Source of the DNA: Gammaproteobacteria bacterium | GTDB lineage: Bacteria > Pseudomonadota > Gammaproteobacteria > Nitrococcales > Nitrococcaceae | DNA length: 64,000 bases | Direction: 5' to 3' | Assembly: GCA_030433275.1 (NCBI GenBank) | Contig: JAUILK010000003.1 | Coordinates: forward strand, 62,001-126,000 | Shown: positions 1 through 64,000 of the stretch, piece after piece | Layout of the letters: every line of letters starts with the position of its first letter | Numbering within the stretch: position 1 is the stretch's first letter | Made by a program: the position numbers and the translations under genes | Notes under the pieces: generated by a model | Database searches by the model: none | What the model was told of the DNA's origin: nothing | Seen by the model: the letters and a program-made list of their open reading frames with translations, nothing else

Positions 1-161
1 CCAGAAAGATCGTGATCGCGGTAGCGCGAATCAAGGCACTGATCGGTTGCCAGTGCGACCAGCACCGGCTTGAGCGCGTCATCGAGCATGGCACGGTGCT
101 GGCCCTTGGCTTGTCGTTTGTAATCGCGTTTGAATGCCGAGGATCGCTCAATCGTCCGCAT
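1..161 (-). CDS. YafQ-family mRNA interferase toxin (partial, cut by window edge)
   Basis: The minus strand from the ATG at 161 reads through the window edge and begins with the residues MRTIERSSAFKRDYKRQAKG, typical of the YafQ branch of RelE toxins. Such toxins cleave mRNA on the ribosome and are held inactive by their antitoxin. Only about 53 residues are present, so the C-terminal catalytic His is outside the window. The start overlaps the end of the upstream antitoxin gene by 14 bp, the usual translational coupling in this operon type. Family assignment is firm from the N-terminus and the neighbour; activity cannot be judged. Confidence 0.8.
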   Translation of the reverse strand, partial: MRTIERSSAFKRDYKRQAKGQHRAMLDDALKPVLVALATDQCLDSRYRDHDLS

Positions 162-414
162 GCAGGTCTGTCATCAGCTCGTCTACGCTGGCGAACTTCT
201 TACCCTTGCCCGCTTCCAATTCGGCCAAGGCCTTGCGCGTGGTGGCGTTGGGCGCCTTCACATCGAAGGGCAGACGGCGTTCGTCAGCGATGCGCAGCAT
301 CAGCAAACGGATGGCGTCGGAAATCGACAGGCCCATTGCTTCGAGTGCGCTGGCTGCGCGCTCCTTGGTGGCGGTGTCGATGCGTGCGCGAACGTAAGTG
401 TCGGCGGTGCCCAT
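148..414 (-). CDS. RelB/DinJ-family antitoxin
   Basis: This 88-residue protein has a ribbon-helix-helix N-terminus (ADTYVRARIDTATKERA) followed by the RelB/DinJ helix region (MGLSISDAIRLLMLRIADE). The acidic C-terminal tail would wrap the toxin. It lies upstream of and overlaps the YafQ-like toxin gene, giving the standard antitoxin-first order. The encoded pair acts in the cytoplasm; the antitoxin neutralises the toxin and normally represses its own promoter. A candidate promoter with an inverted repeat sits just upstream at 448-476. Length is normal for the family. Confidence 0.88.
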   Translation of the reverse strand: MGTADTYVRARIDTATKERAASALEAMGLSISDAIRLLMLRIADERRLPFDVKAPNATTRKALAELEAGKGKKFASVDELMTDLHADD

Positions 415-447
415 GGTGACTCTCCGTGAAAGGTTTACGATGCCTCA

Positions 448-476
448 ATTGTAGTCACAATGCGACTGCATCACAA
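448..476 (-). promoter_or_regulatory. Promoter with operator for the RelB/YafQ operon
   Basis: On the minus strand a -35 TTGTGA (471-476) and a -10 TACAAT (448-453) are 17 bp apart. The spacer and -10 carry an imperfect inverted repeat TGCAGTC / GACTACA, a plausible site for autorepression by the RelB-like antitoxin. Assignment is by inspection only. Confidence 0.55.
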
Positions 477-760
477 GATGGCACCGTGCAGCGGCAAGTC
501 CAATCAACTGGTGCAGTCGGCTTCTGAAAACCGACACGTTTGCCGGGCAAAACAGAAATAAAGCCCACTGAGCGAGCCACGCCGCGCCGGTTTGAGCGTG
601 TCGGTGCCTGATTTGCAGTCGATCAGCCGCAGGTCTGGCTTGATGCGGCACTCACGGTAGCCAGCTTTTCTGATTGTTATTGCGCTCGGCTGGTCGGTAC
701 GTAAGCAGGCGCGCGTCGGCATGGCGCTTGCGGCGATTTTGTTGATCCCCACTCTGGCGC
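477..760. other. No supported gene
   Basis: No convincing gene is seen between the RelB promoter and the IS left end. A short plus-strand frame ending at the IS (about 670-760) encodes a hydrophobic run (MALAAILLIPTLAL) and could be a remnant of the gene the IS entered, but no family was recognised. Confidence 0.4.
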
Positions 761-791
761 TGTATCGTGCTCCCCTTGAAAGCCAAGCCAC
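761..791 (+). repeat. IS3 left terminal inverted repeat
   Basis: The sequence begins TGTATCGTGCTCCCCTTGAA and runs on to AAGCCAC. It pairs with the right end 1939-1965 with small gaps: the blocks GTGCTCCC, GAAA and CAAGCCAC are shared. Confidence 0.8.
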
Positions 792-830
792 CGTTTAGAC
801 ACTCTGGCAGCAGCCAGATGGAGGTGGAAG

Positions 831-1157
831 GTGGCTTCAGAGAAACCGGTCCAGCGTTGGACAGCGAAGCGCCGCTCGACACTCGTGCTGAGCCTCTTGC
901 GCGGTGAGACGTCGGCCCAGGAGGCGGCGCGTAAGCACGGCCTGACGCTCGCCGAGGTGGAGGACTGGCAGGAGCGGTTCCTGTCGGGTGCCGAGAACAG
1001 CCTGCGCAGCAAGCCGCGCGAGGACGAGGCGTTGCGCGAGGAGGAGGTTCGCCGTCTGAAGCAGAAGGTCGGCGAGCTCGTGTTGGACAACGACATCCTG
1101 AAGGAGGCGGTGAAGCGGGCGCTCCCTTTGGCCCAGCGGACGTGCGAGGAATCGTAG
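831..1157 (+). CDS. IS3-family transposase OrfA
   Basis: This 108-residue protein has a helix-turn-helix region (residues about 20-50, including TSAQEAARKHGLTLAEVEDW) and a C-terminal leucine-rich coiled coil (EEEVRRLKQKVGELVLDNDI). Those are the DNA-binding and dimerisation parts of IS3 OrfA proteins, which recognise the terminal repeats. A full transposase is normally made by a -1 frameshift into OrfB near the end of OrfA. The ATG at 831 is the first good start inside the left end. Length is normal for the family. Confidence 0.85.
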   Translation: MASEKPVQRWTAKRRSTLVLSLLRGETSAQEAARKHGLTLAEVEDWQERFLSGAENSLRSKPREDEALREEEVRRLKQKVGELVLDNDILKEAVKRALPLAQRTCEES

Positions 1158-1227
1158 CGGCGATTCCTCGCACGTCCGAGCGCAGGGTATCCGCGCTCGA
1201 GGCTGCAGCCGGGCAAGAGCGCTGTGG

Positions 1228-1947
1228 ATGGCAGGCGTCGAGCGGATTCATCGGCTGATCAAGCGGCTTCCGACCTTCGGCTACCGAAAGCTGTGGGCGA
1301 TGCTGCGGTTCCGGGAAGGGGTGATGGTCAACCGCAAGAGCGTCTATCGGGTACTGAAGCTGAAGGGCTGGTTCGTGAATCAGCGCCGGCGCAGGCCCCG
1401 GCCCCGCGTGCGGGCGAACCGCTCGGTGGCGAAGGCGAGCAATACGCGCTGGGCGATGGACGTCACCCACATCGACTGCGGCTGTGATGGCTGGGGACAC
1501 CTGGTGGCGGTCATCGACTGCCACGACCGCAGCATCGTTGGCTACGAGTTCGCCCTGCGCTCGCGAGCACGCGAGGCGGAGCGCGCCCTCGAAGCGGCGT
1601 GCATCGAACGCTTCGGCACGCTGCGACCGACCGGCCTGACTCCGGTGATCCGATCCGACAACGGGCTCATCTTCCAGTCGCGCCGATTCCGCGAGGCGTG
1701 CCGGCACTACCGGCTGAGCCAGGAGTACATCACACCGTACACGCCAGAGCAGAATGGGATGATCGAGCGATTCTTCCGCTCGCTGAAAGAGGAGTGCGTG
1801 TGGCTGGGACGGTTCGCCAGCTTCGCGGCCGCTCGGCGGGCGGTGAGGAGGTGGATCCGCTGGTACAACGAGGGGCGTCCGCACCAGGCGTTGGGCTACC
1901 TCAGCCCCCTTGAGTACCGTGGACAACAAGTTGCTCACGTGGCTTGA
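1228..1947 (+). CDS. IS3-family transposase OrfB (DDE integrase core)
   Basis: The protein carries an HTH_21-like start (GYRKLWAMLRF) and a complete rve catalytic core. The DDE triad is D78 (AMDVTHID), D144 (IRSDNGLIF) and E180 (NGMIERFFRSLK), with the 35-residue D-E spacing of this family. It would cut and join the IS ends as the OrfAB fusion. The usual OrfB N-terminus, with an SERR motif, appears in a different frame at 1154-1227, so a one-base change may have separated it from the catalytic frame. If so, this copy could not make a normal OrfAB fusion. The catalytic domain itself is intact to its stop. Confidence 0.85.
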   Translation: MAGVERIHRLIKRLPTFGYRKLWAMLRFREGVMVNRKSVYRVLKLKGWFVNQRRRRPRPRVRANRSVAKASNTRWAMDVTHIDCGCDGWGHLVAVIDCHDRSIVGYEFALRSRAREAERALEAACIERFGTLRPTGLTPVIRSDNGLIFQSRRFREACRHYRLSQEYITPYTPEQNGMIERFFRSLKEECVWLGRFASFAAARRAVRRWIRWYNEGRPHQALGYLSPLEYRGQQVAHVA

Positions 1948-1965
1948 TTTCGAGGGAGCACTACA
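1939..1965 (-). repeat. IS3 right terminal inverted repeat
   Basis: This segment ends GGGAGCACTACA and is the reverse complement, with small gaps, of the left end at 761. It overlaps the last codons of orfB, as is common in compact IS3 elements. Confidence 0.8.
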
Positions 1966-2309
1966 GCTGCTCTGAACCCGCTTGGCGACAATTCAATACG
2001 CCTTCGCCACTGGCGCCCTGGCTCCTTTCCACCACTGGTCTCGGCGCGTTGATGGTCAACGTGGGCTGTGCGCTCTTACTCGTCCGATTTCGTCACCACA
2101 GCGGCAGTCTGAGGCGCGCCGCCTTTCTATCAGCTCGCAACGACGCGTTCGCCAATATCGCGATCATTCTCGCGGGAGTCATCACCCTGCAATGGCACTT
2201 TGGCTGGCCTGACTTGATCGTCGGGCTGGGTATCGCCTTCATGAATGCCGATGCCGCGAAAGCCATCTGGAAGGCCGCAAGAGAGGAACACGCATCGGTC
2301 GACGTGTGA
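1966..2309 (+). pseudogene. Truncated cation-diffusion-facilitator (CzcD-like) transporter
   Basis: Immediately right of the IS an open frame encodes the C-terminal membrane half of a cation transporter. It includes LSTTGLGALMVNVGCALLL, FLSARNDAFANIAIILAG and DLIVGLGIAFMNADAAKAIW. The NDA...N pattern of a metal-binding helix is kept. The N-terminal helices are absent and no start codon precedes the frame except inside the IS, so the gene was cut by insertion or deletion. Intact relatives export Zn, Cd or Co from the cytoplasm. With the RcnR/P1B genes nearby, it suggests a once larger metal-resistance cluster. Confidence 0.75.
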
Positions 2310-2384
2310 GCGCCTTGGCCGAATCCCGCGCTTATTCAGGTGGCCATAAACGATGGGCCCCGGCCCAGGCAATCCGCCGCGTTC

Positions 2385-2861
2385 AAAATGGCGATCCAGC
2401 CACCGCGGCAACCACAACGCAGCGATCATCGAACCCGCGCCCGAGGCGATGAATGCTTGCGCGGCCTGCACATCGTCGCCGCCCAGGGTCTGGCGCACAT
2501 AGACCACCGTATTGACTGATGATCATGGCCCCGGCGGCCTCCACAATCTGCCATACCGCCGTCACCCAGGGCGGGCAAAAAACAAACTCCGCCCGCAGCA
2601 CGTCCAGTATCACCAACAGTGTCTTGCGCGGCAGGCGTTGCGCATAGCCGCCCACCACTGGCGCAATCCCTACGTAAGCAATCATCTTGCACGCCAGCGC
2701 GATGCCCAGTACGCGTCCAGCGTCGCCGCCGGCCAGGTCGTAGGCCAGCAGTGCCAACGCGATCGTAGTCAGGTCGGTGCCGACCGGGCCAAGATTTGCG
2801 CGGTCAACAGATGCCGATAGACGCGGTTGCGCCACAGGCCGGCTATGGGCTTCGTCGTCAT
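2385..2861 (-). pseudogene. Decayed MFS transporter (N-terminal part)
   Basis: Starting at an ATG at 2861, the minus strand reads MTTKPIAGLWRN then YRHLLTAQIL. It shifts frame into a clear MFS segment (TTIALALLAYDLAGGDAGRV, YAQRLPRKTLLVILDVLRA), then shifts again to a later piece ending WLPRWLDRHF. At least two frameshifts and an internal deletion separate these blocks, and most of the roughly 400-residue protein is missing. The family is a major-facilitator efflux pump, often placed next to RcnR/CsoR metal regulators. It cannot be functional. Confidence 0.75.
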
Positions 2862-2871
2862 AACGTGGTGC

Positions 2872-2898
2872 TTGAACAATAATATAGGGGCCTATACT
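2872..2898 (+). promoter_or_regulatory. Promoter and operator of the metal repressor/ATPase operon
   Basis: A -35 TTGAAC (2872-2877) and -10 TATACT (2893-2898) are 15 bp apart. The inverted repeat TATAGG-GG-CCTATA (2883-2896) overlaps the spacer and -10. G-rich centres flanked by A/T-rich inverted repeats are typical operators of the CsoR/RcnR family, so the downstream repressor probably binds here. Confidence 0.6.
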
Positions 2899-2927
2899 AT
2901 TTTGCTGAATCGTGGAGAGAAATCAAA

Positions 2928-3200
2928 GTGCACACGACGCGCGAGAAAAAGAAACTGTTGAACCGGGTACGCCGTATTCGCGGCCAGATGGAAGCCGTGG
3001 AGCGGGCACTCGAAGACGAACAAGGCTGCGCTGACGTGCTCCAGCGGATCGCCGGCGTGCGCGGTGCGCTCAACGGCTTGATGGCCGAAGTGCTTGAGGA
3101 TCATATCCACTGGCATGTCGCCGGTGAGGCACTGACGACCGAGCAGCGCGGAGAAGGCGCCGCCGAACTCATCGAGGTCGTCCGCGCCTACCTCAAATAA
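2928..3200 (+). CDS. RcnR/CsoR-family metal-responsive repressor
   Basis: This 90-residue all-helical protein matches the metal-sensing CsoR/RcnR family, whose apo-form represses metal export genes and releases DNA on metal binding. The ligand pattern His2, Cys34, His59 and His63 corresponds, offset by one residue, to the His-Cys-His-His set of Ni/Co-sensing RcnR, so nickel or cobalt is the likelier signal. The start is a GTG preceded by GGAGAG with 8-bp spacing. It is followed 17 bp later by the P1B-ATPase gene, evidently in one operon. The operator at 2883-2896 suggests autoregulation. The ligand assignment is inferred from alignment by eye. Confidence 0.87.
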   Translation: MHTTREKKKLLNRVRRIRGQMEAVERALEDEQGCADVLQRIAGVRGALNGLMAEVLEDHIHWHVAGEALTTEQRGEGAAELIEVVRAYLK

Positions 3201-3217
3201 CACCGGAGTTTGTCGTC

Positions 3218-5215
3218 ATGTCCGTCCAGAAAACATTCTATAACCGGTCATCGGCCGATGCCGCTGAAGCGGGAACGGCCGCGCTGGACACCTCGCATGA
3301 TCGACATGAACCAGGCCCGCATCATGTCGATCCTGGACATGGGCACGACCATTCGTTCGAGCGGCCCGAAGCACTGCGCATCGGCCTGGTGGCCGTGGCA
3401 GCGGCACTCGTGTGGTTTCGCGTCTGGGAACCGGTTTCGGCGATCAGCCTCATTGGCGTCCTCGGCCTGCTGATCGGCGGCTGGCCGATTCTCAAGGAGG
3501 CGTTCGAGAACGTCGTCGAACGCCGTATGACCATGGAGTTGTCGATGACAATCGCGATCACGGCGGCCGCCGCGATCGGCGAGTTCTTCACCGCGCTGGT
3601 CATCACCTTGTTCGTGCTTGTCGCGGAAGTGCTGGAAGCCCTGACTGTTGGCCGGGGACGCAAAGCGATTCGAGATCTACTCGAATTCCTGCCCGACGAG
3701 GTATCGGTTCGTCGCGCCGGTGCTATTCGATCCGTCGCAGCGGAGGAATTGGTGGTTGGAGATGGCATCCTGGTCGCGCCAGGTGGCCGGCTGCCGGTCG
3801 ACGGTATTGTGCTTTCGGGACATTCATTCGTCGACGAATCCCGCATCACCGGCGAATCCATGCCGGTGGAAAAGACCGCGGATGCAACGGTCTTTGCCGG
3901 CTCCATCAACCAGTCCGGGACGCTGGAGATCACCGCCGAGCGGATCGGCCGGGATACCAGTTACGGCAAGATTATTGAAGCCGTCGAAAGGGCCGAGCAA
4001 TCCCGAGCCCCGGTCCAACGCCTGGCGGATCGTCTGGCCGGTTATCTCGTGTATTTTGCGCTCGGTGCGGCGGTCCTGACCTTCGCGATTACAGGCGATA
4101 TCTATGCCACGATCTCGGTAATCATCGTCGCCGGGGCCTGCGGTATTGCCGCCGGCACCCCGCTGGCCATCCTCGGTGCGATCGGCCGCTCGGCCCGGCT
4201 GGGTGCGATCGTCAAAGGCGGTGTGCATCTGGAAACCCTCGGCCAAGTCGATACGGTCGTGCTCGACAAGACCGGTACACTCACCTTCGGCCGACCCGAA
4301 GTGCAGCATATTGTACCCGTCGATGGCGTCACGGGCGAAGAACTTCTGGATACCGCCGCGGCGGCCGAGTTGCGCTCCGAGCACCCATTGGGCAAAGCCA
4401 TAGTCGCGCATGCCCACCGTCACAACCGTCCGGTGACCGAACCGACACGCTTCGATTACATGCCGGGTCGGGGGATCACGACCCAGGTCGCCGACAGCAC
4501 CGTTCTCATCGGCAACCGGGCCTGGATGGTGGATCATGGAATCCACGTGCCTACTGCGTTTGATCAGGGCGGCGAGACAGGATCGGAAGTACTGGTGGCC
4601 CGCGCTAGTCACCTGCTGGGCGCTATTGAGATCGCGGATACGGTACGGCCCGAAGCACAACGCGCTGTCGGAGCCTTGCATCGGATGGGTATCCGGGTGG
4701 TACTGCTGACCGGTGATGCACGACAGGTTGCGAATGCCGTGGGGGCGGCGCTCGGTATTCAAGATATTGAGGCAGAATTGCTGCCCGAGGACAAGCTGGC
4801 GCGTGTTCAGACGCTCGTGGACGGCAAACACAAGATCGCCATGGTCGGCGACGGCGTCAATGACGCTCCGGCACTGGCCCAGGCCGATGTGGGCATCGCT
4901 ATGGGCTCGGGCACCGACGTAGCGCAGGAAAGTGCCGACGTCGTGCTGTTGGGCAACGACCTCGAGCGTTTCGTCGAAACACTTGCCGTGGCTCGGCATA
5001 CGCGGCGCATCATCTGGCAAAACTTTGTCGGCACTATCGGTGTCGACACGCTCGGCATCTTGTTGGCGGCGCTGGGCTTTCTCAATCCGCTACTCGCGGC
5101 GGCGATTCACGTCGTCTCCGAACTGATCTTTATCCTCAACTCGGCCCGACTGTTACCAGCGCCTGAGACATTCACCACGGCCGCCGCTTCCAAACCCAAA
5201 TCCGCGGCGGCATGA
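3218..5215 (+). CDS. P1B-type heavy-metal exporting ATPase with atypical metal-site motif
   Basis: The 665-residue protein has the actuator loop TGES (211-214), the phosphorylation motif DKTGT (D350), SEHPLGK (P1B His-Pro motif) and GDGVNDAP (about 543-550). It pumps metal out of the cytoplasm using ATP. The N-terminus has no CxxC ferredoxin-like domain but a His-rich tail (HDRHEPGPHHVDPGHGHDH, about 27-45). In the membrane helix before the P-domain the usual CPC/SPC/TPC is replaced by GAC (306-308, in AGACGIAAGTPLA). The single Cys and lost Pro suggest an unusual substrate such as Ni or Co. It is co-transcribed with the RcnR-like repressor just upstream. Substrate is an inference. Confidence 0.88.
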   Translation: MSVQKTFYNRSSADAAEAGTAALDTSHDRHEPGPHHVDPGHGHDHSFERPEALRIGLVAVAAALVWFRVWEPVSAISLIGVLGLLIGGWPILKEAFENVVERRMTMELSMTIAITAAAAIGEFFTALVITLFVLVAEVLEALTVGRGRKAIRDLLEFLPDEVSVRRAGAIRSVAAEELVVGDGILVAPGGRLPVDGIVLSGHSFVDESRITGESMPVEKTADATVFAGSINQSGTLEITAERIGRDTSYGKIIEAVERAEQSRAPVQRLADRLAGYLVYFALGAAVLTFAITGDIYATISVIIVAGACGIAAGTPLAILGAIGRSARLGAIVKGGVHLETLGQVDTVVLDKTGTLTFGRPEVQHIVPVDGVTGEELLDTAAAAELRSEHPLGKAIVAHAHRHNRPVTEPTRFDYMPGRGITTQVADSTVLIGNRAWMVDHGIHVPTAFDQGGETGSEVLVARASHLLGAIEIADTVRPEAQRAVGALHRMGIRVVLLTGDARQVANAVGAALGIQDIEAELLPEDKLARVQTLVDGKHKIAMVGDGVNDAPALAQADVGIAMGSGTDVAQESADVVLLGNDLERFVETLAVARHTRRIIWQNFVGTIGVDTLGILLAALGFLNPLLAAAIHVVSELIFILNSARLLPAPETFTTAAASKPKSAAA

Positions 5216-5411
5216 AGCGTGGTTGTGGCTTCGCCTGGTGTCGACATGCAAGTTCGACCGCAGAACCGACCTGAGTATCAGGTGTTTGCGCACGCTGGCT
5301 GAAATTCTCAGTGGCGCAAGCTCATCGAAATCAAGCGCCGCCGTGTCCTGGCCGAACACTGCCGGTACGGGGCGAAGTGGGCCTCGCGCAGCCGGCAACT
5401 CAGGTTCAATC
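5216..5411. other. No supported gene between the ATPase and a hydrolase fragment
   Basis: No gene is supported here. A short plus-strand frame (about 5300-5450) encodes an Arg-rich stretch (KLIEIKRRRVLAEHCRYGAK) that may be debris of a lost gene; no family was recognised. Confidence 0.4.
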
Positions 5412-5641
5412 ATGGCAACGATGGGCACCATAGACTGGACGTGGACAGATAAGAAAATCACTGTGGGGATAGACACAGCAGGCAACGGCCGCTCCGTGGT
5501 TCTGCTGCCGGCACTCAGCTCAATCTCGACACGCGCCGAGATGCGACCGCTCGTGGAGCGGCTTGCGTCGGCGTTTCGGGTCACGGCCGTCGACTGCCGG
5601 GGTTCGGCGATAAGGCGTGGCCACGTCCAGCGGGGATATGA
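5412..5641 (+). pseudogene. Alpha/beta hydrolase, N-terminal fragment with frameshift
   Basis: From the ATG at 5412 the frame encodes MATMGTIDWTWTDKK, then a hydrolase-like strand and oxyanion region (RSVVLLPALSSISTRAEM). It continues to FRVTAVD at about 5595. A missing base there throws the expected DWPGFGDKA into another frame, which reaches a stop at 5639-5641. About 75 residues remain of a protein that is normally some 270-300, with no nucleophile Ser. It is a remnant of the alpha/beta-fold hydrolase superfamily and must be inactive. Confidence 0.6.
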
Positions 5642-5788
5642 AACAGAGTCAGCTTGAAGGCAGGCCAACGAAGAAGATCGCCTCGTCTATAAGGTCGGCT
5701 CGCACAATTTGTGCGTCGCTCAGCTTCGTGATTTTGATATTCTGTTATCCCAGTATTGGGCCACACAAATTAAGAGGCTGTTCTCGCT

Positions 5789-6367
5789 ATGGATCTTTCC
5801 TCTGAGCAGGTTCATTGGTTATTCGGAGTGTTTCTCGTGCTCATTGTCAGCCCATTGATTCTACGCGAGATTCAAGTCTTTCGTCGCCAATGGTTGACGC
5901 TTCTCCTTCCCGGCGCCTTGCTGATTGCAGGCATTGAGCTTCTCCTCGATCCTTTGATTCACGGCAGCGCGGCCCCCGAGAACTATTCCAAAGAAACCAG
6001 TCAACATATTTTGCTATCAGTGCTATTGCTATCAATCGGAATAGTTGAGGGTGCTCGTTGTTTTGGGAAATTGCGAGCATTTTTATGGGCTATGGCATTG
6101 CCAATAGGCTTAGTCGTGGCCGGGTTGCTCTTCTTTTTTCATGCGCAGCACGACACCCACGTGCCGATATTGCTTTTGACTACTCAGCACAGAATAATGG
6201 GTGTAACCCTCATAATAGCAGCAGTAACAAAGGCCGTGGCAGAACTGAAGCCACAGTCGGGGTTGCATGTCGCCTGGCTCATTGTGATCCTTGTTTTTTC
6301 AGGTGAACTAATTCTTTACACGGAAGGAGGTTCAGTATCTGATATTTTCAGCCTTTCAATGCAATAA
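5789..6367 (+). CDS. Six-helix integral membrane protein of unknown function
   Basis: The 192-residue protein is almost entirely hydrophobic, with about six predicted transmembrane helices (near residues 8-25, 35-53, 73-92, 98-118, 125-150 and 157-180). Scattered His residues lie between helices 4 and 5 (FHAQHDTHVP). I do not recognise the family. The gene opens a visibly AT-richer stretch (about 5.7-7.5 kb) than the DNA on either side, which points to separate acquisition. Its neighbours, a secreted His-rich peptide and a cytochrome c, suggest a metal- or redox-related membrane role, but that is context only. A weak AAGAGG lies upstream of the ATG. Confidence 0.7.
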   Translation: MDLSSEQVHWLFGVFLVLIVSPLILREIQVFRRQWLTLLLPGALLIAGIELLLDPLIHGSAAPENYSKETSQHILLSVLLLSIGIVEGARCFGKLRAFLWAMALPIGLVVAGLLFFFHAQHDTHVPILLLTTQHRIMGVTLIIAAVTKAVAELKPQSGLHVAWLIVILVFSGELILYTEGGSVSDIFSLSMQ

Positions 6368-6552
6368 CCGCTACGATGGGCGCCTTGCGTTCGCTTGGCC
6401 TTGAAACAGGCACATGGGAGATAAATAGCCTCAAAAATCAGCGGTCGAAGACGGGGAAAGAAGCGTTTTATTATTTCTCTCAGCAGAGATGAATATCCTC
6501 GATGTCAGCCCGAATAGATCAGACAGCACTAACAGACTTTAGGATAATTGCT

Positions 6553-6855
6553 ATGAAGATAATTAAATTGAAAACGATTAAAAATCAAATTCTCACGTTC
6601 GTGCTTTTTTTGTTTTTCGCTAATTTCGTACATGCTCATAATCCAGCGGAGCATTCAAAACAATCGGATAAGCCAAATTGTGCGGCTATAAAATCAATGA
6701 ATCAATCAAAAACAGACAAGAACGACCCCGTTTTGATGGCAATGATGATTAAATGTAAAAAGGCTAAAAAATCCGACAAGGCTGATTATCACACATCGGA
6801 ACAAGATCACCATGATATGGCAAAAGAAGCACCTGATGATCATACTCATCATTAA
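6553..6855 (+). CDS. Small secreted His/Lys/Met-rich protein, possible metal-binding peptide
   Basis: The chosen ATG at 6553 has an AGGA 8 bp upstream and gives 100 residues. A signal peptide (about residues 1-25, core ILTFVLFLFFANFVHA) precedes a short, highly polar mature part. That part has two Cys, many Lys and Met, and a His-rich end (DHHDMAKEAPDDHTHH). This composition is typical of periplasmic copper or nickel buffers, but no family is recognised. An earlier in-frame ATG at 6502 would put polar residues before the signal peptide and is less likely. The gene lies in the AT-rich island next to a cytochrome c gene on the same strand. Confidence 0.7.
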   Translation: MKIIKLKTIKNQILTFVLFLFFANFVHAHNPAEHSKQSDKPNCAAIKSMNQSKTDKNDPVLMAMMIKCKKAKKSDKADYHTSEQDHHDMAKEAPDDHTHH

Positions 6856-6940
6856 TTGGGCGAGCTGAAAAAGGGTGAGCTCATCATTATTGATAGGCTC
6901 ACCGTTTCCTAACCAAAAAGATTGTGACAGGTGAGGCAGG

Positions 6941-7507
6941 ATGAAAATTATAAAAATGATTATATTATTGAGTGCCATCGGTGTGTTAGGGGTAGCAGGT
7001 TTTATCTATTCGGGCCTGTACCCGATAGGTGCTGATGTTCCCCACAACGCAGCGACCTATTGGGTTTTGGACACGCTTAGAGAGCGCTCGATCAAGCGTG
7101 CCGCCATTGATATCGATGTTCCTGATTTAAGTGATCCTGAGCTCCTACTGTCGGGCGGTCCTGATTACAACGAAATGTGTTCAGGATGTCATTTAAAGCC
7201 CGGTAAAACCGAAAGTGATATGAGCGTTGGGCTTTACCCCAGCCCACCTAACCTATCACAGAGTGACGATGAACATGACCGTGGCCATGGTGAGCATGAA
7301 GAAGATGAAAAATACGCCGCGCAACGTCGATTCTGGATAATTAAACACGGCATTAAAGCCAGCGGTATGCCGGCCTGGGGGAAAACCCATGATGATCAAC
7401 GTATCTGGGCCATGGTTGCATTTTTACAGAAATTACCCAGGCTTACGCCGGAACAATATCAAATTATCACTGCTAGGTCGGATGGTACAAGCAAGCACCA
7501 TGATTGA
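6941..7507 (+). CDS. Monohaem c-type cytochrome
   Basis: The 188-residue protein begins with a membrane anchor or uncleaved signal (IKMIILLSAIGVLGVAGFIY). It has one haem-binding CSGCH motif (C80, C83, H84). A later Met in KASGMPAWG (about 145) is the likely sixth haem ligand. A His/Glu-rich insert lies between them (EHDRGHGEHEEDE). It would act in electron transfer in the periplasm. An AGG-rich ribosome site lies just before the ATG. The gene is the last of three plus-strand genes in the AT-rich island; the His-rich insert echoes the neighbouring peptide and hints at a shared metal theme. Confidence 0.85.
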   Translation: MKIIKMIILLSAIGVLGVAGFIYSGLYPIGADVPHNAATYWVLDTLRERSIKRAAIDIDVPDLSDPELLLSGGPDYNEMCSGCHLKPGKTESDMSVGLYPSPPNLSQSDDEHDRGHGEHEEDEKYAAQRRFWIIKHGIKASGMPAWGKTHDDQRIWAMVAFLQKLPRLTPEQYQIITARSDGTSKHHD

Positions 7508-7575
7508 TTGGGTGCTATTCGACAAAGTTATTTCAACTCATAGTGTTTAAGAAAGCTCTGATTTATTCGATAAAC

Positions 7576-7602
7576 GCCCATCGACAGGCTCAGGGCGAAC
7601 GG
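7576..7602. repeat. REP-like extragenic palindrome
   Basis: The sequence GCCCATCGACAGGCTCAGGG followed by CGAACGG is a palindromic unit of the kind dispersed in many proteobacterial genomes (complementary GCCC/GGGC and CGA/TCG parts). It follows the cytochrome gene and may form a transcript-end hairpin. Confidence 0.45.
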
Positions 7603-7665
7603 CTAATTTATTGATGTTTGATACTTTGTGCCCGCTCATGCTGCTGACCTTTACCCACAAGTTGG

Positions 7666-7778
7666 CTAGACACCATGGATTGACCTGCCCGTCCTCAACC
7701 GACGTGGGTTACGTTGAGGACGGGAACGTTCCCAAGCAGAGCCACATTGAGGAGGGCAGGTCAATCCATGGTGTCTAG
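7666..7778. repeat. 113-bp nested inverted-repeat element
   Basis: A perfect 25-bp inverted repeat (7666-7690 and 7754-7778; outer end CTAGACACCATGGATTGACC) encloses a second perfect 12-bp inverted repeat (7688-7699 and 7713-7724; CCCGTCCTCAAC). Beyond the 25 bp the outer arms still match with a one-base insertion (TCCTCAA). The size and structure fit a miniature inverted-repeat element or the paired ends of a deleted insertion sequence. No coding sequence lies inside. Confidence 0.75.
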
Positions 7779-7805
7779 CTTATCCGAATTCCCCGTTCAT
7801 CCCAA

Positions 7806-8627
7806 TCAGGGCGTCGACGCGCCGCGGGCGTAGTGTTTCAGCCATCCGCCCGGTGGCATGCCCTCGCGCGCCTGCCAGTGCCCGTGTGCATCTCGGAATA
7901 GCACGGTGGGCGTGCCGGTGCCGCCGACCTCGAACATAGCCTGGCGGTTATGATCGAGGACATCGGCCACGCGCACGCTTGGTTGCTGCGGGGTGATGCC
8001 GCCTTGCTCAGTGCGCGCGTCGAACTGCGCCTCGTCCTGGGCGAGGGCGGCCGCAGGATCATCGGCCGAGAGAATGGCGGCCGCGCGGCCGACGCTGCTC
8101 CGGCCGAGCACACTCACCATGATCCAGTGAATGCGCAGCTTGCCGGCTTTCACCAGCGGATCGGTCCGCTGATAGAGCTTGTGGCAGAAGATGCAGTTCG
8201 GGTCCGCGAAGACATACAGCGCCGGTGCGTCCTCCGGTCCTTGCCTCACCAGGTAATCGGCATCGAGCGCATCGATGATCCGGCCGATATCCGGTTTCGG
8301 CGTGTGTTCCCGGGCGTACCGCTTCGACAGATTCCGCCCCTGCGGCCCATAGAGCGGGCCGAGCATCAGATACCCGTCTTCGCTGTAAACAACCGTCTGA
8401 TAGCCGCCGTGTTTGACGATGTAGCCGGTCAAACCGGTCTTGTCGGTGGGAAATTGCTTCACCACTTTGAGCTTGCCGGCCTCGATCATCTCCTGCAGCA
8501 CTTTCGGATAGTGCGCATCAGCTGCAGCGGCCGGCGAGGCTGCGATGATCGCGGCAGCCGCCGTACCGAAGGCCAGGGCGATGGCCCGAGCTCGAGGAGT
8601 GACGGTGATCGCGTCAAGTCGTTTCAT
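7806..8627 (-). CDS. DsbG/DsbC-type periplasmic thiol:disulfide interchange protein
   Basis: The 273-residue protein has a signal peptide (about 1-36, ending SPAAAADA), a DsbC/G-like dimerisation region, and a thioredoxin fold. The active site is C145-IF-C148 (ADPNCIFCHK) and a cis-Pro loop lies at GGTGTPTVLF. It would isomerise or protect thiols in the periplasm. The start MKRLDA is preceded by AAAGGA; a longer upstream frame overlaps the next gene and lacks a better site. Such genes are common cargo of this ICE class, perhaps helping fold Cys-rich conjugation proteins. No DsbD partner is in the window. Confidence 0.87.
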   Translation of the reverse strand: MKRLDAITVTPRARAIALAFGTAAAAIIAASPAAAADAHYPKVLQEMIEAGKLKVVKQFPTDKTGLTGYIVKHGGYQTVVYSEDGYLMLGPLYGPQGRNLSKRYAREHTPKPDIGRIIDALDADYLVRQGPEDAPALYVFADPNCIFCHKLYQRTDPLVKAGKLRIHWIMVSVLGRSSVGRAAAILSADDPAAALAQDEAQFDARTEQGGITPQQPSVRVADVLDHNRQAMFEVGGTGTPTVLFRDAHGHWQAREGMPPGGWLKHYARGASTP

Positions 8628-8676
8628 GGGACGGTCCTTTTGAGCCGGCGGGCAGCCGGGCCGGATCCATGGCGAT

Positions 8677-9195
8677 CTACTCGACCAGCCGCACGCCTTT
8701 GGCGCCACGCATGGCCTCGACATGATTGCGGATCGTGTTGCGCACCGTCTCGTGATCCTTGATCGCTCTGAGTGTCAGCTTGCTGGCCGTGCGATCGGTG
8801 GACAGCACTTCGACGTTGCCGCGGCCGTAGAGCCGATAGAGCAGCGGCGCGGTGGGGTTCGTGTCCTCGACCCGATAGAGTTCGACTTCCTCGCCGCGGC
8901 GCGTCAGGATTCCCCATGTCTTTCGCAGCCGCTCGGTGGTGAGCTCGTATCGGATGCTCTGGACAGACCAGGCGTAGACACCAGCGATCGCCAGCGGGAC
9001 GAGGGCGAGGCAGACCCAAGGCCACGGCGCGTAAACGCCGGGAATCCCGGCGGCGAACACGGCGATGAGGTAGATAGGCAGATGGATGACCTGCCCCGGG
9101 CGGCTCGACCACAGGAGCTGCTCATCCTCGGCTGTGCCGAGCGCCGCTTTACTGCGGGCCGGGATATGGGCGCCGTCGTCGGTTGAATCGTTCAT
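8677..9195 (-). CDS. PH-domain (YdbT/bPH2-like) membrane protein
   Basis: The 172-residue protein has a soluble start, two close hydrophobic segments (about 39-75: PIYLIAVFAAGIPGV and WVCLALVPLAIAGVYAW) and a C-terminal bacterial PH-like domain. That domain has the typical beginning SIRYELTTERLRKTWGILTR and the pattern LYRVEDTN. Function in this family is poorly known; membrane-associated roles are assumed. The start at 9195 was preferred to one 33 codons upstream, which would read through the terminator stem. It lies 49 bp upstream of the dsbG-like gene and is probably co-transcribed with it. Confidence 0.8.
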   Translation of the reverse strand: MNDSTDDGAHIPARSKAALGTAEDEQLLWSSRPGQVIHLPIYLIAVFAAGIPGVYAPWPWVCLALVPLAIAGVYAWSVQSIRYELTTERLRKTWGILTRRGEEVELYRVEDTNPTAPLLYRLYGRGNVEVLSTDRTASKLTLRAIKDHETVRNTIRNHVEAMRGAKGVRLVE

Positions 9196-9254
9196 CGACT
9201 CTGCCAGTGGAAGTGAAGGCGCCAATCTGGCGGGGTAGCCGCGCCGCGGCAATA

Positions 9255-9285
9255 AAAAATCCCGACACGAGGGTGCGGGATTTTT
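9255..9285 (-). terminator. Bidirectional rho-independent terminator after vapBC
   Basis: The stem AAAAATCCCG (9255-9264) pairs with CGGGATTTTT (9276-9285). T-runs follow on both strands. It sits between the vapC stop and the upstream end of the PH-domain gene and most likely ends the vapBC transcript. Confidence 0.8.
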
Positions 9286-9353
9286 CGTGAACAACTATCC
9301 GCATCCTCCTGTGCTGCCGTTGCCGTGCGATGCGGTGAACTTGCGCCATTGTC

Positions 9354-9734
9354 TTAGTGCGATGCGGCCTGATAGGCGACCTCGAAACGTTCCGCCAAAA
9401 CCGCTAGGCGTTTATCCAACGTCCACAACCTAGCGCCCGCAGTCACCAACGTGGAGGCGAGCAGCGCCATGTCCACCAATCCGCACCCGAGCCCATACAG
9501 CTTTTCCCGCTCGATGAAATCCCGCACCTCGACCAGGCTCACCTGGTTGCAAGGCAGCAGAAGATCGATGTCATTGAGTGTCTGTACACGCGGTGCAGGA
9601 GGTGTTCCGCAGGCGAGTTCCGCTACAACCATCGGATGAGTCAGCGCCATGTCCGCCTCGATCAAGCCCACCAAAACGTCGTTGCGGTTCCTGAAATGGC
9701 CTATCCATACCGACGTGTCGATGAGCACACTCAT
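9354..9734 (-). CDS. vapC: VapC-type PIN-domain ribonuclease toxin
   Basis: The 126-residue protein is a PIN domain with the acidic metal-binding residues D6 (LIDTSVWI), E39 (VVAELACG), D88 (LVDMALLA) and D107 (WTLDKRL) all present. It is therefore predicted to be an active Mg-dependent endoribonuclease that cuts tRNA or rRNA when freed from its antitoxin. It overlaps the upstream vapB stop by 4 bp, so translation is coupled. A strong terminator follows. Length is normal. Confidence 0.9.
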
Positions 9735-9937
9735 TGGCCGGCGGGCTCCGCGCGCCGGCGCGGCACATCCGGCATGTCAGGCGCCGCGCCGCCCAAGGCG
9801 GCAAGGCGCTTGGCCGCTTGCACCCGCACAAACGTTTTCATGGCCTCTCGGAAGATGTCCGACTTGTCCATCTCGGGATCGGCCATCTCCAGCGCCTTCT
9901 GGTAGAGGGCATCGTCAATCGTGACTGTAGTCCGCAT
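9731..9937 (-). CDS. vapB: VapB-type antitoxin
   Basis: The 68-residue protein starts with a ribbon-helix-helix ([20 protein letters not shown]) of the VapB/DUF2191 group. It ends in a Pro/Arg-rich tail suited to covering the toxin active site. It would neutralise VapC and bind its own promoter. The ATG has GGAGACG upstream. An A/T-rich stretch at about 9960-10000 holds the likely promoter. Antitoxin-first order and 4-bp overlap are standard for vapBC. Confidence 0.88.
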
Positions 9938-10262
9938 AACTGCGTCTCCGCGTCAAAGATGATTCGATACCACATCACATATAGCACCAATATAAACCCA
10001 ATGTCGATCTCTTCTTCCCTGGTGGCCGACTAGCGCAAAAGCAGCGCGGCTACTCATCACCACCGACCCGGCACGCTGCTCGAGGGTGAGCTCGTCGAGC
10101 TCGTCGCCGTCGGCGCACGAGATCGCGTGGACGCCACGATGGAGGACATCGCCCAACGCGTGTAAGCGCTCGTCAAAGACTACCGAGCGGGCCAGCACGG
10201 GCGCTGACGGTCCAAACCCACCTAAAGTAAGCGCCCTTTTACGGGTTCAAAGCACCTTATAG
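9938..10262. other. No supported gene; likely vapBC promoter and debris
   Basis: The left part is A/T-rich (CATATAGCACCAATATAAAC near 9977-9996) and probably carries the vapBC promoter. The stretch 10030-10200 has short open frames on both strands without recognisable domains or ribosome sites and looks like gene debris. Confidence 0.45.
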
Positions 10263-10300
10263 TTGTGTGACAATCACACATATTATACAGTGATCGTCAC
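10263..10300 (+). promoter_or_regulatory. Promoter flanked by two matching operator palindromes
   Basis: Two palindromes with the same arms and 3-bp spacing occur 23 bp apart: TGTGA-CAA-TCACA (10266-10278) and GTGA-TCG-TCAC (10290-10300). Between them lies an A/T-rich TATTATACA that can serve as -10, with TTGTGT (10263-10268) as -35. A dimeric repressor binding both sites would close the promoter of the small gene that follows. Confidence 0.5.
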
Positions 10301-10315
10301 ATATTGGAGGCGGTC

Positions 10316-10528
10316 ATGCCACGTAAGCCCATAGGCCATCGAGCCATGAGCCCAGCCGAGCGCAAACGCGACCAGCGCAGCCGCGATCGAACCACCGTCA
10401 TGGAAACACCTACCGAGCAATGGTCGACGCGGATCTGTTTGGCGGTGCTGCAATCGCCCCGTTATGGTGATGCGCTAAAGGCAGCCGCCTGGCGGCAGCT
10501 AGGGATAATCAACCGCTGGGAACCGTGA
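10316..10528 (+). CDS. Small basic protein, possible DNA-binding or antitoxin-like
   Basis: The ATG at 10316 has a strong GGAGG five bases upstream. The 70-residue product has an Arg/Lys-rich first half (MSPAERKRDQRSRDRTTVME) and a short helical second half (ICLAVLQSPRYGDALKAAAW). I do not recognise the family. The strongly operator-like promoter suggests an autoregulated DNA-binding protein, perhaps an orphan antitoxin, but no toxin frame follows. It is the only plus-strand gene among minus-strand ICE genes here. Confidence 0.6.
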   Translation: MPRKPIGHRAMSPAERKRDQRSRDRTTVMETPTEQWSTRICLAVLQSPRYGDALKAAAWRQLGIINRWEP

Positions 10529-10604
10529 AAGTCACAATATATGAAGTGGCGTCGCCGGATCGGATCAGATAGCTGCGTATCGTCTACCGTCGCAGCGCTG
10601 CGAA

Positions 10605-10636
10605 AAGCCCGGATGGACAAACGTCCATCCGGGCTT
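10605..10636 (-). terminator. Rho-independent terminator
   Basis: A perfect 14-bp stem (AAGCCCGGATGGAC with its complement) has a 4-base loop. On the minus strand the stem is followed by TTTT, ending transcription of the 197-residue gene at 10653. Confidence 0.75.
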
Positions 10637-10652
10637 CGGTCGGCTCCGGCGA

Positions 10653-11246
10653 TCAGGTATGAATATCGACCCGAATGATCGCGTTGGCCGAGTCCTCGCG
10701 GGACAGATCGTAAGCCCGGTAGTCGTAAGGCGAGCGAATCGCATCGGTGAACGGATACCGATCGGGCTCGTCGGATGTCAGAAACAGCTCGTAAGCCGTG
10801 GCGATGCGCGCGCGGCGGTAGTTATCAAGCGACGCACCGCGGCCGGGCTTGGAGTTCTGCATTTGGCCGTATGCCCAGGCTAGAAAAGCCGGAATCTCGG
10901 CACAAATCACTTCGGCCAGGGCCGGATGCGATAAGTCCGCCTGCGGATGCAAGCCGGGCAGCTCGCTCTTGGCGTAGTCTTCGGGCAAAAACCACTTGAA
11001 CTCGCAGACCACGGCCCAAGTCGCTTCCAGCCAAGTCGCCGCCCAGCAGCCGCTGTGCGCGCCGAGCGGGTGACCGCGCTCGGCCTTGCGATCGTCGTAG
11101 AGCACGACGCTTTCGATCTCCCACCAGTTATTCTCATCGCAATGATAAGTAGCGTAGTCGATGAATCGATCCTGGGCCTGAGTCAAGGCATCGCCTTCCT
11201 CCCAGCTTAGATCGAGCTCGGTCAGGAAATAGTAGGTTGCATGCAT
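10653..11246 (-). CDS. ICE-associated protein of unknown function (197 aa)
   Basis: The acidic soluble 197-residue protein is rich in aromatic residues (DENNWWEIESVVLYDDR, CEFKWFLPEDYAK) and has no signal peptide or membrane segment. No family is recognised. It starts at an ATG with AAGGAGG and is preceded by a structured leader similar to those of the next genes upstream, so it belongs to the same regulated set (11370, 12136 and 12457 genes). A strong terminator follows. Its position in the ICE accessory block beside a RadC-like gene is typical of this element class. Confidence 0.75.
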   Translation of the reverse strand: MHATYYFLTELDLSWEEGDALTQAQDRFIDYATYHCDENNWWEIESVVLYDDRKAERGHPLGAHSGCWAATWLEATWAVVCEFKWFLPEDYAKSELPGLHPQADLSHPALAEVICAEIPAFLAWAYGQMQNSKPGRGASLDNYRRARIATAYELFLTSDEPDRYPFTDAIRSPYDYRAYDLSREDSANAIIRVDIHT

Positions 11247-11252
11247 GATGCG

Positions 11253-11308
11253 CCTCCTTGGGTGAAAACCGGCAGAGGCGCACGCCCACAGGGCGTGGCC
11301 CCTGTGGA
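11253..11308 (-). promoter_or_regulatory. Structured 5' leader A (before the 197-aa gene)
   Basis: The minus-strand leader holds a hairpin CACGCCC-ACA-GGGCGTG (11281-11297), alternative pairing CCACAGG/CCTGTGG, and then the ribosome site AAGGAGG next to the ATG. Its layout matches leaders B, C and D. Confidence 0.5.
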
Positions 11309-11369
11309 CGGCTTTGAGCTAAAGTGCCGCCCGGACAGGATTAACCTCGTCAGGCGGCGGTAAAATGGC

Positions 11370-11951
11370 TTAGGCGCCGGTCGAATGACTGGCGCAGAGC
11401 TCGTTGAGTTTTCGATTGGCATCCGAAACGGCCTCAGCGGCCAGATCGAACGCGACCTTGATGAAATAGTGCTCGTCGCTATCGGATTCGATGCCACTGA
11501 GAACGGCTATACCAAGCGGCACATGTGCACGTCTGGCCGAGACCTGAATTTCGACATAAGTCCAGCTCTCGGCATAGGCGCAGGCGCGCCGATGCAGTTG
11601 CTGGGCGTTGCCGGGATCCGCCGGCACGAACCAATCGAGTATCCGATGGTTGAAACGACTATGTTCGATCGCGCCGGGCTCCCAGCAAGTCGTGAAGCGG
11701 CCGATACAGTCGACACCGTCGAAGTCCCAGCCGTGCCCGTCGGCTTCGATACTGACTTCAAGATCGAAGCCGGCCTCTTGCCATTGCGCGATCCGCAGCG
11801 GCCCATCCTGGTCCAGCCATTCAAAGGCCACGTGGCGGATACGCTGGTCGAGTTCGTGGGAGCGTTGCGCCTGTTGCCAGGCGGCGAGCGCCGGCAGGAT
11901 GGGGTTCTCACGGCGCAGCGTGCGGTACAGCTCGGCTCGTTGAGTCGTCAT
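11370..11951 (-). CDS. ICE-associated protein of unknown function (193 aa)
   Basis: The soluble 193-residue protein has a helical Arg/Glu-rich start (ELYRTLRRENPILPALAAW). A middle with acidic and aromatic residues follows (EADGHGWDFDGVDCIGRF), and the end is helical. It shows no membrane segment, signal peptide or known catalytic motif. It lies between two other unknown ICE genes on the same strand and has its own structured leader (B) with AGGAG before the ATG. It is probably a house gene of the element, function unknown. Confidence 0.72.
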   Translation of the reverse strand: MTTQRAELYRTLRRENPILPALAAWQQAQRSHELDQRIRHVAFEWLDQDGPLRIAQWQEAGFDLEVSIEADGHGWDFDGVDCIGRFTTCWEPGAIEHSRFNHRILDWFVPADPGNAQQLHRRACAYAESWTYVEIQVSARRAHVPLGIAVLSGIESDSDEHYFIKVAFDLAAEAVSDANRKLNELCASHSTGA

Positions 11952-12007
11952 GGTGTGCTCCTGGAATCAGCCGGAAGCACACCGGCCCTGACGGGGCGGT
12001 ATGCCCC
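11952..12007 (-). promoter_or_regulatory. Structured 5' leader B (before the 193-aa gene)
   Basis: The leader carries GGGG-N7-CCCC (about 11993-12007), a G/C block, then AGGAG and the ATG. Its plus-strand core GGAAGCACACCGGCCCTGAC resembles the cores of leaders C and D. Confidence 0.5.
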
Positions 12008-12135
12008 GGCGGGGTGGAGAGGGAAGACCAGGGCATCGCCCTGGTCGGCTGGTCAAACGTGGCCAAGCTCGGCCATGGATACGATTTCATCGCCCACGGC
12101 GGCCAGGTGATCCAGCGCGCGTATATCGAGCAAGG

Positions 12136-12366
12136 TCAGGACTGCAACGCGAGCTGCAGTCGCTGTCTCGCTGCCTCAAGTTGCCGTTCTTTCTCATGAA
12201 CTACTGGATCGAGATTCAAAGCGCCTGCCTGGGCCTCACAGAGACCTTTGAGGCGCCGTAATTCCTCGAGATCGGCCTTGAGTCGTGGAATGAACTGCTC
12301 CTGGACATATCGAACGGTGGTGCGATCGCCGATGGCGAACGTCCAAGCAAAGTTCTTTTGAATCAT
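12136..12366 (-). CDS. Small coiled-coil protein of unknown function (76 aa)
   Basis: The 76-residue protein has a short start (MIQKNFAWTFAIGDRTTVRY) followed by a long charged helix with heptad-like Leu spacing (FIPRLKADLEELRRLKGLCE), suggesting a coiled coil. No family is recognised. Its own structured leader (C), with GGAGAAG before the ATG, and its place between other leader-bearing genes support it as a real gene. It could be a small regulator or structural partner; this is inference. Confidence 0.6.
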   Translation of the reverse strand: MIQKNFAWTFAIGDRTTVRYVQEQFIPRLKADLEELRRLKGLCEAQAGALNLDPVVHEKERQLEAARQRLQLALQS

Positions 12367-12422
12367 GGTGCTTCTCCGTAAACATGGGGAAACACCAGGC
12401 CCGCTCGGGGATGATGCTCCCC
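12367..12422 (-). promoter_or_regulatory. Structured 5' leader C (before the 76-aa gene)
   Basis: The plus-strand core 12386-12422 begins GGGGAAACACCAGGCCCGCT and ends GGGG-N8-CCCC. It is closely similar along its length to leader D (12930-12967). A GGAGAAG ribosome site lies next to the ATG. Confidence 0.55.
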
Positions 12423-12456
12423 AAGAATGGGTTGGATCGAACCCGGAAGGTCGGGG

Positions 12457-12909
12457 CTAAATCAGCCCGCGTTCGGCCAGCGATACCGTGGTGTCGCCGA
12501 CGACGAGATGATCCAGTACACGGATGTCGAACAGCGCCAGCGCGTCGACCAGTCGTCGGGTGAGGCTTCGGTCGGCCGCACTCGGCTCGGAGACGCCCGA
12601 CGGATGGTTGTGGTAGAAAATGACGCCGGCGGCGTTCTGATAAAGACATTCCTTCGCGACTTCCCGCGGATAGACCGTCGCGCCGTCGAGCGTGCCCCGG
12701 AATAGGGTCTGGTTGTCGAGCACGCGATTGCGGTTGTCGAGAAAGATCACGCCGAAGACCTCGTGCTCGAGGCCGGCGAGTTGCAGGCGCAGATAGCTGC
12801 GCGTGGCCGTGGGATCGCACAGCACGTCCCGTTCCTTGATGCCGCGCTCGATGATCGCGATGGCCTGTTGGACGATGCCGGCTTCTTCCGGCGTAATGGA
12901 TAGCAGCAT
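12457..12909 (-). CDS. RadC-like JAB/JAMM-domain protein of ICE type
   Basis: The 150-residue protein is a single RadC-type JAMM domain. It has E50 (GLEHEVFGVIFLD), H100 and H102 (FYHNHPSG) and D113 (SAADRSL), the full metal-binding set of this superfamily. It lacks the N-terminal helix-hairpin-helix of housekeeping RadC, as usual for copies on mobile elements. The biochemical role of RadC is unsettled despite the old DNA-repair label; here it probably serves the element's DNA. The ATG at 12909 follows AGGAGTCACACC and structured leader D; longer upstream frames read through that leader. Confidence 0.88.
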   Translation of the reverse strand: MLLSITPEEAGIVQQAIAIIERGIKERDVLCDPTATRSYLRLQLAGLEHEVFGVIFLDNRNRVLDNQTLFRGTLDGATVYPREVAKECLYQNAAGVIFYHNHPSGVSEPSAADRSLTRRLVDALALFDIRVLDHLVVGDTTVSLAERGLI

Positions 12910-12967
12910 GGTGTGACTCCTACGAAAAAGGGGAAACACCACGCCCCGGCCGGGGATGGTATTCCCC
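12910..12967 (-). promoter_or_regulatory. Structured 5' leader D (before the radC-like gene)
   Basis: The core 12930-12967 begins GGGGAAACACCACGCCCCGG and ends GGGG-N8-CCCC, near-identical in plan to leader C. It can fold CCCCGG/CCGGGG or GGGG/CCCC alternatives, with AGGAG just before the ATG. Confidence 0.55.
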
Positions 12968-13183
12968 GGTGGGTAGAGACAGGACCGCCGATAGACTCGG
13001 CCGCGCCGTTGTGAAGAGATGGATCGAAGCTCGAAAGCCGTCTCTTTGCGCGATCCGCAGAGACTTGAAGGGCCGCTTTGAACCAAGCGGTCAGGTATCA
13101 ACCATAGAATGTCCGGTCCGGCCATGCCGTGTCAATGCGGAGATGCCGACAGACCTCGGCGCCCCATCATCGTTGTATGGTTC

Positions 13184-13200
13184 TTGACAATGTACAATGT
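13184..13200 (+). promoter_or_regulatory. Probable promoter/operator of the RES toxin operon
   Basis: TTGACA (13184-13189) overlaps a tandem ACAATGT-ACAATGT (13187-13200) that contains the palindrome ATTGTACAAT. It lies 30 bp before the antitoxin ATG and could serve as -35 plus repressor site. No clear -10 at standard spacing is seen. Confidence 0.35.
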
Positions 13201-13230
13201 GAAACACACACAACCTTCTTAGTAAGAGCC

Positions 13231-14094
13231 ATGAGCACTGAAAACCCCTCGAAGCGGCGCAAGACGGAAAGAAAGGAGCTGCGAGCCGTCAAGGTCGACG
13301 TCTCCCAAGAGAAGCTAAGCAAGATCCGCGAGGGCGAGACGGTTCGCCTTGAGGTCGGAGGGATCTATATTCGTGCGCATAAGCGCTCTGGTCGGCTAAT
13401 CGCCGACCAAGCCCCGATGGACTGGGTGACCGATGAGGAAGATAGGGCCCGGATTCCGCGCGAGGGCGCAACGGGGCGCCTGGTCAGAAGAAAAGCAGGT
13501 CGCGGCGCGATCCAAGGCTTCTCGATGGAAAGGTTTCCGGCGCGAGTAAATCCGTCACCTCGAGAGGCGCTGATACGTCGTCTCTCTTCGCTGATTTCCG
13601 ATGCCCCCGATGCGGTGATCGCTCAGGCGCTCTCGGAGGACGACGTGGGCACGCTGGTAACGCTCGCTACGGAAGAGGCCTGGGGGCGAGAACTAACCGG
13701 CGTCGAGAAGGCTCGTCTGCGTGGGGTGAAGTACCGCGCTCAACTTATCGAACGGGCCGGCGGCGCACTCACGGTCGACCAGGTGGCACACTTTCTGGGT
13801 GTCGGCGGGGAGGCGGTGCGTAAGGCCATACGCAGTGGATCGCTGATCGCGTTTCCTGGTGCGAAGGGCTATGCGCTGCCGGCAGTGCAGTTCGAAGAGG
13901 GCAGAGAGCTCAAGGGACTGAGGCGCGTGCTGCGCGCTATGCCCATCGAGAGTCCTTGGATGCGCCTGGACTGGCTTCTTTCCCCAGAGCCGCGGCTGGG
14001 CGGCCGAGTGCCGACAGACCTGCTGCGGGCGGGGAAGGATATCGATCAGGCCGAGCAGGCCGCCGAGCTCGTCGGAGAGCAGGGTGCCGCCTAG
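13231..14094 (+). CDS. Large antitoxin of a RES-type toxin-antitoxin pair
   Basis: The 287-residue protein ends in a domain like the toxin-binding part of Xre/MbcA/ParS antitoxins (SPWMRLDWLLSPEPRLGG then VPTDLLRAGKDIDQAEQAA). Before it is a helix-turn-helix (ALTVDQVAHFLGVGGEAVRK). The first 130 residues form an extra basic region (SKRRKTERKELRAVKVDVSQ) followed by a beta-rich patch. Typical antitoxins of this class are about 130-150 residues, so this one is twice the usual size. It precedes and overlaps the RES toxin gene by 11 bp. It should neutralise the toxin and repress the operon. The start at 13231 was preferred to an in-frame ATG 34 codons upstream. Confidence 0.78.
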   Translation: MSTENPSKRRKTERKELRAVKVDVSQEKLSKIREGETVRLEVGGIYIRAHKRSGRLIADQAPMDWVTDEEDRARIPREGATGRLVRRKAGRGAIQGFSMERFPARVNPSPREALIRRLSSLISDAPDAVIAQALSEDDVGTLVTLATEEAWGRELTGVEKARLRGVKYRAQLIERAGGALTVDQVAHFLGVGGEAVRKAIRSGSLIAFPGAKGYALPAVQFEEGRELKGLRRVLRAMPIESPWMRLDWLLSPEPRLGGRVPTDLLRAGKDIDQAEQAAELVGEQGAA

Positions 14095-14668
14095 CCTTCT
14101 ACCCTCCGACGACTTACAGACGAAAAACCTCCCAATCGAAATCGTTGAGTCCGGGACAGTCATCTATCGCTCGCATCGCAATGCGAGCTCGCCGATCTAC
14201 TACAGCGTCGGTCACCCCGGGAACCGGTTTGGCGATCCGGCAGCGAAGTTCGGTGTGTGCTACTGCGCTCAGGCTCCGGCCGGCGCATTCGTAGAGACCT
14301 TTCTACGCCAAGGGACCGGCGGCTTTGTGGATCCAGACGAACTCAGAAAGCGCTCGATCGCTGATATCGAGGTGCTCCAAGAACTGCGGCTAGTGGCCTG
14401 CTACGGAGCCGGCCTGCACAAGCTGGGAGCGACCGCCGCTATTACGGCGCATGACGATATCGGGCCCGCCCAGGCCTGGGCGGCGGCTATCTATCACCAC
14501 CCTGACGCACCTGACGGGATTCGCTACCGGGTTAGACATGACAACGACCAAATAGGCGTCGCGCTGTTCGACCGAAGCGGGCCGGCCCTGAGCTGGGTAA
14601 GCTCCGAGGTATGGCGACACAGCCCGCACTTGAACGGCATTTGCAATCGCTACGAGCTCATACTATAA
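14084..14668 (+). CDS. RES-domain toxin (NAD-degrading type)
   Basis: The 194-residue protein has the RES-domain signature: an Arg and Tyr near the start (GTVIYRSHR), a conserved segment with FGVCYCAQAPAGAFVETFLR, and a late ARYRV-like block (DGIRYRVRHDNDQIGVALFD). RES toxins degrade or modify NAD+ in the cytoplasm. The start is a GTG overlapping the antitoxin end, with GGAGAGCAGG upstream. Length is close to family norms. It is paired with an unusually large antitoxin. Confidence 0.85.
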   Translation: MPPSLLPSDDLQTKNLPIEIVESGTVIYRSHRNASSPIYYSVGHPGNRFGDPAAKFGVCYCAQAPAGAFVETFLRQGTGGFVDPDELRKRSIADIEVLQELRLVACYGAGLHKLGATAAITAHDDIGPAQAWAAAIYHHPDAPDGIRYRVRHDNDQIGVALFDRSGPALSWVSSEVWRHSPHLNGICNRYELIL

Positions 14669-14777
14669 GCTTGGACCGTGGAGGCGCCGGCGAGCCTGCT
14701 CGCATGAGGACAACGCAACACCGGAGCGCCCTTGGAAGGGCCGCAAAACACCTGTTTTCCGATACATGCGGGCCGCT

Positions 14778-15101
14778 TTACTTGGCGATCCCCAGGAACA
14801 CAGCCAAGCAACGCTCAACCTCCACCAGCGCATCCACATCAATGCGCCCGAAGGCGCGGCCTAGCTTGTCACGCTTTACGGTCATGGCCTTGTCCACCAT
14901 CACCTGCGAAGGTTTTTGCAGACCGCTCTCTGCGCTGGGCTGAATAGTGATGCGAAACAACGGCGCGGCGACCAGCGTGCTTGTCACCGGCAACACCGTC
15001 ACACTCGCGTGCTCGTTGAATTGATCGGCCTGAATAACCAAGGCGGGTCTCGGCTTACCAAAGTCGCCATGCAGAGCGATGGTCACGAAGTGACCTCGCA
15101 T
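14778..15101 (-). CDS. mazF: MazF/PemK-family endoribonuclease toxin
   Basis: The 107-residue protein is a PemK/MazF-fold RNase with the typical start (GDFGKPRPALVIQADQFNEH) and core (ASVTVLPVTSTLV, SQVMVDKAMTVKRDKLG). It cuts single-stranded mRNA when freed from its antitoxin. Its ATG overlaps the last base of the antitoxin stop. The first half of its coding sequence (14957-15068) is duplicated about 1.7 kb away at 16622-16733, so this locus has been copied or recombined. Length is complete. Confidence 0.88.
   Translation of the reverse strand: MRGHFVTIALHGDFGKPRPALVIQADQFNEHASVTVLPVTSTLVAAPLFRITIQPSAESGLQKPSQVMVDKAMTVKRDKLGRAFGRIDVDALVEVERCLAVFLGIAK
14957..15068 (-). repeat. 112-bp direct repeat within mazF, copy 1
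   Basis: This segment is nearly identical to 16622-16733 and in the same orientation, with only a few mismatches, clustered at the mazF 5' end. It marks a partial duplication of mazF. Confidence 0.85.
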
Positions 15102-15325
15102 TATTCCGTCCAGCCGTCCACATCGGCCAGGGTTTCATCCATGAAGCGCTGCATATCCACGTCGGCCATGTCCGCTTGAGCGGCAAGGCGGGACTGACGG
15201 CGGCATTCCTCCGCGAAATCCGGCCGACGTGTGTCCGGAACCCAAATCTGTATCGGACGAAGCCCGGCCCTGCGCAGTGCGTCGCGGTGCTTTTGAACCC
15301 GAGCGTTTACGTATGTGTTTGCCAT
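15101..15325 (-). CDS. mazE: MazE-family antitoxin (DUF3018 type)
   Basis: The 74-residue protein has the DUF3018 pattern ALRRAGLRPIQIWVPDTRRP followed by an acidic tail (DMQRFMDETLADVDGW). This antitoxin type is regularly paired with PemK/MazF toxins. It would bind both the toxin and its own operator. The ATG is preceded by GGAGGG with about 9-bp spacing. Upstream, a 12-bp inverted repeat brackets the predicted promoter. Confidence 0.85.
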   Translation of the reverse strand: MANTYVNARVQKHRDALRRAGLRPIQIWVPDTRRPDFAEECRRQSRLAAQADMADVDMQRFMDETLADVDGWTE

Positions 15326-15343
15326 GTGAAACGCCCTCCATAT

Positions 15344-15385
15344 GTTGCATGTAACACCATAGCCGCATCCTCCGTTACATGCAAC
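15344..15385 (-). promoter_or_regulatory. mazEF promoter bracketed by a 12-bp inverted repeat
   Basis: GTTGCATGTAAC (15344-15355) and its exact complement (15374-15385) are 18 bp apart. On the minus strand a -35 TTGCAT lies inside the far arm and a -10 TATGGT (15356-15361) adjoins the near arm, spaced 17 bp. Binding of the antitoxin to both arms would cover the promoter. Confidence 0.65.
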
Positions 15386-15563
15386 GTGCTGTCAAGATCA
15401 GACCCAACTCTCGCCCCAGCGCACTTGGCTGATCTGAACGCGCCGGCGGAATTAGGCGCGGCGATCTCGTCACCGTGATTATACTTTGATGATAATAACA
15501 AATGTGCGTTTTGTTGTTTTTGGCATAATCATTGAATCGAAACAAACCGAGTGAGGGGCCGAT
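15386..15563. other. Spacer with a 24-bp echo of the traG 3' end
   Basis: No gene is supported. The stretch starting CAAGATCAGACCCAACTCTC (about 15393) closely matches CAAGGTCAGATCCAACTCTC at about 17344 in the traG gene, reading AGARVGSDL on the minus strand. The right half is A/T-rich and probably holds the parD promoter. Confidence 0.4.
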
Positions 15564-15824
15564 ATGAGCCGCCTATCCATAGAGATCACGCCTGAGCAGC
15601 ACCAACGGCTCAAGGCTGTCGCCGCGTTACACGGGCAATCGATCAAGGACTACATCTTGGAGCGGGTTCTACCGCCCCCAACGGAGGAGGGCCTGTCGCC
15701 GGACGACGCCCTGTGCCAATTGGAGGACCTGTTAAAACCGCGTATCGAGGCGGCCGAACGGGGCGATGTCGTGGCGAAATCCGTGAAGGAGAGCTTCGAA
15801 GATGTAAGGCGCGAACGTGGGTAG
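15564..15824 (+). CDS. ParD-like ribbon-helix-helix antitoxin
   Basis: The 86-residue protein begins MSRLSIEITPEQHQRLKAVA and continues GQSIKDYILERVLPP, a ribbon-helix-helix of ParD type. An acidic linker and a helical toxin-binding tail (SFEDVRRERG) follow. GAGGGG lies 6 bp before the ATG. The expected ParE toxin gene begins at its stop but is broken (15817-15915), so this is an orphan antitoxin that may still repress its promoter or neutralise toxins elsewhere in the genome. Confidence 0.78.
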   Translation: MSRLSIEITPEQHQRLKAVAALHGQSIKDYILERVLPPPTEEGLSPDDALCQLEDLLKPRIEAAERGDVVAKSVKESFEDVRRERG

Positions 15825-15915
15825 GGCGTCGTTACCCTACGAACTGACAGCGGCCGCCGAGCTCAAGGTCGGCAAGAGTGCCTTGTACAACGCGCTTGCC
15901 GCTGAAGATAGCTAG
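15817..15915 (+). pseudogene. ParE toxin start joined to a recombinase-like tail (remnant)
   Basis: A GTG overlapping the parD stop opens a frame that begins like ParE (VGRASLPYELTAAAE). It then passes directly into ELKVGKSALYNALAAED, which resembles the C-terminal helix-turn-helix of serine resolvases, and stops after 32 residues. The toxin core is missing. The junction suggests deletion between a parE and a resolvase gene. It is too short to act as either protein. Confidence 0.5.
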
Positions 15916-15964
15916 CGCGCCACATATAAGCCCCGAATCGGCATCGAACCAGATTAGGAGTCAT

Positions 15965-15993
15965 TTGTGCTGTGTATCGCGTCGCGATACACT
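15965..15993 (+). promoter_or_regulatory. higBA promoter and operator, probably leaderless
   Basis: A -35 TTGTGC (15965-15970) and -10 TACACT (15988-15993) are 17 bp apart. The perfect palindrome TGTATCGC-GTC-GCGATACA (15973-15991) fills the space between them, a clear site for HigA. The higB ATG at 16000 lies only 7 bp after the -10, so the transcript would begin at or next to the start codon. Confidence 0.7.
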
Positions 15994-15999
15994 CTATTC

Positions 16000-16278
16000 A
16001 TGATCGTCAGCTTCCGCCATAAGGGGCTGGAAACTCTCTACCAGACCGGGGCCACCCGGGGCGTGCAGGCAGAACATGCGCCCAAGCTCAGGCGTATACT
16101 CGCAGCTCTCGATGCCGCTGCGACGCCGGCTGAACTGAATCAGCCAGGTTACAGGCTGCATCCCCTCAAAGGGCGGCTTGAGGGCCATTGGTCAGTATGG
16201 GTGAATGGCAACTGGCGCGTGACGTTCCGGTTTGTCGGCCCCGACGTCGAGCTGGTCGATTATCAGGACTACCATTGA
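16000..16278 (+). CDS. higB: HigB-family mRNA interferase toxin
   Basis: The 92-residue protein is a RelE-fold HigB with the typical N-terminus (IVSFRHKGLETLYQTGATRG) and catalytic end (GHWSVWVNGNWRVTFRF). The conserved Trp, Asn and Arg residues are kept. It cleaves mRNA on ribosomes and is neutralised by HigA, encoded 13 bp downstream. Toxin-first order is the norm for higBA. The ATG at 16000 lacks a ribosome site and sits just after the -10, so a leaderless mRNA is likely. It is complete and predicted active. Confidence 0.9.
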   Translation: MIVSFRHKGLETLYQTGATRGVQAEHAPKLRRILAALDAAATPAELNQPGYRLHPLKGRLEGHWSVWVNGNWRVTFRFVGPDVELVDYQDYH

Positions 16279-16291
16279 ACGAGATACCGCC

Positions 16292-16579
16292 ATGATGAAT
16301 AACCCTCCGCATCCCGGCGAGTTGCTGCGTGAAGACGTACTGCGTGCGCTCGGAATCGAAGTCACCGATGCCGCTCAGCGGCTCGGCATGTCGCGTACGA
16401 CGTTATCGCGGGTCATTAACGCTCGGGCGGGGATCAGCCCGGATCTGGCGCTCCGGTTGGAGAGGGCGGGCGCCAGCACGGCCCGATTCTGGATGACGCT
16501 GCAGGCTAACTATGAGTTGGCGCAGGCCGCACAGCGGCAACAGCCATCAGTACGGCGCTTGCAAGACGCGGCGCCATGA
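16292..16579 (+). CDS. higA: HigA-family antitoxin
   Basis: The 95-residue Xre-type protein has the HigA signature (PPHPGELLREDVLRALGIEV). A helix-turn-helix follows (DAAQRLGMSRTTLSRVINAR) and then the ISPDLALRLERA helix. It binds HigB and represses the operon through the palindrome at 15973-15991. The start is one of two adjacent ATGs (16292 or 16295), with a weak ACGAGA upstream. Length is normal. Confidence 0.9.
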   Translation: MMNNPPHPGELLREDVLRALGIEVTDAAQRLGMSRTTLSRVINARAGISPDLALRLERAGASTARFWMTLQANYELAQAAQRQQPSVRRLQDAAP

Positions 16580-16621
16580 GCCGTTGGCTTCGTATACAGC
16601 GCGGACGCGTCAAGGCGGCAT

Positions 16622-16733
16622 ACAACGGCGCAGCGACCAGCGTGCTTGTCACCGGCAACACCGTCACACTCGCGTGCTCGTTGAATTGATCGGCCTGAAT
16701 GACCAAAGCAAGTCTTGGCTTACCAAAGCCGCC
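16622..16733 (-). pseudogene. Duplicated 5' fragment of mazF (copy 2)
   Basis: This segment repeats the first half of the mazF coding sequence at 14957-15068 almost base for base (residues VIQADQFNEHASVTVLPVTS are encoded). It lacks the ATG region and the catalytic second half. It lies just after higA and on the opposite strand to it. The similarity stops abruptly on both sides, so it was made by duplication or recombination and is not a gene. Confidence 0.8.
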
Positions 16734-16799
16734 AGGTTTGCCTGCCGGCGGCGCCGGCGCTACCCTAATTTTGGGTTAATTTGAGCAAAGGAGGCGATC

Positions 16800-17198
16800 A
16801 TGGCCGCCAAGGACGTCTATAGCGACCGGGCCGACGGATACCGCGACGGTTGGGAGGGTTATGGCTGCTATCGCAACGGCCAGCGGGTGGATTCCGGCCG
16901 CGAACCGCGTGCGCTGCGCCGCATCCCGCGCCGGCTCGCCGCGGGTGTCGCGATCGCCGCCCTGTTGTTCGCCGCCTACTTCGTCTTCATGCACTGGCAG
17001 GCCATCGTCACGGCTGTATTCACCCTGGCCGGCCTCGTCGTGGTGGGTGTTTGTTTGTGGTTTGGTGGAATACCGGACATCGCGAGTGATTCTCCAGATG
17101 AGTCATTGGTTTCCGTAGAAAACGGTTGGAGAAATGGCCCCGATGGTGTCGGTTGGTATGTGGCCAGCACGAGAATTGACGACGACGACTCATTCTGA
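16800..17198 (+). CDS. Small membrane protein of unknown function
   Basis: The 132-residue protein has a charged start, one or two hydrophobic helices in the middle (about 48-65 and 68-88: AAGVAIAALLFAAYFVFM and IVTAVFTLAGLVVVGVCLWF), and an acidic tail. AAAGGAGG lies just before the ATG, an excellent ribosome site. No family is recognised. It sits alone on the plus strand between the TA cluster and the converging conjugation run, and a hairpin terminator follows. Confidence 0.65.
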   Translation: MAAKDVYSDRADGYRDGWEGYGCYRNGQRVDSGREPRALRRIPRRLAAGVAIAALLFAAYFVFMHWQAIVTAVFTLAGLVVVGVCLWFGGIPDIASDSPDESLVSVENGWRNGPDGVGWYVASTRIDDDDSF

Positions 17199-17213
17199 AG
17201 CTGACTCATGCGA

Positions 17214-17238
17214 ATGCGGGGAGTTTTACTCCCCGCAT
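17214..17238. terminator. Terminator between convergent transcripts
   Basis: An 11-bp perfect stem (ATGCGGGGAGT with its complement) has a 3-base TTT loop. It lies between the plus-strand gene ending at 17198 and traG ending at 17255 on the other strand, so it probably serves both. Confidence 0.7.
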
Positions 17239-17254
17239 GCATTTGTGCGTAGAT

Positions 17255-18760
17255 CTATTTCCTGATCGCTACCTTTCGTGCGGCGGCCCCGCCTTGCTTG
17301 CCAGCCTCCGCTGCATCGCTAGAACCGCCTCTAAGCGCTCCTCCAAGGTCAGATCCAACTCTCGCACCGGCCCAGCCCAGCATAGCCATCCAGAACGTCG
17401 GGAAGATCAGCAGCATCGATACCTGCACGATCCGCAGGATGTTGGCATCGTAAGAGCTGGTGAGCCCGGCCACGAACCCCAGCTGGGCCGTCTGGCTCGA
17501 ATAGAGCATGCCGATCAGATGATTTTCCAGCCACCGCGCCAGCTGGAACCAGAACGTCAGCGAGGTCAGGCCGAAGTAGGAGAACGTCACGACGCCGGCG
17601 AGCTTGAAGCTATAGCCCGAGAAGACCAGCAGGAAGGGCAGGGCGATCACCAGGGCCATCATCAACAGATACTGCACCATGGGCATGGCGCGGGCGAGCG
17701 CGTCTTTCATGCCTTCGGCCGGGATTGCGCCCAACGCCGCGCCCAGATACCCCGCCAGCGAGCCGAGAACGGATTCGGTGGCGCCGCGGCTGCCGCCGCC
17801 GCCGGATATCACGTCGTCGGCATTACCCAGGGCGCCGCCTTGCTCGTTGTTCAGCAGCGCGCGAATGGCGTAGTCTTGCGCGCTCGCCGAGGAGAACGTG
17901 GCGTAGAAGTAGTTCATGAAACTCGGATCGATCTGATTGCGCAATCGCTCCTCGAGCCCATGGCCGGAGGCCGACCACCACGCCCGGCACATGGGGTAGC
18001 CGCCCTGCGCCGGAGTCGTGCCGCGTCCGAAATCCCGCGCCGCGTCGTAGGTGAAACTTTTGACTGGCCCCTTCGCCTGGATGCTGTCGTAGTAGCCGGG
18101 CGTGTTCAGAAAGTAGGACGAGCCGAGCCAATCGGTATCCTCGGCGCGGCGCCGGCTGATGGCGCCGGAGGTCTGAAACAGCTTCGCCCGGGCCGCGCCG
18201 TAGCACCAGACCTGGAAGTGCGTGAGCTCCTCGCGCAGCTTCGGATCCTGGATCGCCGTGTTGTTCAACTGAGTGCGGATGTATTGATAATTCGTCTGAC
18301 AGGGCAGCGCCGCGACGCCGGCGTTGGTCAACCCGGTCGACACCGCATGCACGACCGCCCACCAGACGGGCATTTCGGCGGAGCGCCCGCCCAACGCGGC
18401 GCCGCCGCCGGCCGAAGCGCCGGGGCCGGTCGCCACCCGCGTGCCGCAACTGTTCAGATGTTGCTGGTCGATATTGGCCGGGGCGAACTGAACGTTCATC
18501 AACGGGAAGGCGGCGAACGCATAGATGAGGATCATCGCATACAGCGCGGTTTCGATCCGGTTGAGCGAGAGCAGGCCCTTGTTGCCTTCGTCCTCGCCCT
18601 CGCCCCGCGCCCGGTACCACTCGCGCAGGATCAGCGCGAGAAACGGCAACGCCGCGATCATCGTCTTGTTCAGGATCCCCCAGAACGCATTGTTGATGAT
18701 CCAGCCGAGCATGAGCACAACATTCTCGAAGAAGTCGAACACGGTGAGATCCACATGCAT
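17255..18760 (-). CDS. traG: TraG-family mating-pair protein (TraG_N)
   Basis: The 501-residue inner-membrane protein has the TraG N-terminal domain organisation. There is a membrane segment (VVLMLGWIINNAFWGILNK), two more close by, a long periplasmic Cys-containing region, and a C-terminal cluster of helices (PFLLVFSGYSFKLAG, ILRIVQVSMLLIFPTFWMAM). TraG proteins stabilise mating pairs and take part in entry exclusion. The ATG at 18760 has GGGAGAA upstream. It is the last gene of the long minus-strand conjugation run and is followed by a terminator. The residue count is typical for type G systems, which lack the long F-type C-terminus. Confidence 0.87.
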   Translation of the reverse strand: MHVDLTVFDFFENVVLMLGWIINNAFWGILNKTMIAALPFLALILREWYRARGEGEDEGNKGLLSLNRIETALYAMILIYAFAAFPLMNVQFAPANIDQQHLNSCGTRVATGPGASAGGGAALGGRSAEMPVWWAVVHAVSTGLTNAGVAALPCQTNYQYIRTQLNNTAIQDPKLREELTHFQVWCYGAARAKLFQTSGAISRRRAEDTDWLGSSYFLNTPGYYDSIQAKGPVKSFTYDAARDFGRGTTPAQGGYPMCRAWWSASGHGLEERLRNQIDPSFMNYFYATFSSASAQDYAIRALLNNEQGGALGNADDVISGGGGSRGATESVLGSLAGYLGAALGAIPAEGMKDALARAMPMVQYLLMMALVIALPFLLVFSGYSFKLAGVVTFSYFGLTSLTFWFQLARWLENHLIGMLYSSQTAQLGFVAGLTSSYDANILRIVQVSMLLIFPTFWMAMLGWAGARVGSDLGGALRGGSSDAAEAGKQGGAAARKVAIRK

Positions 18761-18771
18761 GCCGGTTCTCC

Positions 18772-19149
18772 CTAACCCAGGACCCAGCCGATCAGCCCGG
18801 GCAGATTGGCGGCTTCGATCGCGGCGAGCGCGATCAGGCAAAGCCGCTCGAATTTGACCAGCCGGGCGTGGGCCGCCGCGCCGCCGTCCGAGTGTTCGCG
18901 CTGCAGCGCCCGCAGCCGCGGGCGCCAGCGCGAGAAGTACAGCGCGCCGCCGGCGGCGTAGAGCGCGAGCCGCCAGAGCAGCGCGTAAGGCGTGATCGAG
19001 TGCATCCAGTCGCGAAAGGCGGCCGGCCCGCCGGCGAGCCCGATCCCGAGGCCCGCCAGCGCCAGGGCGAGCACGACGGCGAGCGCGCCGGCGGCGGCGA
19101 ATACGCCTCCGGCCGTCCAGCGGCGCATCGTGCGGCTAATGAAGGCCAC
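18772..19149 (-). CDS. Small membrane protein of the conjugation run
   Basis: The 125-residue protein has an N-terminal hydrophobic segment (AAGALAVVLALALAGLGIGL), a second near residue 60 (LLWRLALYAAGGALYF) and a third at the end (LIALAAIEAANLPGLIGWV). No family is recognised beyond its conserved place next to traG. It overlaps the preceding gene end by 14 bp and lies 11 bp before traG, so it is translated as part of the same unit. A role in the membrane complex is likely. Confidence 0.7.
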   Translation of the reverse strand: MAFISRTMRRWTAGGVFAAAGALAVVLALALAGLGIGLAGGPAAFRDWMHSITPYALLWRLALYAAGGALYFSRWRPRLRALQREHSDGGAAAHARLVKFERLCLIALAAIEAANLPGLIGWVLG

Positions 19150-20578
19150 GGTTCGGATCCCGGCTGTCCAGCACCGGATTGGCGTTTTGGACGCCGCGAG
19201 GCGCGTGGCCCAGATCGCGCGCCTGCCGGCGCGCGATGATCGTGGCGGCCGCGTTGTTGGCGAGCGCCTTGCGGATCTCGAGCTCGGTGCGCAGCGCCTC
19301 GATCCCGCGGTCGAGGTGCGCCAACTTGGCGGCGATCGCGGCCTGGCCGCCTTGGTTGTTGGCGATGCCCGGCTCGTCGGCCCCGGCGAGCATGACGCGG
19401 CGCGCCCACAGCGCTTGCGTGAGCGTGCGGGCCAACGCCATCTCGGAGGCCAGGCGATGGGTCAACAGGCGTTGCTGCGGGTCCTGGCGCAGGGCTTTGA
19501 TGACCGGGGCGGAGACCGAGAGCGCCGCGCCGGCCGAGACTTTACGCAGATTGGCGTCGTCGATCGGCGCGCGGCCGTCGACCAGGGCGGTCAGTCGCGT
19601 CTCGATCCGGCCCTGTTGATCCTCGAGGGTGCGCATCAACCCGATGCCGGATTTCGACTTGACCTTCTCGCAGCCGCCGCAGGTGCGAATCTCCCGCTCG
19701 CCGACGACCTTCGTGATCCAGTCCGCGGCCTCGGCCGGGGAGCCCCAGACGGTGCACATGCCGCCGTTACAGCCGCCGCCGGCGCCGGAACCGCCGCCTC
19801 CGGCCCATGGGCCGGAGGCGCTCGGTACGGAGCCCCAGCCCCGGCCGCCGCCGGCGACCGGCTGCGTGCTGGCGGGGTTCGTGCGGCCGTGGAGAATGTC
19901 GTAGCCGGCGACGGCGGTATCGCGCGTGACCCGGATCGGCGTCTGCCTCGCGCCGCCGCGCTTTTGGCCGCCGACCCAGGTCACGCCTTTGTCGCCGCCT
20001 TGCGATTCGACCGACTGCGCCGCTGCCACGGCATCGCCATTGCGCGCGGCCGTCGCTTGCCAATTCTCGGCCTGAGCCTGTTGCTGCCAGCCGCCCGAGG
20101 TGATGGCGTCCGCCGCCCGCTTGGCCAACGCTCTACAAGAGGCCTTGGCCGTGTTGAAGTCCAACCGGCCCTGCAGAATACCGTTGGAGAGCAGATCATA
20201 GAGCCCCGGTGCGGCCCGCTGGATGATCATCGCCGGCAGTGCGGCGACCGCGCCCGTGGCGTTTTGTATGACCGTGCTCATCAGATTGCGAAAGCCGTTG
20301 GTCACGCCGTTGAGCTGATTGGCGATGGTCGCCTGCGGATCGAGGCCGCTGCAGGCCGATCCGGCGTTCCAGCGGATCCCCAAGCCGAAATTGCCCGTCT
20401 GGTAGCCGCGCCCGGCGGACGCGCTGACCGGACCGGCGCCGCCGATCCGGTAGTAGAGCGCATCGCCGGGGGCCGACCGCGCGTCCGGCGGGACCGCCAG
20501 AGCGAGCGCGCCCATCAGCAGCAGGCCGGCGAGCGGCCAACGAACTGACCCGCGCGGGGTTTGAACCGTCCGTGCCAT
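19136..20578 (-). CDS. ICE mating-apparatus protein, TIGR03755 family (TraH-like)
   Basis: The 480-residue protein has a signal peptide (about 1-35) and a Gly/Asn-rich periplasmic body with Cys pairs (GSACSGLD, GGCNGGMC, RTCGGCEK). The C-terminus is long and helical. These features match the TIGR03755 family of integrating conjugative elements, which fills the TraH position in the type IV secretion channel. The many Cys fit with a DsbG-type oxidoreductase encoded in the cargo. It overlaps the next gene and sits in the usual order before the TIGR03756 and TIGR03757 genes. Confidence 0.85.
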   Translation of the reverse strand: MARTVQTPRGSVRWPLAGLLLMGALALAVPPDARSAPGDALYYRIGGAGPVSASAGRGYQTGNFGLGIRWNAGSACSGLDPQATIANQLNGVTNGFRNLMSTVIQNATGAVAALPAMIIQRAAPGLYDLLSNGILQGRLDFNTAKASCRALAKRAADAITSGGWQQQAQAENWQATAARNGDAVAAAQSVESQGGDKGVTWVGGQKRGGARQTPIRVTRDTAVAGYDILHGRTNPASTQPVAGGGRGWGSVPSASGPWAGGGGSGAGGGCNGGMCTVWGSPAEAADWITKVVGEREIRTCGGCEKVKSKSGIGLMRTLEDQQGRIETRLTALVDGRAPIDDANLRKVSAGAALSVSAPVIKALRQDPQQRLLTHRLASEMALARTLTQALWARRVMLAGADEPGIANNQGGQAAIAAKLAHLDRGIEALRTELEIRKALANNAAATIIARRQARDLGHAPRGVQNANPVLDSRDPNRGLH

Positions 20579-20587
20579 GACGCGCCT

Positions 20588-21010
20588 CTAGTGATAACCC
20601 TGTTGTATCCGGGCGAGTTCCCAGATGCCTTGCGCGCTCTGTTTGTAGAGCAGAGTGGCTTCCTCGTCGTGCCCCTCGTTGCGTCTGGCCTTTCGCAGCA
20701 CATCTCCCGTGCCCCCGAAAATCTTGTTGTCGCGTTGTGCCTGCCGCGCGCGCTGCGGATCGACCTTGTAGCTGACGATTACATGGAATTTGACCCGGTC
20801 CTCGCTCAAGACCCGGCGGTCGTTCACCGTGAAATGATCCGTCTCGAGCAGGCCGTGATACGCCGCATTGATCCGCTCGAGCAGATCCAGCCGGACCTTA
20901 TCGGCGGAGGGGCCGACCTCGGCGGAGCCGCACCCGGCGACGGCGAGCACGGCAAAGGCGATCGCGCCGCTCAGTGCGGCGCGGGCGCGGGAGACCAAGC
21001 GGTTGTTCAT
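20588..21010 (-). CDS. Lipoprotein of the conjugation run
   Basis: The 140-residue protein has a signal peptide with a lipobox (VLAVAGC, Cys about 27) and a soluble domain rich in Arg and Asp (DHFTVNDRRVLSEDRVKFHV). No named family is recognised. Its place between the TIGR03755 and TIGR03756 genes, 9-10 bp from each neighbour, shows it belongs to the transfer operon. It is probably a periplasmic, lipid-anchored part or stabiliser of the channel. Confidence 0.75.
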   Translation of the reverse strand: MNNRLVSRARAALSGAIAFAVLAVAGCGSAEVGPSADKVRLDLLERINAAYHGLLETDHFTVNDRRVLSEDRVKFHVIVSYKVDPQRARQAQRDNKIFGGTGDVLRKARRNEGHDEEATLLYKQSAQGIWELARIQQGYH

Positions 21011-21020
21011 GCTGTTGCCC

Positions 21021-21974
21021 TCAGTTTGGGGGAAAGATCAGCGTCTGGCCGCGGCGCTTGCAGCACGCGTAGGGGCGCCATAACGCCCAGACGTAGTCGC
21101 CGTCGTCGGGTACGCGGAAGCCCGCGAGCGGACCGCGATCGGGGAAAACCTTGCAGGAAAGGGTCATATTCGGCTGCAGGCGCTGCCACTTGTGCGTCGA
21201 GGCGTCGCCTTCCTTGACCGGCGCGGGCGGCCAATAGCCCGGCCGGGGCGGTGCGACGAGCGGCCAGTAGACGTGCGGCTGGCCCGGGCGCGTGACGAAA
21301 TCCGCGACGCGTTGGGCCACCACGGCGGCCGCCTTGTAGTCGTTGGCCTGCGCGATGAATCCGGAGCGTGGATAGACATGGCCCCACACGTTGCCGATGC
21401 GGCCGATCGTCCGCGCGCCCGGAATCAGCGCCTCGGGATAGACGGACTCCGGCACGCCGGCGCGCCAGGCCAACGAATCGAACACCGACAAGTAGTAGGG
21501 CCTCATCGCTTTGGCGGGGGTATCGCAGGTATAGCCGGCGCTGACGCTCGCCAGCTGAGCGAAGCCGGCGGCGGCGGGATGACCGAACGCATCGGCCTGC
21601 TTGAAGCGCAAATTCCGGTGATCGCGGCCGGCCAAGCCTTCGGTGCGGACACCGCCGGTGCGGGCGGTGAAATTCGGCGGCGCCAGGGGCGAGACGATCG
21701 GCCAAGGGTTCTCGCCGGTCCGCTGATAGACCGAGACCACCAGATCCGGCATATAGTGTCTGACCTTCACGCTCGTGCGCGTGTAGCAGACGAACAGATT
21801 ACAGGTCAGCCAGACGCAAACGTTGACGATCCGGTAATCCAGGCAGTTCCACGACGCCGCCGAGGCGAGGATCGAGGCGGTGTTGACGGCCCGGGCGGGC
21901 CGCGGCGCGAGACCCCCGCTCACTAGGAGCGCGCACGCCGCGGCGAGCGCGATGGGGGCACGCCGGTCGATCAC
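21021..21974 (-). CDS. ICE mating-apparatus protein, TIGR03756 family (TraU-like)
   Basis: The 317-residue protein starts at a GTG with AGGAGG upstream. It has a signal peptide (IALAAACALLVSGGLAPRPARA) and a Cys-rich periplasmic domain. Features include SWNCLDYRIVNVCVWLTCNLFVC split by conserved spacing, an SVFDSLAWR block and a late SCKVFPD...ACCKRR part. This is the pattern of TIGR03756/TraU proteins, required for DNA transfer. It overlaps the upstream TIGR03757 gene by 4 bp. Confidence 0.85.
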   Translation of the reverse strand: MIDRRAPIALAAACALLVSGGLAPRPARAVNTASILASAASWNCLDYRIVNVCVWLTCNLFVCYTRTSVKVRHYMPDLVVSVYQRTGENPWPIVSPLAPPNFTARTGGVRTEGLAGRDHRNLRFKQADAFGHPAAAGFAQLASVSAGYTCDTPAKAMRPYYLSVFDSLAWRAGVPESVYPEALIPGARTIGRIGNVWGHVYPRSGFIAQANDYKAAAVVAQRVADFVTRPGQPHVYWPLVAPPRPGYWPPAPVKEGDASTHKWQRLQPNMTLSCKVFPDRGPLAGFRVPDDGDYVWALWRPYACCKRRGQTLIFPPN

Positions 21975-22372
21975 GGCCGTTCCTCCTGGCGTGCGGCGGC
22001 GCGGATCTCGGTGAGCGCGGCCTGCACGTCGGGCTCGCCGTAGACGACGTACTCGCCGTCGACGACCACGGCCGGCACCCGCTCGACGCCGAGCCGCCAG
22101 GCGCGCAGCAGTCCGCGATACGCCTCGCCGTAGGCTTTCTTGAAGCCGTGCAGACGTTGTTGAACCATCTTGGCCGCCGCCGCCTGGTCGGCGGGCAAGC
22201 CGTCTGAGAGCCGCTTGTCGAGGCGGGCGGGCGCGTCGAGCTCGAATACCGCCGCGTGATCGGGTACGTTCGTGACGGGCAGGCCGGCGAGGGTGAACAC
22301 TTCCGTCTGCGCCGTCGCCGCCCCCGATGCAAGGCCCGTCAGGGCCAAGCCGATGATCGGTATCATTCGCAT
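21971..22372 (-). CDS. ICE protein, TIGR03757 family (thioredoxin-like, periplasmic)
   Basis: The 133-residue protein has a signal peptide (MRMIPIIGLALTGLASGAAT) and the TIGR03757 core, with the ending LGVERVPAVVVDGEYVVYGE. That ending resembles the cis-Pro part of TrbC/thioredoxin-like folds. It lies before and overlaps the TIGR03756 gene, in the family's fixed order. An earlier in-frame ATG at 22411 is possible, but it would place extra Arg-rich residues before the signal peptide. Confidence 0.82.
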   Translation of the reverse strand: MRMIPIIGLALTGLASGAATAQTEVFTLAGLPVTNVPDHAAVFELDAPARLDKRLSDGLPADQAAAAKMVQQRLHGFKKAYGEAYRGLLRAWRLGVERVPAVVVDGEYVVYGEPDVQAALTEIRAAARQEERP

Positions 22373-22416
22373 GAGTCGTGAACCTCGGGGGATACGGCAT
22401 CGGTCATTCATGCTGT

Positions 22417-23022
22417 TTAGTTCTCCGCACCGGCTGGGCTCCCAGCCTCGTCGGGCACCATGTCCAGCTGGTACAGGGCCTGCTCGGCTTTCCGGGCGGC
22501 GAACCCGTCCCCGGAGCGATCGGCCCAGAGCGCCAGGTTCATGCACAGCTCCCGGATGAACGCCTCGTCTTCGCAGACCTCGAGGCAGCGGCGCATCAGA
22601 CCGAGCACATGGCTGCGCGAGCGCCGGCGCTCGAGCCGTTCGGCCGCGGTGTCCTGTTCCTCGAGCAGCCAGTTCGAGCCGAACGCCGCCCGCTCCGGTG
22701 TGGTGACGTAGTGATGGAATGGCGCCTCGGCGTCGTCGCGCAGGTGCTCCTCGACGAGATAGAGCAGGATGCTCGCCAGCTGAACCGCCTCCTCACTGTC
22801 GAAGGCGAGCAGCCGATTGTGTTGCGTGGCGAGCCGGCCGCTCGCGAGCCGAGGCCGCTCGCGCACGGTCACTACGACGCGGTCATGCCCGTTGTGCTCG
22901 AGCTCGAGCACCGCATCCGTTGCGCCGGAGCGCGGCTGCTGGCGGAACTTGACGCCGCGCCGGCCCTGAACCGCCTTGAACGGCGAGCCTGCCCCACCCG
23001 CGTCGATCTTTTTCAAATCCAT
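22417..23022 (-). CDS. Conjugation-run protein of unknown function (201 aa)
   Basis: The ATG at 23022 has a near-perfect GGGGGAG five bases upstream, deciding this start over one 47 codons earlier. The 201-residue soluble protein has a central charged beta-like part (VVVTVRERPRLASGRL) and a helical second half with acidic patches (EEAVQLASILLYLVEEHLRD). No family is recognised. It lies between the VirB4-class ATPase and the TIGR03757 gene on the same strand, a slot that varies among related elements. Confidence 0.7.
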   Translation of the reverse strand: MDLKKIDAGGAGSPFKAVQGRRGVKFRQQPRSGATDAVLELEHNGHDRVVVTVRERPRLASGRLATQHNRLLAFDSEEAVQLASILLYLVEEHLRDDAEAPFHHYVTTPERAAFGSNWLLEEQDTAAERLERRRSRSHVLGLMRRCLEVCEDEAFIRELCMNLALWADRSGDGFAARKAEQALYQLDMVPDEAGSPAGAEN

Positions 23023-23172
23023 GCAATCTCCCCCTGCATCAGCGATCGTGCCGACGACGCACTGGTGATGGATGGCGACCTCATGCAGTTGGCTCTCGCC
23101 TCGATCGCCTAGGAAAACCGATCCGGTATCGGTCCAGTAATCACGGCTGACGAATGCGGCCATGCCGCGGTG

Positions 23173-23319
23173 TCAGCCATCATCATCTGTGGCAATGACT
23201 TCCATGATTTCGCCATCTTGCATCCAGCACCAGCCGACCCCGGTCACGCAACATTTACGCATCGGATCGGCCATGTCTTTGTCCTCGATTTCCTGTTCAG
23301 TCTGGGTTTCGGTGCTCAT
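23173..23319 (-). CDS. Possible 48-residue Cys-containing small protein
   Basis: A short frame encodes an acidic start (MSTETQTEQEIEDKD), a Cys/Trp cluster (RKCCVTGVGWCWMQDGEIME) and a final VIATDDDG. It lies in the gap between the ATPase gene and the 201-residue gene, on the same strand. Its ribosome site (GAGAAAA) is weak and no family is known, so it could be chance. The CC and WCWM spacing and acidic ends are unlike the shadow frames around it. Confidence 0.4.
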   Translation of the reverse strand: MSTETQTEQEIEDKDMADPMRKCCVTGVGWCWMQDGEIMEVIATDDDG

Positions 23320-23369
23320 GCTGAGTTTTCTCTTTCGGTTGCGCCGCTCTCGCAGTGGCGGCTAACGGC

Positions 23370-26237
23370 TCAATCCAGCCGATCGTCGCCGGCCGCCGGC
23401 TTCATGCCGCGCGCCTCGTCCAGGCGCGCGGCGATATGCAACGCCGCATCGAGCTCGCTGCAGCCGAGCGCGTCCATCACCCGGCGCCGTGCGGCCTTCT
23501 CCTCGCCTTCGGTGCCAGCGAGCGCCAGATAGCGGCTCGGCGGCACGATCCGAAACAGCGCCTCGAGCCGGTCGGCCAACACCACCCCCTCGGTGTATTT
23601 GCCGTTGACTTTGGTGGCCGACTTGATCAGCGCTTTCTGGTCGTCGGTGAGCGCCTTGAAACGGGCCAGCTGCTCGACTTCATCGGGCGGGGTGACCAGG
23701 CACACAAACCACTCGATCATGTTGAGCAGCCGAGTGGCGGCGTCCGGAAAGTCCTCGAGGTTCTGCGTCGCGAGCCAGATCCAGTAGGAGAGCTTACGGC
23801 CCATCTTGCCGGCCTTGAGCAAATAGGGCGAGAGCAGGGGATTGACGGTGACGATGTGGCACTCATCGATCGCCTGGATGATCGCCCGGCCGCTGTATTG
23901 GTCGCGTTCGGCCAGCCCGATGATGATGTTCGTCAAACTAACCACCGCGAGCGCGAGCTGCGCCTCGTAGCCGTCCCGCGCGTAGTGGGCGAGATCGACC
24001 ACGGTCACATCGCACTCCGGCCAGGCCGCGCCCTCGCGGTTGAACACCTGCCCGTCGAAGCCGTCGCAGAACAACCCCATGGATTCGGCCATGTCATGGG
24101 CCTTGGCGCGCCGGACCGTGGGCAGATCCTCGCTGCGCGAGAGCTCGAACAGCGCGTTGCGCACATCCTCGGCCAGACACTGGCGTTTTTCCTTTCGGGT
24201 GGCCGCGGCGGCCCGGTAGATGGCGTCGCGCACCAGGCGCCGGTCGGAGCGGCGAAACTCGGCGTCCTCGGCCGGATCGCCGCCGGTGATCATCAAACGG
24301 GCCGTAATCTCCATCTCGCCGAGCAGATCGCGCTCGCCCTCCTCGCCCGCCTCGTCTTCGCCGGCGAGCACCGGCTCGTTGGAGCGGCGCTCGTCGGCGC
24401 GATCGAACGCATCGCGCAACCGCGACGCGGAGGAATCCAGCAGCCGAGCGGCCTCGGCGAACAGCGGCAGGGCCGGGGCGGAGCCGGGCGCGAGCCGCAC
24501 CTTGTTGACCGACAGGCCATGACGTTCCAGATCGTCGGCCAGCAGACCGAAGCTGTTGCCGACCTCGATGATGAACAGCCGCGGCCGGCGCAGCGCCATA
24601 ACCTGGGAGAACATGGCGTTCAACGTGGCCGACTTGCCGGCGCCGGTGGGACCGAACACCAGCATGTGACCGTTCTTCGTTCGGTCTTGCAAACTCAAGG
24701 GATCGAACGAGAACGTCCCGCCGCCGCGGTTGAAGAACGACAGACCCGGGTGCTGGGTGCCGCGTGAGCGAGCGAAAAACGGCGCGAGATTGGCGAGGTG
24801 CTGGACATAGGCGAGCTGCGTATACCAGCCGCGCTTGTCGTCGGCCGGGTTATAGGCCATCGGCAGCCAGCGCAGATAGGTATTGAGCGGGGCCACTTCG
24901 TCCTCGGCCGCGACCGGCTTGAGCTTGGCCTGTTGCAGCTGGCTGCTCAGTGCGAGCGTGCGCCGGCGCAGATCCGCCTCGTCGACGCCCCGGATGAAGA
25001 ACGTCAGGGCGTACTGATAGAGCTTGTGCTGGGCGGCGAGCATGCTGCGCGCCGTATCGCAGTCCGCGCGCACTTGCGCGGCATTGACGCTGTCGCCGAC
25101 CGCCCGCGCGCGCAGCCGATTGATGTGATCCTCGAGCGGCTCCTGCGGTGTGACCACGATCGTCAACACCATGACCGTGTCCTCGGGGAGCCTGTCCATG
25201 ATGGCGTTGTAGGCCTGCCCGTTGGACCGGGACATCTCGCCGGTGATGTGGCCGATATCGGGCGCGCGGCGCATTTCCTCGACGGGAATCGCCCGGTGCG
25301 GGCGACCGTCGAAGTACCACACGCCGCGCTCGACATCGCCGACCGGACTGTTGTGGATGAGGTCCTCGCCGAGATCGTAGTGGGCGAGCCTCGCGATCTC
25401 CGCGTCGCCGGGATACGCCATGCGCTGATAGAAGGCATCCGGATCGGGATCGGCGCTCGCCGGCGCCGGGTTGAACCAGGGCAGCAGCCAGTGGTGGAAC
25501 GCCGCGCCGTCCATGCGCTCGATCCGCGCGCCGGAGCCGGTGAGCGCCGCGGCCAGGCGCTCATAGACGTGATTGGCCTCCTCTTCGGCGCTCGGCGCAT
25601 CACTCGAGCCCAGCCAGCGATAGAGCAGCAAGCGCACGCGGGCGGTCTGGCCGCGCCAGCGCGTGTTCGTGATCCGATCGTCGTGAAAAATCTCGCCGGG
25701 CCGCGAGAGGGTGCGCAGATGACGTTCCATACCCTCCAACCAGGCCCGGGTGAACGCGTCATCGAGCAAATGCGCGGCGGCGTGCTCCCGCAGCGCCTCG
25801 ACATCGTTGGTCGGATCGATTTCATGGCCCGCGAAGATCTGAATGACCCAGGGATGGGTGTCGTATTCGGGCACCGCGTCCTGAAAGGCCGACTCGATCT
25901 GGTCGCGCACGCCCGAGAGGGCTTCCTGAGAGCGGCCTTCGGTGGGCACCGGCATGATCTCGGCCGCCACGCCCACCGATAGGCCGTCCTCGAGCAGAAA
26001 ACAGCCGGAATCGGCCAGATACTCCACCCAGGGCAGGTAGCGCGAGAACGACGGCCCGCGCGCGTAGGACGCCTTGATCTCGCCCCGGGTCGGCGGCGTG
26101 CCGCGCGGCTGGCCGCGTCGGCCGCCGCTCGCATCGACGGCGCTCGGCGCCGGCGTATCGCCGCCGTCTCGGCTCGATTGGTGGCCCGGCAGAAGCCGCC
26201 AGAGCGGTCCGAACAGGGTATCGGCCGGTGTGCTCAT
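23370..26237 (-). CDS. VirB4-class conjugative transfer ATPase, TIGR03744 family
   Basis: The 955-residue protein is the large TraC/VirB4-type motor of type G ICE systems. It has Walker A GPTGAGKSATL (about 528-538) and Walker B AIIQAIDECHIV (about 783-794). The N-terminal two-thirds forms the family's assembly domain (PWVEYLADSGCFLLEDGLSV). It powers pilus and channel assembly at the inner membrane. The start at 26237 follows the end of the upstream lipoprotein gene with 4-bp overlap. Length matches the family. It is expected to work with the lipoprotein and channel genes directly upstream. Confidence 0.93.
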   Translation of the reverse strand: MSTPADTLFGPLWRLLPGHQSSRDGGDTPAPSAVDASGGRRGQPRGTPPTRGEIKASYARGPSFSRYLPWVEYLADSGCFLLEDGLSVGVAAEIMPVPTEGRSQEALSGVRDQIESAFQDAVPEYDTHPWVIQIFAGHEIDPTNDVEALREHAAAHLLDDAFTRAWLEGMERHLRTLSRPGEIFHDDRITNTRWRGQTARVRLLLYRWLGSSDAPSAEEEANHVYERLAAALTGSGARIERMDGAAFHHWLLPWFNPAPASADPDPDAFYQRMAYPGDAEIARLAHYDLGEDLIHNSPVGDVERGVWYFDGRPHRAIPVEEMRRAPDIGHITGEMSRSNGQAYNAIMDRLPEDTVMVLTIVVTPQEPLEDHINRLRARAVGDSVNAAQVRADCDTARSMLAAQHKLYQYALTFFIRGVDEADLRRRTLALSSQLQQAKLKPVAAEDEVAPLNTYLRWLPMAYNPADDKRGWYTQLAYVQHLANLAPFFARSRGTQHPGLSFFNRGGGTFSFDPLSLQDRTKNGHMLVFGPTGAGKSATLNAMFSQVMALRRPRLFIIEVGNSFGLLADDLERHGLSVNKVRLAPGSAPALPLFAEAARLLDSSASRLRDAFDRADERRSNEPVLAGEDEAGEEGERDLLGEMEITARLMITGGDPAEDAEFRRSDRRLVRDAIYRAAAATRKEKRQCLAEDVRNALFELSRSEDLPTVRRAKAHDMAESMGLFCDGFDGQVFNREGAAWPECDVTVVDLAHYARDGYEAQLALAVVSLTNIIIGLAERDQYSGRAIIQAIDECHIVTVNPLLSPYLLKAGKMGRKLSYWIWLATQNLEDFPDAATRLLNMIEWFVCLVTPPDEVEQLARFKALTDDQKALIKSATKVNGKYTEGVVLADRLEALFRIVPPSRYLALAGTEGEEKAARRRVMDALGCSELDAALHIAARLDEARGMKPAAGDDRLD

Positions 26238-26704
26238 CGCGCGGACCCTCCGTTGGCGGCCACGCCCTGATATTCGCTGCGCTCGCCCGGCTGTGCGTAG
26301 TACGGCCGGGCGTAGAGCGGAAACACCGTGGTATAGCCCGGCACCGGCACCTGTTCGCCCGCGCCGCCGGAGAGATGCGCAAAGATGTAGAGGGTAAGAT
26401 CCGGATTCGGCAGGCGCGGGAACCGGCGCTGGGTGGACTTGACCGCCGTGCGGGTAGCGCCGCCGCGCCCGGCCGCCGGCGTCGGCTGCGGCGGCCGGCG
26501 CCGCCGGGCCCGCGCCTCGATCAGGCGCGATCGGCCACGCTCGGTGCGAGCGCCGCCCGTAGTCTGGCGCCAAATCCCGGCCATGGTCACGCCGGGCCGG
26601 GTCGGCAGCAGCTCTTCCTGCGAGGTGGCGCAGCCGGCGAGGCCCGCGGCGGCGGCGAGCGCGAGGGCGCTAATCCAGGCGCTGCGCGTTTTCATAACCG
26701 ACAT
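26234..26704 (-). CDS. Conjugal transfer lipoprotein, TIGR03751 family
   Basis: The 156-residue protein has a signal peptide with lipobox LAGC (Cys about 25; AAAAGLAGCATSQEELLPTR). An Arg-rich middle and a Pro/Tyr-rich end follow (PVPGYTTVFPLYARPYYAQP). This is the TIGR03751 lipoprotein that precedes the VirB4-class ATPase in these elements. It is probably the outer-membrane anchor of the channel, similar in role to VirB7. The start at 26704 has AAGG nearby; an ATG at 26695 is an alternative. It overlaps both neighbours. Confidence 0.82.
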   Translation of the reverse strand: MSVMKTRSAWISALALAAAAGLAGCATSQEELLPTRPGVTMAGIWRQTTGGARTERGRSRLIEARARRRRPPQPTPAAGRGGATRTAVKSTQRRFPRLPNPDLTLYIFAHLSGGAGEQVPVPGYTTVFPLYARPYYAQPGERSEYQGVAANGGSAR

Positions 26705-28109
26705 GGTGCACCTTGCGTCCTTGACTTTCGTAGTCAATGGGCAGCGTCTTATCGACATTGACCGCGACCGGCTGGCCCGGCGGCACGTACACGGCATCGA
26801 AGGTCTGGCCGAAGCGTTTCTCGACCCATTGGCGCACTTCCGAGAGGCCCTTGGAGGCGGCCCGGCCGGCGATGTATTTGCCGATGTTGCCGGTCACGCC
26901 CTGGGTCGCCCCGAAACCGCTGACGCCGGTCGTGGTCTGGCCGCCGGCGACGGCGTTGGCCGCACCCGCGCCGGCAGAGAGCAGCAGGCTGGTCAGAATG
27001 AACGAGCGCGCATTGGTCTTGCGCGTGCCGGACACGCACGGCACGCCCTGGGGGTTGGAGAGATAGCCGATCTCGTTTTTGTTGTTGTTTTTGTTGGTGT
27101 TGGCTTTGCCCGGCTTGGCCGAAGGCGGCACGGTGCGGATCGCGCCGTCCTGGAATACGAAGGTGATCGAATACACGGTGCCGCGCACGCACGAGAGCGT
27201 CCAATCGCCGGTGGCGGTGCCGGAGACGATCGCGCCCTTGAGCTCGGGCAGCTCGATGCCGTTGGCGGTCAGGTTGTCGGGGCCGATGACCACCTTGAAG
27301 GGGTAGGGGTCCTGCACCGCGCCGTTGACCGGCACGCGGCCGAGCAGGGCGCTCATGGCCACCGAGCCGACCAGTGTGGCGTTTTTCGGCACGGTGTAGA
27401 CGGGTACGGCGGCTGGGACGCCATTGCCCGGCGGGGCCTGGCCGCTACGCCCGGCCGCGGCCTGCACCGCCTCGCCGCCGGAGTCGAACGCCGTTGCAAA
27501 GGCCGGCGCGCCGTTACCGGAGCGCTCGCCGGCGGCGTCGGAGCGCGCCGCGCTCGCTCCGAGCGGATCGACCCAGGTCAGGCCGGCGCGGGCGCCGGCG
27601 GGCGAGGCGTTCAGCCCGAGGCCGACCGGCAGGGCCGCGTCACCGGGGCGGGCGTTGGAATCGGTGGCGCCGAGCGTGACGCGCAGACTCGCGATCTTGC
27701 GGTTCAAGGAATCCACCAACGATTCGCGCCGGCGCCGATCCTGCGCGCGCTGTTTCGTGAAAGCCTGGTCGATCGCACCCTGCATGTTCCGCTTCTGATC
27801 GGCCAGGCGCTTGTTCTGCGCGCGCAGCTTGGCGGACTCCTGCTGCGAGTCTTCGAGCTGCGCGCGCATCTGGTGCATCTGGCCGACCAGGGTGGCGACC
27901 GTATCGCGGGGGGTGTCGGCCTCGACGCCGAGCGCGTTGCGCTCGTCCTCGGTCAACGGCCGCGGCGCCTCGTTGCCGAGGTCGTCGGCCGCGCCCGTTG
28001 GAGCGCGGTCATCGCCGGCGTTGTGGCAGGCGCGCAGACCGAGCACGAGGCCAACCAGGATGACGGCCGGCACGCCGAACTTGAGCAGGGCGTTGGACTC
28101 AATGCGCAT
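26670..28109 (-). CDS. ICE channel protein, TIGR03752 family (TraB/VirB10-like)
   Basis: The 479-residue protein has an N-terminal membrane helix (LKFGVPAVILVGLVLGLRAC), a coiled coil (about 65-110) and a disordered Ala/Gly linker. The C-terminal beta-barrel-like domain contains YTVPKNATLVGSVAMSALLG and ends VPPGQPVAVNVDKTLPIDYE. This is the TIGR03752 family, which fills the VirB10/TraB scaffold role across the envelope. GGAGG lies 6 bp before the ATG. It overlaps the downstream lipoprotein gene by 35 bp and the upstream gene by 11 bp. Confidence 0.88.
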   Translation of the reverse strand: MRIESNALLKFGVPAVILVGLVLGLRACHNAGDDRAPTGAADDLGNEAPRPLTEDERNALGVEADTPRDTVATLVGQMHQMRAQLEDSQQESAKLRAQNKRLADQKRNMQGAIDQAFTKQRAQDRRRRESLVDSLNRKIASLRVTLGATDSNARPGDAALPVGLGLNASPAGARAGLTWVDPLGASAARSDAAGERSGNGAPAFATAFDSGGEAVQAAAGRSGQAPPGNGVPAAVPVYTVPKNATLVGSVAMSALLGRVPVNGAVQDPYPFKVVIGPDNLTANGIELPELKGAIVSGTATGDWTLSCVRGTVYSITFVFQDGAIRTVPPSAKPGKANTNKNNNKNEIGYLSNPQGVPCVSGTRKTNARSFILTSLLLSAGAGAANAVAGGQTTTGVSGFGATQGVTGNIGKYIAGRAASKGLSEVRQWVEKRFGQTFDAVYVPPGQPVAVNVDKTLPIDYESQGRKVHHVGYENAQRLD

Positions 28110-29001
28110 CGTCGGCCTCCGCCGCCCCGGCGCCGACCGGCGGCGCCAACGCATCGGCGAGCGCGCCGTTTTCGGTTACGGCGAACAGCGTCGTGGTATC
28201 GGCGAGCGTGCCGGCCGGCCCGATCGTGCGGTGCATGAAGCCGGCGGCGTAGAAATCGCCGGCCAGACCGCGTGGATCCAGCTCGAAACTGCGGCGCGGA
28301 TCGCGGTTGGTGATCTCGATGGCGGTCACCGTATACGCCGCCGCCCGCCAGGCCGCGATCGGCCGGGCGCTGACCGGGTAAGCGGGCAACAGGCCGGGCA
28401 GCGAGCGATCCGGCGTCGCGATCCGCTGGATGCCGCGCGTGGCGGTGAGCACCCGCTCGGGTGAATACAGCGCTTGCGCGGCGTGGCGGACCAGCTGCAC
28501 CGGTAGCGGCGCGCCGCCGCGGTCCGCGCCCCGGCCGAAGGCCGCCGGCGGCGCGGAGTCACGCTGCGGCGCCGTCGCCGGGGCCCGGGCGGAGTCGCCC
28601 GAGGGCTCGGCGTCGGTGACGACCTGCACCGTCTCATGGCTCGCGTGCGCCACGCCGGAGAGATCGAAGAGCATGACCCGCCCGCTGGTCACCTCCTGGA
28701 TCTGCACGCGCTGCGTGGCGAAGGGCTGGTTCGCCTTCAAGTACACCGCGCCGCCGGTCGACTGCACGCGCAGCACCGCCGGATCCGCGATCTTGGACGG
28801 CAGGCCGACTCGGACCGGGCGGTCGAAGACCACGATGCGCTCGGAGCCGACCGGCAACTTGATGTCGATCGGCGCGCGCGTCCAGTGCCGAACATCGCTC
28901 GCCTGAGCGGCCGGCAGCGCCATCGCCGCCATCACAGCCGACGCGCCGATGCCGAACAGCGCCCGGCGGAGCGGGTGATCGAATCGATCGGGGGTCGTCA
29001 T
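28099..29001 (-). CDS. ICE channel protein, TIGR03749 family (TraK-like)
   Basis: The 300-residue protein has a signal peptide (ALFGIGASAVMAAMALPAAQ) and a secretin-like periplasmic domain (VGSERIVVFDRPVRVGLPSK, TQRVQIQEVTSGRVMLFDLS). The C-terminus contains AAYTVTAIEITNRDPRRSFE. It matches the TIGR03749 family, the TraK/VirB9-like outer-membrane core component. It overlaps neighbours on both sides (4 bp and 11 bp), as expected for a tightly coupled transfer operon. Confidence 0.86.
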   Translation of the reverse strand: MTTPDRFDHPLRRALFGIGASAVMAAMALPAAQASDVRHWTRAPIDIKLPVGSERIVVFDRPVRVGLPSKIADPAVLRVQSTGGAVYLKANQPFATQRVQIQEVTSGRVMLFDLSGVAHASHETVQVVTDAEPSGDSARAPATAPQRDSAPPAAFGRGADRGGAPLPVQLVRHAAQALYSPERVLTATRGIQRIATPDRSLPGLLPAYPVSARPIAAWRAAAYTVTAIEITNRDPRRSFELDPRGLAGDFYAAGFMHRTIGPAGTLADTTTLFAVTENGALADALAPPVGAGAAEADDAH

Positions 29002-29645
29002 CCGGAGCCCTCCTCCGCGCTACCGGCTGCGGCCGTAAGCCGCACGGCCTTTTTGGCGAAGCAATCGAGCTGCAGGCCGAAGGGGTTGATCTCCGGATCC
29101 ACCTCGGCGCGCACGACGCGCAGGTAGTAGCGGATATAGAGATCGCGCACCGGCGTGCCTTTCAGGTATTCGTTGATCTCGGCATCGAGCGAGACGATCC
29201 AGTGATCGCGGTCGAGGATCGTCACGTCATCGGGCCGGTAGCCGTGGCCGGGGATCTCCTGGAGGGTGCGCACGCGATCCTCGAGCTCATTGCGGCTCGC
29301 GCGGTTTTGGTAGTTCTCGGCGAGCTCGATCCGGCAGTTCGGGCTCAGATAGGCGCTGTAGCGGGCGAGGTTGTCCTTGAAGTCGACCTTGCCGTTTTTC
29401 GGCCAGTGGTTGATCTGCTGCCAGAGATACAACCCGAACGAGTAGACCGTGGACGGCGGCACCTGCCACCACTTGCGGGTCGAGCCGCTGCGCAGATCCG
29501 GCGGATTGTAGATCGTGAGATCCGCCGGCGCGCTCTGCCAGCCGTACCACATGCCGCCACAGAGCACGAGCAGCACGCCGACCAGGGCGCGTAGCGTCAT
29601 GATGTGCGCGTCACGGGCGGCGTTGCCGTGGCGAAACTTGCTCAC
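28998..29645 (-). CDS. ICE channel protein, TIGR03746 family (TraE-like)
   Basis: The 215-residue protein starts at a GTG (29645) with GGAGG 6 bp upstream. It has one N-terminal membrane helix (LRALVGVLLVLCGGMWYGWQ) and a periplasmic domain with the conserved TVYSFGLYLWQQINHWPKNG and DHWIVSLDAEINEYLKGTPV. This is the TIGR03746 family, equivalent to TraE/VirB8 of the inner-membrane complex. It overlaps the upstream TIGR03750 gene by 4 bp. Confidence 0.88.
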   Translation of the reverse strand: MSKFRHGNAARDAHIMTLRALVGVLLVLCGGMWYGWQSAPADLTIYNPPDLRSGSTRKWWQVPPSTVYSFGLYLWQQINHWPKNGKVDFKDNLARYSAYLSPNCRIELAENYQNRASRNELEDRVRTLQEIPGHGYRPDDVTILDRDHWIVSLDAEINEYLKGTPVRDLYIRYYLRVVRAEVDPEINPFGLQLDCFAKKAVRLTAAAGSAEEGSG

Positions 29646-30025
29646 GACGGGCCTCCGTTGTGACCACGGCGATCGCGCCGGGCGCGATAGGTCGCCGTGG
29701 TGATGATCAGCGCCGCGCCGTTGAACCCGCGCTTGGCCGCGATCCACTGCACGCGGCGATAGAGCCAGGTCTCCGGCCGGCCGCGGCGCAGCCGGCGCAT
29801 GAGGCGGCCGCCGAACCCCACGGCCGCGAACGCTACAGCCACCATGCAAGTCGGCACCATGGCGAACTTGCCGAGCGCGACGGCGATGAGGATGCCCGGC
29901 ACCAAGCCCATGGCCAGACCGGCGGCGACCATGAGCATGAGCTCGCGCTCGGTCATGCCGCGAAAGACGACCGGCGCGGCGTTCAGCCGCGCCGGCACGA
30001 ACCGGATGGTGTGCTCGTCGGCCAT
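29642..30025 (-). CDS. Conjugal transfer membrane protein, TIGR03750 family (TraL-like)
   Basis: The 127-residue protein carries two adjacent membrane helices (about 28-55 and 57-75: LMLMVAAGLAMGLVPGILIA, VPTCMVAVAFAAVGFGG) after a short cytoplasmic start (VPARLNAAPVVFRGMTEREL). That architecture and motif define the TIGR03750/TraL-like family of the transfer channel. It is followed at once by the TIGR03746 gene with 4-bp overlap. Confidence 0.87.
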   Translation of the reverse strand: MADEHTIRFVPARLNAAPVVFRGMTERELMLMVAAGLAMGLVPGILIAVALGKFAMVPTCMVAVAFAAVGFGGRLMRRLRRGRPETWLYRRVQWIAAKRGFNGAALIITTATYRARRDRRGHNGGPS

Positions 30026-30037
30026 GCGGCGAGGGCC

Positions 30038-30397
30038 TTACAGGATGGTCGCGGCTTGGGTGGCGAGCCAGATGATGGCGACGATCAGGATCACGCCGAC
30101 CACGACCACGGCGCCGAACTTGCCCCATTGGTTGCGCTCGCGCGCTTCGTTGAACGTCGCAACGGCGCCGTTGCCGACCACCAGAAACGCGCCGGCCGCC
30201 AGCACCAGGCCCCCGAGAATGATCGCCATGGCGATATAGCCCTGCAGCGTGCCGAACAACCCCGTGCCGCCGCTACCGGCCGATGGCGGTTGCACGGTGG
30301 GCAAAGCGGCCAGCGCGGCTTGGGGCAGACACGCCAGCGCCGGCAGAATGAAGGCGGCGCGCCGGCGCAGAGAGCGGAGAGTGACAAGTGGGTGCAT
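30038..30397 (-). CDS. ICE membrane protein, TIGR03745 family (pilin-like)
   Basis: The 119-residue protein has a cleavable signal peptide (AAFILPALACLPQAALAA). The mature part has two hydrophobic helices separated by a short basic loop (AIILGGLVLAAGAFLVVGNG, then GKFGAVVVVGVILIVAIIWL). That is the layout of VirB2/TraA-type pilins, and the position before the TraL-like gene supports the TIGR03745 assignment. It probably forms the conjugative pilus or an inner-membrane part of it. Confidence 0.83.
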   Translation of the reverse strand: MHPLVTLRSLRRRAAFILPALACLPQAALAALPTVQPPSAGSGGTGLFGTLQGYIAMAIILGGLVLAAGAFLVVGNGAVATFNEARERNQWGKFGAVVVVGVILIVAIIWLATQAATIL

Positions 30398-30439
30398 GAT
30401 GGGCTCCTTCGGTGGTTAAGATGCCGTGGGTGAGAGCTG

Positions 30440-30664
30440 TTAAATGACGATCCAGAGGATCACGACGACCAACAGGACGATGCGCCAGGACACGGACTGG
30501 AACGTGACGCCTCGCACGCGCTCGCCCGCCCAGCCCCGATAGACCGAGAGCAGCGCCCAGCCGGCCCAGAGCAGGACCACCGCCGCACACACGCCGACGG
30601 CCAGCGCGGCGATGACCGGGGTCGATGCGCCGGCGCCGCCGGCGAAGGCCGCGCCCGGGTTCAT
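30440..30664 (-). CDS. ICE membrane protein, TIGR03758 family (DUF3262)
   Basis: The 74-residue protein has two membrane helices (ALAVGVCAAVVLLWAGWALL and SWRIVLLVVVILWIVI) with a short charged loop (YRGWAGERVRGVTF) between them. It sits between the pilin-like gene and the RAQPRD gene, the fixed place of the TIGR03758 family. Its ATG overlaps the upstream stop by 4 bp. It may be a minor pilin or a pilin partner. Confidence 0.82.
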   Translation of the reverse strand: MNPGAAFAGGAGASTPVIAALAVGVCAAVVLLWAGWALLSVYRGWAGERVRGVTFQSVSWRIVLLVVVILWIVI

Positions 30665-31023
30665 GGCGTGCTCCCGGGGCGCAGCTCCAGATACTCGCCG
30701 GAGAGCGCCGCCGGTGCGCGCGGCAGCAGCCGCGGCGGCGATAGGTAGCCCTGGATGCCGGCGCGAATCGCGTGGACATCGGCGCGCAGTTGATCGACGT
30801 CGAGCACGACGCGGCGCTTGGGCGCTCGCGCCTGGCGCGCGGCCAAGCGGTCGATGACTCGATCGACGCGGGCGAGTTGCGTCTCGATCAGCGCCAGATC
30901 CTCGCGCTGGATCGGATCGCGCGGCTCGGCCGCGCGCACCGCCTGAGCCCGGCCGGCCAGCGCGGCCAGGATCACAGCGGTTGCGGCAATCCGTCGTAGA
31001 GTTGGGCGGTTGGCATCGGTCAC
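30661..31023 (-). CDS. RAQPRD-family ICE protein (TIGR01690)
   Basis: The 120-residue protein has a signal peptide (RRIAATAVILAALAGRAQAV) followed at the predicted mature start by AAEPRDPIQREDLALIETQL, the motif that names the RAQPRD family. A charged helix and a short Pro-rich end follow. Family members are periplasmic and of unknown precise role in conjugation. The GTG at 31023 is the chosen start; it overlaps another frame's stop and has a weak GAGG. Position beside the TIGR03758 gene confirms the call. Confidence 0.85.
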   Translation of the reverse strand: MTDANRPTLRRIAATAVILAALAGRAQAVRAAEPRDPIQREDLALIETQLARVDRVIDRLAARQARAPKRRVVLDVDQLRADVHAIRAGIQGYLSPPRLLPRAPAALSGEYLELRPGSTP

Positions 31024-31165
31024 GCCGGCTGGGCCTCGCGCTGCAGGGTTGAAAATGTCGAGCGCATCGTGGCAAAGGCTGGGCGCGCTGTGCGGAAAAA
31101 CCCCGGCAAGGCGGTGTTGGAATTTTTTGCCCGTGCACTCGGCGTTTTTGGGATACGCATCGCGC

Positions 31166-31864
31166 TCATAAGTATTTTTTGAAGGAGCCGACGGTGACGG
31201 ACAGCAGCAGCCCGAACAGGGCGGCGCTCGGTACCAGGAACAGGTTCGGATGGACCGACCACGGCACCGACAGATAGGCGATCCAGCCGACGATAAAGAC
31301 CGGCCCGGTAAGCCGTTTGGCGCGGTGATAGATGAAGGCGGACTCGCGCCCGGCGCCGAATCGGCGCAGGTCGCGGCGCACGAGGCCGTCGACGACGCCG
31401 ACGAAGGCCGCCAGCGCGAACAGCGGCACGGTGAGCGTGAGAATGAACACACGTATCAGGACCACGAGCGAGACGTTGATCGCGGCCTGACCGTAAGTTG
31501 CGATGGCCTGCGCGGCTCCGCCGCGCCCGGCGTGGTGCTCGAACCAGGGCGCGAGGCCGCTGCCCACGAACACGGCGTCGTAAACCCCCGTGACGAGCTG
31601 GCTTGCCACCTCGACGGGCTGCGAGAACAGCAGCGATCGCGTGAACTCGGTATCGATCCAGCCGAGCTCGTGGATGAGCACGCCCCGGGCGTGCATCGCC
31701 CCGGGCTGCGCCCACCAGCCGGCATAGATTCCGGTCCATTCGACGGCGATGGAGGTCAGCATCGATACGCCGACGACCGCCGCGATCCGAAACGGCAGCC
31801 CGATCGCCCAGCCCAAGGCGGTTGGGCGGCGGCGCGGCGCCTGGGTCTCGCGGGCCGTGGCCAT
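31166..31864 (-). CDS. ICE membrane protein, TIGR03747 family (DUF4400)
   Basis: The 232-residue protein has an N-terminal helix (LPFRIAAVVGVSMLTSIAVE), a central amphipathic part, and three later membrane helices (VVLIRVFILTLTVPLFALAA, VFIVGWIAYLSV, LVPSAALFGLLLSVTVG). The motif FGAGRESAFIYHRAKRL lies between them. That is the TIGR03747/DUF4400 pattern found directly after traD in these elements. Function is unknown; it is likely a partner of the coupling protein. It lies 2 bp from the traD stop. Confidence 0.86.
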   Translation of the reverse strand: MATARETQAPRRRPTALGWAIGLPFRIAAVVGVSMLTSIAVEWTGIYAGWWAQPGAMHARGVLIHELGWIDTEFTRSLLFSQPVEVASQLVTGVYDAVFVGSGLAPWFEHHAGRGGAAQAIATYGQAAINVSLVVLIRVFILTLTVPLFALAAFVGVVDGLVRRDLRRFGAGRESAFIYHRAKRLTGPVFIVGWIAYLSVPWSVHPNLFLVPSAALFGLLLSVTVGSFKKYL

Positions 31865-31866
31865 GC

Positions 31867-34086
31867 TCAGTCCTCCTCGCCGTCGTGGATCGCCTCGCCG
31901 GCCCAGCCGCTCACGGCGGCGGTCCGCCGGCGAGTCGGTTCGGGATCGACTGGGTCGGCCGGCGGCGCGGCCACCCCCTGCGCCGCGCCCGACTGCGGCG
32001 CGTTGTCGATCGTGATCGGGGGCGGCGCCAGGTCGCGCCACCAGTGATCGGCGGTCTGATAGCGCGCGCGCATGCGCTCGGCGATCTCGCCGAGGCCGTG
32101 CGGCAGCTCGGCCGAGTCCTCGGCCTTGGGCAGCGGCATCCGGATCTTGTAGAGCTGACCGCCTTCGATCAGCGCGAACGCCTGCCCCTTGGGCAGACTG
32201 ACCACGTCCGCCGGCTCGAGCATCGGCACCTGTTGAGTCGATACGCGGTCGCCGCCGGCGGAGGAGAAATCACTGTCGGTATCGACATCGGAGTTGTCCG
32301 AGGCCATCGACACGAGCATGCGCTGGCTGACCATCACCGGGCGCAGCTGGCGGGTCAGCAACGCCGCGGTCGCCTCCTCGCGCACGCGCAGCATGATGAT
32401 GTTGTTGAAGTTGCCGATGACCTGGCGCGCCTTGGGCGCATTACCCAGACGCGCCTCGATGTCGGAGAGCGTCTGCGTGTAGGCGGTGACCTGGATCCCG
32501 GCGCCGCCGCCCTTGTTCATGAGCGGGATGAACTCATCGCCGATGAGCTCGTTGAACTCGTCGCAGTGCAGATTGATGGCCGGCTTGGCGGCCGGATCCG
32601 CGCCGGGCAGGCCGTCGTCGACGCCGCGCTTGTAGATGTCGCCGGCGACCGAGACCAGATCCGCGAACATCGAATTGCCCACGGCCTGCGCGACCTCGAA
32701 GTCGGAGAGCGCATCGAGGCCGACGTAGACGATGCCCTTCTGCCGGATGACCTGGCGCCAGTCGAAAATCGGGCGCTCGTCGTCGATGTCGTCATAATCC
32801 GGCGAGAGGAGCTCGGCGGTCTGCCCGGTGGTCAGCTTTTCGAGCAGAGGCAGCAGCGAGGCCACGATCTTGTCGAAATAGGTCTTGTCGTAGCGCACGG
32901 CCGAGCGCAGGCCCGAGAGCATGGGATCGGCGACCTTGTTGCGCTGCAGATAGAGCTCGATTGCGACGACGCGGTAATCCCGGCCCTGCATGTTGCGGGG
33001 CACCTTCTTCTCGTTGAGCCCGTTTTCGATTTCGGCGATCTGCCCCCAGGCGCTTTCGTCGACCTCCGGCAGGGCGTGCCGGGCGTATTCGATCATCAGC
33101 TCGTCGATCGCCACGACATCGGCCAGGATCTGTTGGTAGGTGGGCCGGTAGCCCAGCGCGTGGCGCGCGCGGGCGACGATGTTCACGAACCGCCAGGCGA
33201 ACTCGCGGAAGGCCGCGCTGTTGCCCTCCCCGGAGAGTTGCCCGGCGAGCCGTGTGGCCACCTCCGAGATCCGGCCGAACCGGCCGATCGCGTTGTAACG
33301 CGCCGAGAGCTCCGGATAGCCGAGATGGAACACCCGGAACGCGTCGAGCCGCCCGGCGCGTTTGGCCTCGACGTACATGCGCATCATGAGATCCGCATCG
33401 CCCTTGGGATCGATGACGATCACCACTTCACCGCCGCCGACCGGCCGGCGGATGTCTTGGGTCACCAGCACTTCGGCGAGCCGCGTCTTGCCCACACGGG
33501 TCGTGCCCTGGACGAGCGTGTGCCCGACACGCTCACCGAGTGGCATATAGATGTCGGTCTCGTTGGGCTCGACCGCATGCAGCGCCGGATCGCCGCCGAC
33601 CGGCGGCAGCGGCCGTACCGGGTTCAGAAGGGTGTCGGCGCGCAGCACGTCCACCAGCCAGGTCAGATGCCGACGCTCCAACGGTGCTTCCAGGGCGCGC
33701 GCGAGGCGATACACGATATTCGGGCGCAGGAACGACTGGGCTTCCGGTTGTTGGGCTTCATACAGCCGGCGCGTGTGTTGCACCTGCCAGCGAAAGCCCC
33801 GCCCCAACCAGAGATAGCGTTTGCTCACCGGGATCCGACGCGCGGCGATGGCGAAGCGCGGCAGACGACGCATGCCGCGCCGATAGCGCACGATCCACCA
33901 GGCCTGGCCGAAGCGGTAGAGCCCGAACGCCGTGAACACGCCGGCCAGGCCGTAGCCCACGCTCGGCGCCAACGCGATCATCCACGGCGCGATCACGCAC
34001 ACTAGCGCGCCGCCCGCGCAGGCCGCCGCCGTATAGATCTCGACGGCCGGCCTGAGCAGGGCCTCGATGGGGTGATTGCCGGCCAT
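31867..34086 (-). CDS. traD: Type IV coupling protein TraD, SXT/TOL subtype
   Basis: The 739-residue protein has two N-terminal membrane helices (about 20-65), Walker A GTTRVGKTRLAE (about 194-205) and Walker B VIVIDPKGDAD (about 222-232). It also has motifs of VirD4/TraD ATPases such as FGHLGY-like FRVFHLGYPELS and INLHCDEFNELIGDEFIPLM. It links the relaxase-bound DNA to the channel at the inner membrane. Its relaxase is not in this window. Overlap with the genes on each side indicates coupled translation. Length is typical of TIGR03743. Confidence 0.93.
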   Translation of the reverse strand: MAGNHPIEALLRPAVEIYTAAACAGGALVCVIAPWMIALAPSVGYGLAGVFTAFGLYRFGQAWWIVRYRRGMRRLPRFAIAARRIPVSKRYLWLGRGFRWQVQHTRRLYEAQQPEAQSFLRPNIVYRLARALEAPLERRHLTWLVDVLRADTLLNPVRPLPPVGGDPALHAVEPNETDIYMPLGERVGHTLVQGTTRVGKTRLAEVLVTQDIRRPVGGGEVVIVIDPKGDADLMMRMYVEAKRAGRLDAFRVFHLGYPELSARYNAIGRFGRISEVATRLAGQLSGEGNSAAFREFAWRFVNIVARARHALGYRPTYQQILADVVAIDELMIEYARHALPEVDESAWGQIAEIENGLNEKKVPRNMQGRDYRVVAIELYLQRNKVADPMLSGLRSAVRYDKTYFDKIVASLLPLLEKLTTGQTAELLSPDYDDIDDERPIFDWRQVIRQKGIVYVGLDALSDFEVAQAVGNSMFADLVSVAGDIYKRGVDDGLPGADPAAKPAINLHCDEFNELIGDEFIPLMNKGGGAGIQVTAYTQTLSDIEARLGNAPKARQVIGNFNNIIMLRVREEATAALLTRQLRPVMVSQRMLVSMASDNSDVDTDSDFSSAGGDRVSTQQVPMLEPADVVSLPKGQAFALIEGGQLYKIRMPLPKAEDSAELPHGLGEIAERMRARYQTADHWWRDLAPPPITIDNAPQSGAAQGVAAPPADPVDPEPTRRRTAAVSGWAGEAIHDGEED

Positions 34087-34406
34087 TACCCGCCGGCCGT
34101 CGGAATAGGATCGCCGAAATACCAAGCCGCCCTTGCATCCGATAAGGCCGGGGCTCCGGCAAGGTCGAAGAACCGGAATCCGGTCTCGTTCGTGCGTACG
34201 ACCCGGCCGGTCAGGCTCTCGTGAACACTCGCGTAGCCGAGCCCGGCCAGGTCGCCGAGAACGGCCTGGGCCTTGCGTTGCGGCCAGTGCCGGCCGGAGT
34301 CGGTACGCGGAGACCAGGTCACGCCGATTTGGCTGACGTGCAGCCAGCCGCAGGCCTCCGCGTGCGCAATCATGTTCGCCAGCCGCCGTCCATCGGCGTA
34401 GTTCAT
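34086..34406 (-). CDS. Small protein upstream of traD (unknown, 106 aa)
   Basis: The soluble 106-residue protein begins MNYADGRRLANMIAHAEACG and has a winged-helix-like ending (VVRTNETGFRFFDLAGAPAL). No named family is recognised. It lies directly upstream of traD, sharing one base, and is overlapped by the 191-residue gene by 4 bp. It is probably a regulator or accessory to the coupling protein. The start at 34406 fits this coupling. Confidence 0.7.
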   Translation of the reverse strand: MNYADGRRLANMIAHAEACGWLHVSQIGVTWSPRTDSGRHWPQRKAQAVLGDLAGLGYASVHESLTGRVVRTNETGFRFFDLAGAPALSDARAAWYFGDPIPTAGG

Positions 34407-34978
34407 TTCGGTGTTCCTCGTTTCGCGTCCAGCACCGCGCCCGAGCGGCTGTGGCGCGCGTTGTCGGCGCGCCGCTCGACCACGGTCTCGCACAGATTGT
34501 CGAGCGCCGCGTCCTCTTCGAGCGCCGCGCACCACTGGTCATAAAAGTCGATCCGAGCGCGCAGGTATACGCCACGGAGGCGATCGGCCGCGCCCTGGCG
34601 GGTCAGCTCGATCAGCTCGCGCAACAGCGTGTCGCCGGCTTCGTCGTCGTCTTCGAGATAGTCGGACAGCGCGAGACTCATCAGATCGACGTCCGGCCGC
34701 AACCGGACGCTGCGGACCCCTTCGCTTGCGGCGAGCTGCGCCACATAGCGATGCAGATCGATCCACTCGGCCTTGGTCAACGCCTGCTCGGCGTAGCGGA
34801 GGGCGAGCTGTTGCAGCGCGTGGAGGCCGACGGTCGCGCTTTTGAGTGCGGCGCTCGACGGGGCGTTGCCGCCGAGCGCCTGGTTGACGCGGGCGACGAT
34901 CCGGATCGCATCCGAGAGGAACCGCTTGGCGCCTTGCGCATCGTTCGGATCGGCGCCCTCGGTGCCGGCTTGGCTCAT
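34403..34978 (-). CDS. Conjugation-run protein of unknown function (191 aa)
   Basis: The soluble, largely helical 191-residue protein has an acidic central part (ALSDYLEDDDEAGDTLLREL) and Arg-rich end (NLCETVVERRADNARHSRSG). There is no signal peptide or membrane helix. The ATG at 34978 overlaps the upstream TIGR03765 stop by 4 bp. It is not assigned to a family; it stands in the variable slot between the TIGR03765 and traD genes. Confidence 0.7.
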   Translation of the reverse strand: MSQAGTEGADPNDAQGAKRFLSDAIRIVARVNQALGGNAPSSAALKSATVGLHALQQLALRYAEQALTKAEWIDLHRYVAQLAASEGVRSVRLRPDVDLMSLALSDYLEDDDEAGDTLLRELIELTRQGAADRLRGVYLRARIDFYDQWCAALEEDAALDNLCETVVERRADNARHSRSGAVLDAKRGTPK

Positions 34979-35508
34979 TGCTGTACTCCTTGCGATGTGA
35001 TGAGCACGGGGTAATGCGCGAGATCCAACCGCTCGGCGATGTCGTCGCCGGCCACCGGGCGCAACACCAGACCGTCCCCGGCCCGGCGCAGCGCTTGCAA
35101 CTGCGCCGCGGTCTTGACGTTGACGACCAAGCCCACGGCGTGCAGCGCGCGCAGGCGCGGCCCGCGCTGCGCGAGCCAACGCCGCGAGAGGGCATCGGCG
35201 CCGACGATGAAAAACGCGCTCATCCCAGCGGGGAGCTCGAGCGAGCGCGCCTCCACCCGGCCCGGGGTCAGCCGAGCGGAGCGGACCGGCAGCAGATCGG
35301 CCTCGCGCACCGGACCCCGACTGCGCGCCTCCTCGCGCGCGCTGTACGCCTCGTCCTCACCGACCCCGGCCGGCGCGATCGGCGCGTAGTAGGCGCGCGC
35401 CGGCGCACCGCCGTGATCGGCTACGACGGTGAGCTCGGCGTGGACGCCGGCCAGGGGCGCCAAGGCCGCGAGCAAACACAGGGCCAGACGGTGGTCAGTC
35501 AAGCGCAT
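34975..35508 (-). CDS. ICE periplasmic protein, TIGR03765 family (DUF2859)
   Basis: The 177-residue protein has a signal peptide (HRLALCLLAALAPLAGVHAE). The conserved core ends AQRGPRLRALHAVGLVVNVK and continues LVLRPVAGDDIAERLDLAHY, typical of TIGR03765/DUF2859. It is predicted periplasmic. An ATG 5 codons earlier (35523) is possible. It overlaps the upstream transglycosylase gene by 14 bp and lies in the usual order. Confidence 0.86.
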   Translation of the reverse strand: MRLTDHRLALCLLAALAPLAGVHAELTVVADHGGAPARAYYAPIAPAGVGEDEAYSAREEARSRGPVREADLLPVRSARLTPGRVEARSLELPAGMSAFFIVGADALSRRWLAQRGPRLRALHAVGLVVNVKTAAQLQALRRAGDGLVLRPVAGDDIAERLDLAHYPVLITSQGVQQ

Positions 35509-36190
35509 TGCGCTCCTCCTCATCGGTCGATGGATTGATCCAGGTCACGGGGTCCGCAGCGACCGCCGCCCGGCGCGGCGCCGGCGGGTGTTCATCAGCC
35601 GCGCGGGGGCTCGCCGCTGGGTTCGGCGTGCGGCCGGCGAGCTCCAGCGACCCCCCGCGCGTGAGGCGCGTGAGCTCTTTGGTGAAGGCCGCGCGATAGC
35701 GCGCCGCCGGAGCGCCGCCGGCAGGGCGGTGATAGCAGCCGGCCGCGGCGCTCCAGCCGCCGGCGGTCCGCTCGTGGCAACGGCGCAACAGTGCGGCCGC
35801 AGCGTCGAGATTGGCGTAGGGATCGAGCGCCGCGCAGGGAGCGGCGAAACGTTCCCCGGCGCCGAACAAACCCGGCTGCCAGCGTACGTTGATCTGAGCG
35901 ATACCCACATCGACGCTCCGGGTGTGTGTGAGCGCCGTTTGCAGCGCCCGGCACGCCGCCTTGCGGGTGGCGTAGCGCGCGCCGCGCCCGGCGATGTTGA
36001 GCGTCCAGGGCCACGGCCGGCGGCCGAATGGGAGCGTTGTCGCCGATTCGGCGAGCGAGACGGCGTAGAGCACGGCGGGCGGCACGTGGTGCGCACTCGC
36101 CGCTTGGGTGTACGCAGCGGGTACGGTGCGGCCGCTCGCCTGCGCCGCCGCCGCACACCAGGCAAGCCAGGCCAAGGCCGCTAAGCGCAC
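35495..36190 (-). CDS. Lytic transglycosylase of the conjugation system
   Basis: The 231-residue protein has a signal peptide (LAALAWLAWCAAAAQASG) and an SLT-type fold. The catalytic Glu lies in VLYAVSLAESATTLPF and later conserved parts are VDVGIAQINVRW and DPYANLDAAAALLRRCH. It would open peptidoglycan to let the channel pass. The C-terminal 40 residues are Pro/Ala-rich and disordered. It lies 3 bp from the TIGR03759 gene. Confidence 0.88.
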   Translation of the reverse strand: MRLAALAWLAWCAAAAQASGRTVPAAYTQAASAHHVPPAVLYAVSLAESATTLPFGRRPWPWTLNIAGRGARYATRKAACRALQTALTHTRSVDVGIAQINVRWQPGLFGAGERFAAPCAALDPYANLDAAAALLRRCHERTAGGWSAAAGCYHRPAGGAPAARYRAAFTKELTRLTRGGSLELAGRTPNPAASPRAADEHPPAPRRAAVAADPVTWINPSTDEEERNALD

Positions 36191-36193
36191 GGG

Positions 36194-36949
36194 TCAGCGG
36201 CTGACCACCCGCGGCAGCGACCGGCCCGCTAGGGTGCGGGCGAGCGCGGCCGGGGCGTGATTGAGCGTGATCTCACCGCGGCGCACGCGGTTCGGATCCA
36301 GTCCGAGCGTTTTCGCCCAGGAGCGGATCGCATCGTCGCTCTCGGCGTCGACGACGAAGATGTCCATCGGCGTACCCGCGGCCGCCAGCTGCTCGACCTT
36401 GCGGCGGCAAGCACGGCACGCGTGGGTGCGCACGAACACGGCCGTGCGCGCCTCGCTCTCGAGCCCGAGGCGCCGGGCGGCCTGCGCGCCGTTGTCCATC
36501 GCCCGGCCGAAGCCGTCGGTCTTGACCGGCTTTGCGTTCGGGTACAAGCGCGCGAACGCGGCGTCGTAGGCGTTTTGAAACGCCAGCACGCGCTCGATGC
36601 GTTCATGCTCCAAGCGCGCCAGCTGCTCGGCATAGCGCTTGCGCTCGGCCGCCGAGCGCGCGTGGATCCCGAGCAGGGTGAGCGGATCGAGTTTCTCGGA
36701 GCGATAGCCGTCGATGCCCTCGAGCAGCTTCTTGTAGCGCTGCCAGTCGCTGACCGACAGATCCCATTGCCGGGCGCGTGTCTGGGCGATCGAGCGCGGC
36801 TGGGCGTGACGCGGCTCAGTGGCCTGCTCGGCGGTGTCGGGGCGCTCGAGCCGAGCCGATGCATCCCGCGGCGCCTGCGCGCCGGCGGGTAGGCCGACAG
36901 CGGCCACAACGGCGCCGAGCAATACCTGCTGAATGGGCGTGCGGAACAT
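36194..36949 (-). CDS. ICE periplasmic protein, TIGR03759 family
   Basis: The 251-residue protein has a signal peptide and the TIGR03759 core WDLSVSDWQRYKKLLEGIDG. It also has a Cys pair (THACRACRRKVEQL), a thioredoxin-like strand (PMDIFVVDAESDDAIRSW) and a late NRVRRGEITLNHA. Such proteins are thought to be periplasmic parts of the pilus or channel with thiol chemistry. The gene sits in its standard place upstream of the transglycosylase. Confidence 0.86.
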   Translation of the reverse strand: MFRTPIQQVLLGAVVAAVGLPAGAQAPRDASARLERPDTAEQATEPRHAQPRSIAQTRARQWDLSVSDWQRYKKLLEGIDGYRSEKLDPLTLLGIHARSAAERKRYAEQLARLEHERIERVLAFQNAYDAAFARLYPNAKPVKTDGFGRAMDNGAQAARRLGLESEARTAVFVRTHACRACRRKVEQLAAAGTPMDIFVVDAESDDAIRSWAKTLGLDPNRVRRGEITLNHAPAALARTLAGRSLPRVVSR

Positions 36950-36952
36950 GTG

Positions 36953-38209
36953 TTAGCCTCGACTGGGGAGTTTAACGACGATCGTCCGGTCGCCGTCGAC
37001 GAACGTGGCGGTGCCGGCGTCGGTACGGATGGCCTGCAGCGTCCAGTGGGCGTAGCGCTCGCCGGGCGCGAGCCAGGAGACATCGCTTAGGCGGTTTGCG
37101 CCGTGCGGGGCGAGGCCGAGGTAGTGGTGAGCGCCGCGGATCTCGACGCCGACGATCCGAAACGGGGCGCTTACGGTGACCGGCCGCGCCGCTCCGGGCT
37201 CGGTAGGCCGTTTGGCTGTGGCGTCACTCGCGCCGACCTCGCGCTCGGAATCGCTGGCGCCGGCCGATGGCTCGGCCCGGCGCGTGGGCGCCGCCGGGCG
37301 CCGCTCGGGCCGAACCGCCGCGATCGTCAGCGCCAGCCCGGTGCGCTCGTGAACGGCGTCCCGGCGGCGCGCCGCGATGGGGCATTTACCGTAACGGCCG
37401 AGATAGAGCCGGCGCTCGCCCGCAAACCAATCCGTGAGGTCCGCCGACTCGACCTGGGCGGTGGCGCGCGTGAGCGCCGCGCGCGAGCTCGCCTGAAAGA
37501 ACACGTCGAATTGCTGCGCCGGATCGCCGTGCGCTGGGCACTTGGCAATCAGGTTGGCGTCGCCGGCGGTGCTTGGGAGCGCCGACGAGCTCGTCGAAGC
37601 CGAAGCGTTGTCGCTCGAATCGCTCCCGCCGGACGACTCGTCGTTATTGTCCGAGCTCGAGCTTTGCTGCGAGCTCGGATTCGATTTGCCATCCTTGCCC
37701 GCACTGTGGGCCGCTGGGACGAGGACCGGTGTGGCGGCCACAGTGTGGCCGGCTACTGGGACGAGCGAAACCGGTTGCGGCGACACGGCATCCGCTGGCG
37801 CTGTATCGGACGCCTTGGCGCTTGGATCGTCTGACGCCATGGGTTGTGACAGCCGGTCCAGACGCATTTCGAGCTTCTCGACCGTGGCCTCGAGCTTGCC
37901 GATCCGCTGCGCCTGATCATCCAGGCGCTTTTGATCGGCCTGCTGGATGGCTTGGAGGCGCGCGCGCAGCGGCTGGAATCGAGCCTCTCGCGCCCGAGAC
38001 GGCTTCGAGGCCTTCGCATTCGCTTTGTCGCCGGTGGCGCTGTCCGGATCGTGCACCGCCAGCGCCGCTTCGCTCTCGGAGAGCCGGGCCGCCAAACCGT
38101 TGCCCTGGCCGCCCTGTGAAGCGTCGCCGCTGTCGGCGTTGTTGCAGGCCGGGATTGCGGTCAAGCCCGCGGCGATCAGGCCGGCCAGGGGGATCCATCG
38201 CTTGCGCAT
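36953..38209 (-). CDS. Envelope protein of the pil/transfer region (PilP-like, tentative)
   Basis: The 418-residue protein has a signal with a lipobox-like end (GLIAAGLTAIPACNN) and a coiled coil (about 75-120, with QQADQKRLDDQAQRIGKLEA). A long Ser/Asp low-complexity linker leads to a C-terminal beta domain (FRIVGVEIRGAHHYLGLAPH, ATFVDGDRTIVVKL). The last part resembles pilus assembly proteins of PilP type, but this is tentative. It lies between PilL and TIGR03759 genes, 3 bp from the latter. One variant copy of the TGGCCACA palindrome family falls in its linker (37735-37751). An ATG 10 codons upstream is possible. Confidence 0.65.
   Translation of the reverse strand: MRKRWIPLAGLIAAGLTAIPACNNADSGDASQGGQGNGLAARLSESEAALAVHDPDSATGDKANAKASKPSRAREARFQPLRARLQAIQQADQKRLDDQAQRIGKLEATVEKLEMRLDRLSQPMASDDPSAKASDTAPADAVSPQPVSLVPVAGHTVAATPVLVPAAHSAGKDGKSNPSSQQSSSSDNNDESSGGSDSSDNASASTSSSALPSTAGDANLIAKCPAHGDPAQQFDVFFQASSRAALTRATAQVESADLTDWFAGERRLYLGRYGKCPIAARRRDAVHERTGLALTIAAVRPERRPAAPTRRAEPSAGASDSEREVGASDATAKRPTEPGAARPVTVSAPFRIVGVEIRGAHHYLGLAPHGANRLSDVSWLAPGERYAHWTLQAIRTDAGTATFVDGDRTIVVKLPSRG
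37735..37751. repeat. GGCCACA palindrome, variant copy
   Basis: CGGCCACAGTGTGGCCG is palindromic and shares the 15-bp core of the dispersed family, with C/G instead of T/A at the ends. It lies within the coding linker of the 36953 gene. Confidence 0.7.
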
Positions 38210-38235
38210 GGCCCGATCCTCGTCAGGTGCGGCTT

Positions 38236-38778
38236 TCATCGCCCGTCACGGGCGCTGTAGGAGGCGGTGTGGTCGCGCCGATCGAAGCAAACGGTGCGAT
38301 CGGCCAAATCGGCGTGCAGCCGCCAGGCCGGCCCGGCGAGCAGTTGCAGCGCATCGGAGAGCGTGGTCGGCCCGAGCGCGCGGTGGACGGCCGGCAAGGG
38401 TGAGGAGAAGAAGCCGGGCTGCGCCTGACGGGAACACAGGCGCAGCCCGGAACCCCGCAAGACGTGCTGCAGACCGTCGCGAACGGTGAGGCGCATCGAT
38501 TGCGGAAGATCGATGGACACCGCTTGGCGCAGCAGATTTCGCTGACCGGAGGTCGGGGCCAGGGAAACCAGCTGATAGCGCCCGGTTCGCACGGCGTTCG
38601 CCGCCGGCGCCTCGGAGGGGAAAGCGTAGAGGTCCGGCAAGCCCGGCGCCGGCGCATCCGCTTGCAGGTCCGGCGCGCGCGGCGCTGTGCCGGCGCAGCC
38701 GCCCAAGACCAGCAGCAGCGCCGTGACAACGGCGAAGGCGGCTCTCGCGGGTGCGCTCGAATACGGTGGTCGATGCAT
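38236..38778 (-). CDS. pilL: PilL N-terminal-type lipoprotein, TIGR03748 family
   Basis: The 180-residue protein has a lipoprotein signal (AFAVVTALLLVLGGCAG, Cys about 27). The PilL/TIGR03748 domain follows (SIDLPQSMRLTVRDGLQHVL, GPTTLSDALQLLAGPAWRLH). It is the usual first gene of the transfer run in PFGI-1-class ICEs and probably belongs to the type IV pilus or channel at the outer membrane. The start at 38778 was chosen because longer frames read through two copies of the dispersed palindrome. Confidence 0.85.
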   Translation of the reverse strand: MHRPPYSSAPARAAFAVVTALLLVLGGCAGTAPRAPDLQADAPAPGLPDLYAFPSEAPAANAVRTGRYQLVSLAPTSGQRNLLRQAVSIDLPQSMRLTVRDGLQHVLRGSGLRLCSRQAQPGFFSSPLPAVHRALGPTTLSDALQLLAGPAWRLHADLADRTVCFDRRDHTASYSARDGR

Positions 38779-38949
38779 GATCGTTTCATTTCGCCGAGTG
38801 TCGCGCTCACCTTGACCGGCCGGCGAAGGGCGAACAACAGAAAATCCCGCCGCCGGGGCGCGGAATTTGTCCGTGCAGCGCTCGTCGGGACGCTGCCTCG
38901 AGCGGGCGGGCCCGACGCCCGTGAGCGCGCGGCGGTTCGTCTCGATCGC

Positions 38950-39006
38950 TGGCCACACTGTGGCCAGCACACTCCGGCCTCGTTCCGGCTGGCCACACTG
39001 TGGCCA
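38950..39006. repeat. GGCCACA palindromes, paired copies
   Basis: Two exact copies of TGGCCACACTGTGGCCA (38950-38966 and 38990-39006) lie 40 bp apart in the gap between topB and pilL, upstream of the whole transfer run. Confidence 0.9.
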
Positions 39007-39026
39007 GCTCTACCCGTGCGGACAGC

Positions 39027-41036
39027 TCACTCGGACGCCGCCTTACGCCGGCGTTTCCGGTCGGCCTGTACCGTCGCTTGGCAAGCGGGATAGCCCGTAC
39101 AGCCCCAGAACGCCCCGTGCCGGCTCTGGCGCTCGCGCATTGGCTGGCCGCACTCGGGACAGGCTTTCTGCGGGGCCGTTTCCTTGATCGTCGGCAGACT
39201 CAGGCCCTGTTTACGGACCTGGTTCAGGGCCGCACACACCCATTCCGTCTGACGCGCGAGGAAGGCGTCGAGCGCGAGCCGCCCCGCGCCGATCTCGTCC
39301 AGCGCCTGCTCCCAGAGCGCGGTCGTCTCCGGATTGGTGATGCTTTTGGGCAGCAGCGTGATCAGAGTGCGGCCCGCCTCGGTCACGACGAGTTGCTTCC
39401 TGCGTTTGGCCAGAAAGCCACGCTCGATAAGCGTCTTGATGATGCCGGCGCGCGTCGCCTCCGTTCCGAGCCCGGCGGTCTCGCGCAGCACCTTTTTCAG
39501 GCGCTCATCGGTCACCAGCGACGCGGCGTTCTTCATCGCCGCGATCAGCGTGCCTTCGGTATAGTGCGGCGGCGGCCGGGTCTGCTTGGCCTGGATCTCG
39601 GCTCCGACGACCTGGCATGCATCACCTTTTCGCACCGCCGGCAGACGGGCGTTGTCGCCGGCATTCCGGTCCGGCTCGGGTTCTCCCGAGCGGCTGACGG
39701 CCTTCCAGCCCGCCACGACAACGATTTTGCCGGTCGCGCGGAACGCCGCGTTGGCGATATCGATCGACAGGACCGTCCGATCCGCTTCGTGATCGGGGCA
39801 GAACTGGACGACGTAGCGCGTGCGGATCAGCTCGTAGAGCCGCCGCTCGGCCGCGGACATTCGGCGCGAATCGCACGGTTTCGCGGTCGGAATGATGGCG
39901 TGGTGCGCCGTGAGCTTCTCGTCGTTCCAGGCCTTTGACTGCCGTGCCCTGTCGATCTGCGCGAGCGCCGGGGCGAAGGCCGGATCGGATTGCATGATCG
40001 CATCCAGTACGGAGCCGGCTTCGGCCAACATGCTCACCGGCAGATAGCGGCAGTCGGTTCGCGGGTAGGTGACGGCCTTGTGGGCCTCGTAGAGCGATTG
40101 GACAGTGTCCAGCACCTCCTGCGCACCCATATCCGCCTGTTGACCCGCCTCCTGCTGCAGCGCGCCCAGATCGAACGGCAGCGGCGGCGCGAGACGCTCA
40201 CGCGTAGTCTCGACGTGCGTAATCCGCGCCGTGGCGCCGGCAACCCGCTGCGCCATGCGCCGGGCCGCCTGTTCATCGAGACAACGGCCCGGCTCGTCGC
40301 AGACGCTGCCTGGCGGCTGCCAACGGGCGCGGAATCGCGAACCGGCCCGAGCGGCGAGCTCAGCCGCCAGATCCCAATACGCCACCGGCTTGAAGGACTC
40401 GATCCGACGGTCACGGTCCACCACCAGGCGCAGGGTCGGTGTCTGTACACGGCCCACCGGCAGAAGCCGATCATAGCCTTGCGAGCGAGCCACGACCGTG
40501 TAGGCGCGGGTGAGATTCATGCCGACCAGCCAATCCGCGCGGGCGCGACCCAGGCCGGCGTGATACAGCGATACGGTCTCGTCGCCGGCTTTGAGATTGG
40601 CCAGCGCCTTGCGGATGCTGGCGTCGTCCAGCGCCGAGAGCCACAGGCGGGAGACGGCGCCGCGGTATCGGCAGCGCTCCAGGAGCTCGCGGGCGATGGT
40701 CTCGCCTTCGCGGTCGGCGTCGGTGGCGACGATGACGTGGTTCGTCTTGGTCAGCAGATCCTGAATGGCCTTGTACTGCGCCTTGGCCTTGGAGCGCACA
40801 TCGAGCCGCCACTCGCCCGGGATAATCGGCAGCGTATCCAGGGACCAGCGCTTGTATTGTTCGCCGTAGCGATCGGGCGGCGCCATCTCGAGCAAATGTC
40901 CGAAGCACCAGGTGACGGTGACACCCGACCCGCTCAGATAGTGTTTAGTCCTATTTTTAGCCAATAGAATGCGTGCAATATCTTGTGCTTGTGAATGTTT
41001 TTCGCAGATATACAGGGTTTCTACATAGTCAGCCAT
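39027..41036 (-). CDS. topB: DNA topoisomerase III (TopB), ICE type
   Basis: The 669-residue type IA topoisomerase has the toprim acidic motif TDADREGE (about 103-110) and a Tyr active site in TYPRTDCRYLP (Y about 324). It ends in one four-Cys zinc finger (CPECGQPMRERQ...WGCTGYPAC) and a basic tail. It would unlink copies of the excised or transferring element. The first 35 codons are much A/T-richer than the rest and merge into an A/T-rich upstream block. Two palindrome copies flank its 3' end and one lies upstream. Confidence 0.93.
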   Translation of the reverse strand: MADYVETLYICEKHSQAQDIARILLAKNRTKHYLSGSGVTVTWCFGHLLEMAPPDRYGEQYKRWSLDTLPIIPGEWRLDVRSKAKAQYKAIQDLLTKTNHVIVATDADREGETIARELLERCRYRGAVSRLWLSALDDASIRKALANLKAGDETVSLYHAGLGRARADWLVGMNLTRAYTVVARSQGYDRLLPVGRVQTPTLRLVVDRDRRIESFKPVAYWDLAAELAARAGSRFRARWQPPGSVCDEPGRCLDEQAARRMAQRVAGATARITHVETTRERLAPPLPFDLGALQQEAGQQADMGAQEVLDTVQSLYEAHKAVTYPRTDCRYLPVSMLAEAGSVLDAIMQSDPAFAPALAQIDRARQSKAWNDEKLTAHHAIIPTAKPCDSRRMSAAERRLYELIRTRYVVQFCPDHEADRTVLSIDIANAAFRATGKIVVVAGWKAVSRSGEPEPDRNAGDNARLPAVRKGDACQVVGAEIQAKQTRPPPHYTEGTLIAAMKNAASLVTDERLKKVLRETAGLGTEATRAGIIKTLIERGFLAKRRKQLVVTEAGRTLITLLPKSITNPETTALWEQALDEIGAGRLALDAFLARQTEWVCAALNQVRKQGLSLPTIKETAPQKACPECGQPMRERQSRHGAFWGCTGYPACQATVQADRKRRRKAASE

Positions 41037-41241
41037 GAGTCTTCCTGTTTATAGGACACTTTCATGGTCTCATATTGGACTGAAATAGGGATTAAAAATA
41101 ATTTACGAATACAATTAAATTAATATTTAATAGGTAATTACATAAATTTATGTTACGTATGAACGTTTATTTGCTAATTTAAACAATTATATGAAGTTTT
41201 ATCTTTTTTGTGATATCTGAGAAAGCCGCGGGCAAAAGCGC
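41037..41241. other. A/T-rich gap upstream of topB
   Basis: No gene is seen. Most bases from about 41080 to 41220 are A or T, in sharp contrast to the GC-rich surroundings, with runs such as AATTAAATTAATATTTAATA. It must hold the topB promoter and could be an easily melted region or silenced DNA. A palindrome copy follows at 41242. Confidence 0.6.
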
Positions 41242-41258
41242 TGGCCACAGTGTGGCCA
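41242..41258. repeat. GGCCACA palindrome copy
   Basis: TGGCCACAGTGTGGCCA lies in the gap between topB and the 304-residue gene. Confidence 0.9.
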
Positions 41259-41294
41259 GCAAGGCAAGCTTGTTTGCGGTTCACCGTTGCGGGC

Positions 41295-42209
41295 TCACTC
41301 CGCAAGGGTATGCTGCGGATCCAGAATTTCGCGCGCCATAACCGCCCAGTGATCGCGATACGGGCGTCGGGCGAAGTCTTCGGGGGTGTTGAGCAAGGCC
41401 GACCAACGGCTGGTTTCAATCGGGAGGGTCTGTTCATAAATTGAGACGGGTCGGTCGTCAGGCATCGTTGAAACCAGCAACGTCATGCATTCGACCAGAG
41501 CGTCGCCCTCACGTTTAGAGCGATACGCAATGTAGCAAAAGGTCAGGTCCAGAAACGGTTTGCGCCCGTTGACTTCGGCTGCCTGGAGCCGGTTATCCTC
41601 CCACACAGCGCCCGGAATCTTGGTTTCAACAGCGACTTGTAACGCCTCATTGTCAAAAACACGGCGCCCGAACAAGCCGTGTGAGCCGCCCATGTACCCG
41701 AATATCCAGGGAACATTGAGCATGTGGGCGTGCCAATATCGGTGACCCTCGGCGGCTCCATAACGTTTGAGCATGGATTCGGCTAGTCCCCGCGACAGGG
41801 CGATTCCGCTCACCTGCTGCAGTAAATAGACCACGCGATCAAATTGCTCGATGAGCTGTTTTAGGATGTTTAACGAAACGGGATCGCCTTCGGGGCGTCG
41901 GCTGCTCGAGTCGAACTGCCTGGGGGTGGCCAGAGGACAGTGGTCATAGGCGTCCTGGTTGTATTGCGCCAGGGCTGGGACTGATCCAGGGTAATGGCGT
42001 CCGTATGGTTGCGCCGTATTATCCTGCCGCTTGTATAGGTTGATCAGCTGGATGGGATTGTCACACGCCGGGCAGACGGCAAAGTAGGACTCCTGGCCTT
42101 TGGCGTTGTTGCGCACCCAAGGGCTACGGCGTCTGGTTGCGCGCTCGTAGATTTCCTTTTCAAGGGGCATGTCCGTCCGGTCCCCGACGTGCAGTTCAAA
42201 ACGGTCCAT
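41295..42209 (-). CDS. Unknown ICE protein with CxxC motif (304 aa)
   Basis: The 304-residue soluble protein begins MDRFELHVGDRTDMPLEKEI and has a CPACDNPIQL zinc-finger-like pair near residue 45. A central helical region (LIEQFDRVVYLLQQVSGIAL) follows, then a mixed C-terminal part (EVNGRKPFLDLTFCYIAYRS). No family is recognised. The region is less GC-rich than the conjugation genes. It lies between topB and an 85-residue gene on the same strand. The start at 42209 was preferred to a longer frame that reads through a palindrome copy. Confidence 0.7.
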   Translation of the reverse strand: MDRFELHVGDRTDMPLEKEIYERATRRRSPWVRNNAKGQESYFAVCPACDNPIQLINLYKRQDNTAQPYGRHYPGSVPALAQYNQDAYDHCPLATPRQFDSSSRRPEGDPVSLNILKQLIEQFDRVVYLLQQVSGIALSRGLAESMLKRYGAAEGHRYWHAHMLNVPWIFGYMGGSHGLFGRRVFDNEALQVAVETKIPGAVWEDNRLQAAEVNGRKPFLDLTFCYIAYRSKREGDALVECMTLLVSTMPDDRPVSIYEQTLPIETSRWSALLNTPEDFARRPYRDHWAVMAREILDPQHTLAE

Positions 42210-42262
42210 GATCGAGTCTCGCGATATACCCTGTCTGTGACTGTATATCGCTTGGAACGGGG

Positions 42263-42279
42263 TGGCCACACTGTGGCCA
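42263..42279. repeat. GGCCACA palindrome copy
   Basis: TGGCCACACTGTGGCCA lies in the gap between the 304-residue and 85-residue genes. Confidence 0.9.
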
Positions 42280-42330
42280 GCACTCCGGAGCTCGATTATG
42301 GCGGGCGCGGTGTGGCCCAGCGAGATACGT

Positions 42331-42588
42331 TTAGTCTTCGAGCGCGCGGTATCGATTGCGCACGCTGTTCCACCAGGCATCGGGCAGCTTGGGCACCTGC
42401 CCTTCAGCTTCCGCTACGCGCAGGCATTCAAGGATCGTCATCAGGCCGATCGAAAAGGGGTGATATCGATCCTGGAGACCGAAGACCAAGGTATCGTCGC
42501 AACAGTCGACGCAGACAGGCACGGCCTGCGCTCCAGCACCGGCGTGGTGGGCGCGGTTCTGAAATACCGGGTCGGCCTCATCACTCAT
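42331..42588 (-). CDS. Small ICE protein of unknown function (85 aa)
   Basis: The 85-residue protein begins MSDEADPVFQNRAHHAGAGA. It has two adjacent Cys (VCVDCCDD) and a helical end (IGLMTILECLRVAEAEGQVP, DAWWNSVRNRY). It overlaps the ssb stop by 8 bp, so it is translated with ssb. Small proteins with this end pattern occur next to ssb in this ICE class, but no function is known. A longer frame would start inside ssb. Confidence 0.65.
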   Translation of the reverse strand: MSDEADPVFQNRAHHAGAGAQAVPVCVDCCDDTLVFGLQDRYHPFSIGLMTILECLRVAEAEGQVPKLPDAWWNSVRNRYRALED

Positions 42589-43018
42589 CGATCGCCCCCT
42601 CCGTTTGGTTGGCCACACTGTGGCCAGCTTCGTTCGTGTCATCGTCCGAAGATCGATTACGGGCGCGCAAGGTCACGGAGGCGAGACGGGACAAATCCAG
42701 CGTCACATCGTCAGCGCTCAGTTCGAGCCGCGAGAACTTCTCGCCGTCTTTCTCCCAACTGTTCTGTACGAACGTTCCTTCGACCTTGATCCGAGAGCCC
42801 TTGTCGAGCACGCGCGCCGCATGCTCACCGCGCGCGCCCCACAAGGAGATGTTCACCCAGAATCCGCCTTTATCCTTGAAGCCGCCGTCGCCGTCCGGCA
42901 CGGGCCGGTCGCAATACATGCGCATCTCGGCGACTTGCCGCGCTTCGCCGTTGACCGTGACCGTCTTCAGCTCAGGGGCGGCGGCCAGGTTGCCGCGCCC
43001 GGAAAATGTGTTGGACAT
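42581..43018 (-). CDS. ssb: Single-stranded DNA-binding protein, ICE type
   Basis: The 145-residue protein has an OB-fold SSB domain (NLAAAPELKTVTVNGEARQV, GGFWVNISLWGARGEHAARV, FVQNSWEKDGEKFSRLELSA). It lacks the acidic DDDIPF tail of housekeeping SSB and ends EGAIDE, so it may not recruit the same partners. It would coat single strands during transfer or replication. A palindrome copy lies in its last codons (AGHSVA) and a large hairpin precedes its ATG. Confidence 0.88.
   Translation of the reverse strand: MSNTFSGRGNLAAAPELKTVTVNGEARQVAEMRMYCDRPVPDGDGGFKDKGGFWVNISLWGARGEHAARVLDKGSRIKVEGTFVQNSWEKDGEKFSRLELSADDVTLDLSRLASVTLRARNRSSDDDTNEAGHSVANQTEGAIDE
42610..42626. repeat. GGCCACA palindrome copy inside ssb 3' end
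   Basis: TGGCCACACTGTGGCCA lies within the C-terminal codons of ssb, read there as GHSVA. Confidence 0.9.
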
Positions 43019-43021
43019 GAT

Positions 43022-43080
43022 CTCGCTCCGTTGGTCAGCTGAGCCGCGTATGAGGCACGCTCAGCGTCAACCGGAGCGAG
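43022..43080 (-). promoter_or_regulatory. Large hairpin in the ssb leader
   Basis: Outer arms CTCGCTCCG (43022-43030) and CGGAGCGAG (43072-43080) enclose inner arms GCTGAGC (43038-43044) and GCTCAGC (43059-43065). The near arm covers the ribosome-site region (GGAGCGAG) next to the ATG, so folding would hide the ssb start. Confidence 0.6.
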
Positions 43081-43172
43081 AAGTCGTACAAGCAGGAATG
43101 GCGCGCCGTTGCGGCGGAATTGCGCGTGGGAACCCAGGCGGATCGGATCGAGATCGGTGGGTGCGCTCGAAC

Positions 43173-43228
43173 TGGCCACACTGTGGCCAGCTCCATCGAG
43201 GCTCGGAGTGCTGGCCACAGTGTGGCCA
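43173..43228. repeat. GGCCACA palindromes, paired copies
   Basis: TGGCCACACTGTGGCCA (43173-43189) and TGGCCACAGTGTGGCCA (43212-43228) lie 39 bp apart in the gap upstream of ssb. Confidence 0.9.
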
Positions 43229-43230
43229 GT

Positions 43231-43767
43231 TCAATCAGCCGCGACACGGTAGCCGCGCGCCTGAACGGCGCTCAACCCATCGCGTTCGATGGTTTCGATC
43301 GCTTCCAAGCCGTCGAGCCAGTCTTGCAGACGATAGAGTTCGTAGCTCACGATCGACAAGCGCATGTTGAGATAGATGCGCCGGCGCTCGTAGCGGAGCC
43401 AGTGCCTGCGGGCCGACTCCGGCACGAGCGAGAGCAACGCGCGTCCCGCTTCACCTGTCAGGCTGATCGCCGTCGTACTGTTGCCTCCCCAATGCCGGGC
43501 GCTCGATTGGCGCCAGCGGTAGAACGTCAGACTGCGATCCCGGTAGCGCACGATCTTCGCCGGCGCCTGCGGGAACTGCTTACGAAAGGCCTCGCATAAC
43601 TTCGCGCCTTCCGCCGCATCGTCACGAATCAGTTGCTGCAGCTGGGCGATGCGCCGCCGCGCCTCCCTTACCCTTAAAGGGCCCTTTAAAGGGAGTACGT
43701 CAAATACGCCGGCAGCGGCTTCGTCAAATCCGGAGCCCTCCGGCGCCGTCTTACGATTCATCGCCAT
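43231..43767 (-). CDS. DUF3158-family ICE protein
   Basis: The 178-residue basic, helical protein carries the DUF3158 pattern (LTFYRWRQSSARHWGGNSTT, LLSLVPESARRHWLRYERRR). This family occurs almost only next to ssb and the TIGR03761 gene on ICEs. Function is unknown; a DNA-processing role is assumed from context. AGGAG lies 7 bp before the ATG at 43767. It overlaps the TIGR03761 stop by 17 bp. Its own stop is 2 bp from a paired palindrome. Confidence 0.83.
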   Translation of the reverse strand: MAMNRKTAPEGSGFDEAAAGVFDVLPLKGPLRVREARRRIAQLQQLIRDDAAEGAKLCEAFRKQFPQAPAKIVRYRDRSLTFYRWRQSSARHWGGNSTTAISLTGEAGRALLSLVPESARRHWLRYERRRIYLNMRLSIVSYELYRLQDWLDGLEAIETIERDGLSAVQARGYRVAAD

Positions 43768-44545
43768 CCGGGCGCTCCTCAGAGGTTGAATCGGCGCCAC
43801 TCGCCCTATCCGTCGCCGCCTGATCGCTGGCCACACTGTGGCCAGCCGCTGCGGACTGGCTCAGTCCGTCAATCGCCGGCGCGTGCGCCGGCCGCAGCCC
43901 ACCGTCCAACACCGCCTGCGGCAGCTCACCCATGGCTTCGCGGGCTCGCGCCGCCCGGCGGTTGTTCTGGCGCACATCCTCACGCTTGACGGCGGTCGCC
44001 TTGTAGCCCCGGGCCACGGCGAAGGCTCGGCGGACCGCACGGCCGGCATCATGGAGCCTCCGCTCGGCTTCATCCCGATTGATAAGACCGACATGGCGCG
44101 CCGTCAGGATGGCCAGTACCAGCTCGTCCATTTCGACGAGCAACCAGGCGCCCATGTATCCGTAGGGATTCGAGAAAGTCAGCTCGACCTTCGCGGGCTC
44201 GAGCGAATGCGCCAGACCAACCTTCATCGCGGCCACGCGCGCCAGATCGCTCCCGAGCGTCTGCTGCATATGCGTGAGCTCGTCCTTGGACTCGGTCAGG
44301 GCTTGCTCGACCTTCAGTAGATACCAATCGGCATAGGGGTCGTCTTTGGACGCCCCGGCCCAGATCGTGCGCATCATGGCGCCGTACCGATACAGGCCGA
44401 TAATGGGTGGCTTACCGTCGGCGTCATTGCCGCGGCGTCCTCCGACCAGGCGTTGCGCCTGGCGTGTCTGGATGGTCATTTCGACAAAGTTGCGCAGCCG
44501 GCCGGGCACGATCGCCGGCGTACGGGATGATGGTGTGTCGGTCAT
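43751..44545 (-). CDS. ICE protein, TIGR03761 family (PFL_4669)
   Basis: The 264-residue protein has the TIGR03761 core (RQAQRLVGGR, GLYRYGAMMRTIWAGASKDD, PYADWYLLKVEQ). A helical middle and a disordered tail that contains a palindrome copy (GHSVAS) follow. Family members are of unknown function and sit in the ssb/topB module. The ATG at 44545 is preceded by GGAGTCACATC, much like leader D of the radC-like gene, and by a hairpin GCGGCA/TGCCGC. Confidence 0.85.
   Translation of the reverse strand: MTDTPSSRTPAIVPGRLRNFVEMTIQTRQAQRLVGGRRGNDADGKPPIIGLYRYGAMMRTIWAGASKDDPYADWYLLKVEQALTESKDELTHMQQTLGSDLARVAAMKVGLAHSLEPAKVELTFSNPYGYMGAWLLVEMDELVLAILTARHVGLINRDEAERRLHDAGRAVRRAFAVARGYKATAVKREDVRQNNRRAARAREAMGELPQAVLDGGLRPAHAPAIDGLSQSAAAGHSVASDQAATDRASGADSTSEERPDGDES
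43828..43844. repeat. GGCCACA palindrome copy inside the TIGR03761 gene 3' end
   Basis: TGGCCACACTGTGGCCA lies near the 3' end of the 43751-44545 gene, read as GHSVAS. Confidence 0.9.
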
Positions 44546-44684
44546 GATGTGACTCCGAACGAAGCGGCAGCATCCGATTGCCGCAGTCCAATGGTTGTCA
44601 TTATCCAATGTTGTTCGTCTTTATGATGGTTCAGTTTGCAGAGCAACACCGCGGCCGACGAGGATCAATCGCCGCCGTTGCGGT

Positions 44685-44739
44685 TGGCCACAGTGTGGCC
44701 AATACGCCGAGCCCGGATCGGCTGGCCACACTGTGGCCA
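44685..44739. repeat. GGCCACA palindromes, paired copies
   Basis: TGGCCACAGTGTGGCCA (44685-44701) and TGGCCACACTGTGGCCA (44723-44739) lie 38 bp apart in the gap upstream of the TIGR03761 gene and just after the stop of the replication-type gene. Confidence 0.9.
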
Positions 44740-44747
44740 ACACCCGC

Positions 44748-46181
44748 CTAGCCGGGCGCATGCGACGCTCCGTCGCGAAGACTCCGGTAGCGCTGTTGCA
44801 ACGCGTCGCATTCCTGGCGCAGCCGATCGCGCTGGGCTTCGAGATCGGGCCGTGTGTCGGGCGCAGCGAGTGGGATCAAGTGTTGTTCCATGCCCGCGAT
44901 CTCGCTCTGCAGGCCGCGTATCCGCTGGCGCAACTCGTCCAACTCGGCTTTTTCGGCGGATTCCTGTGGATTGCGCGGCGGGGTGCCGACCGGTTGGAAG
45001 GTCCCCGCCTCCACACGCTTGCACAGCGATACGGCGTAACCGACCGGGCTGCGCAGCGGATTATCCGGATCTTGCAGCTTGCGGTGGAGGGCATCGAGCA
45101 CGTTCTGGCGCTGCTCGCCGGAGAGACCCCTCGAGGCAAAGCACCGTTCGATCAACGCGCGTTCGTTCGATGGCAGCGCCGCGGGCCAGCGCAGCGAGGA
45201 TTCCGCGGCGGAGACGGGCCGGTGAGCGCTGGCCACAGTGTGGCCAGGCGATCCAGGTGTAAATTTCGCCTCGCGCGCGGAATCTGGAGGAAGGTTTGTA
45301 GTAGTAGTTTTGTTATTAATACTACTACTACAAGTATATCCAGGTGTAAATTTTACTTCCTGTGGATAAGATTCAACTTTTTCTGTATTTTCAAATGCTT
45401 GATGTCCAAGTGTAAAATTTGCACTTGGGTCGGAACGGCCAGGTGTAAAATTTACACTCGGTGATCCAGGTGTAAATTTTACTTCCTGCGAGGGGTTGGC
45501 CACAGTGTGGCCAGCCTCCGAGGGCTCATGGGCGGCGGCCACATCGCCGCCCATGAGCAAATCGAAAAACGATCCACCGCCGCTGTGCACGGCCATGGCG
45601 GCGCTCAGGCGGCGATTCATCGGATCGGGCGGAGCCAGCGGATCGCGGCCCTCCCGCAGCGCCTGATCGATACCCGCTAGCGCGGCCCGGGCCGCCCGGC
45701 TGACATAGCGATCGGGGTTCTCCTTGACTGTGTCGAGCAGCTGCAGGTAGGAGGCATCGAGCCGAGCGGCTTCACTCAGTGAGCACGGCTCGCTGTGAAT
45801 CGCGTTGATCGTGCCGCAGAAACGGCCTTTGTCATCCCGCACCCGCTTGTGCTGGCTGATCCAGCGGCAAACGCGCAGCAGGACGCGGTCGCGGTGGACC
45901 GTTTTCTTGGCGTGGCCGAGCACCTGCGCGGTGTGGTCCAACGAGGGCATGGCAATCGCCCCTCGCGGACGATGGCTTGATTCTTGCATTAGATATAAGA
46001 AATGCACCTTGGCGCTGTCGCTCAAGAACGGATCCCGAACCAGGATCGCCGGATAGCTTTGGTGCCAGGCGCCGAGGAAAAGCAATCCCTCGGCCTCTTG
46101 GCCGAGGGACTCGCCCGAGCGCGCCAGATCCTGCGCCGCTTGCTCCAGATACGTGCTGAGCGTGTCCGCCGGCGCAGTCAT
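44748..46181 (-). CDS. Probable island replication protein (STY4528-like)
   Basis: The 477-residue protein has a winged-helix-like N-terminal half (AKVHFLYLMQESS, MPSLDHTAQVLGHAKKTVHR, LLRVCRWISQHKRVRD). A low-complexity middle and a helical coiled-coil end (about 420-470) follow. Size, order and motifs resemble the STY4528-type replication proteins of pathogenicity islands and ICEs. The middle repeats the peptide VKFTPG about five times because the DNA holds five iteron-like repeats (45253-45488). Two palindrome copies also fall in it. A winged-helix protein with iterons in its own gene would fit a replication initiator; this is inference. Confidence 0.75.
   Translation of the reverse strand: MTAPADTLSTYLEQAAQDLARSGESLGQEAEGLLFLGAWHQSYPAILVRDPFLSDSAKVHFLYLMQESSHRPRGAIAMPSLDHTAQVLGHAKKTVHRDRVLLRVCRWISQHKRVRDDKGRFCGTINAIHSEPCSLSEAARLDASYLQLLDTVKENPDRYVSRAARAALAGIDQALREGRDPLAPPDPMNRRLSAAMAVHSGGGSFFDLLMGGDVAAAHEPSEAGHTVANPSQEVKFTPGSPSVNFTPGRSDPSANFTLGHQAFENTEKVESYPQEVKFTPGYTCSSSINNKTTTTNLPPDSAREAKFTPGSPGHTVASAHRPVSAAESSLRWPAALPSNERALIERCFASRGLSGEQRQNVLDALHRKLQDPDNPLRSPVGYAVSLCKRVEAGTFQPVGTPPRNPQESAEKAELDELRQRIRGLQSEIAGMEQHLIPLAAPDTRPDLEAQRDRLRQECDALQQRYRSLRDGASHAPG
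45230..45246. repeat. GGCCACA palindrome copy inside the replication-type gene
   Basis: TGGCCACAGTGTGGCCA lies in the middle of the gene, read as GHTVAS, next to the first iteron-like repeat. Confidence 0.9.
45253..45488. repeat. Five iteron-like repeats in an A/T-rich block
   Basis: Copies of CCA(G/A)GTGTAAA(A/T)TTT start at 45253, 45340, 45406, 45439 and 45466. The third and fourth are near-palindromes (CCAAGTG...CACTTGG; GGTGTAAAATTTACAC). The block also holds an inverted repeat of GTAGTAGT and ACTACTAC (45300-45332). It is A/T-rich inside a GC-rich gene, as expected of a replication origin, but the repeats also encode repeated peptides. Confidence 0.75.
45497..45513. repeat. GGCCACA palindrome copy after the iteron block
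   Basis: TGGCCACAGTGTGGCCA lies 9 bp beyond the last iteron-like repeat, so palindromes bracket the repeat block (45230 and 45497). It is read as GHTVAN. Confidence 0.9.
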
Positions 46182-46735
46182 GATACCCACTCCATGGCCA
46201 TCGCGCCGCGAATGAAACGCCACAGCGTGCGGCAATCCGCGCCGGTCGCTTCGGACAATCGCAACCATTCGCCCGCCGAGTTGGGCTTGCGGCCATTGAG
46301 GTGTTGGTGCCAGGCCCGCCAGATCGTATCCATGGTTTCGGTGTCGGGCTCGGCCGGACGCCCGGCGCCGCGGCTGCAGCGGCAGCGCCGCCGCATGGCC
46401 GTGTATTGGCGATCGGTCATGCCGAACAGGGCGCGCATCATCTCGACCGGCGCCTCGCGGCAGACCATCTCGGTTTTGAGCTTTTCGATGGCCCGTTCCC
46501 GCTTCATCTCGTTCAAGACCATCCAGAAACGTTCGCGGTCCAAGCGGATATCGAGCACATGACCGTCCATGCGGTCGGCGACCGAGAGAAAATCCGACAA
46601 CTGCAAAGACGCCAACGCCGTGATTTCCGGCTCGCCGAAATTGAGATCCCGCAGCACCGCCCAGTCCCCCCGATCGAGACAGGACGCCGCGTAGAGCAAA
46701 GTCGCGAGCGTGAGATCCGATTCCTTGGTCGGCAT
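46178..46735 (-). CDS. DUF2857-family ICE protein
   Basis: The 185-residue protein is helical and has the DUF2857 pattern (FGMTDRQYTAMRRRCRCSRG, DTIWRAWHQHLNGRKPNSAG, WLRLSEATGADCRTLWRFIR), with two helix-turn-helix-like parts. The family is found beside ParB on ICEs and may help regulate or partition. It overlaps the replication-type gene by 4 bp and lies 6 bp from the parB stop, so the genes are co-transcribed. Confidence 0.85.
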   Translation of the reverse strand: MPTKESDLTLATLLYAASCLDRGDWAVLRDLNFGEPEITALASLQLSDFLSVADRMDGHVLDIRLDRERFWMVLNEMKRERAIEKLKTEMVCREAPVEMMRALFGMTDRQYTAMRRRCRCSRGAGRPAEPDTETMDTIWRAWHQHLNGRKPNSAGEWLRLSEATGADCRTLWRFIRGAMAMEWVS

Positions 46736-46741
46736 TACTGT

Positions 46742-48484
46742 TCACCCCTCCCAGGGCTTATTGTCCGTAAACCGATAAATCGCTCGATAGGTCTCCACCA
46801 GCTGAACCCAGTCGTTCCAGCGCTGATCAGGCCAGCTCTGGTAGAGCATTGGCCCTATGTCGTTCGGTTCCAGCGGCGGGACCTCGCAGAGCAACTCGCG
46901 GTCGGCCTGTTCCCATTGCCAGCGTGAAAACGCCTGCGGCCCGTCACGCGCCTGACGCATGGCGTCGCCGATGCGCCGCCGCTGCCAGTCTTGCGGCATG
47001 TAGGCGCACGCCTGCCCGTGGCGTGCGAATTGCTCGGCCAGGGTGGCGAGATGCCACCAAACGCACATCGCGCTGCGGCCGATCTCCGGATGCCAGGCTT
47101 GCTGCGCGTCCATGGGCACCGGCCCCACCAGAAAGCCGAGACCGCCGCGGATCGGCGTCACGATCTCGCCGAGCCGCGAGCCTTGTGCGATGCGGCTGGC
47201 CAGCGTCCAGGCGCGGGCACGCAGCGACTTGAGATCGCCCGGTATCGAATCCCGCGCCGTCGGGCGGTCATCGCCGGGCGGGTTGGTCGGCTCGGGATCC
47301 GGGCTCGGTTCGCGCGGCTTGGACCGGTCGTTGTCCGCCGGCCGAGCGGACGTGGACGCGGCGTGCCCCTCACGGCCGGCCGGCCGAACCGCGGCGCCGC
47401 TCGCCGGGAGCGGCGCCTGGCTGGGCGGTGTATTCGCCAGCGGTGGCGCCGAGGTTCGATCGGCCGGCGCGCCGGGTGTCCTGTGAGCGCTCGCGGGCGC
47501 CGGCGTTGGCTGTACGCCCGAATCATCGCCCGCGAGGTCGGGATCAGGCGCGGGATGACCCGGTATCGGTGATCGGTCGGCCTCAGAATCCGACCGCCCA
47601 TACAGCGCGGCGCCGAGCTCGAGGCTGGCGCGTTGCATGTCGCAGTCGGCGCTGACCGACAGCTCTTCCTCGAGGTCGCGGCGCAGCGCGTCGAAATCGA
47701 GGCCATCGCCGTCATGACGCTGCAGGGTCTGCTCGAACAGACCGACGGCCTCATCGGCCGCGCCGAGGTCCATCGACGCCCACGCCTTACTGAACGCGCG
47801 TTGCAGCTCATAGACCTTCGTGATCGTCGTGCGGCCCACGCCGGTTTGCAGCACGTGCGGAATCAGCGGGTAGAGCGTGTCGACCGTATAGTCGTACCAG
47901 CCGATCATGGTGCGGCTGATCGGATACCCCGCCGCGCCGAGCCGGTCCCGCAGCTCGCGTTGCGACAACGGCTTACCGGCTTCCTCCTCGAGCAGCCCGC
48001 GCAGATCCTGCACGGCAAGCGCTCGATCGATGAAGGTTAGATCGCCGCGCAGATCGTTGTCCTGGATGTGGGAGACCAGGGTGTGGGTTTCGCCCGTCCA
48101 GGGCTGGAATTGGCACCAAACCTGCCTGAAGCGTTCGTCCGCGGTTTCCTTCCAGAGCTCTTGGACGATGAGCAGGCGCGTGTTGCCGCCGACGCCGATC
48201 ATGTACGTATCCGGCCGGTCGGTATCCGGACGCTGGGTGATCGTGAGAACCTGGTTGAAGCCGGCGTCGCTGATGTAGGCCTTGAGCTCGTCGTATTTGT
48301 CGTTCGGAGTGCGCCGCGGGTTACGGTCATACGGTACGAGCTTGTCGACGTCGACGAGCATCGGCGTCGTGGCGGCCGGCGAGTTCGACGCCGGCGCATC
48401 CGATGATTCCCCGGCGTCGCGTCGAAAATGCGGCTGTGACAAGAGCTCGCCTATCCGGTCAGCGGTAGGGCGCTTGCGACTCAT
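46742..48484 (-). CDS. parB: ParB-family protein, PFGI-1 ICE class (TIGR03764)
   Basis: The 580-residue protein has a ParB/Srx N-terminal domain (PMLVDVDKLVPYDRNPRRTP, IGVGGNTRLLIVQEL, LVSHIQDNDLRGDLTFIDRA). A helix-turn-helix segment follows (LSQRELRDRLGAAGYPISRT). A long Pro/Ala-rich linker leads to a C-terminal domain (WHLATLAEQFARHGQACAYM). It matches the TIGR03764 ParB class of ICEs. It probably binds centromere-like sites and works with ParA for maintenance of the excised element. The dispersed palindromes nearby are candidate sites. It overlaps the methylase gene by 4 bp. Confidence 0.9.
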   Translation of the reverse strand: MSRKRPTADRIGELLSQPHFRRDAGESSDAPASNSPAATTPMLVDVDKLVPYDRNPRRTPNDKYDELKAYISDAGFNQVLTITQRPDTDRPDTYMIGVGGNTRLLIVQELWKETADERFRQVWCQFQPWTGETHTLVSHIQDNDLRGDLTFIDRALAVQDLRGLLEEEAGKPLSQRELRDRLGAAGYPISRTMIGWYDYTVDTLYPLIPHVLQTGVGRTTITKVYELQRAFSKAWASMDLGAADEAVGLFEQTLQRHDGDGLDFDALRRDLEEELSVSADCDMQRASLELGAALYGRSDSEADRSPIPGHPAPDPDLAGDDSGVQPTPAPASAHRTPGAPADRTSAPPLANTPPSQAPLPASGAAVRPAGREGHAASTSARPADNDRSKPREPSPDPEPTNPPGDDRPTARDSIPGDLKSLRARAWTLASRIAQGSRLGEIVTPIRGGLGFLVGPVPMDAQQAWHPEIGRSAMCVWWHLATLAEQFARHGQACAYMPQDWQRRRIGDAMRQARDGPQAFSRWQWEQADRELLCEVPPLEPNDIGPMLYQSWPDQRWNDWVQLVETYRAIYRFTDNKPWEG

Positions 48485-49449
48485 CGCTGATCCTCCCGCC
48501 GGCCCCCAGCCGGCTCGTCCGTCTTCGCGCCCGCCCAACTGATCGCCTCGCCGATGGCTACGTCGCTGGCCGCCGCATCGACAGCGAACAGCGGCATCTG
48601 CGGCGCGCAGTTCTGTGCCGCCGGATTGATCCAGAGACATTCCGTGCGGCTGACGCTGCCTTGGGCTCCGGATCCGAGGGTGTCCGCCGCGACCTGTTGC
48701 CAGCCGGGCAGGGCGGCGCGGTACAGCGGCGAGTCGTAACCGCTGAGCACGACCATCCCGTCCAGGCTATTGAGGCAAGACAGCAACGCCTCGTGCTCGG
48801 CCAGCGACATTTCATGCCGATAATTGCCGCCGCTGTGCTTGCTGCGTGTCTCCGGCAGATAGGGCGGGTCCACGTAGTGCAGGGTCTGCTCGCTGTCGTG
48901 CTGCGCCATCACCTTGATGGCCGGACGCGATTCGATGATCACCTCGGCGAGCCGGGCGGTGAATTGCGGGATCAGCTCGGATACCCGGGCCCAGGAGCGG
49001 GCGACGGGCGTATACCGGCCCGCATTGGTCACCGTGCGCATGCCCGAACGGCCGCGTGTCGCACTGGCGGAGCCGAAACCGGCCCAAGACCGAAAGAGGG
49101 TGCGCCGCGCCTGCTCGATCGGGTCCGGGGCGGCCTGCTGCGCCAGCCCGAATTCTTCGCGCGCATAGGGCGTCAGCTGACACAGCCGTAAAAGCTCCGC
49201 CGCCGCGTTGCGATCTCTCAATACCCGGAAAACGTTGACGATCTCGCCATCGAGATCGTTGTAAACCTCGGCGGTGGAACGAGGCTTTTGCAGTAGAACG
49301 CCGGCGCTGCCGCCGAAGGGCTCCACGTAGACGCGATGTTCCGGAAAGAAGCCCGCGATCCACGGGGCGAGGCGGAATTTGCTGCCGTGGTAGCGCAGAA
49401 TCGGCGTGGTGACGGCCTCAGCACTGTTGTTGGTATGGGCGGCTTTCAT
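48481..49449 (-). CDS. DNA adenine methylase (Dam-like, DPPY motif)
   Basis: The 322-residue protein has the N6-adenine methylase motifs of the Dam/D12 class: RYHGSKFRLAPWIAGFF (AdoMet-binding start), YVEPFGGSAGVLLQKP, and the catalytic DPPY in LHYVDPPYLPETRSK (about 190-195). It would methylate adenine in a specific DNA site. No restriction enzyme gene is beside it. It is wedged between parB and parA, overlapping both by 4 bp, so it is expressed with the partition genes and may mark the element's DNA. The target site cannot be told from sequence. Confidence 0.88.
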   Translation of the reverse strand: MKAAHTNNSAEAVTTPILRYHGSKFRLAPWIAGFFPEHRVYVEPFGGSAGVLLQKPRSTAEVYNDLDGEIVNVFRVLRDRNAAAELLRLCQLTPYAREEFGLAQQAAPDPIEQARRTLFRSWAGFGSASATRGRSGMRTVTNAGRYTPVARSWARVSELIPQFTARLAEVIIESRPAIKVMAQHDSEQTLHYVDPPYLPETRSKHSGGNYRHEMSLAEHEALLSCLNSLDGMVVLSGYDSPLYRAALPGWQQVAADTLGSGAQGSVSRTECLWINPAAQNCAPQMPLFAVDAAASDVAIGEAISWAGAKTDEPAGGRREDQR

Positions 49450-50261
49450 GGCTGGCCTCCCGTCGACGCGGTGTCGACATGAGGTAACAGCTCGCTCACC
49501 AGTGCGCTCATGGTCTCGCGCGCCGCGGGCGCGGTGCCGCCGCTGCGCCGGGGCTCCCATTCGTGGACGGGCACCTGCGCGCTGGCGGCTTCGCGATACG
49601 CGACGGTCGCCGGCACGACCGTATCCAGAATCGAGATACCGCCGCGGCTGGCCGCGAAGGTCGACTTGCGCAGGCTTTCGGCGACCGTGCGCGCGTCCAC
49701 TGTACGGTCCATGCGGTAACACAGACCGTACAGATGCCCGACCGGCGCGCCCATGTGTTGCATGGGCCGCAGACGCTCGAGCATGGAGAGCGTGCCGCGG
49801 GCGAACTCGCGCGCACTCAGGATCTCGGGCGGAATGGGCGAGAGCAGGATGTCGCCGGCGAGCACGCCGAGATCCTGCAGCGGCCCGATGGCGCCTTGGG
49901 TGTCGATCAGGATGAAATCGTAGTCCAGATCCGAGAGCGCGCGGCGCAGGCGAATGCGCCCGTCGGGCGTGTGCAGGATCCAGTTTTCCAGACTGCCATC
50001 GGGGTCGTCGGAGACCACAATGGCCAGATTCTCGACTGCCGTTTGGCTGACAGCGTCCGCCAAACGGCCCGTGGTGACCACGCTATGCAGTCCGCTGGGA
50101 GCCCGCGATGTGAGCGGATAGTAGGAGCTCAGCGTCGGTTGAATATCGGCGTCCACCATGAGCACGCGATAGCCCGCGTGCGCGAGAAAGCCGCCGATAT
50201 TGGCCGTCAGTGTGGTTTTTCCGACTCCGCCTTTGGTAGAGCAAATGGTTATGAGCATCAT
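49446..50261 (-). CDS. parA: ParA/Soj-family partition ATPase
   Basis: The 271-residue protein has the deviant Walker A motif STKGGVGKTT (8-17), VLMVDADIQPTLSSYY and DFILIDTQGAIGPLQD, all of the ParA family. It would drive partition of the element or stop its loss when excised. It is the first gene of the minus-strand par operon. In PFGI-1-class elements parA lies close to one attachment end, so the ICE boundary is probably just right of it. A palindromic A/T-rich promoter region lies upstream. Confidence 0.92.
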   Translation of the reverse strand: MMLITICSTKGGVGKTTLTANIGGFLAHAGYRVLMVDADIQPTLSSYYPLTSRAPSGLHSVVTTGRLADAVSQTAVENLAIVVSDDPDGSLENWILHTPDGRIRLRRALSDLDYDFILIDTQGAIGPLQDLGVLAGDILLSPIPPEILSAREFARGTLSMLERLRPMQHMGAPVGHLYGLCYRMDRTVDARTVAESLRKSTFAASRGGISILDTVVPATVAYREAASAQVPVHEWEPRRSGGTAPAARETMSALVSELLPHVDTASTGGQP

Positions 50262-50342
50262 CAGACCTCCGGTTGGTGAAGTCTGATGGGCTTACACGCT
50301 GCGCTATAACACCTTGATCTGCATCTTATTACACGCGTCTAG

Positions 50343-50376
50343 TGCGTATAATGTATATTATGTTAAATAATACGCA
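50343..50376 (-). promoter_or_regulatory. A/T-rich palindrome upstream of parA
   Basis: TGCGTAT (50343-50349) and ATACGCA (50370-50376) enclose an A/T-rich core ATAATGTATATTATG. The site lies about 80-115 bp before the parA start and could be the par promoter operator, or part of the attachment region. No tRNA gene or att repeat is seen. Confidence 0.45.
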
Positions 50377-50409
50377 GGGGAGACCGGACGATAAAAGAAA
50401 AATGCGGCA

Positions 50410-50988
50410 TCAATGCCGAGGTTGTCCGTCGCTGTTCCCCACGTGACCAAGGCGGATTCCGGTGGCGATTTGATGCGCCTGCTCACGCGCAACCGCTGAA
50501 ATAGGCCCGCGTTTCGGTGAAAGAATGTGCGCAAAACAGTCTTCCAAGGTAATGCCAGGCAGTGCCGTGACGGCATCGAAATGCACCGTCGAACCCTCAC
50601 GCCGGACGTTTTCCAAACGGGTAGCCTCACCAAGCAGGCGATGGCTCGCGGTGACCATCAAGACTTCACTGTGATCTGATGGACTGGTGGCTGGCTCGCC
50701 AAGGTCGATACTGTCGAGATCAGTGGGCATCGAGATCCACGTGTTCACTGCCAATGTGACCATGATCGCGTCCAACTCGTCAGCGATGCCGCGAATCACC
50801 TCCGCTATGAGTTCACGATCTTCCAGCTTTTCCGGTATGGCGAGCCCGAACACCGTGAACCCACTGTCATTATCCGGGTGCAAGGTTGCCACCATACCAG
50901 TGAGATTACCTTGTTCTCGGATCATTCGCCGCGCCGTGTCAACCGCACGCTCGATCGATACGCTCATCCGTTCTTGGTTCCACTCCAT
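50410..50988 (-). CDS. Protein of unknown function (192 aa)
   Basis: The soluble 192-residue protein begins MEWNQERMSVSIERAVDTAR. It has a beta-rich middle (ATLHPDNDSGFTVFGLAIPE) and a helical end. No family is recognised and no signal or membrane helix is seen. GAGGT lies 6 bp before the ATG at 50988. It faces away from the HDOD-GGDEF gene with a 148-bp gap and lies next to the presumed ICE end, so it could be either element or host DNA. Confidence 0.6.
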   Translation of the reverse strand: MEWNQERMSVSIERAVDTARRMIREQGNLTGMVATLHPDNDSGFTVFGLAIPEKLEDRELIAEVIRGIADELDAIMVTLAVNTWISMPTDLDSIDLGEPATSPSDHSEVLMVTASHRLLGEATRLENVRREGSTVHFDAVTALPGITLEDCFAHILSPKRGPISAVAREQAHQIATGIRLGHVGNSDGQPRH

Positions 50989-51136
50989 CAGGCCACCTCT
51001 GGGCAGAGTTTTCAGCAATAAACAGGCAAAGTTTTGGTGCCCATCGACACGCTCAAATGATACGTTCCGTATGAGTACTTTTACTTTGCTGCGGTAAGCC
51101 AAGGAAGTATATAGAAGCTGTTTGGGGTCAGCACCT

Positions 51137-52636
51137 ATGAAACCAGAAATCGAAGAATTATTGCGTTTCTGCCCAAAGCTTCCGACCCTCTCCGGGGTTG
51201 CGCTGCGTATCGTCAAGATGGCCCGCGAGCCGGAGATCGACATCGATCAGTTTGCGGCGTTGATCTCGAAAGACCCGGCCCTGACCGTAAAGATTATCCG
51301 GGCGGCCAATTCACCGTTGCTCGGTCGACCGCAACGCACACGCAGCCTGCAGCAGGCCGTGATGTTGCTCGGACTGAATTCCACCATTACGCTCTCATTG
51401 AGCTTCTCGCTTACCACCAGCCTCAAGCGCAACCAAGGCCAACGCCAGGGTTTGGAACATTTCTGGCAGCGATCCCTGCTCTCAGCCCTGGCTTGTCGGG
51501 AGCTTGGCCGGCAGTGCAAAGCCGGCGCTCTGGAAGAGCTGTTTCTCACCGGGCTACTCCAGGAGATCGGTGTGCTGGTGCTGGCGTCTGTATTTCCGGA
51601 GCGCTACCCGGCTTTGCTCGATGCCTCATCCAATCATGAGGGGCTGGTTGCGCAGGAACGGGAACACCTCGGCATCGACCATGGCGAAGCCGGCGCCTGG
51701 ATAATGCGCGAATGGGGACTGCCGGACTACATCCCTCTTGCCACCACAGTCATCCATGATCCACAGGCTACGGACAGCCCCGAGTCTTTTCGCGCATTCA
51801 TTGAATGCGTTGGTCTCTCCGGTTATATCGCCGACATTTATCTGGAGACCGACACGGAAAGCGCCACGGCGGCCGTTGTCAGCGCGAACGAACGCGGGTC
51901 TGCTTTGGACCGCGCTGTGCTGTCCACCGTGCTGCTTCACGTAGCGGATTCCCTGCCGGAAATCGAGGAGCTGTTCGAGATGCCGCTTATATCGTGCGAA
52001 CAGGCCGACGGCATCACCGATGAGGCTCGCGAACTCTTGGTCATGCGCTATCTTCAGCTACTCCAGCATGCCACCGAGGCTGACCGCAGGGCTAGCGAGC
52101 TCGAACAGGCGACCGCTCAACTCCAGGAAATGGCTCGTCGCGACCCGTTAACTACTGTCTATAATCGGAGGCACTTCGACGAAGTGCTTAGCCAGAGTTT
52201 CGAGGCTGCTACCCGACACCATCGGTCGCTTAGCCTGGGCATTCTGGATCTGGACCACTTCAAGACGATAAACGACCGCTATGGGCATCAGGCCGGTGAT
52301 GTGGTGCTCGCCGGAGTGGCTAAGGCAATCGCCAGCCGCCTTCGCGGTGAGGACTTTCTCGCCCGCTACGGCGGTGAGGAATTCGCCGTGCTGCTCCCGG
52401 ACTCTGATTTGGAGTTGGCGCGCCGCATCATGGAGCGCATCCGGGCACACATTGAAACCGAAGAATACGCCGTGGCACCAGACGAGGTGATTCGGGTTAC
52501 CCTGTCGGCGGGGATAGCCACGTATATAGGCGGCACGCAATGCAGCGACACGCCGGAAGGTCTGATCCGTGCGGCCGATTGTGCACTCTACCTGGCGAAA
52601 CGACAGGGCCGCAATCGCGTTGAGGCGGCGGAATAA
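51137..52636 (+). CDS. HDOD-GGDEF diguanylate cyclase
   Basis: The 499-residue protein has an N-terminal HDOD domain (about 10-210: CPKLPTLSGVALRIVKMA, LGLNSTITLSLSFS, FLTGLLQEIGVLVL), a linker coiled coil (about 310-335) and a C-terminal GGDEF domain. The active site is GGEEF (about 411-415). The inhibitory I-site RGED lies exactly five residues before it, so the enzyme is predicted to make cyclic di-GMP and be inhibited by it. The start at 51137 was chosen; a TTG five codons upstream is less likely. It is divergent from the 192-residue gene. Confidence 0.9.
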   Translation: MKPEIEELLRFCPKLPTLSGVALRIVKMAREPEIDIDQFAALISKDPALTVKIIRAANSPLLGRPQRTRSLQQAVMLLGLNSTITLSLSFSLTTSLKRNQGQRQGLEHFWQRSLLSALACRELGRQCKAGALEELFLTGLLQEIGVLVLASVFPERYPALLDASSNHEGLVAQEREHLGIDHGEAGAWIMREWGLPDYIPLATTVIHDPQATDSPESFRAFIECVGLSGYIADIYLETDTESATAAVVSANERGSALDRAVLSTVLLHVADSLPEIEELFEMPLISCEQADGITDEARELLVMRYLQLLQHATEADRRASELEQATAQLQEMARRDPLTTVYNRRHFDEVLSQSFEAATRHHRSLSLGILDLDHFKTINDRYGHQAGDVVLAGVAKAIASRLRGEDFLARYGGEEFAVLLPDSDLELARRIMERIRAHIETEEYAVAPDEVIRVTLSAGIATYIGGTQCSDTPEGLIRAADCALYLAKRQGRNRVEAAE

Positions 52637-52721
52637 GTGCATCGGACTCGGAGACGCTTTGGCTTGATCTACACACAGCGGCCGTAATGTCTGCCTGGCG
52701 CCAGGCAAAGCGCCCGCAAAC

Positions 52722-53342
52722 TTATCGCCGAGACCCGACCCGGCGCGGGTAGGTGGCGACGCGATAGCAATAGGTCAATACGATACCGGCCAATATGGTG
52801 CTGGATACAGGCCCGAAGTAATCCGCGACCAGATGGTAATGGTTCTGCAGCAGGTAGCCGGCCCAGGCCAGCAGTCCGGTGCAGAGCAGTGTGCCGGTGC
52901 TCGAATAGAGCAAAAACCGGGGCAAGTGCATGCATGCAAAGCCAGCCGGTACCGAAACCAATACCCGGCTGGTGGGAATCAGGCGCCCGAAAAACACGGT
53001 CTTGCCGCCCTGACGAGCGAACCACCGCAAAGCTGTGTCGATCCCGCCAGGGGTGACGGTAAGCCACCGGCCATGCCGATCCGCCCAGGCCTTGAGCCGT
53101 GCCTCGCCGAGTTGGCGGCCGGCGAAATACCAGGGCAGCACCCCGAGCACCGAGCCGGCCGTCCCGGCGACGATGACGCCGGCCAGGCTCAGCTCACCGC
53201 GCGCGGCGGCAAATCCGGCCAGCGGCATCACGACCTCCGAGGGAATCGGCGGGAAAAGACTCGCTAGGAACATCAGTAGCATGATGCCGGGATAACCCAT
53301 GCTTGAGATCATGTCGGCGATCCAATTAAGCACGGCCTGCAT
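52722..53342 (-). CDS. DedA-family membrane protein, copy 1
   Basis: The 206-residue protein is a DedA/VTT-domain membrane protein with the conserved FPPIPSEVVMPLAG (about 29-42) and GRLIPTSRVLVSVPAG re-entrant motifs. It also has several hydrophobic helices (IMLLMFLASLF, VIVAGTAGSVLGVLPWYFAG, LLCTGLLAWAGYLL). The family flips or protects membrane lipids such as undecaprenyl phosphate and supports proton-motive force. The start at 53342 gives MQAVLNWIADM; an ATG 6 codons earlier is possible. A close paralogue lies 210 bp upstream. Confidence 0.88.
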   Translation of the reverse strand: MQAVLNWIADMISSMGYPGIMLLMFLASLFPPIPSEVVMPLAGFAAARGELSLAGVIVAGTAGSVLGVLPWYFAGRQLGEARLKAWADRHGRWLTVTPGGIDTALRWFARQGGKTVFFGRLIPTSRVLVSVPAGFACMHLPRFLLYSSTGTLLCTGLLAWAGYLLQNHYHLVADYFGPVSSTILAGIVLTYCYRVATYPRRVGSRR

Positions 53343-53552
53343 AACTCCATGGCAAGTCATCCGCCCGCTCGATAGCCGGTGTCGGCGAAAGTGGACAGTG
53401 CGGATTACCGATTCTTAGCAAGGTTGCTAGGCCTTGCTTCATGGCGGCTGCTCGCCGAGATGTTTGATTTGTCATCGCCGGCAGCCCCGAACGGCCTGTT
53501 AACATTATTTAATGTAGCATCTTGCAGGCGTGATTGTGCTCTTGCGGCAGCC

Positions 53553-54179
53553 TTACCGCCGGGCCCGGACCTGGCGCGGGTAAGTGACGACGCGATAGAA
53601 ATAGATCAGCACAATGCCCACTAGGATCGCCGTGGAGATGGGGCCGAGGTAATCCGCGACTTTGTAATAATGGCTTTGCAGAAGGTAACCGGCCCAGGCG
53701 AGTAGTCCGGACCAGAGCAACGTGCCGGCGATCGAATAGATCAAAAATCGGGGCAAGCGCATACATGTAAAACCAGCCGGAACGGAGATTAAGCTTCGAA
53801 TGGTGGGCACCAAGCGGCCGAAAAACACCATCTTGCCGCCGTGCTGGAGAAACCAATCCAGAGCCTTGTCGAGTTCGCTCGAGGTAACGGTAAGCCACCG
53901 ACCGTGCCGATCCGCCCAGGCCTTGAGCCGCTTCTCGCCGAGCAGCCGGCTGGCGAAATACCAAGGAAGCGCCCCGAGCACCGAGCCGAGCATTCCGGCG
54001 ATGGTTACGCCGGCAAGATTCAGATCGCCGCGCGCCGCAACGAACCCGGCGAGCGGCATCACGATCTCCGAGGGAATTGGTGGGAAGATATTTTCCAGGA
54101 ACATCAATAGTGTGATGCCGAGATATCCCATGTCGGCGATAGTGTTGGCACTCCAATCAAGCATGGCCTTTAGCCTCAT
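53553..54179 (-). CDS. DedA-family membrane protein, copy 2
   Basis: The 208-residue paralogue matches copy 1 along its whole length (FPPIPSEIVMPLAGFVAARG, GRLVPTIRSLISVPAGFTCM, LIYFYRVVTYPRQVRARR). The tandem arrangement and strong identity point to recent gene duplication. It would have the same lipid-carrier or membrane-homeostasis role; divergence is scattered, so both may be active. The starts and stops are clear. Confidence 0.88.
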   Translation of the reverse strand: MRLKAMLDWSANTIADMGYLGITLLMFLENIFPPIPSEIVMPLAGFVAARGDLNLAGVTIAGMLGSVLGALPWYFASRLLGEKRLKAWADRHGRWLTVTSSELDKALDWFLQHGGKMVFFGRLVPTIRSLISVPAGFTCMRLPRFLIYSIAGTLLWSGLLAWAGYLLQSHYYKVADYLGPISTAILVGIVLIYFYRVVTYPRQVRARR

Positions 54180-54651
54180 TGTAAAGCCGAATGCCCTTCT
54201 CTACTTTGTGATACCGCAAGTCGAGCTTGATTCCTATTGCAGCTCGGATCGGCTATCAGGGGCCGAGCACCCCGATACTCGAGACGCGGCACACGCGGCA
54301 CGAACTTCATCCAGCTGCGGTTGCGCCTCGATTGCACCGTGCCGACGGCGCCCCAGCACGAGGTGCTCCGTCTGTACCGCTCGATAAGGGATGGCTTTTG
54401 CAGGGCAGGCTCGACGGGGAGTGGTAGTGGAGCTCGCTCTACGAGCTTGCCAATTGGTGCGGCGCAACTTGATGGTTAAGAGATTGTGAACCCGCCGCTA
54501 CGCACCGGAGTGAAGAATATCGCCGGTAGGGTTGCGGGAGCCGTCGACTCCCTGGCCATTTATCTCTGCGGTGCGCTCTACTTCGGTTCCAAAGGCAGTC
54601 ATTCGGCCAGGTCTCCGGCGTGGCCGATCAAGGGCTGAGGGATGGTCACGC
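54180..54651. other. No supported gene between DedA and metY
   Basis: No gene is supported in this 470-bp stretch. Short frames exist on both strands but lack domains, ribosome sites or sensible composition. It could hold the DedA promoter and gene debris. Confidence 0.5.
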
Positions 54652-55926
54652 TCACTTCGCCGCGACAAGCGCCTGATCGATATCAGCGAGGATGTCGTCG
54701 ATATGCTCGAGGCCGATCGAGAGCCGCACCAGGTCCCGGGATACACCCGCCTTTGCGAGTTCTTCGTCGTTGAGTTGGCGGTGTGTGGTTGTGGCTGGGT
54801 GGCAGGCAAGCGATTTGGCATCGCCAATGTTCACCAACCGGACGATGAGCCCGAGCGCGTCGATGAATTTGGCGCCTGCTTCGGCACCGCCCTTGATGCC
54901 GAAACTGAGAATACCCGAGGCCTTACCGCCCATGTATTTCTCGGCGAGCGCATGATCGGGGCTGTCCGGAAGGCCGGCGTAGTTCACCCAGGTTACCTGC
55001 GGGTGACTCTGAAGGTGCTCGGCGACCTTCTGCGCGTTCTCGCAGTGGCGCTCCATACGCAGCGGCAGCGTTTCGATACCCTGCAGCACTAGAAAGGCGT
55101 TGAAGGGGCTCAACGCGGCACCGGTATTGCGCAGCGGTGCCACGCGCGACCGGCCGATGAAAGCCGCCTCGCCCAACGCCTTCGTATATACCACGCCGTG
55201 ATAGGAAGGATCCGGCTCGTTGAGCAGCCGAAAGCGCTCCTTATGCTGAGCCCAAGGGAACTTGCCGGAGTCGACGATGACCCCGGCAATGCTGTTGCCA
55301 TGCCCGCCCATGTACTTGGTCAGGGCGTGGACCACGATATCGGCGCCATGCTCGATAGGCCGCCACAGATACGGTGAGGGTACGGTGTTATCGGCGATCA
55401 GCGGTACGCCGTGGGCGTGCGCGATTTCGGCAACGCGCTCGATATCGACGATATTGCCGGCGGGGTTGCCCACGGTTTCGCAAAACACCGCTTTGGTCCG
55501 ATTGTCGATGCGCGCCGCTATACCCTCGAAATCGTCCTGAGCGACGAAACGCGCCTCGAGGCCGCGCCGCGGCAAGCTGTGTGCAAAGAAGTTATAGGTG
55601 CCGCCGTAGAGTTTGGTGGTAGTAACGAGGTTATCACCCGCCTCTGCGATGGTTTCGATGGCGTATTCGATGGCAGCCATACCCGAGGCGACCGCCAGCG
55701 CGGCGACCCCGCCTTCCATCTTTGCCACCCGCTCTTCGAGCACGGCATTGGTCGGGTTCATAATGCGGGTATAGATGTTACCCGGCACTTTGAGATCGAA
55801 GAGATCAGCACCGTGTTGAGTGCTGTCGAAGGCGTAAGAGGTGGTCTGATAGATGGGAACGGCTACGGCTTTAGTGGTAGGCTCGGGTTGGTAGCCGCCA
55901 TGGATGGCAATGGTTTCGAGTTTCAC
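54652..55926 (-). CDS. metY: O-acetylhomoserine sulfhydrylase (MetY-type, PLP)
   Basis: The 424-residue protein is a Cys/Met-metabolism PLP enzyme. The Schiff-base Lys is K204 in HALTKYMGGHG, and the family start is MKLETIAIHGGYQPEP. It makes homocysteine from O-acetylhomoserine and sulfide, in the methionine pathway. Length and motifs (YTRIMNPTNAVLEERVAKME, YGGTYNFFAHSLPRRG) match MetY rather than shorter cystathionine enzymes. The GTG at 55926 fits the family start; an ATG 14 codons earlier adds unrelated residues. Confidence 0.9.
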   Translation of the reverse strand: MKLETIAIHGGYQPEPTTKAVAVPIYQTTSYAFDSTQHGADLFDLKVPGNIYTRIMNPTNAVLEERVAKMEGGVAALAVASGMAAIEYAIETIAEAGDNLVTTTKLYGGTYNFFAHSLPRRGLEARFVAQDDFEGIAARIDNRTKAVFCETVGNPAGNIVDIERVAEIAHAHGVPLIADNTVPSPYLWRPIEHGADIVVHALTKYMGGHGNSIAGVIVDSGKFPWAQHKERFRLLNEPDPSYHGVVYTKALGEAAFIGRSRVAPLRNTGAALSPFNAFLVLQGIETLPLRMERHCENAQKVAEHLQSHPQVTWVNYAGLPDSPDHALAEKYMGGKASGILSFGIKGGAEAGAKFIDALGLIVRLVNIGDAKSLACHPATTTHRQLNDEELAKAGVSRDLVRLSIGLEHIDDILADIDQALVAAK

Positions 55927-55994
55927 GGCGCTGTCCCACCCTCTTTGGTTTTTGTACGCTCTCGGCACATACTAACTGTGCCTGCCCACAAATT

Positions 55995-56615
55995 CTAATG
56001 GCCGGCCACTATCAGTTTGCTGCTAATGACGGCTGCAATTTCATCCGCCACGCCCCGCCAGGCCGCTGCTAGACTTTCGACCAAAGCTTGATAGCCATCC
56101 GCAGGCAGCGGTCGCTCGACCGAGAATTGCCGCGCCGCCAGCAAGCGGCCTATACCATCACGCAGCCGCCACTGCCCCACGATGACCGCCACGCCGTCGT
56201 AGCGACCGTGAAACCCGTCGACATCGACCTCGAGCCGATGCGGCGGTTCTCCTGTAACCGCCGACTCGCTGTCGTCGAGCACCTGAGCGTGCGGCAGCTT
56301 ACGCGCCAACTCCTCGCGCAGGCTGCGCCGCAGCTGAGTAGCGAGATCCTCGGCCCAAAGATGGTTGCGCCCCTGGTGAATAGCCACATCGCTGATCTGC
56401 ATTACGATGCCGTCGCTGCGGAGAAACGACGCGAGGCGCGGTGGCGCGATCCAAAGCCGATCCTCACTGCCCGTTGCCGGTGCGGTCGGCCGATCGGTGA
56501 GTCCGATCAGATAACGGTGTTCGGGCACAGTTGGTGTGCCCGCGCAGCCGCTTAAAAGGGCTGATCCGGCCAGCACGACGGCAAGAATGAGATTTTCGAG
56601 CCTTTGATCGATCAT
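55995..56615 (-). CDS. pqiC: PqiC-type envelope lipoprotein
   Basis: The 206-residue protein has a lipobox (VLAGSALLSGCAG, Cys about 24) and an ABC-transport auxiliary domain with conserved blocks (YLIGLTDRP, LWIAPPRLASFLRSDGIVMQ, VVILDD-like HAQVLDDSES). It is the outer-membrane anchored lipoprotein of the Pqi lipid-transport pathway. It overlaps the pqiB stop by 4 bp, in the standard pqiABC order. Confidence 0.9.
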   Translation of the reverse strand: MIDQRLENLILAVVLAGSALLSGCAGTPTVPEHRYLIGLTDRPTAPATGSEDRLWIAPPRLASFLRSDGIVMQISDVAIHQGRNHLWAEDLATQLRRSLREELARKLPHAQVLDDSESAVTGEPPHRLEVDVDGFHGRYDGVAVIVGQWRLRDGIGRLLAARQFSVERPLPADGYQALVESLAAAWRGVADEIAAVISSKLIVAGH

Positions 56616-58252
56616 TGGCGAAACGCTTTTGGTTGGGGGTCCGGCCTCTCCCGCTTATCGAAGATTAGCGCGTTGGGTTGTTTACGTAGCGTGCGCGCCA
56701 TTGGTTCGAGCTCTTGCACCAGCGCGTCGAGCCGTTCCAGCGTCGATGTCAGCCGCTGGTAGGCTTCCGAATCACCGGAGAAACTCTGTACGGTTTTACG
56801 AAGTTCCACGAGGGTCTCGTTGAGGTTGTTTGGCATCGCTTGCGTCGCCTGATCATCAAGCAAGCCATTCACGGTTTGCGTGGTCTTCGCCAGCTGGGCG
56901 AGTGCGATATGGGAGACTTCCAAGTTGCGATTAAGCTTATCCAGGATTTGCTCGATTTTCAGCGCGTTCAATTTCTCCAACAGATTCGTGACCTTTTGCT
57001 CGATTTTTGCCACACCGGTTGAGACTGTCGGAAACACTTGCCGGTCGTGGAAGGTCCGCAGTTTGTAGGCGTGTGCATTCGGGTAAAAGTTGATATCGAC
57101 GAACAGCGAGCCGGTCAGCAAGTTGCTCGTCTTGAGCGAGGCCCGCAATCCACGTTTCATCAACCCTGTTATACGGGATCGCCACTGCTCCAGTGTCATC
57201 TCGTTGACGCCGCGTTCGATTCGCTGCAACTCAATGCGTACAAGCACTGGTATGGTCAATTGGACCACATCGGCTCGGCCGCCACGCAAGTCCCAAAGCA
57301 CGCTTTCGACGGTCCCGATACGTACACCACGGTATTCCACTGGCGCGCCGGCTTCGAGCCCACGTACCGTATCCTCTATGAGGAGCACATATTCGATGAA
57401 GCGATCGAACGAGCCCTCGCGCGCGCTCGCTCGATCGGGATAGAGCTCATAGGTCGCGCCGGATTTCACCGGCTGCCCAGGCGGCACATCTTCCGGCACG
57501 CCGAAGGTGATGCCGCCGCCGAGCATCGATTCCAACGACTCGAAATTCACCTTCACCCCACTCGCGCCGACGTCGACATTAATGCCCGAAGCGGTCCAGA
57601 AGCGCGTGGCGCTGGTTACGAGACTGTCGTACGGGGCCTGAATAAAGACCTGATGGGTAATCCGGCGGGCTTTGGAGTCAAACCGTGTGGCCTCCACGCG
57701 GCCGACGGTCAGTCCCTCGTAGAAAATCGGATCGCCGGTGGAAAGCGAGTTGCCCAGTCCACTGATCAGCTTCAGCCGCAGACCTTTTGCGTCCTGCGGC
57801 GCCACCGGAGGCTGTTCAAGCACCTCGAAATCACGCTGCGGAGTCTCCGCATGGCCTGGCTGCAATTTTATGTAAGCACCGGAGAGTACGGTGCCCAGTC
57901 CGCTGATGCCTTCCCGACCGATGCGCGGCTTAACCACCCAGAACTGGGTCTCGGCGTTGAGCATGCGCTCCGAACCAACATTTAGGCGTGCCTCGATGAT
58001 CGTATGACTGAAATCCCTGGACAGACGCACTGTCTCCACGCGGCCGATCTCGACATTGCGGGTCTTGATCGGTGTCTTTTCGGCCTCGATGCCTTCCGCG
58101 TTTTGTATTTTAAGGGTGATGAGGGGCCCGCGGTTGACGAAGCCGTTATAGACCATCCACAGGCCGATCAAAACGGCCACCACCGGGACGATCCAGATCG
58201 GGGAGATGCGGACCTGCCTACGGCGTTTGGCATAGTGCGGGTCGTCAGCCAT
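56612..58252 (-). CDS. pqiB: PqiB-type multi-MCE domain protein
   Basis: The 546-residue protein has one N-terminal membrane helix (ISPIWIVPVVAVLIGLWMVY) and three MCE domains (start points near residues 45, 160 and 270, e.g. GPLITLKIQNAEGIEAEKTP and GLRLKLISGLGNSLSTGDPI). A helical C-terminal part follows (about 425-530). Such proteins form hexameric tunnels that carry lipids between the inner and outer membranes. The start at 58252 overlaps the pqiA stop by 8 bp. The order pqiA-pqiB-pqiC is standard. Confidence 0.92.
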   Translation of the reverse strand: MADDPHYAKRRRQVRISPIWIVPVVAVLIGLWMVYNGFVNRGPLITLKIQNAEGIEAEKTPIKTRNVEIGRVETVRLSRDFSHTIIEARLNVGSERMLNAETQFWVVKPRIGREGISGLGTVLSGAYIKLQPGHAETPQRDFEVLEQPPVAPQDAKGLRLKLISGLGNSLSTGDPIFYEGLTVGRVEATRFDSKARRITHQVFIQAPYDSLVTSATRFWTASGINVDVGASGVKVNFESLESMLGGGITFGVPEDVPPGQPVKSGATYELYPDRASAREGSFDRFIEYVLLIEDTVRGLEAGAPVEYRGVRIGTVESVLWDLRGGRADVVQLTIPVLVRIELQRIERGVNEMTLEQWRSRITGLMKRGLRASLKTSNLLTGSLFVDINFYPNAHAYKLRTFHDRQVFPTVSTGVAKIEQKVTNLLEKLNALKIEQILDKLNRNLEVSHIALAQLAKTTQTVNGLLDDQATQAMPNNLNETLVELRKTVQSFSGDSEAYQRLTSTLERLDALVQELEPMARTLRKQPNALIFDKRERPDPQPKAFRQ

Positions 58253-59552
58253 CCCTTCTCTTCTCCTGGCCGTTACGAGAGGCATCCCAAAGCAGTCGTG
58301 GGTCGAAGCTCATAGCGGCGAACATGCTGACCACCACTACACTGGCGAAGGCAAGTGCAGCCACGCCAGGCGCGATCGACAGCACAGCACCAGCCTGGAG
58401 CAGCGCGGCGAGTATAGCGACAACGAACACATCCACCATGGACCAACGGCCAATGAACTCGACCATCCGATACAGCCGCGCCGAGATCACGCGATCGCGC
58501 GGCACTCGGCGCTGTGCGTTCATGCAGAGCCAGCCGAGCGCGAGTATTTTGCTGACCGGCACGAGCACACTGGCGGTGAATATGATCAGCGCGATCGGCA
58601 GATCGCCATGATACGCAAAGCTCAGCACCCCGCCGATGATGGTCGACGGCTCCGAGGCTCCGAAGACCGTGGTAGTCATGATGGGATAAACGTTGGCCGG
58701 AATATAGAGCACTGTGGCGGTGGCGAGCAGCGCATAAGTGCGCTGCAAGCTCTGCGGATGACGGGCGTGTAAGTGTTCGCCGCAACGCCGGCAGGTCGGG
58801 GGCTCAGCATCGTCCAGGCGATTGATCAGCCCACACACGGCGCAGCCCGCCAGCCCCTGCTTTGCCGCCGTCTCGCCGGTTCGAGCTTCCGGCGGGGCCG
58901 GTGGTTCACCGGCCAGGGCGAACCACAGCCAATCGGCATCGACCGACTGGTTGGTTTTGAGGAGCAGCACTGCGAACGCGCAGAAAAACCAGAATGCCGG
59001 CCCTAGGCCGATTTGGCCGTAACTGACAATCTTGATCAGACTGACCAAGGTCGCGACGACGAACACATCGGCCATCATCCAAGGAATCACGTGCAGGATG
59101 GCGCGGGCAATCGTTCGGCTTTGGGGCAGTAGTCCGTCACGCAGCAAACTGCTGTGTAGCCAGATAAGGCCAAGCAGGTAGAGCCCCGGCAGAACCAGAA
59201 CCGTTAATAATACGCTGATAGCGACCAGGTATTCACCGAATTCGATCAGCGATACTGGGGCGTCGATAAGCTCGATGCGGTTGGTCACGCCCTGGACCTG
59301 GAAACCCACGAACGGGAAAATCACGGCCAGCGAGAGGCAGATAAACGCCGCGCTGGCCAGCGCAAGACCTCGCTGCACAGGCAATCGATTACGTCGCACC
59401 AGCAAGTGTCCGCAGCGGGGGCAATCGGCGCGCTCTTTGGGGCGCAGCGGCGGCAGCGCGACTACGAGATCACACCCATGACAAGCACGCAGCCGCCGCC
59501 GGCGAGTCAGCCAATTTGCGGCGCCATCGAAGGGCTGACTTAAATCCCCCAT
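58245..59552 (-). CDS. pqiA: PqiA-type inner-membrane protein
   Basis: The 435-residue protein has two PqiA domains, each with a zinc-binding Cys pair set (CHGC...CPRCG near the start; CAVC...CRRCG in the middle) followed by four membrane helices. Conserved strings include FPFVGFQVQGVTN, WSMVDVFVVAILAALLQAGA and FAAMSFDPRLLWD. It is the inner-membrane partner of PqiB in lipid transport. The ATG at 59552 gives the usual family start; an ATG 36 codons earlier is less likely because the extra residues are not conserved. Confidence 0.9.
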   Translation of the reverse strand: MGDLSQPFDGAANWLTRRRRLRACHGCDLVVALPPLRPKERADCPRCGHLLVRRNRLPVQRGLALASAAFICLSLAVIFPFVGFQVQGVTNRIELIDAPVSLIEFGEYLVAISVLLTVLVLPGLYLLGLIWLHSSLLRDGLLPQSRTIARAILHVIPWMMADVFVVATLVSLIKIVSYGQIGLGPAFWFFCAFAVLLLKTNQSVDADWLWFALAGEPPAPPEARTGETAAKQGLAGCAVCGLINRLDDAEPPTCRRCGEHLHARHPQSLQRTYALLATATVLYIPANVYPIMTTTVFGASEPSTIIGGVLSFAYHGDLPIALIIFTASVLVPVSKILALGWLCMNAQRRVPRDRVISARLYRMVEFIGRWSMVDVFVVAILAALLQAGAVLSIAPGVAALAFASVVVVSMFAAMSFDPRLLWDASRNGQEKRRDG

Positions 59553-60044
59553 TACGCGCACGAATTCCCAATGGCCACAACCACAAAACGCTCCTTGGTT
59601 TTGATTAAAATCAATTTTTCCAGGCTGGAGGCGTGGCTTCAGGTCGAGCAAACGGTCCACATTGCGATATAGGCCAGAACCATCGGTAAATTAATACCGC
59701 ACCTCCTTACTTTAAGTCCAGGTTCTTCTTTGTTTTCTCGCCCAAGCTCTTGACCAGCTTTTTATCAGCTGTGCCTGGGCCTGAGCTAAATGTGGACGTG
59801 GCATGCGCCCGGTGATTTCAAAGCGAGCTCCCACGATTTGCCGTTGGGTTCGAGTTCGAGACGTTGATCCGGCACAACTACCCGACTGCGCAGGATAATA
59901 ACTGACTCGGCTTCGCGGCTGCTAGGGCCAAGCGTTTGCATCGCCTGGCTCTTGCGCCTGGGGCGCCGGAGAACATTGGGGTTTACACGTTCATCCCGAC
60001 GTAGGCGGGCAAGTCTTTCCAATCCAGAGATGGGTCTGTAGCGG
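59553..60044. other. No supported gene; REP-like unit at the right end
   Basis: The left part is the pqi promoter region (A/T-rich TTTTGATTAAAATCAATTTT near 59600). A short minus-strand frame (59786-60022) has no family or ribosome site. Around 59990-60030, ATCCCGACGTAGGCGGGCAA looks like the REP unit seen again at about 61236-61263. Confidence 0.45.
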
Positions 60045-60233
60045 CCCCTCTACGCGCGCCACAATGTGCCGGAGGTGTGGCTGGTCGATCTTCGGCAGAA
60101 GGCGCTGACGATGCACTGCACGCTGCTTGAAGGCGTGTATCGCGAAACCCTGAAACCGCATAATCTGGCGCGCGTTGCGTCCTTGAACTTACCGCAAGCG
60201 GTGCTCGACCTTTCCGATCTGTTTTGCTTCTGA
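60045..60233 (+). pseudogene. Uma2-family endonuclease-like protein, C-terminal fragment
   Basis: The plus frame encodes LYARHNVPEVWLVDLRQKAL, then LTMHCTLLEGVYRETLKPHN and ends VLDLSDLFCF. This is the typical end of Uma2/DUF820 proteins (a PD-(D/E)XK nuclease-like family common in cyanobacteria and some proteobacteria). The N-terminal two-thirds and start codon are missing. It is an isolated remnant between pqiA and the small membrane gene. Confidence 0.65.
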
Positions 60234-60455
60234 CGGCTGTATTTGTTACGCCGACGCTGTCTTTGCGGCCAGCGTATCCGCGAGGCGTTCGTACACTCTT
60301 CGAGAGTCAGTCAACTGCGCTTTAAGACGATGGTGTTGTAAGCAGTGTTGTTGAAGTTAACCGAGCCATTGATGTTTCTCCTCGCGCCGGCGCTGCCGTG
60401 CGAGCCCCAGACCCACACGCTGCGTACGATCCTGCCGATCAACGCCTTCAAGGCA

Positions 60456-60720
60456 TCAGCTCAACAGGCTCAGGACGGTCAGCACAAACCCGAGCATGCC
60501 AACCACAGCCGCGACGATCATCAACCGCCGCTCCCAACCGGGTTGCGCGCCCGCGGTGCCCCCCCGTGTGGGTAACGATGATCGGCCCGTTGGCATTGCC
60601 GCCGACTGCAGCACTGCCCTGCTTGGCCGTGACCTTGGTCTTGCTCGAGCGCCGCGCACCGAGGAAAAGAACCAACAGCACGGCGGCCAGCATCAGCACC
60701 ACACCGCTCAATTCCAGCAT
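60456..60720 (-). pseudogene. Small two-helix membrane protein with G7 frameshift
   Basis: From the ATG at 60720 the frame encodes a membrane helix (SGVVLMLAAVLLVLFLGARR), a linker (GSAAVGGNANGPIIVTHTGG) and then passes through a run of seven G on the minus strand (60559-60565). After it the sensible continuation lies in another frame: WERRLMIVAAVVGMLGFVLT and a stop at about 60456. An indel in the homopolymer separates the two helices. This may be real decay, slip-strand phase variation or an assembly error. No family is recognised. Confidence 0.5.
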
Positions 60721-60867
60721 GCGGGTTCTCTCCTGACCTTCGATGACCCCGGCAGATTAAAGGGAAAACCAATGCGGCTCAATCCGATCGGCGCGCCAGG
60801 GGCCCGCCAAGACACGTTCGCGTCAGCTCCGCTATGAATGACCGGACATTGCCAAGATAGGCCCCGG

Positions 60868-61203
60868 CTACCGTTGCCGCCAGCGCCCGGCGGCGTCTAT
60901 GAAGTACTGCCCTTCGGGCAGGCGCTGGATGATCTGGCGCCCGGCTCGGGCTTGTACGGCCGGTAAGGGGGCGTCGGTCTCCTGGGCGACCCGGCGGTAT
61001 TCGGCTAGGCGCTGTTCGTTCACCTGCTCGACGAGTTGGCGGATTGCGAGCGAGGGCTCGCCGGTAACGATGTCCGTTAACCCGTCGGGGCGCTCGCCCA
61101 CCACCCCCTGGGCCTTGGCCTCGGCCAACGAGGACTGCGCGAGCGCGGCCGGCGCCGCCGCGATCACGGCGATGCCAAGCAGGAGAATTTTGAGCATGCG
61201 CAT
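60868..61203 (-). CDS. ydbL: YdbL-like DUF1318 periplasmic protein
   Basis: The 111-residue protein has a signal peptide (MLKILLLGIAVIAAAPAALA) and the DUF1318 domain (AKAQGVVGERPDGLTDIV, VNEQRLAEYRRVAQETDAPL, RLPEGQYFIDAAGRWRQR). It belongs to the YdbH-YnbE-YdbL envelope lipid system. The start at 61203 lacks an obvious ribosome site; upstream residues are encoded by a REP-like unit and are not part of the gene. Confidence 0.88.
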   Translation of the reverse strand: MRMLKILLLGIAVIAAAPAALAQSSLAEAKAQGVVGERPDGLTDIVTGEPSLAIRQLVEQVNEQRLAEYRRVAQETDAPLPAVQARAGRQIIQRLPEGQYFIDAAGRWRQR

Positions 61204-61220
61204 TAGGGAATCATGAAAAA

Positions 61221-61315
61221 CCACGCCTCGCATCGTCATCCCAGCGTAAGCTGGGATCCAGCTTGCTGTTGCAAAAGGGAGGATTGATTCCGGCCTGCGT
61301 CGGAACGACGAAATT
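61221..61315. repeat. REP-like extragenic repeat between ydbL and ynbE
   Basis: Palindromic units GTCATCCCAGCGTAAGCTGG and GATTCCGGCCTGCGTCGGAA are typical of proteobacterial REP sequences. Read through, they give the common spurious peptide SFRRRPES...WIPAYAGMT. Confidence 0.6.
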
Positions 61316-61337
61316 CGGAAGTTATTAAAGGTCCCCA

Positions 61338-61586
61338 TTATTTTTCGCTCCCTGTTGGCGCATTCGGCAGCTGCTCCGGGGTGAAGCCGAACAGCGCGGG
61401 GTTGCGCTTGATCAGCTCGAGCAGCTCTTGATCGATCTGCAGGCGCTTCTGCTCGGTGATGTTGATATTGACGTCGAAGCGGATCGGCTCATCGGGCGCC
61501 TGCAGCTTCACCGTGGGCGAACAGCCGCCGAGCAGCATGCCGATTGCAAACAGCATGCGGCCGCCCAATTTCAAGCGATGGATCAT
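61338..61586 (-). CDS. ynbE: YnbE-type outer-membrane lipoprotein
   Basis: The 82-residue protein has a lipobox (IGMLLGGCSPTVKLQ) and a short conserved part (PIRFDVNINITEQKRLQIDQ) of the YnbE family. YnbE forms an outer-membrane partner that bridges to YdbH. The start at 61586 overlaps the ydbH stop by 4 bp; an ATG 10 codons later would also give a normal lipoprotein. The gene order ydbH-ynbE-ydbL is standard. Confidence 0.88.
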   Translation of the reverse strand: MIHRLKLGGRMLFAIGMLLGGCSPTVKLQAPDEPIRFDVNINITEQKRLQIDQELLELIKRNPALFGFTPEQLPNAPTGSEK

Positions 61587-64000
61587 GGCCTGCCCTCTCC
61601 CTGCGGCGGCGGATTCGGTGGTTCGGAGTCCTTGAGCAGGCGCTCCAGTGCCTTGGCGCCGGTGCCGCCGAGCGCGCTTTTGACGACACTGACGAGCGGG
61701 CCATTGACGCGCACGTTGAGTATCACCGGATGGCCTTGCAGAAAATCCGGGTTGGCACCGCGCGCCTGCAGATACAGATGCTGCTCGGCGCCCGCCTCGC
61801 CCCCAAGAGTGAGCGAAAGCTGTCTATATTGAAAGTTTTGCAGCACCTGGCGCAGCATACGGGTGCGCAAATCGTCGCCCTTGAGGAAGGCCGGCATTTC
61901 CTTTGGCACATAGCGCAACACGCCGCCGCCCGCTGCCTGCAGACGCCCGCCAGCGATGCGCAGGCCATCGCGGCCGAACGAGATCGGCACTTGCCCGGTC
62001 AGCTCTCCCTTGGCCGTCACGCCCTCGATGCCGCTCATGCGGACCACTTCCGCCAGATCCACCTGCTTTGCATGCAGGGTGATTTGAATATTATTGAGCT
62101 GGGACAAATCCAGCGTGAACGGCTCGGCCCTGAGCTGCCCGCCGGCGAGCGCGAAGGCCAGCTCGGTCATCCGCAGGCGTCCATCCGGTAGCAGCGCGAA
62201 GCGCGCGCGGCCGTCGGTCAAAAGCAAGCCGATATTCACCGCGGCGAGGCGCAGTGTCTGCAGCTGCTCGGTGGCCGGTGGCGCCAGTGAGGCGAGCTCA
62301 AGCGTTCCGTCCAGTCCGGCAAAGTGCAGGCCGGCCAGCGTCGCCGCCAATTTGTCCAGACGCAGCTTGCCGCTACTTTCCAGCGACCGGCCGTTCCAGA
62401 TCAATCGACCGTCGAAGGCAACCGTGCCCGTCATGTCGCTCACCAACACCCCGAGGGAAGGCGAAAGGTCGCCGGGCTCGCTCGCCTGCGGAATGAACTG
62501 GATGGGATAGAGTGTGAGCGCAGCCTGGGCCTTCCCTTCCTCGGCCTGCCCTTTGGCTTGGAGAACGACGATGCCCAGCGCATCGGAGAGCACCGCATCG
62601 AAGGCAAGCGCGCCTTCCTTGCGAATGCCCGTCGCCTCGAGTTGCAGCGGCACCCACAGCGCGGGCTGGGCGAGGCTTTTGACGGCGGCGGCAAGCTTCG
62701 CCGTTTCGATCGCCCCGTCCGATAGGACGAGCGTACCGGCGATGTCCTCGGCGGTGAGTTGCACCTCGGCAAGCCGCAGCGTGCCGCCCTGCAGGCTGAT
62801 CTGCAGATCCTCCAGCCCATGCGCCCCGCCTTGGCCGCGGATCGTGAGCGCCGGCCATTGTCCCGTAACCGGATGTGACTTCCCTACCGCGCGGAGGCGC
62901 AGATGGAGCGGCGCGCGCGCGCTCGCGGCTGCGAGATGCCAACGGCGCGGCCCGAACGCGTAACGCAGCAGTGGCGCCTCGCTCTTTTGCGCAAGGCAGG
63001 GCAGTTCGAGCGATTCGAGCCGGCGGCCGTTCAAGGTTACGGCCTTTGCGGCCACGTGCAGGCATTGCGCCGGAATCATGCGGATCTCCGCACGGTCGCC
63101 TTCGAGGCGACCGCTCCAGGCGAGCCGCCCGTCTTCCAGCTCTGCCGGGCCGAGTTTGCCCGCGGCCGTGAGGTGCCCGGCACCCTCGAGCCGCCAACTC
63201 CGGTCGGAGTTGAATGCGGCGCGTCCGGTAAAGCCCTCGAGGCCGACCGTGAGACCGGCCAGCCGCAGTGCGTCGAGCGAGAGCGTTACCGGCTGCGCGG
63301 TCATTGCGACAGTGTCGTCCTTAAACCGAAACCGCAAGACGGCGTCCGATTGCAGCCGGGTCGCTCCTACGGCAAGCGTGGCGGCGGCCGCGAACACCGC
63401 CCGGCCCGTGGCCGGGTGAATCGTCAGATGCATTGGTCCAGCGGGCGCGTGCGGGCCGAGTCGCAGCCGCAGGCGATCACCCGCGTAGGAGCGCAACGCG
63501 CGCGGCAACAAACCGGGTGCCGAAACGGCTTCCGCCGTCCAGGGCGCGCGGGAGGTCAGGACAATGCGCTGCGCCGTGGCGTCGATCGCGCTGGCAAGCT
63601 GCAAACGCCCTTTCTGCACGAACTTCGCCAGTCCCAGCTCATGGGCCTCCAAAATCAACTGTCCGGTCAGGTGCGGCGTTTCCGCCCCCCAGTCGAACGC
63701 GAGCCTGGGGGTAAGACTGACGCGCCCATTGGCTTTAAGACGCGGCAGGCGTGCAAGCGAGGGCAGTCGCACCTGACCTTCCAATGTCGCCTGCTGGGTT
63801 TTCAGGTACGCTGTCCCGCCGAGATCGACCGCTGCGGTTTCCGCCGCCGGTGAGGTGAGGCGGTAGCGCACGTGCTCGCCCCTCAGGTGTGCGAAGAGGT
63901 TGAGCGGCCCGAGGACGGTCTGACGGTAGCCACTCTTCTCCGCGGTCAAATCGAGGCTCGCCACCACGGAACTTTGGACCGGCTGCGTCACGCGGACCTC
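61583..64000 (-). CDS. ydbH: YdbH-type AsmA-like lipid-transport protein (partial)
   Basis: The frame is open to the window edge, so the N-terminus with its membrane anchor lies outside. About 805 residues of beta-rich AsmA-like repeats are present. The end is typical of YdbH (GIEGVTAKGELTGQVPISFG, GGVLRYVPKEMPAFLKGDDL, NFQYRQLSLTLGGEAGAEQH). YdbH spans the periplasm, pairs with YnbE and helps move phospholipid to the outer membrane, partly redundant with Pqi-type systems. The stop overlaps ynbE by 4 bp. Confidence 0.9.
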   Translation of the reverse strand, partial: EVRVTQPVQSSVVASLDLTAEKSGYRQTVLGPLNLFAHLRGEHVRYRLTSPAAETAAVDLGGTAYLKTQQATLEGQVRLPSLARLPRLKANGRVSLTPRLAFDWGAETPHLTGQLILEAHELGLAKFVQKGRLQLASAIDATAQRIVLTSRAPWTAEAVSAPGLLPRALRSYAGDRLRLRLGPHAPAGPMHLTIHPATGRAVFAAAATLAVGATRLQSDAVLRFRFKDDTVAMTAQPVTLSLDALRLAGLTVGLEGFTGRAAFNSDRSWRLEGAGHLTAAGKLGPAELEDGRLAWSGRLEGDRAEIRMIPAQCLHVAAKAVTLNGRRLESLELPCLAQKSEAPLLRYAFGPRRWHLAAASARAPLHLRLRAVGKSHPVTGQWPALTIRGQGGAHGLEDLQISLQGGTLRLAEVQLTAEDIAGTLVLSDGAIETAKLAAAVKSLAQPALWVPLQLEATGIRKEGALAFDAVLSDALGIVVLQAKGQAEEGKAQAALTLYPIQFIPQASEPGDLSPSLGVLVSDMTGTVAFDGRLIWNGRSLESSGKLRLDKLAATLAGLHFAGLDGTLELASLAPPATEQLQTLRLAAVNIGLLLTDGRARFALLPDGRLRMTELAFALAGGQLRAEPFTLDLSQLNNIQITLHAKQVDLAEVVRMSGIEGVTAKGELTGQVPISFGRDGLRIAGGRLQAAGGGVLRYVPKEMPAFLKGDDLRTRMLRQVLQNFQYRQLSLTLGGEAGAEQHLYLQARGANPDFLQGHPVILNVRVNGPLVSVVKSALGGTGAKALERLLKDSEPPNPPPQGEGRP

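Follow-up and report, generated by a model that had tools for sequence, protein, structure and literature searches.

Within the window, the whole 64,000-nucleotide stretch of gammaproteobacterial DNA analyzed here, four successive minus-strand genes each follow a structured leader that abuts the ATG, as the first-pass annotation had pointed out. These are a RadC-like JAB-domain gene of 150 aa (12457..12909; PF04002 E 3e-41, TIGR00608), a 76-aa gene (12136..12366), a 193-aa gene (11370..11951) and a 197-aa gene (10653..11246). Neither the 76-aa nor the 197-aa product has a Pfam or NCBIfam match, and the 197-aa gene has no relative in the loci compared, apart from the window's own genome. Relatives of the 193-aa gene likewise have the leader in L002, L003, L004 and L141, the last two apparently being a single contig. 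A RadC C-terminal remnant was noted by eye upstream of the leader of the 193-aa gene.

The leaders before the 193-aa gene (leader B, 11949..12015), the 76-aa gene (leader C, 12364..12432) and the radC-domain gene (leader D, 12907..12974), all on the minus strand and recognized by folding and by covariance models R1 and R3, have a common architecture. A hairpin H1, consisting of an outer CCC/GGG and an inner GGGG-loop-CCCC, is followed by a second hairpin, H2, in which the Shine-Dalgarno (SD) sequence forms the 3' arm and ends at the ATG. Leader A (11244..11309, minus strand), before the 197-aa gene, shares this architecture weakly and was placed by its fold together with a weak model score. 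Each of the four is predicted to form two hairpins with GGAG inside the 3' arm of the second, with z values against shuffles of -4.2 for A, -3.4 for B, -3.8 for C and -2.6 for D, the stability of D being matched by 2 of 200 shuffles. A mechanical scan of the window's starts for SD-containing hairpins returned a list of 16 entries that includes A, B and C; leader D is absent from it. Model R1 was built from B, C and D plus four relatives, and its scores of 64 bits for C, 60 for D and 59 for B are therefore high by construction. Leader A, which is not in that model, reaches only 10.8 bits with R1 (E 1.3) and 17.7 bits with R3 (E 0.38), and is therefore a diverged member at most. A similar leader on all four genes, as first proposed, is thus borne out by the shared H1 and H2 of B, C and D, and only weakly by A.

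Other window matches to the models were one at 60510-60573 on the minus strand (E 3.5) and one on the plus strand inside leader B. An exact-pattern search of the window's own genome gave no match, and a DNA search with leader B gave short matches only. The set is nevertheless larger than the four originally listed, as three further leaders lie on the same contig outside the window, about 35 kb off (C2:38205-39408). The TIGR03761 gene and ssb had also been put forward as carriers of related leaders. The former does have the GGAGTCACATCATG end, but its leader is unmatched by R1 (E up to 10) and R3 (E up to 5), and neither model has a match in the window at any possible ssb leader; both were rejected as members. 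In the named elements L183 and L185, the PFL_4669 and ssb genes are also without the leader.

Before the first leader of the array lies an upstream structured module (USM; 13021..13091, minus strand), recognized by BLASTN, alignment and pattern, which is laid out as a hairpin, CCCTTCAAG, and a hairpin with the loop GGATCG able to pair with a downstream CGATCC. BLASTN found two related copies in L099 and others in L142, L001, L002, L141 and elsewhere, and 13 copies were aligned. Across the family, the 60 nt upstream of the leaders have a mean z of -1.5 against simple shuffles, with 31 of 95 below -2, so that some leaders have extra structure, with no third hairpin common to all. Directly 5' of H1 runs a G-poor, pyrimidine-rich tract, and the A before CCC is kept in 77 of 96 leaders.

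Distribution of the leader and the genes behind it

Among 369 genomes of the class, covariance model searches located the leader in 21 (E<=1e-3), 15 of which have at least two copies, and they also found it in 8 of 13 named plasmid or ICE regions, pKLC102 and ICEhin1056 included; the models were built iteratively from their own matches, and the E-values are rough. From 35 sources, 136 of 144 matches (E<=0.02, near-identical copies counted) end exactly on the start of an open reading frame of at least 40 aa, and in eight named regions 42 of 50 plus-strand matches (E<=1) stop at the annotated start of a CDS. The genes behind the leaders include radC, DUF3577, ArdC, ArdB-type antirestriction genes, methylases, a helicase and RecT. 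This content is mixed, with 136 proteins falling into 56 clusters, and a DUF3577-cluster gene (one member verified by Pfam) follows the leader in 14 fetched loci. Judged by sequence comparison, the leaders are a widespread RNA family of conjugative elements.

No Rfam family reached its gathering score in the window or across 15 radC loci. In nine further loci, the only families matched were group II introns and, next to leaders in L145, the radC RNA; no match fell on a leader. One DUF3577 leader region had no match at E up to 5; this comparison set aside the named plasmid regions L176-L188 and loci including L141, L143, L144, L146 and L151. Literature searches on radC and DUF3577 RNAs, ICEHin1056 and pKLC102 leaders, RNAs of conjugative elements and kinetic folding gave no account of these leaders among the matches listed, and it is on these limited searches that we take the proposed switch to be absent from print.

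Co-variation of competing pairings

From 5' to 3', the leader can be divided into O (ACCC), P, P' (CCCC), O' (GGG), Q, a loop, R and the ATG, where P is GGGG plus the loop (for example GGGGAACACC), Q a segment such as GGTGTTCCCC, and R the SD arm, such as GGAGCAACACC. P, the 5' arm and loop of H1, is complementary to Q, the 5' arm of H2, and Q also pairs with R. In leader D, O occupies 12974-12969, P 12968-12957, P' 12956-12950, O' about 12949-12944, Q 12941-12930 and R 12920-12910, followed by the ATG. In leader C, P is at 12424-12412, Q at 12397-12386 and R at 12377-12367, and in leader B these segments are at 12008-11998, 11983-11971 and 11961-11952, the ATG again following R in both. Leader A has P at about 11303-11294, Q at about 11285-11274 and the SD arm at about 11257-11248. 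Two cores singled out in the first-pass annotation, at 12386-12422 and 12930-12967, match the P-to-Q stretch of leaders C and D almost exactly. The computed P:Q duplex has an energy of -16.8 kcal/mol in D, -16.5 in C and -25.1 in B; that of A is -17.9 kcal/mol, with 104 of 2000 shuffles of Q equally low. Two folds could follow from these segments. In fold A, O:O', P:P' and Q:R would be paired and the SD hidden, and in fold B, P:Q would be paired, with an optional P':O' cap making one long hairpin, and the SD would be free.

Among 15 segment pairs in 96 non-redundant leaders, strong co-variation was found only in P:P' (z -15.3; within locus -8.1), Q:R (z -16.9; within locus -7.9) and, strongest of all, P:Q (z -21.3; within locus -10.4). 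Little co-variation is attributable to the outer helix O:O' itself (z -2.8) or to the proposed P':O' cap (z -3.9; within locus -1.2); segment borders were cut by simple rules, those of P' and O' above all. The P:Q energy of 101 leaders was -18.8 kcal/mol for their own partners vs -13.0 when permuted (0 of 20000), and -15.4 when 95 leaders from 26 loci were permuted only within their locus (0 of 20000). In named records outside the building of model R2, the values were -15.95 vs -9.78 (0 of 20000; 47 of 55 matches tested). Relatedness is handled in these P:Q tests by within-locus permutation only, without a tree. In addition, 13 of 20 pairs changed on both sides in alignment A4, which comprises 38 distinct rows fitted to the model, and its covariation score was 0.277 vs 0.146 in shuffles, with 0 of 500 as high; the P:Q pairing is not part of the model structure. 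Compensatory changes, whose absence had been named at the outset as half of the grounds for abandoning the idea, are therefore abundant, and the alternative P:Q pairing co-varies more than either hairpin. G.U exceeds A.C in paired columns (233 vs 92; 96 vs 28), as for a sense-strand RNA fold, although fitting the alignment with the model biases this count in favor of RNA.

Computed energies were -33.9 for fold A, -26.5 for the best fold without R and -18.4 for H1 alone. With R absent, the best fold contains at least five P:Q pairs in 79 of 96 leaders and is without P:Q in 17, and with R present the closed fold is favored by a median of 7 kcal/mol. As aligned, P:Q is weak in some leaders, such as L001:2845, L047:2182, L047:5452 and L003:3384. 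In eight annotated regions, SD accessibility was 0.32 at leader starts vs 0.45 at others, and dG -16.2 vs -9.7 (n=42 vs 108); against a cruder control of 320 mechanically picked starts, accessibility was 0.32 vs 0.37, and the predicted difference is only moderate. The SD lies in a hairpin kept by compensatory change, which is one mark of an SD-sequestering leader, and P:P', P:Q and Q:R provide the mutually exclusive, co-varying pairings expected of a bistable switch. Comparison of the leaders demonstrates which segments are conserved, that they lie at the starts of genes, and that the three pairings co-vary, and it gives the computed stabilities.

A candidate translational switch and its alternatives

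The co-variation of P:P', P:Q and Q:R, with P:Q foremost, leads us to regard each leader as probably a bistable switch of translation that acts in cis and spans about 65-80 nt. P imitates R, and Q therefore has two competing partners, in an anti-SD/anti-anti-SD logic. In the nascent RNA, P:Q would form once Q emerges and would usually be the best fold until R appears, so that the RNA would be translatable for a time before settling into the closed fold A, which is the more stable, unless the leader is kept open by a ribosome or by some factor that acts on H1. Cellular regulation of the SD, the order in which the folds succeed each other and whatever may trigger the change are inferences from the comparisons and computed folds. 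With its own switch on each gene of the array, the operon would respond as a set. Shared post-transcriptional control, as suggested by the first-pass annotation, is in the form of a fold-based switch well supported by sequence comparison, without its extension to the TIGR03761 gene and ssb. Coupling to an upstream ribosome by direct melting is not favored, because the distance from the upstream stop (found for 91 of 96 leaders) to the leader varies widely, with a median of 54 nt.

A real but lesser possibility is that a trans-acting factor, either an RNA-binding protein (element-encoded or host) or an antisense RNA, binds to H1 and sets fold A, with P:Q and Q:R as its expression platform. This reading is compatible with the bistable switch and differs from it in the trigger. 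Conservation beyond pairing, namely the A before CCC (77 of 96) and the G-poor, pyrimidine-rich tract, and the recurrence of this leader across many genes within one element are consistent with such a factor; the G/C runs, however, must each match two partners, and much of the conserved sequence could be accounted for in this way with no protein involved. We consider it unlikely that the P:Q hairpin and a T-rich tract form an intrinsic terminator between genes, with H1 as antiterminator and perhaps with the operon-head module (USM or radC RNA) as an RNA that causes antitermination in cis. T frequency is 0.60 after Q, falling to 0.27 over eight positions (0.21 overall), and the first six positions hold at least four T in 39 of 95 leaders but at most one in 17 of 95, counts that are approximate since the end of Q comes from duplex prediction, which puts it in the wrong place in some rows. 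In L002 2500-6600, terminator-like sites on the two strands together are more numerous than in shuffles (12 vs 3.1 expected), but the two that lie in leaders are other short stems and not P:Q, which is invisible to the scan because of its loop limit of 3-8. With the same limit, the window region has one such site vs 2.7 expected, and it is not in a leader. Q:R, moreover, should form too late for termination and yet co-varies strongly, and as it ends at the SD it needs a role in translation or stability.

Single-stranded promoters and priming signals are known from plasmid leading regions, and several genes behind the leaders (antirestriction, RadC, recombination, methylases) are of a type found in such regions. 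That the hairpins act as such signals in the transferred strand is nevertheless highly improbable, as G.U exceeds A.C on the mRNA-sense strand (in an alignment biased that way), the hairpins end at the SD and ATG, and no sigma-70-like promoter pairs were found in the two regions scanned. We give just as little credence to the idea that the repeats are spacers, mobile or prone to recombination, by which gene cassettes are shuffled, and that they have no regulatory role. The very mixed genes behind the leaders (56 clusters, 136 proteins) and the RadC remnant seen by eye upstream of leader B would fit such spacers, but P:Q co-variation inside single elements and the exact registration with SD and ATG point to selection on RNA.

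Beyond the bistable switch itself, we offer with considerable doubt the suggestion that a repeated per-gene RNA timer runs the accessory DNA-processing/anti-restriction operon of ICEHin1056/pKLC102-type elements and their relatives. A structured operon-head RNA (radC RNA or USM, where present) would be followed by one switch per gene, and fresh transcripts made after activation or recipient entry would give one pulse of translation before silencing themselves. As for the operon-head RNA, it may work as a sensor, or it may promote antitermination at the P:Q hairpins farther downstream. No description of the way in which expression of the RadC, ArdC, ArdB-type and methylase genes is timed in these elements is known to us, and a single built-in on/off control may be common to a gene set that serves in part DNA processing and anti-restriction. 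Because the putative switch is compact, repeated, covariation-supported and present in model elements such as pKLC102 and ICEhin1056, expression timing is directly testable with reporters. With around one hundred different natural versions of a single, apparently bistable RNA, the family would also be a resource for studies of co-transcriptional folding, and the leader sequence can be used to flag a group of genes in which many uncharacterized members accompany known anti-restriction genes.

Comparison with known systems

The radC RNA motif is named for radC and also stands before other DNA-processing and antirestriction genes. It is Rfam RF01754, listed as a cis-regulatory motif of Proteobacteria in a table of Weinberg et al. 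2010 (PMC2864571). Our leaders too stand upstream of radC and DNA-processing genes. A radC RNA in L145 (131.7 bits) ends 18 nt 5' of one leader, and the layout of the USM before the first leader in Salinisphaera-type arrays is similar by eye. The radC RNA differs, however, in its 149 positions and in a fold unlike that of the leader. Its gathering cut-off of 40 bits is reached by none of the leaders tested, with no match on the window leaders, and the best match in the window's own genome (22.6 bits) is on another contig. It occurs in 1 of 369 class genomes (E<=1e-5) vs 21 of 369 for the leader (E<=1e-3). The DUF3577 RNA motif, reportedly described by Weinberg et al. in 2017, is said to lie upstream of DUF3577 genes of conjugative elements; the leader precedes a DUF3577-cluster gene in 14 loci, and this motif may overlap part of the leader family.

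Translational riboswitch platforms use sequestrator, anti-sequestrator and anti-anti-sequestrator logic. The leaders appear to share it, with the difference that no separate aptamer was recognized in the leader, whose H1 is about 30 nt. The STAXI motif is placed near ssDNA-binding, antirestriction and integrase genes in PMC2864571, and the leaders are likewise near such genes; as described there, STAXI consists of repeated pseudoknots, whereas the leader has two hairpins and, where tested, no Rfam match. Finally, in one account (PMC6733600), the leader of the MS2 maturation gene and the hok and aapA3 toxin mRNAs are kinetic translation timers, in which transient folds and a stable SD-hiding fold control translation in time, the transient fold of MS2 permitting translation. 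As presented there, those timers belong to single genes, whereas the leaders are a compact module repeated on many genes of an element.

Two-hairpin leaders in the window

Each of four minus-strand genes in the window starts directly behind a structured leader: the 197-aa gene (10653-11246) behind leader A, the 193-aa gene (11370-11951) behind leader B, the 76-aa gene (12136-12366) behind leader C and the RadC-domain gene (12457-12909) behind leader D. All four leaders fold into two hairpins (z against shuffles of -4.2, -3.4, -3.8 and -2.6 for A to D), with H1 consisting of an outer CCC/GGG helix and an inner GGGG-loop-CCCC helix, and H2 carrying GGAG within its 3' arm and ending at the ATG. 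Compensatory changes were found at 13 of 20 H1 and H2 pairs (fixed columns of A4, a 38-row alignment fitted to the model). The first-pass annotation had assigned one shared leader to all four genes, and this holds for B, C and D, which score 59-64 bits with the covariance model R1, itself partly built from them. Leader A reaches 10.8 bits with R1 and 17.7 bits (E 0.38) with the widened model R3, and is at most a weak, diverged member. The extension of the leader to the TIGR03761 gene and ssb fell away, as R1 and R3 searches of the window, and also two named elements, gave no leader on either gene.

In this genome six leaders are confident, all on contig C2 and grouped in two clusters: those of the window (C2:73949-74974) and another set (C2:38205-39408) that precedes a DUF3577 gene, a gene of 74 aa and a DUF932 gene. 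By eye, a remnant of a RadC C-terminus, IRALDHLAAVGDEIVSMAELGHV, lies at about 12053-12124 (minus strand), downstream of the 76-aa gene and upstream of leader B; this remnant suggests duplication and deletion around the leaders.

An alternative pairing and a possible translational switch

On reading the leaders, segment P (5' arm and loop of H1) was seen to be complementary to Q (5' arm of H2), and P therefore imitates R, the Shine-Dalgarno (SD) arm. For example, GGGGAACACC pairs with GGTGTTCCCC in L002:6164, and AGGGAATCC with GGATTCCCT in L047:4511. As P:Q lies outside the structure of the model, it was not selected by the model as a pairing. Its energy was -16.5 versus -12.6 kcal/mol in a first set of 28 leaders, -18.8 versus a permuted -13.0 in 101 non-redundant leaders, and -15.95 versus -9.78 in named records outside the R2 build (47 of 55 matches, counting plus-strand ones whose end falls on an ORF start); exchange of partners within loci gave a mean of -15.4 (95 leaders, 26 loci). 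In every comparison, 0 of 20,000 permutations were as low. The window duplexes reach -16.8 (D), -16.5 (C) and -25.1 (B), and that of leader A reaches -17.9, with 104 of 2000 shuffles equally low.

Leaders were also cut into six segments, 5' to 3' O, P, P', O', Q and R, giving 15 segment pairs across 96 non-redundant leaders, left from 188 with ATG or GTG once redundant copies had been removed. Three pairs stand out, P:P' (z -15), P:Q (-21) and Q:R (-17), and they do so within loci as well (-8, -10 and -8), while the other 12, including the outer helix O:O' (-2.8), all have |z| below 4. These mutually exclusive, co-varying pairings support the earlier suggestion of a fold-based switch, and judged from sequence they fit a translational switch. 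The SD would be hidden by Q:R and freed by P:Q, with P:P' setting the choice between the two. P:Q can already form while R has yet to be transcribed, so the simplest working order would be kinetic, with young RNA open and old RNA closed; PMC6733600 describes control of the MS2 maturation gene by kinetic folding order, with the same young-open, old-closed sequence.

The closed fold (O:O', P:P' and Q:R) has a mean energy of -33.9, and H1 alone -18.4. With R absent, the mean for the best fold is -26.5, and this fold includes P:Q in 79 of 96 leaders. The closed fold is favoured over the P:Q fold by a median of 7.4 kcal/mol, the latter being more stable in 5 of 96. From the mean energies, P:Q therefore cuts the computed cost of SD exposure from about 15 to about 7 kcal/mol, both values being differences of means (median version 7.9). 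In eight annotated plasmid/ICE regions (L181-L188), the 42 starts with a leader have lower SD accessibility (0.32 versus 0.45) and stronger structure (-16.2 versus -9.7) than the remaining 108 annotated plus-strand starts; a cruder control gave a smaller accessibility gap (0.32 versus 0.37).

A T-rich tract (at least four T of six) follows Q in 39 of 95 leaders, and P:Q may therefore double as a terminator in some copies. Besides the pairings of the putative translational switch, a G-poor, pyrimidine/A-rich tract is conserved just 5' of H1 in the 96 leaders; it spans about 8-10 nt up to a closing ACCC and has low predicted pairing. This tract, together with a conserved A before H1 (77/96), could serve as a standby site for the ribosome or as a site for a protein.

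Distribution, genes and element

R1 was seeded with three window leaders and four relatives and widened twice, to R2 and R3. Its matches (E up to 5) were concentrated in eight of 80 radC loci (L001-L004, L007, L008, L010 and L047); in the remaining 72 no match was convincing, with two weak ones at E 3.0 and 4.2. L001 to L004 contain 5, 7, 7 and 7 leaders within 8.5 kb, on a single strand in each. R2 matched 4/54 genomes of the order, 18/369 of the class and 6/398 of a phylum draw at E<=1e-4, this genome being counted in each tally, and all six from the phylum draw belong to its own class. R3 (E<=1e-3) placed the leader in 21/369 class genomes (20/272 genera), with at least two matches in 15 of the 21. 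R2 gave 144 leaders from 35 sources (E<=0.02, places counted twice, L004 and L141, included), and in 136 of them the end coincides with the start of an ORF that is 40 aa or longer. Of the eight exceptions, six end at an ATG whose ORF spans 1-33 aa, and the other two have no start codon at their end.

Thirteen named plasmid regions were picked as radC or DUF3577 matches. Leaders occur in eight (L181-L188), all DUF3577-picked and including pKLC102, ICEhin1056, and Pseudomonas veronii, Stutzerimonas, Vibrio, Nitrogeniibacter, Paraburkholderia and Enterobacter records; none was found in the five radC-picked regions (L176-L180). After five minus-strand matches were dropped from 55 (to E 1), 42 of the remaining 50 end on an annotated CDS start.

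The 136 leader-following proteins form 56 clusters; going by representatives, the named ones include DUF3577/STY4534 (14 loci) and RadC (13 loci). Representatives name further clusters as ArdC, PF03230 antirestriction, SNF2/DEAD helicase and RecT; DUF6094, C5 and N6 methylases, CobT-like, MoxR/CbbQ-like, DUF3150 and Toprim primase clusters also occur. For six of the 20 representatives tested, Pfam returned nothing at E<=0.01.

The window contains a portion of an integrative conjugative element of the PFGI-1/ICEHin1056 type, with TIGR03761, TIGR03744 traC, TIGR03752, TIGR03746, TraD, topB and TIGR03764 ParB; by RadC, its closest relative is a Salinisphaera MAG (81% identity). Divergent from the leader operon, at 13129-14668 (plus strand), lies a probable toxin-antitoxin pair: a protein whose helix-turn-helix/Xre-MbcA-type matches are weak (below Pfam cut-offs), and after it one with a RES domain (PF08808). 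The Vibrio pectenicida plasmid (L184) likewise has an annotated Xre/RES pair close to its leaders. Two small neighbouring ORFs at 9354-9937 (minus strand) appear VapBC-like by eye (candidate antitoxin and PIN-domain toxin).

The operon head and known RNAs

Several arrays have a long gap before the first leader and shorter ones before internal leaders (448 versus 13-81 nt in ICEhin1056, 390 versus 25-121 in the window, measured to mechanically found ORFs); the remaining arrays are less regular, pKLC102 having two long gaps. In Salinisphaera-type arrays and L146, the long gap holds a second conserved RNA, the upstream structured module (USM), mostly ahead of the first leader of an array. It lies at 13021-13091 (minus strand) in the window, with copies in L099 (before leaders 15340 and 14205), L142, L001, L002, L003, L141, L146, L163 and L164; a strict pattern places it before 10 of 194 leaders, and 13 copies were aligned. 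The module consists of a hairpin, CCCTTGAAG, and a hairpin whose loop GGATCG is able to pair with a downstream CGATCC, a likely pseudoknot. Three copies (L146, L150 and L164) have no listed leader behind them, in loci with listed leaders; for that of L146 there is an R3 match at G177:C1:1064292-1064386.

No tested leader matched any Rfam 15 family, nor did the USM copies of the window, L001-L003, L099 and L142. Identity of the leader with radC RNA was rejected, as the fold differs and the leaders tested fall outside that family. Both occur in one gene array, L145, where strong radC RNA copies (RF01754) lie at 12078-12226, 13586-13738 and 15331-15476 (minus strand). One sits 18 nt 5' of a leader, a place comparable to that of the USM, and hairpins follow the two others, none reported by R2 at E<=0.02. 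Of the 369 genomes searched, that of L145 alone has radC RNA at E<=1e-5. The USM resembles radC RNA by eye, but cmscan gives no support.

The literature searched on radC RNA, DUF3577, ICEs and kinetic folding yielded neither the repeated use of the leader gene by gene nor the P:Q alternative. A 'DUF3577' RNA motif was reportedly described by Weinberg et al. in 2017. Beside radC RNA, this motif is among the closest named motifs to the leader, and it may cover the DUF3577 copies.
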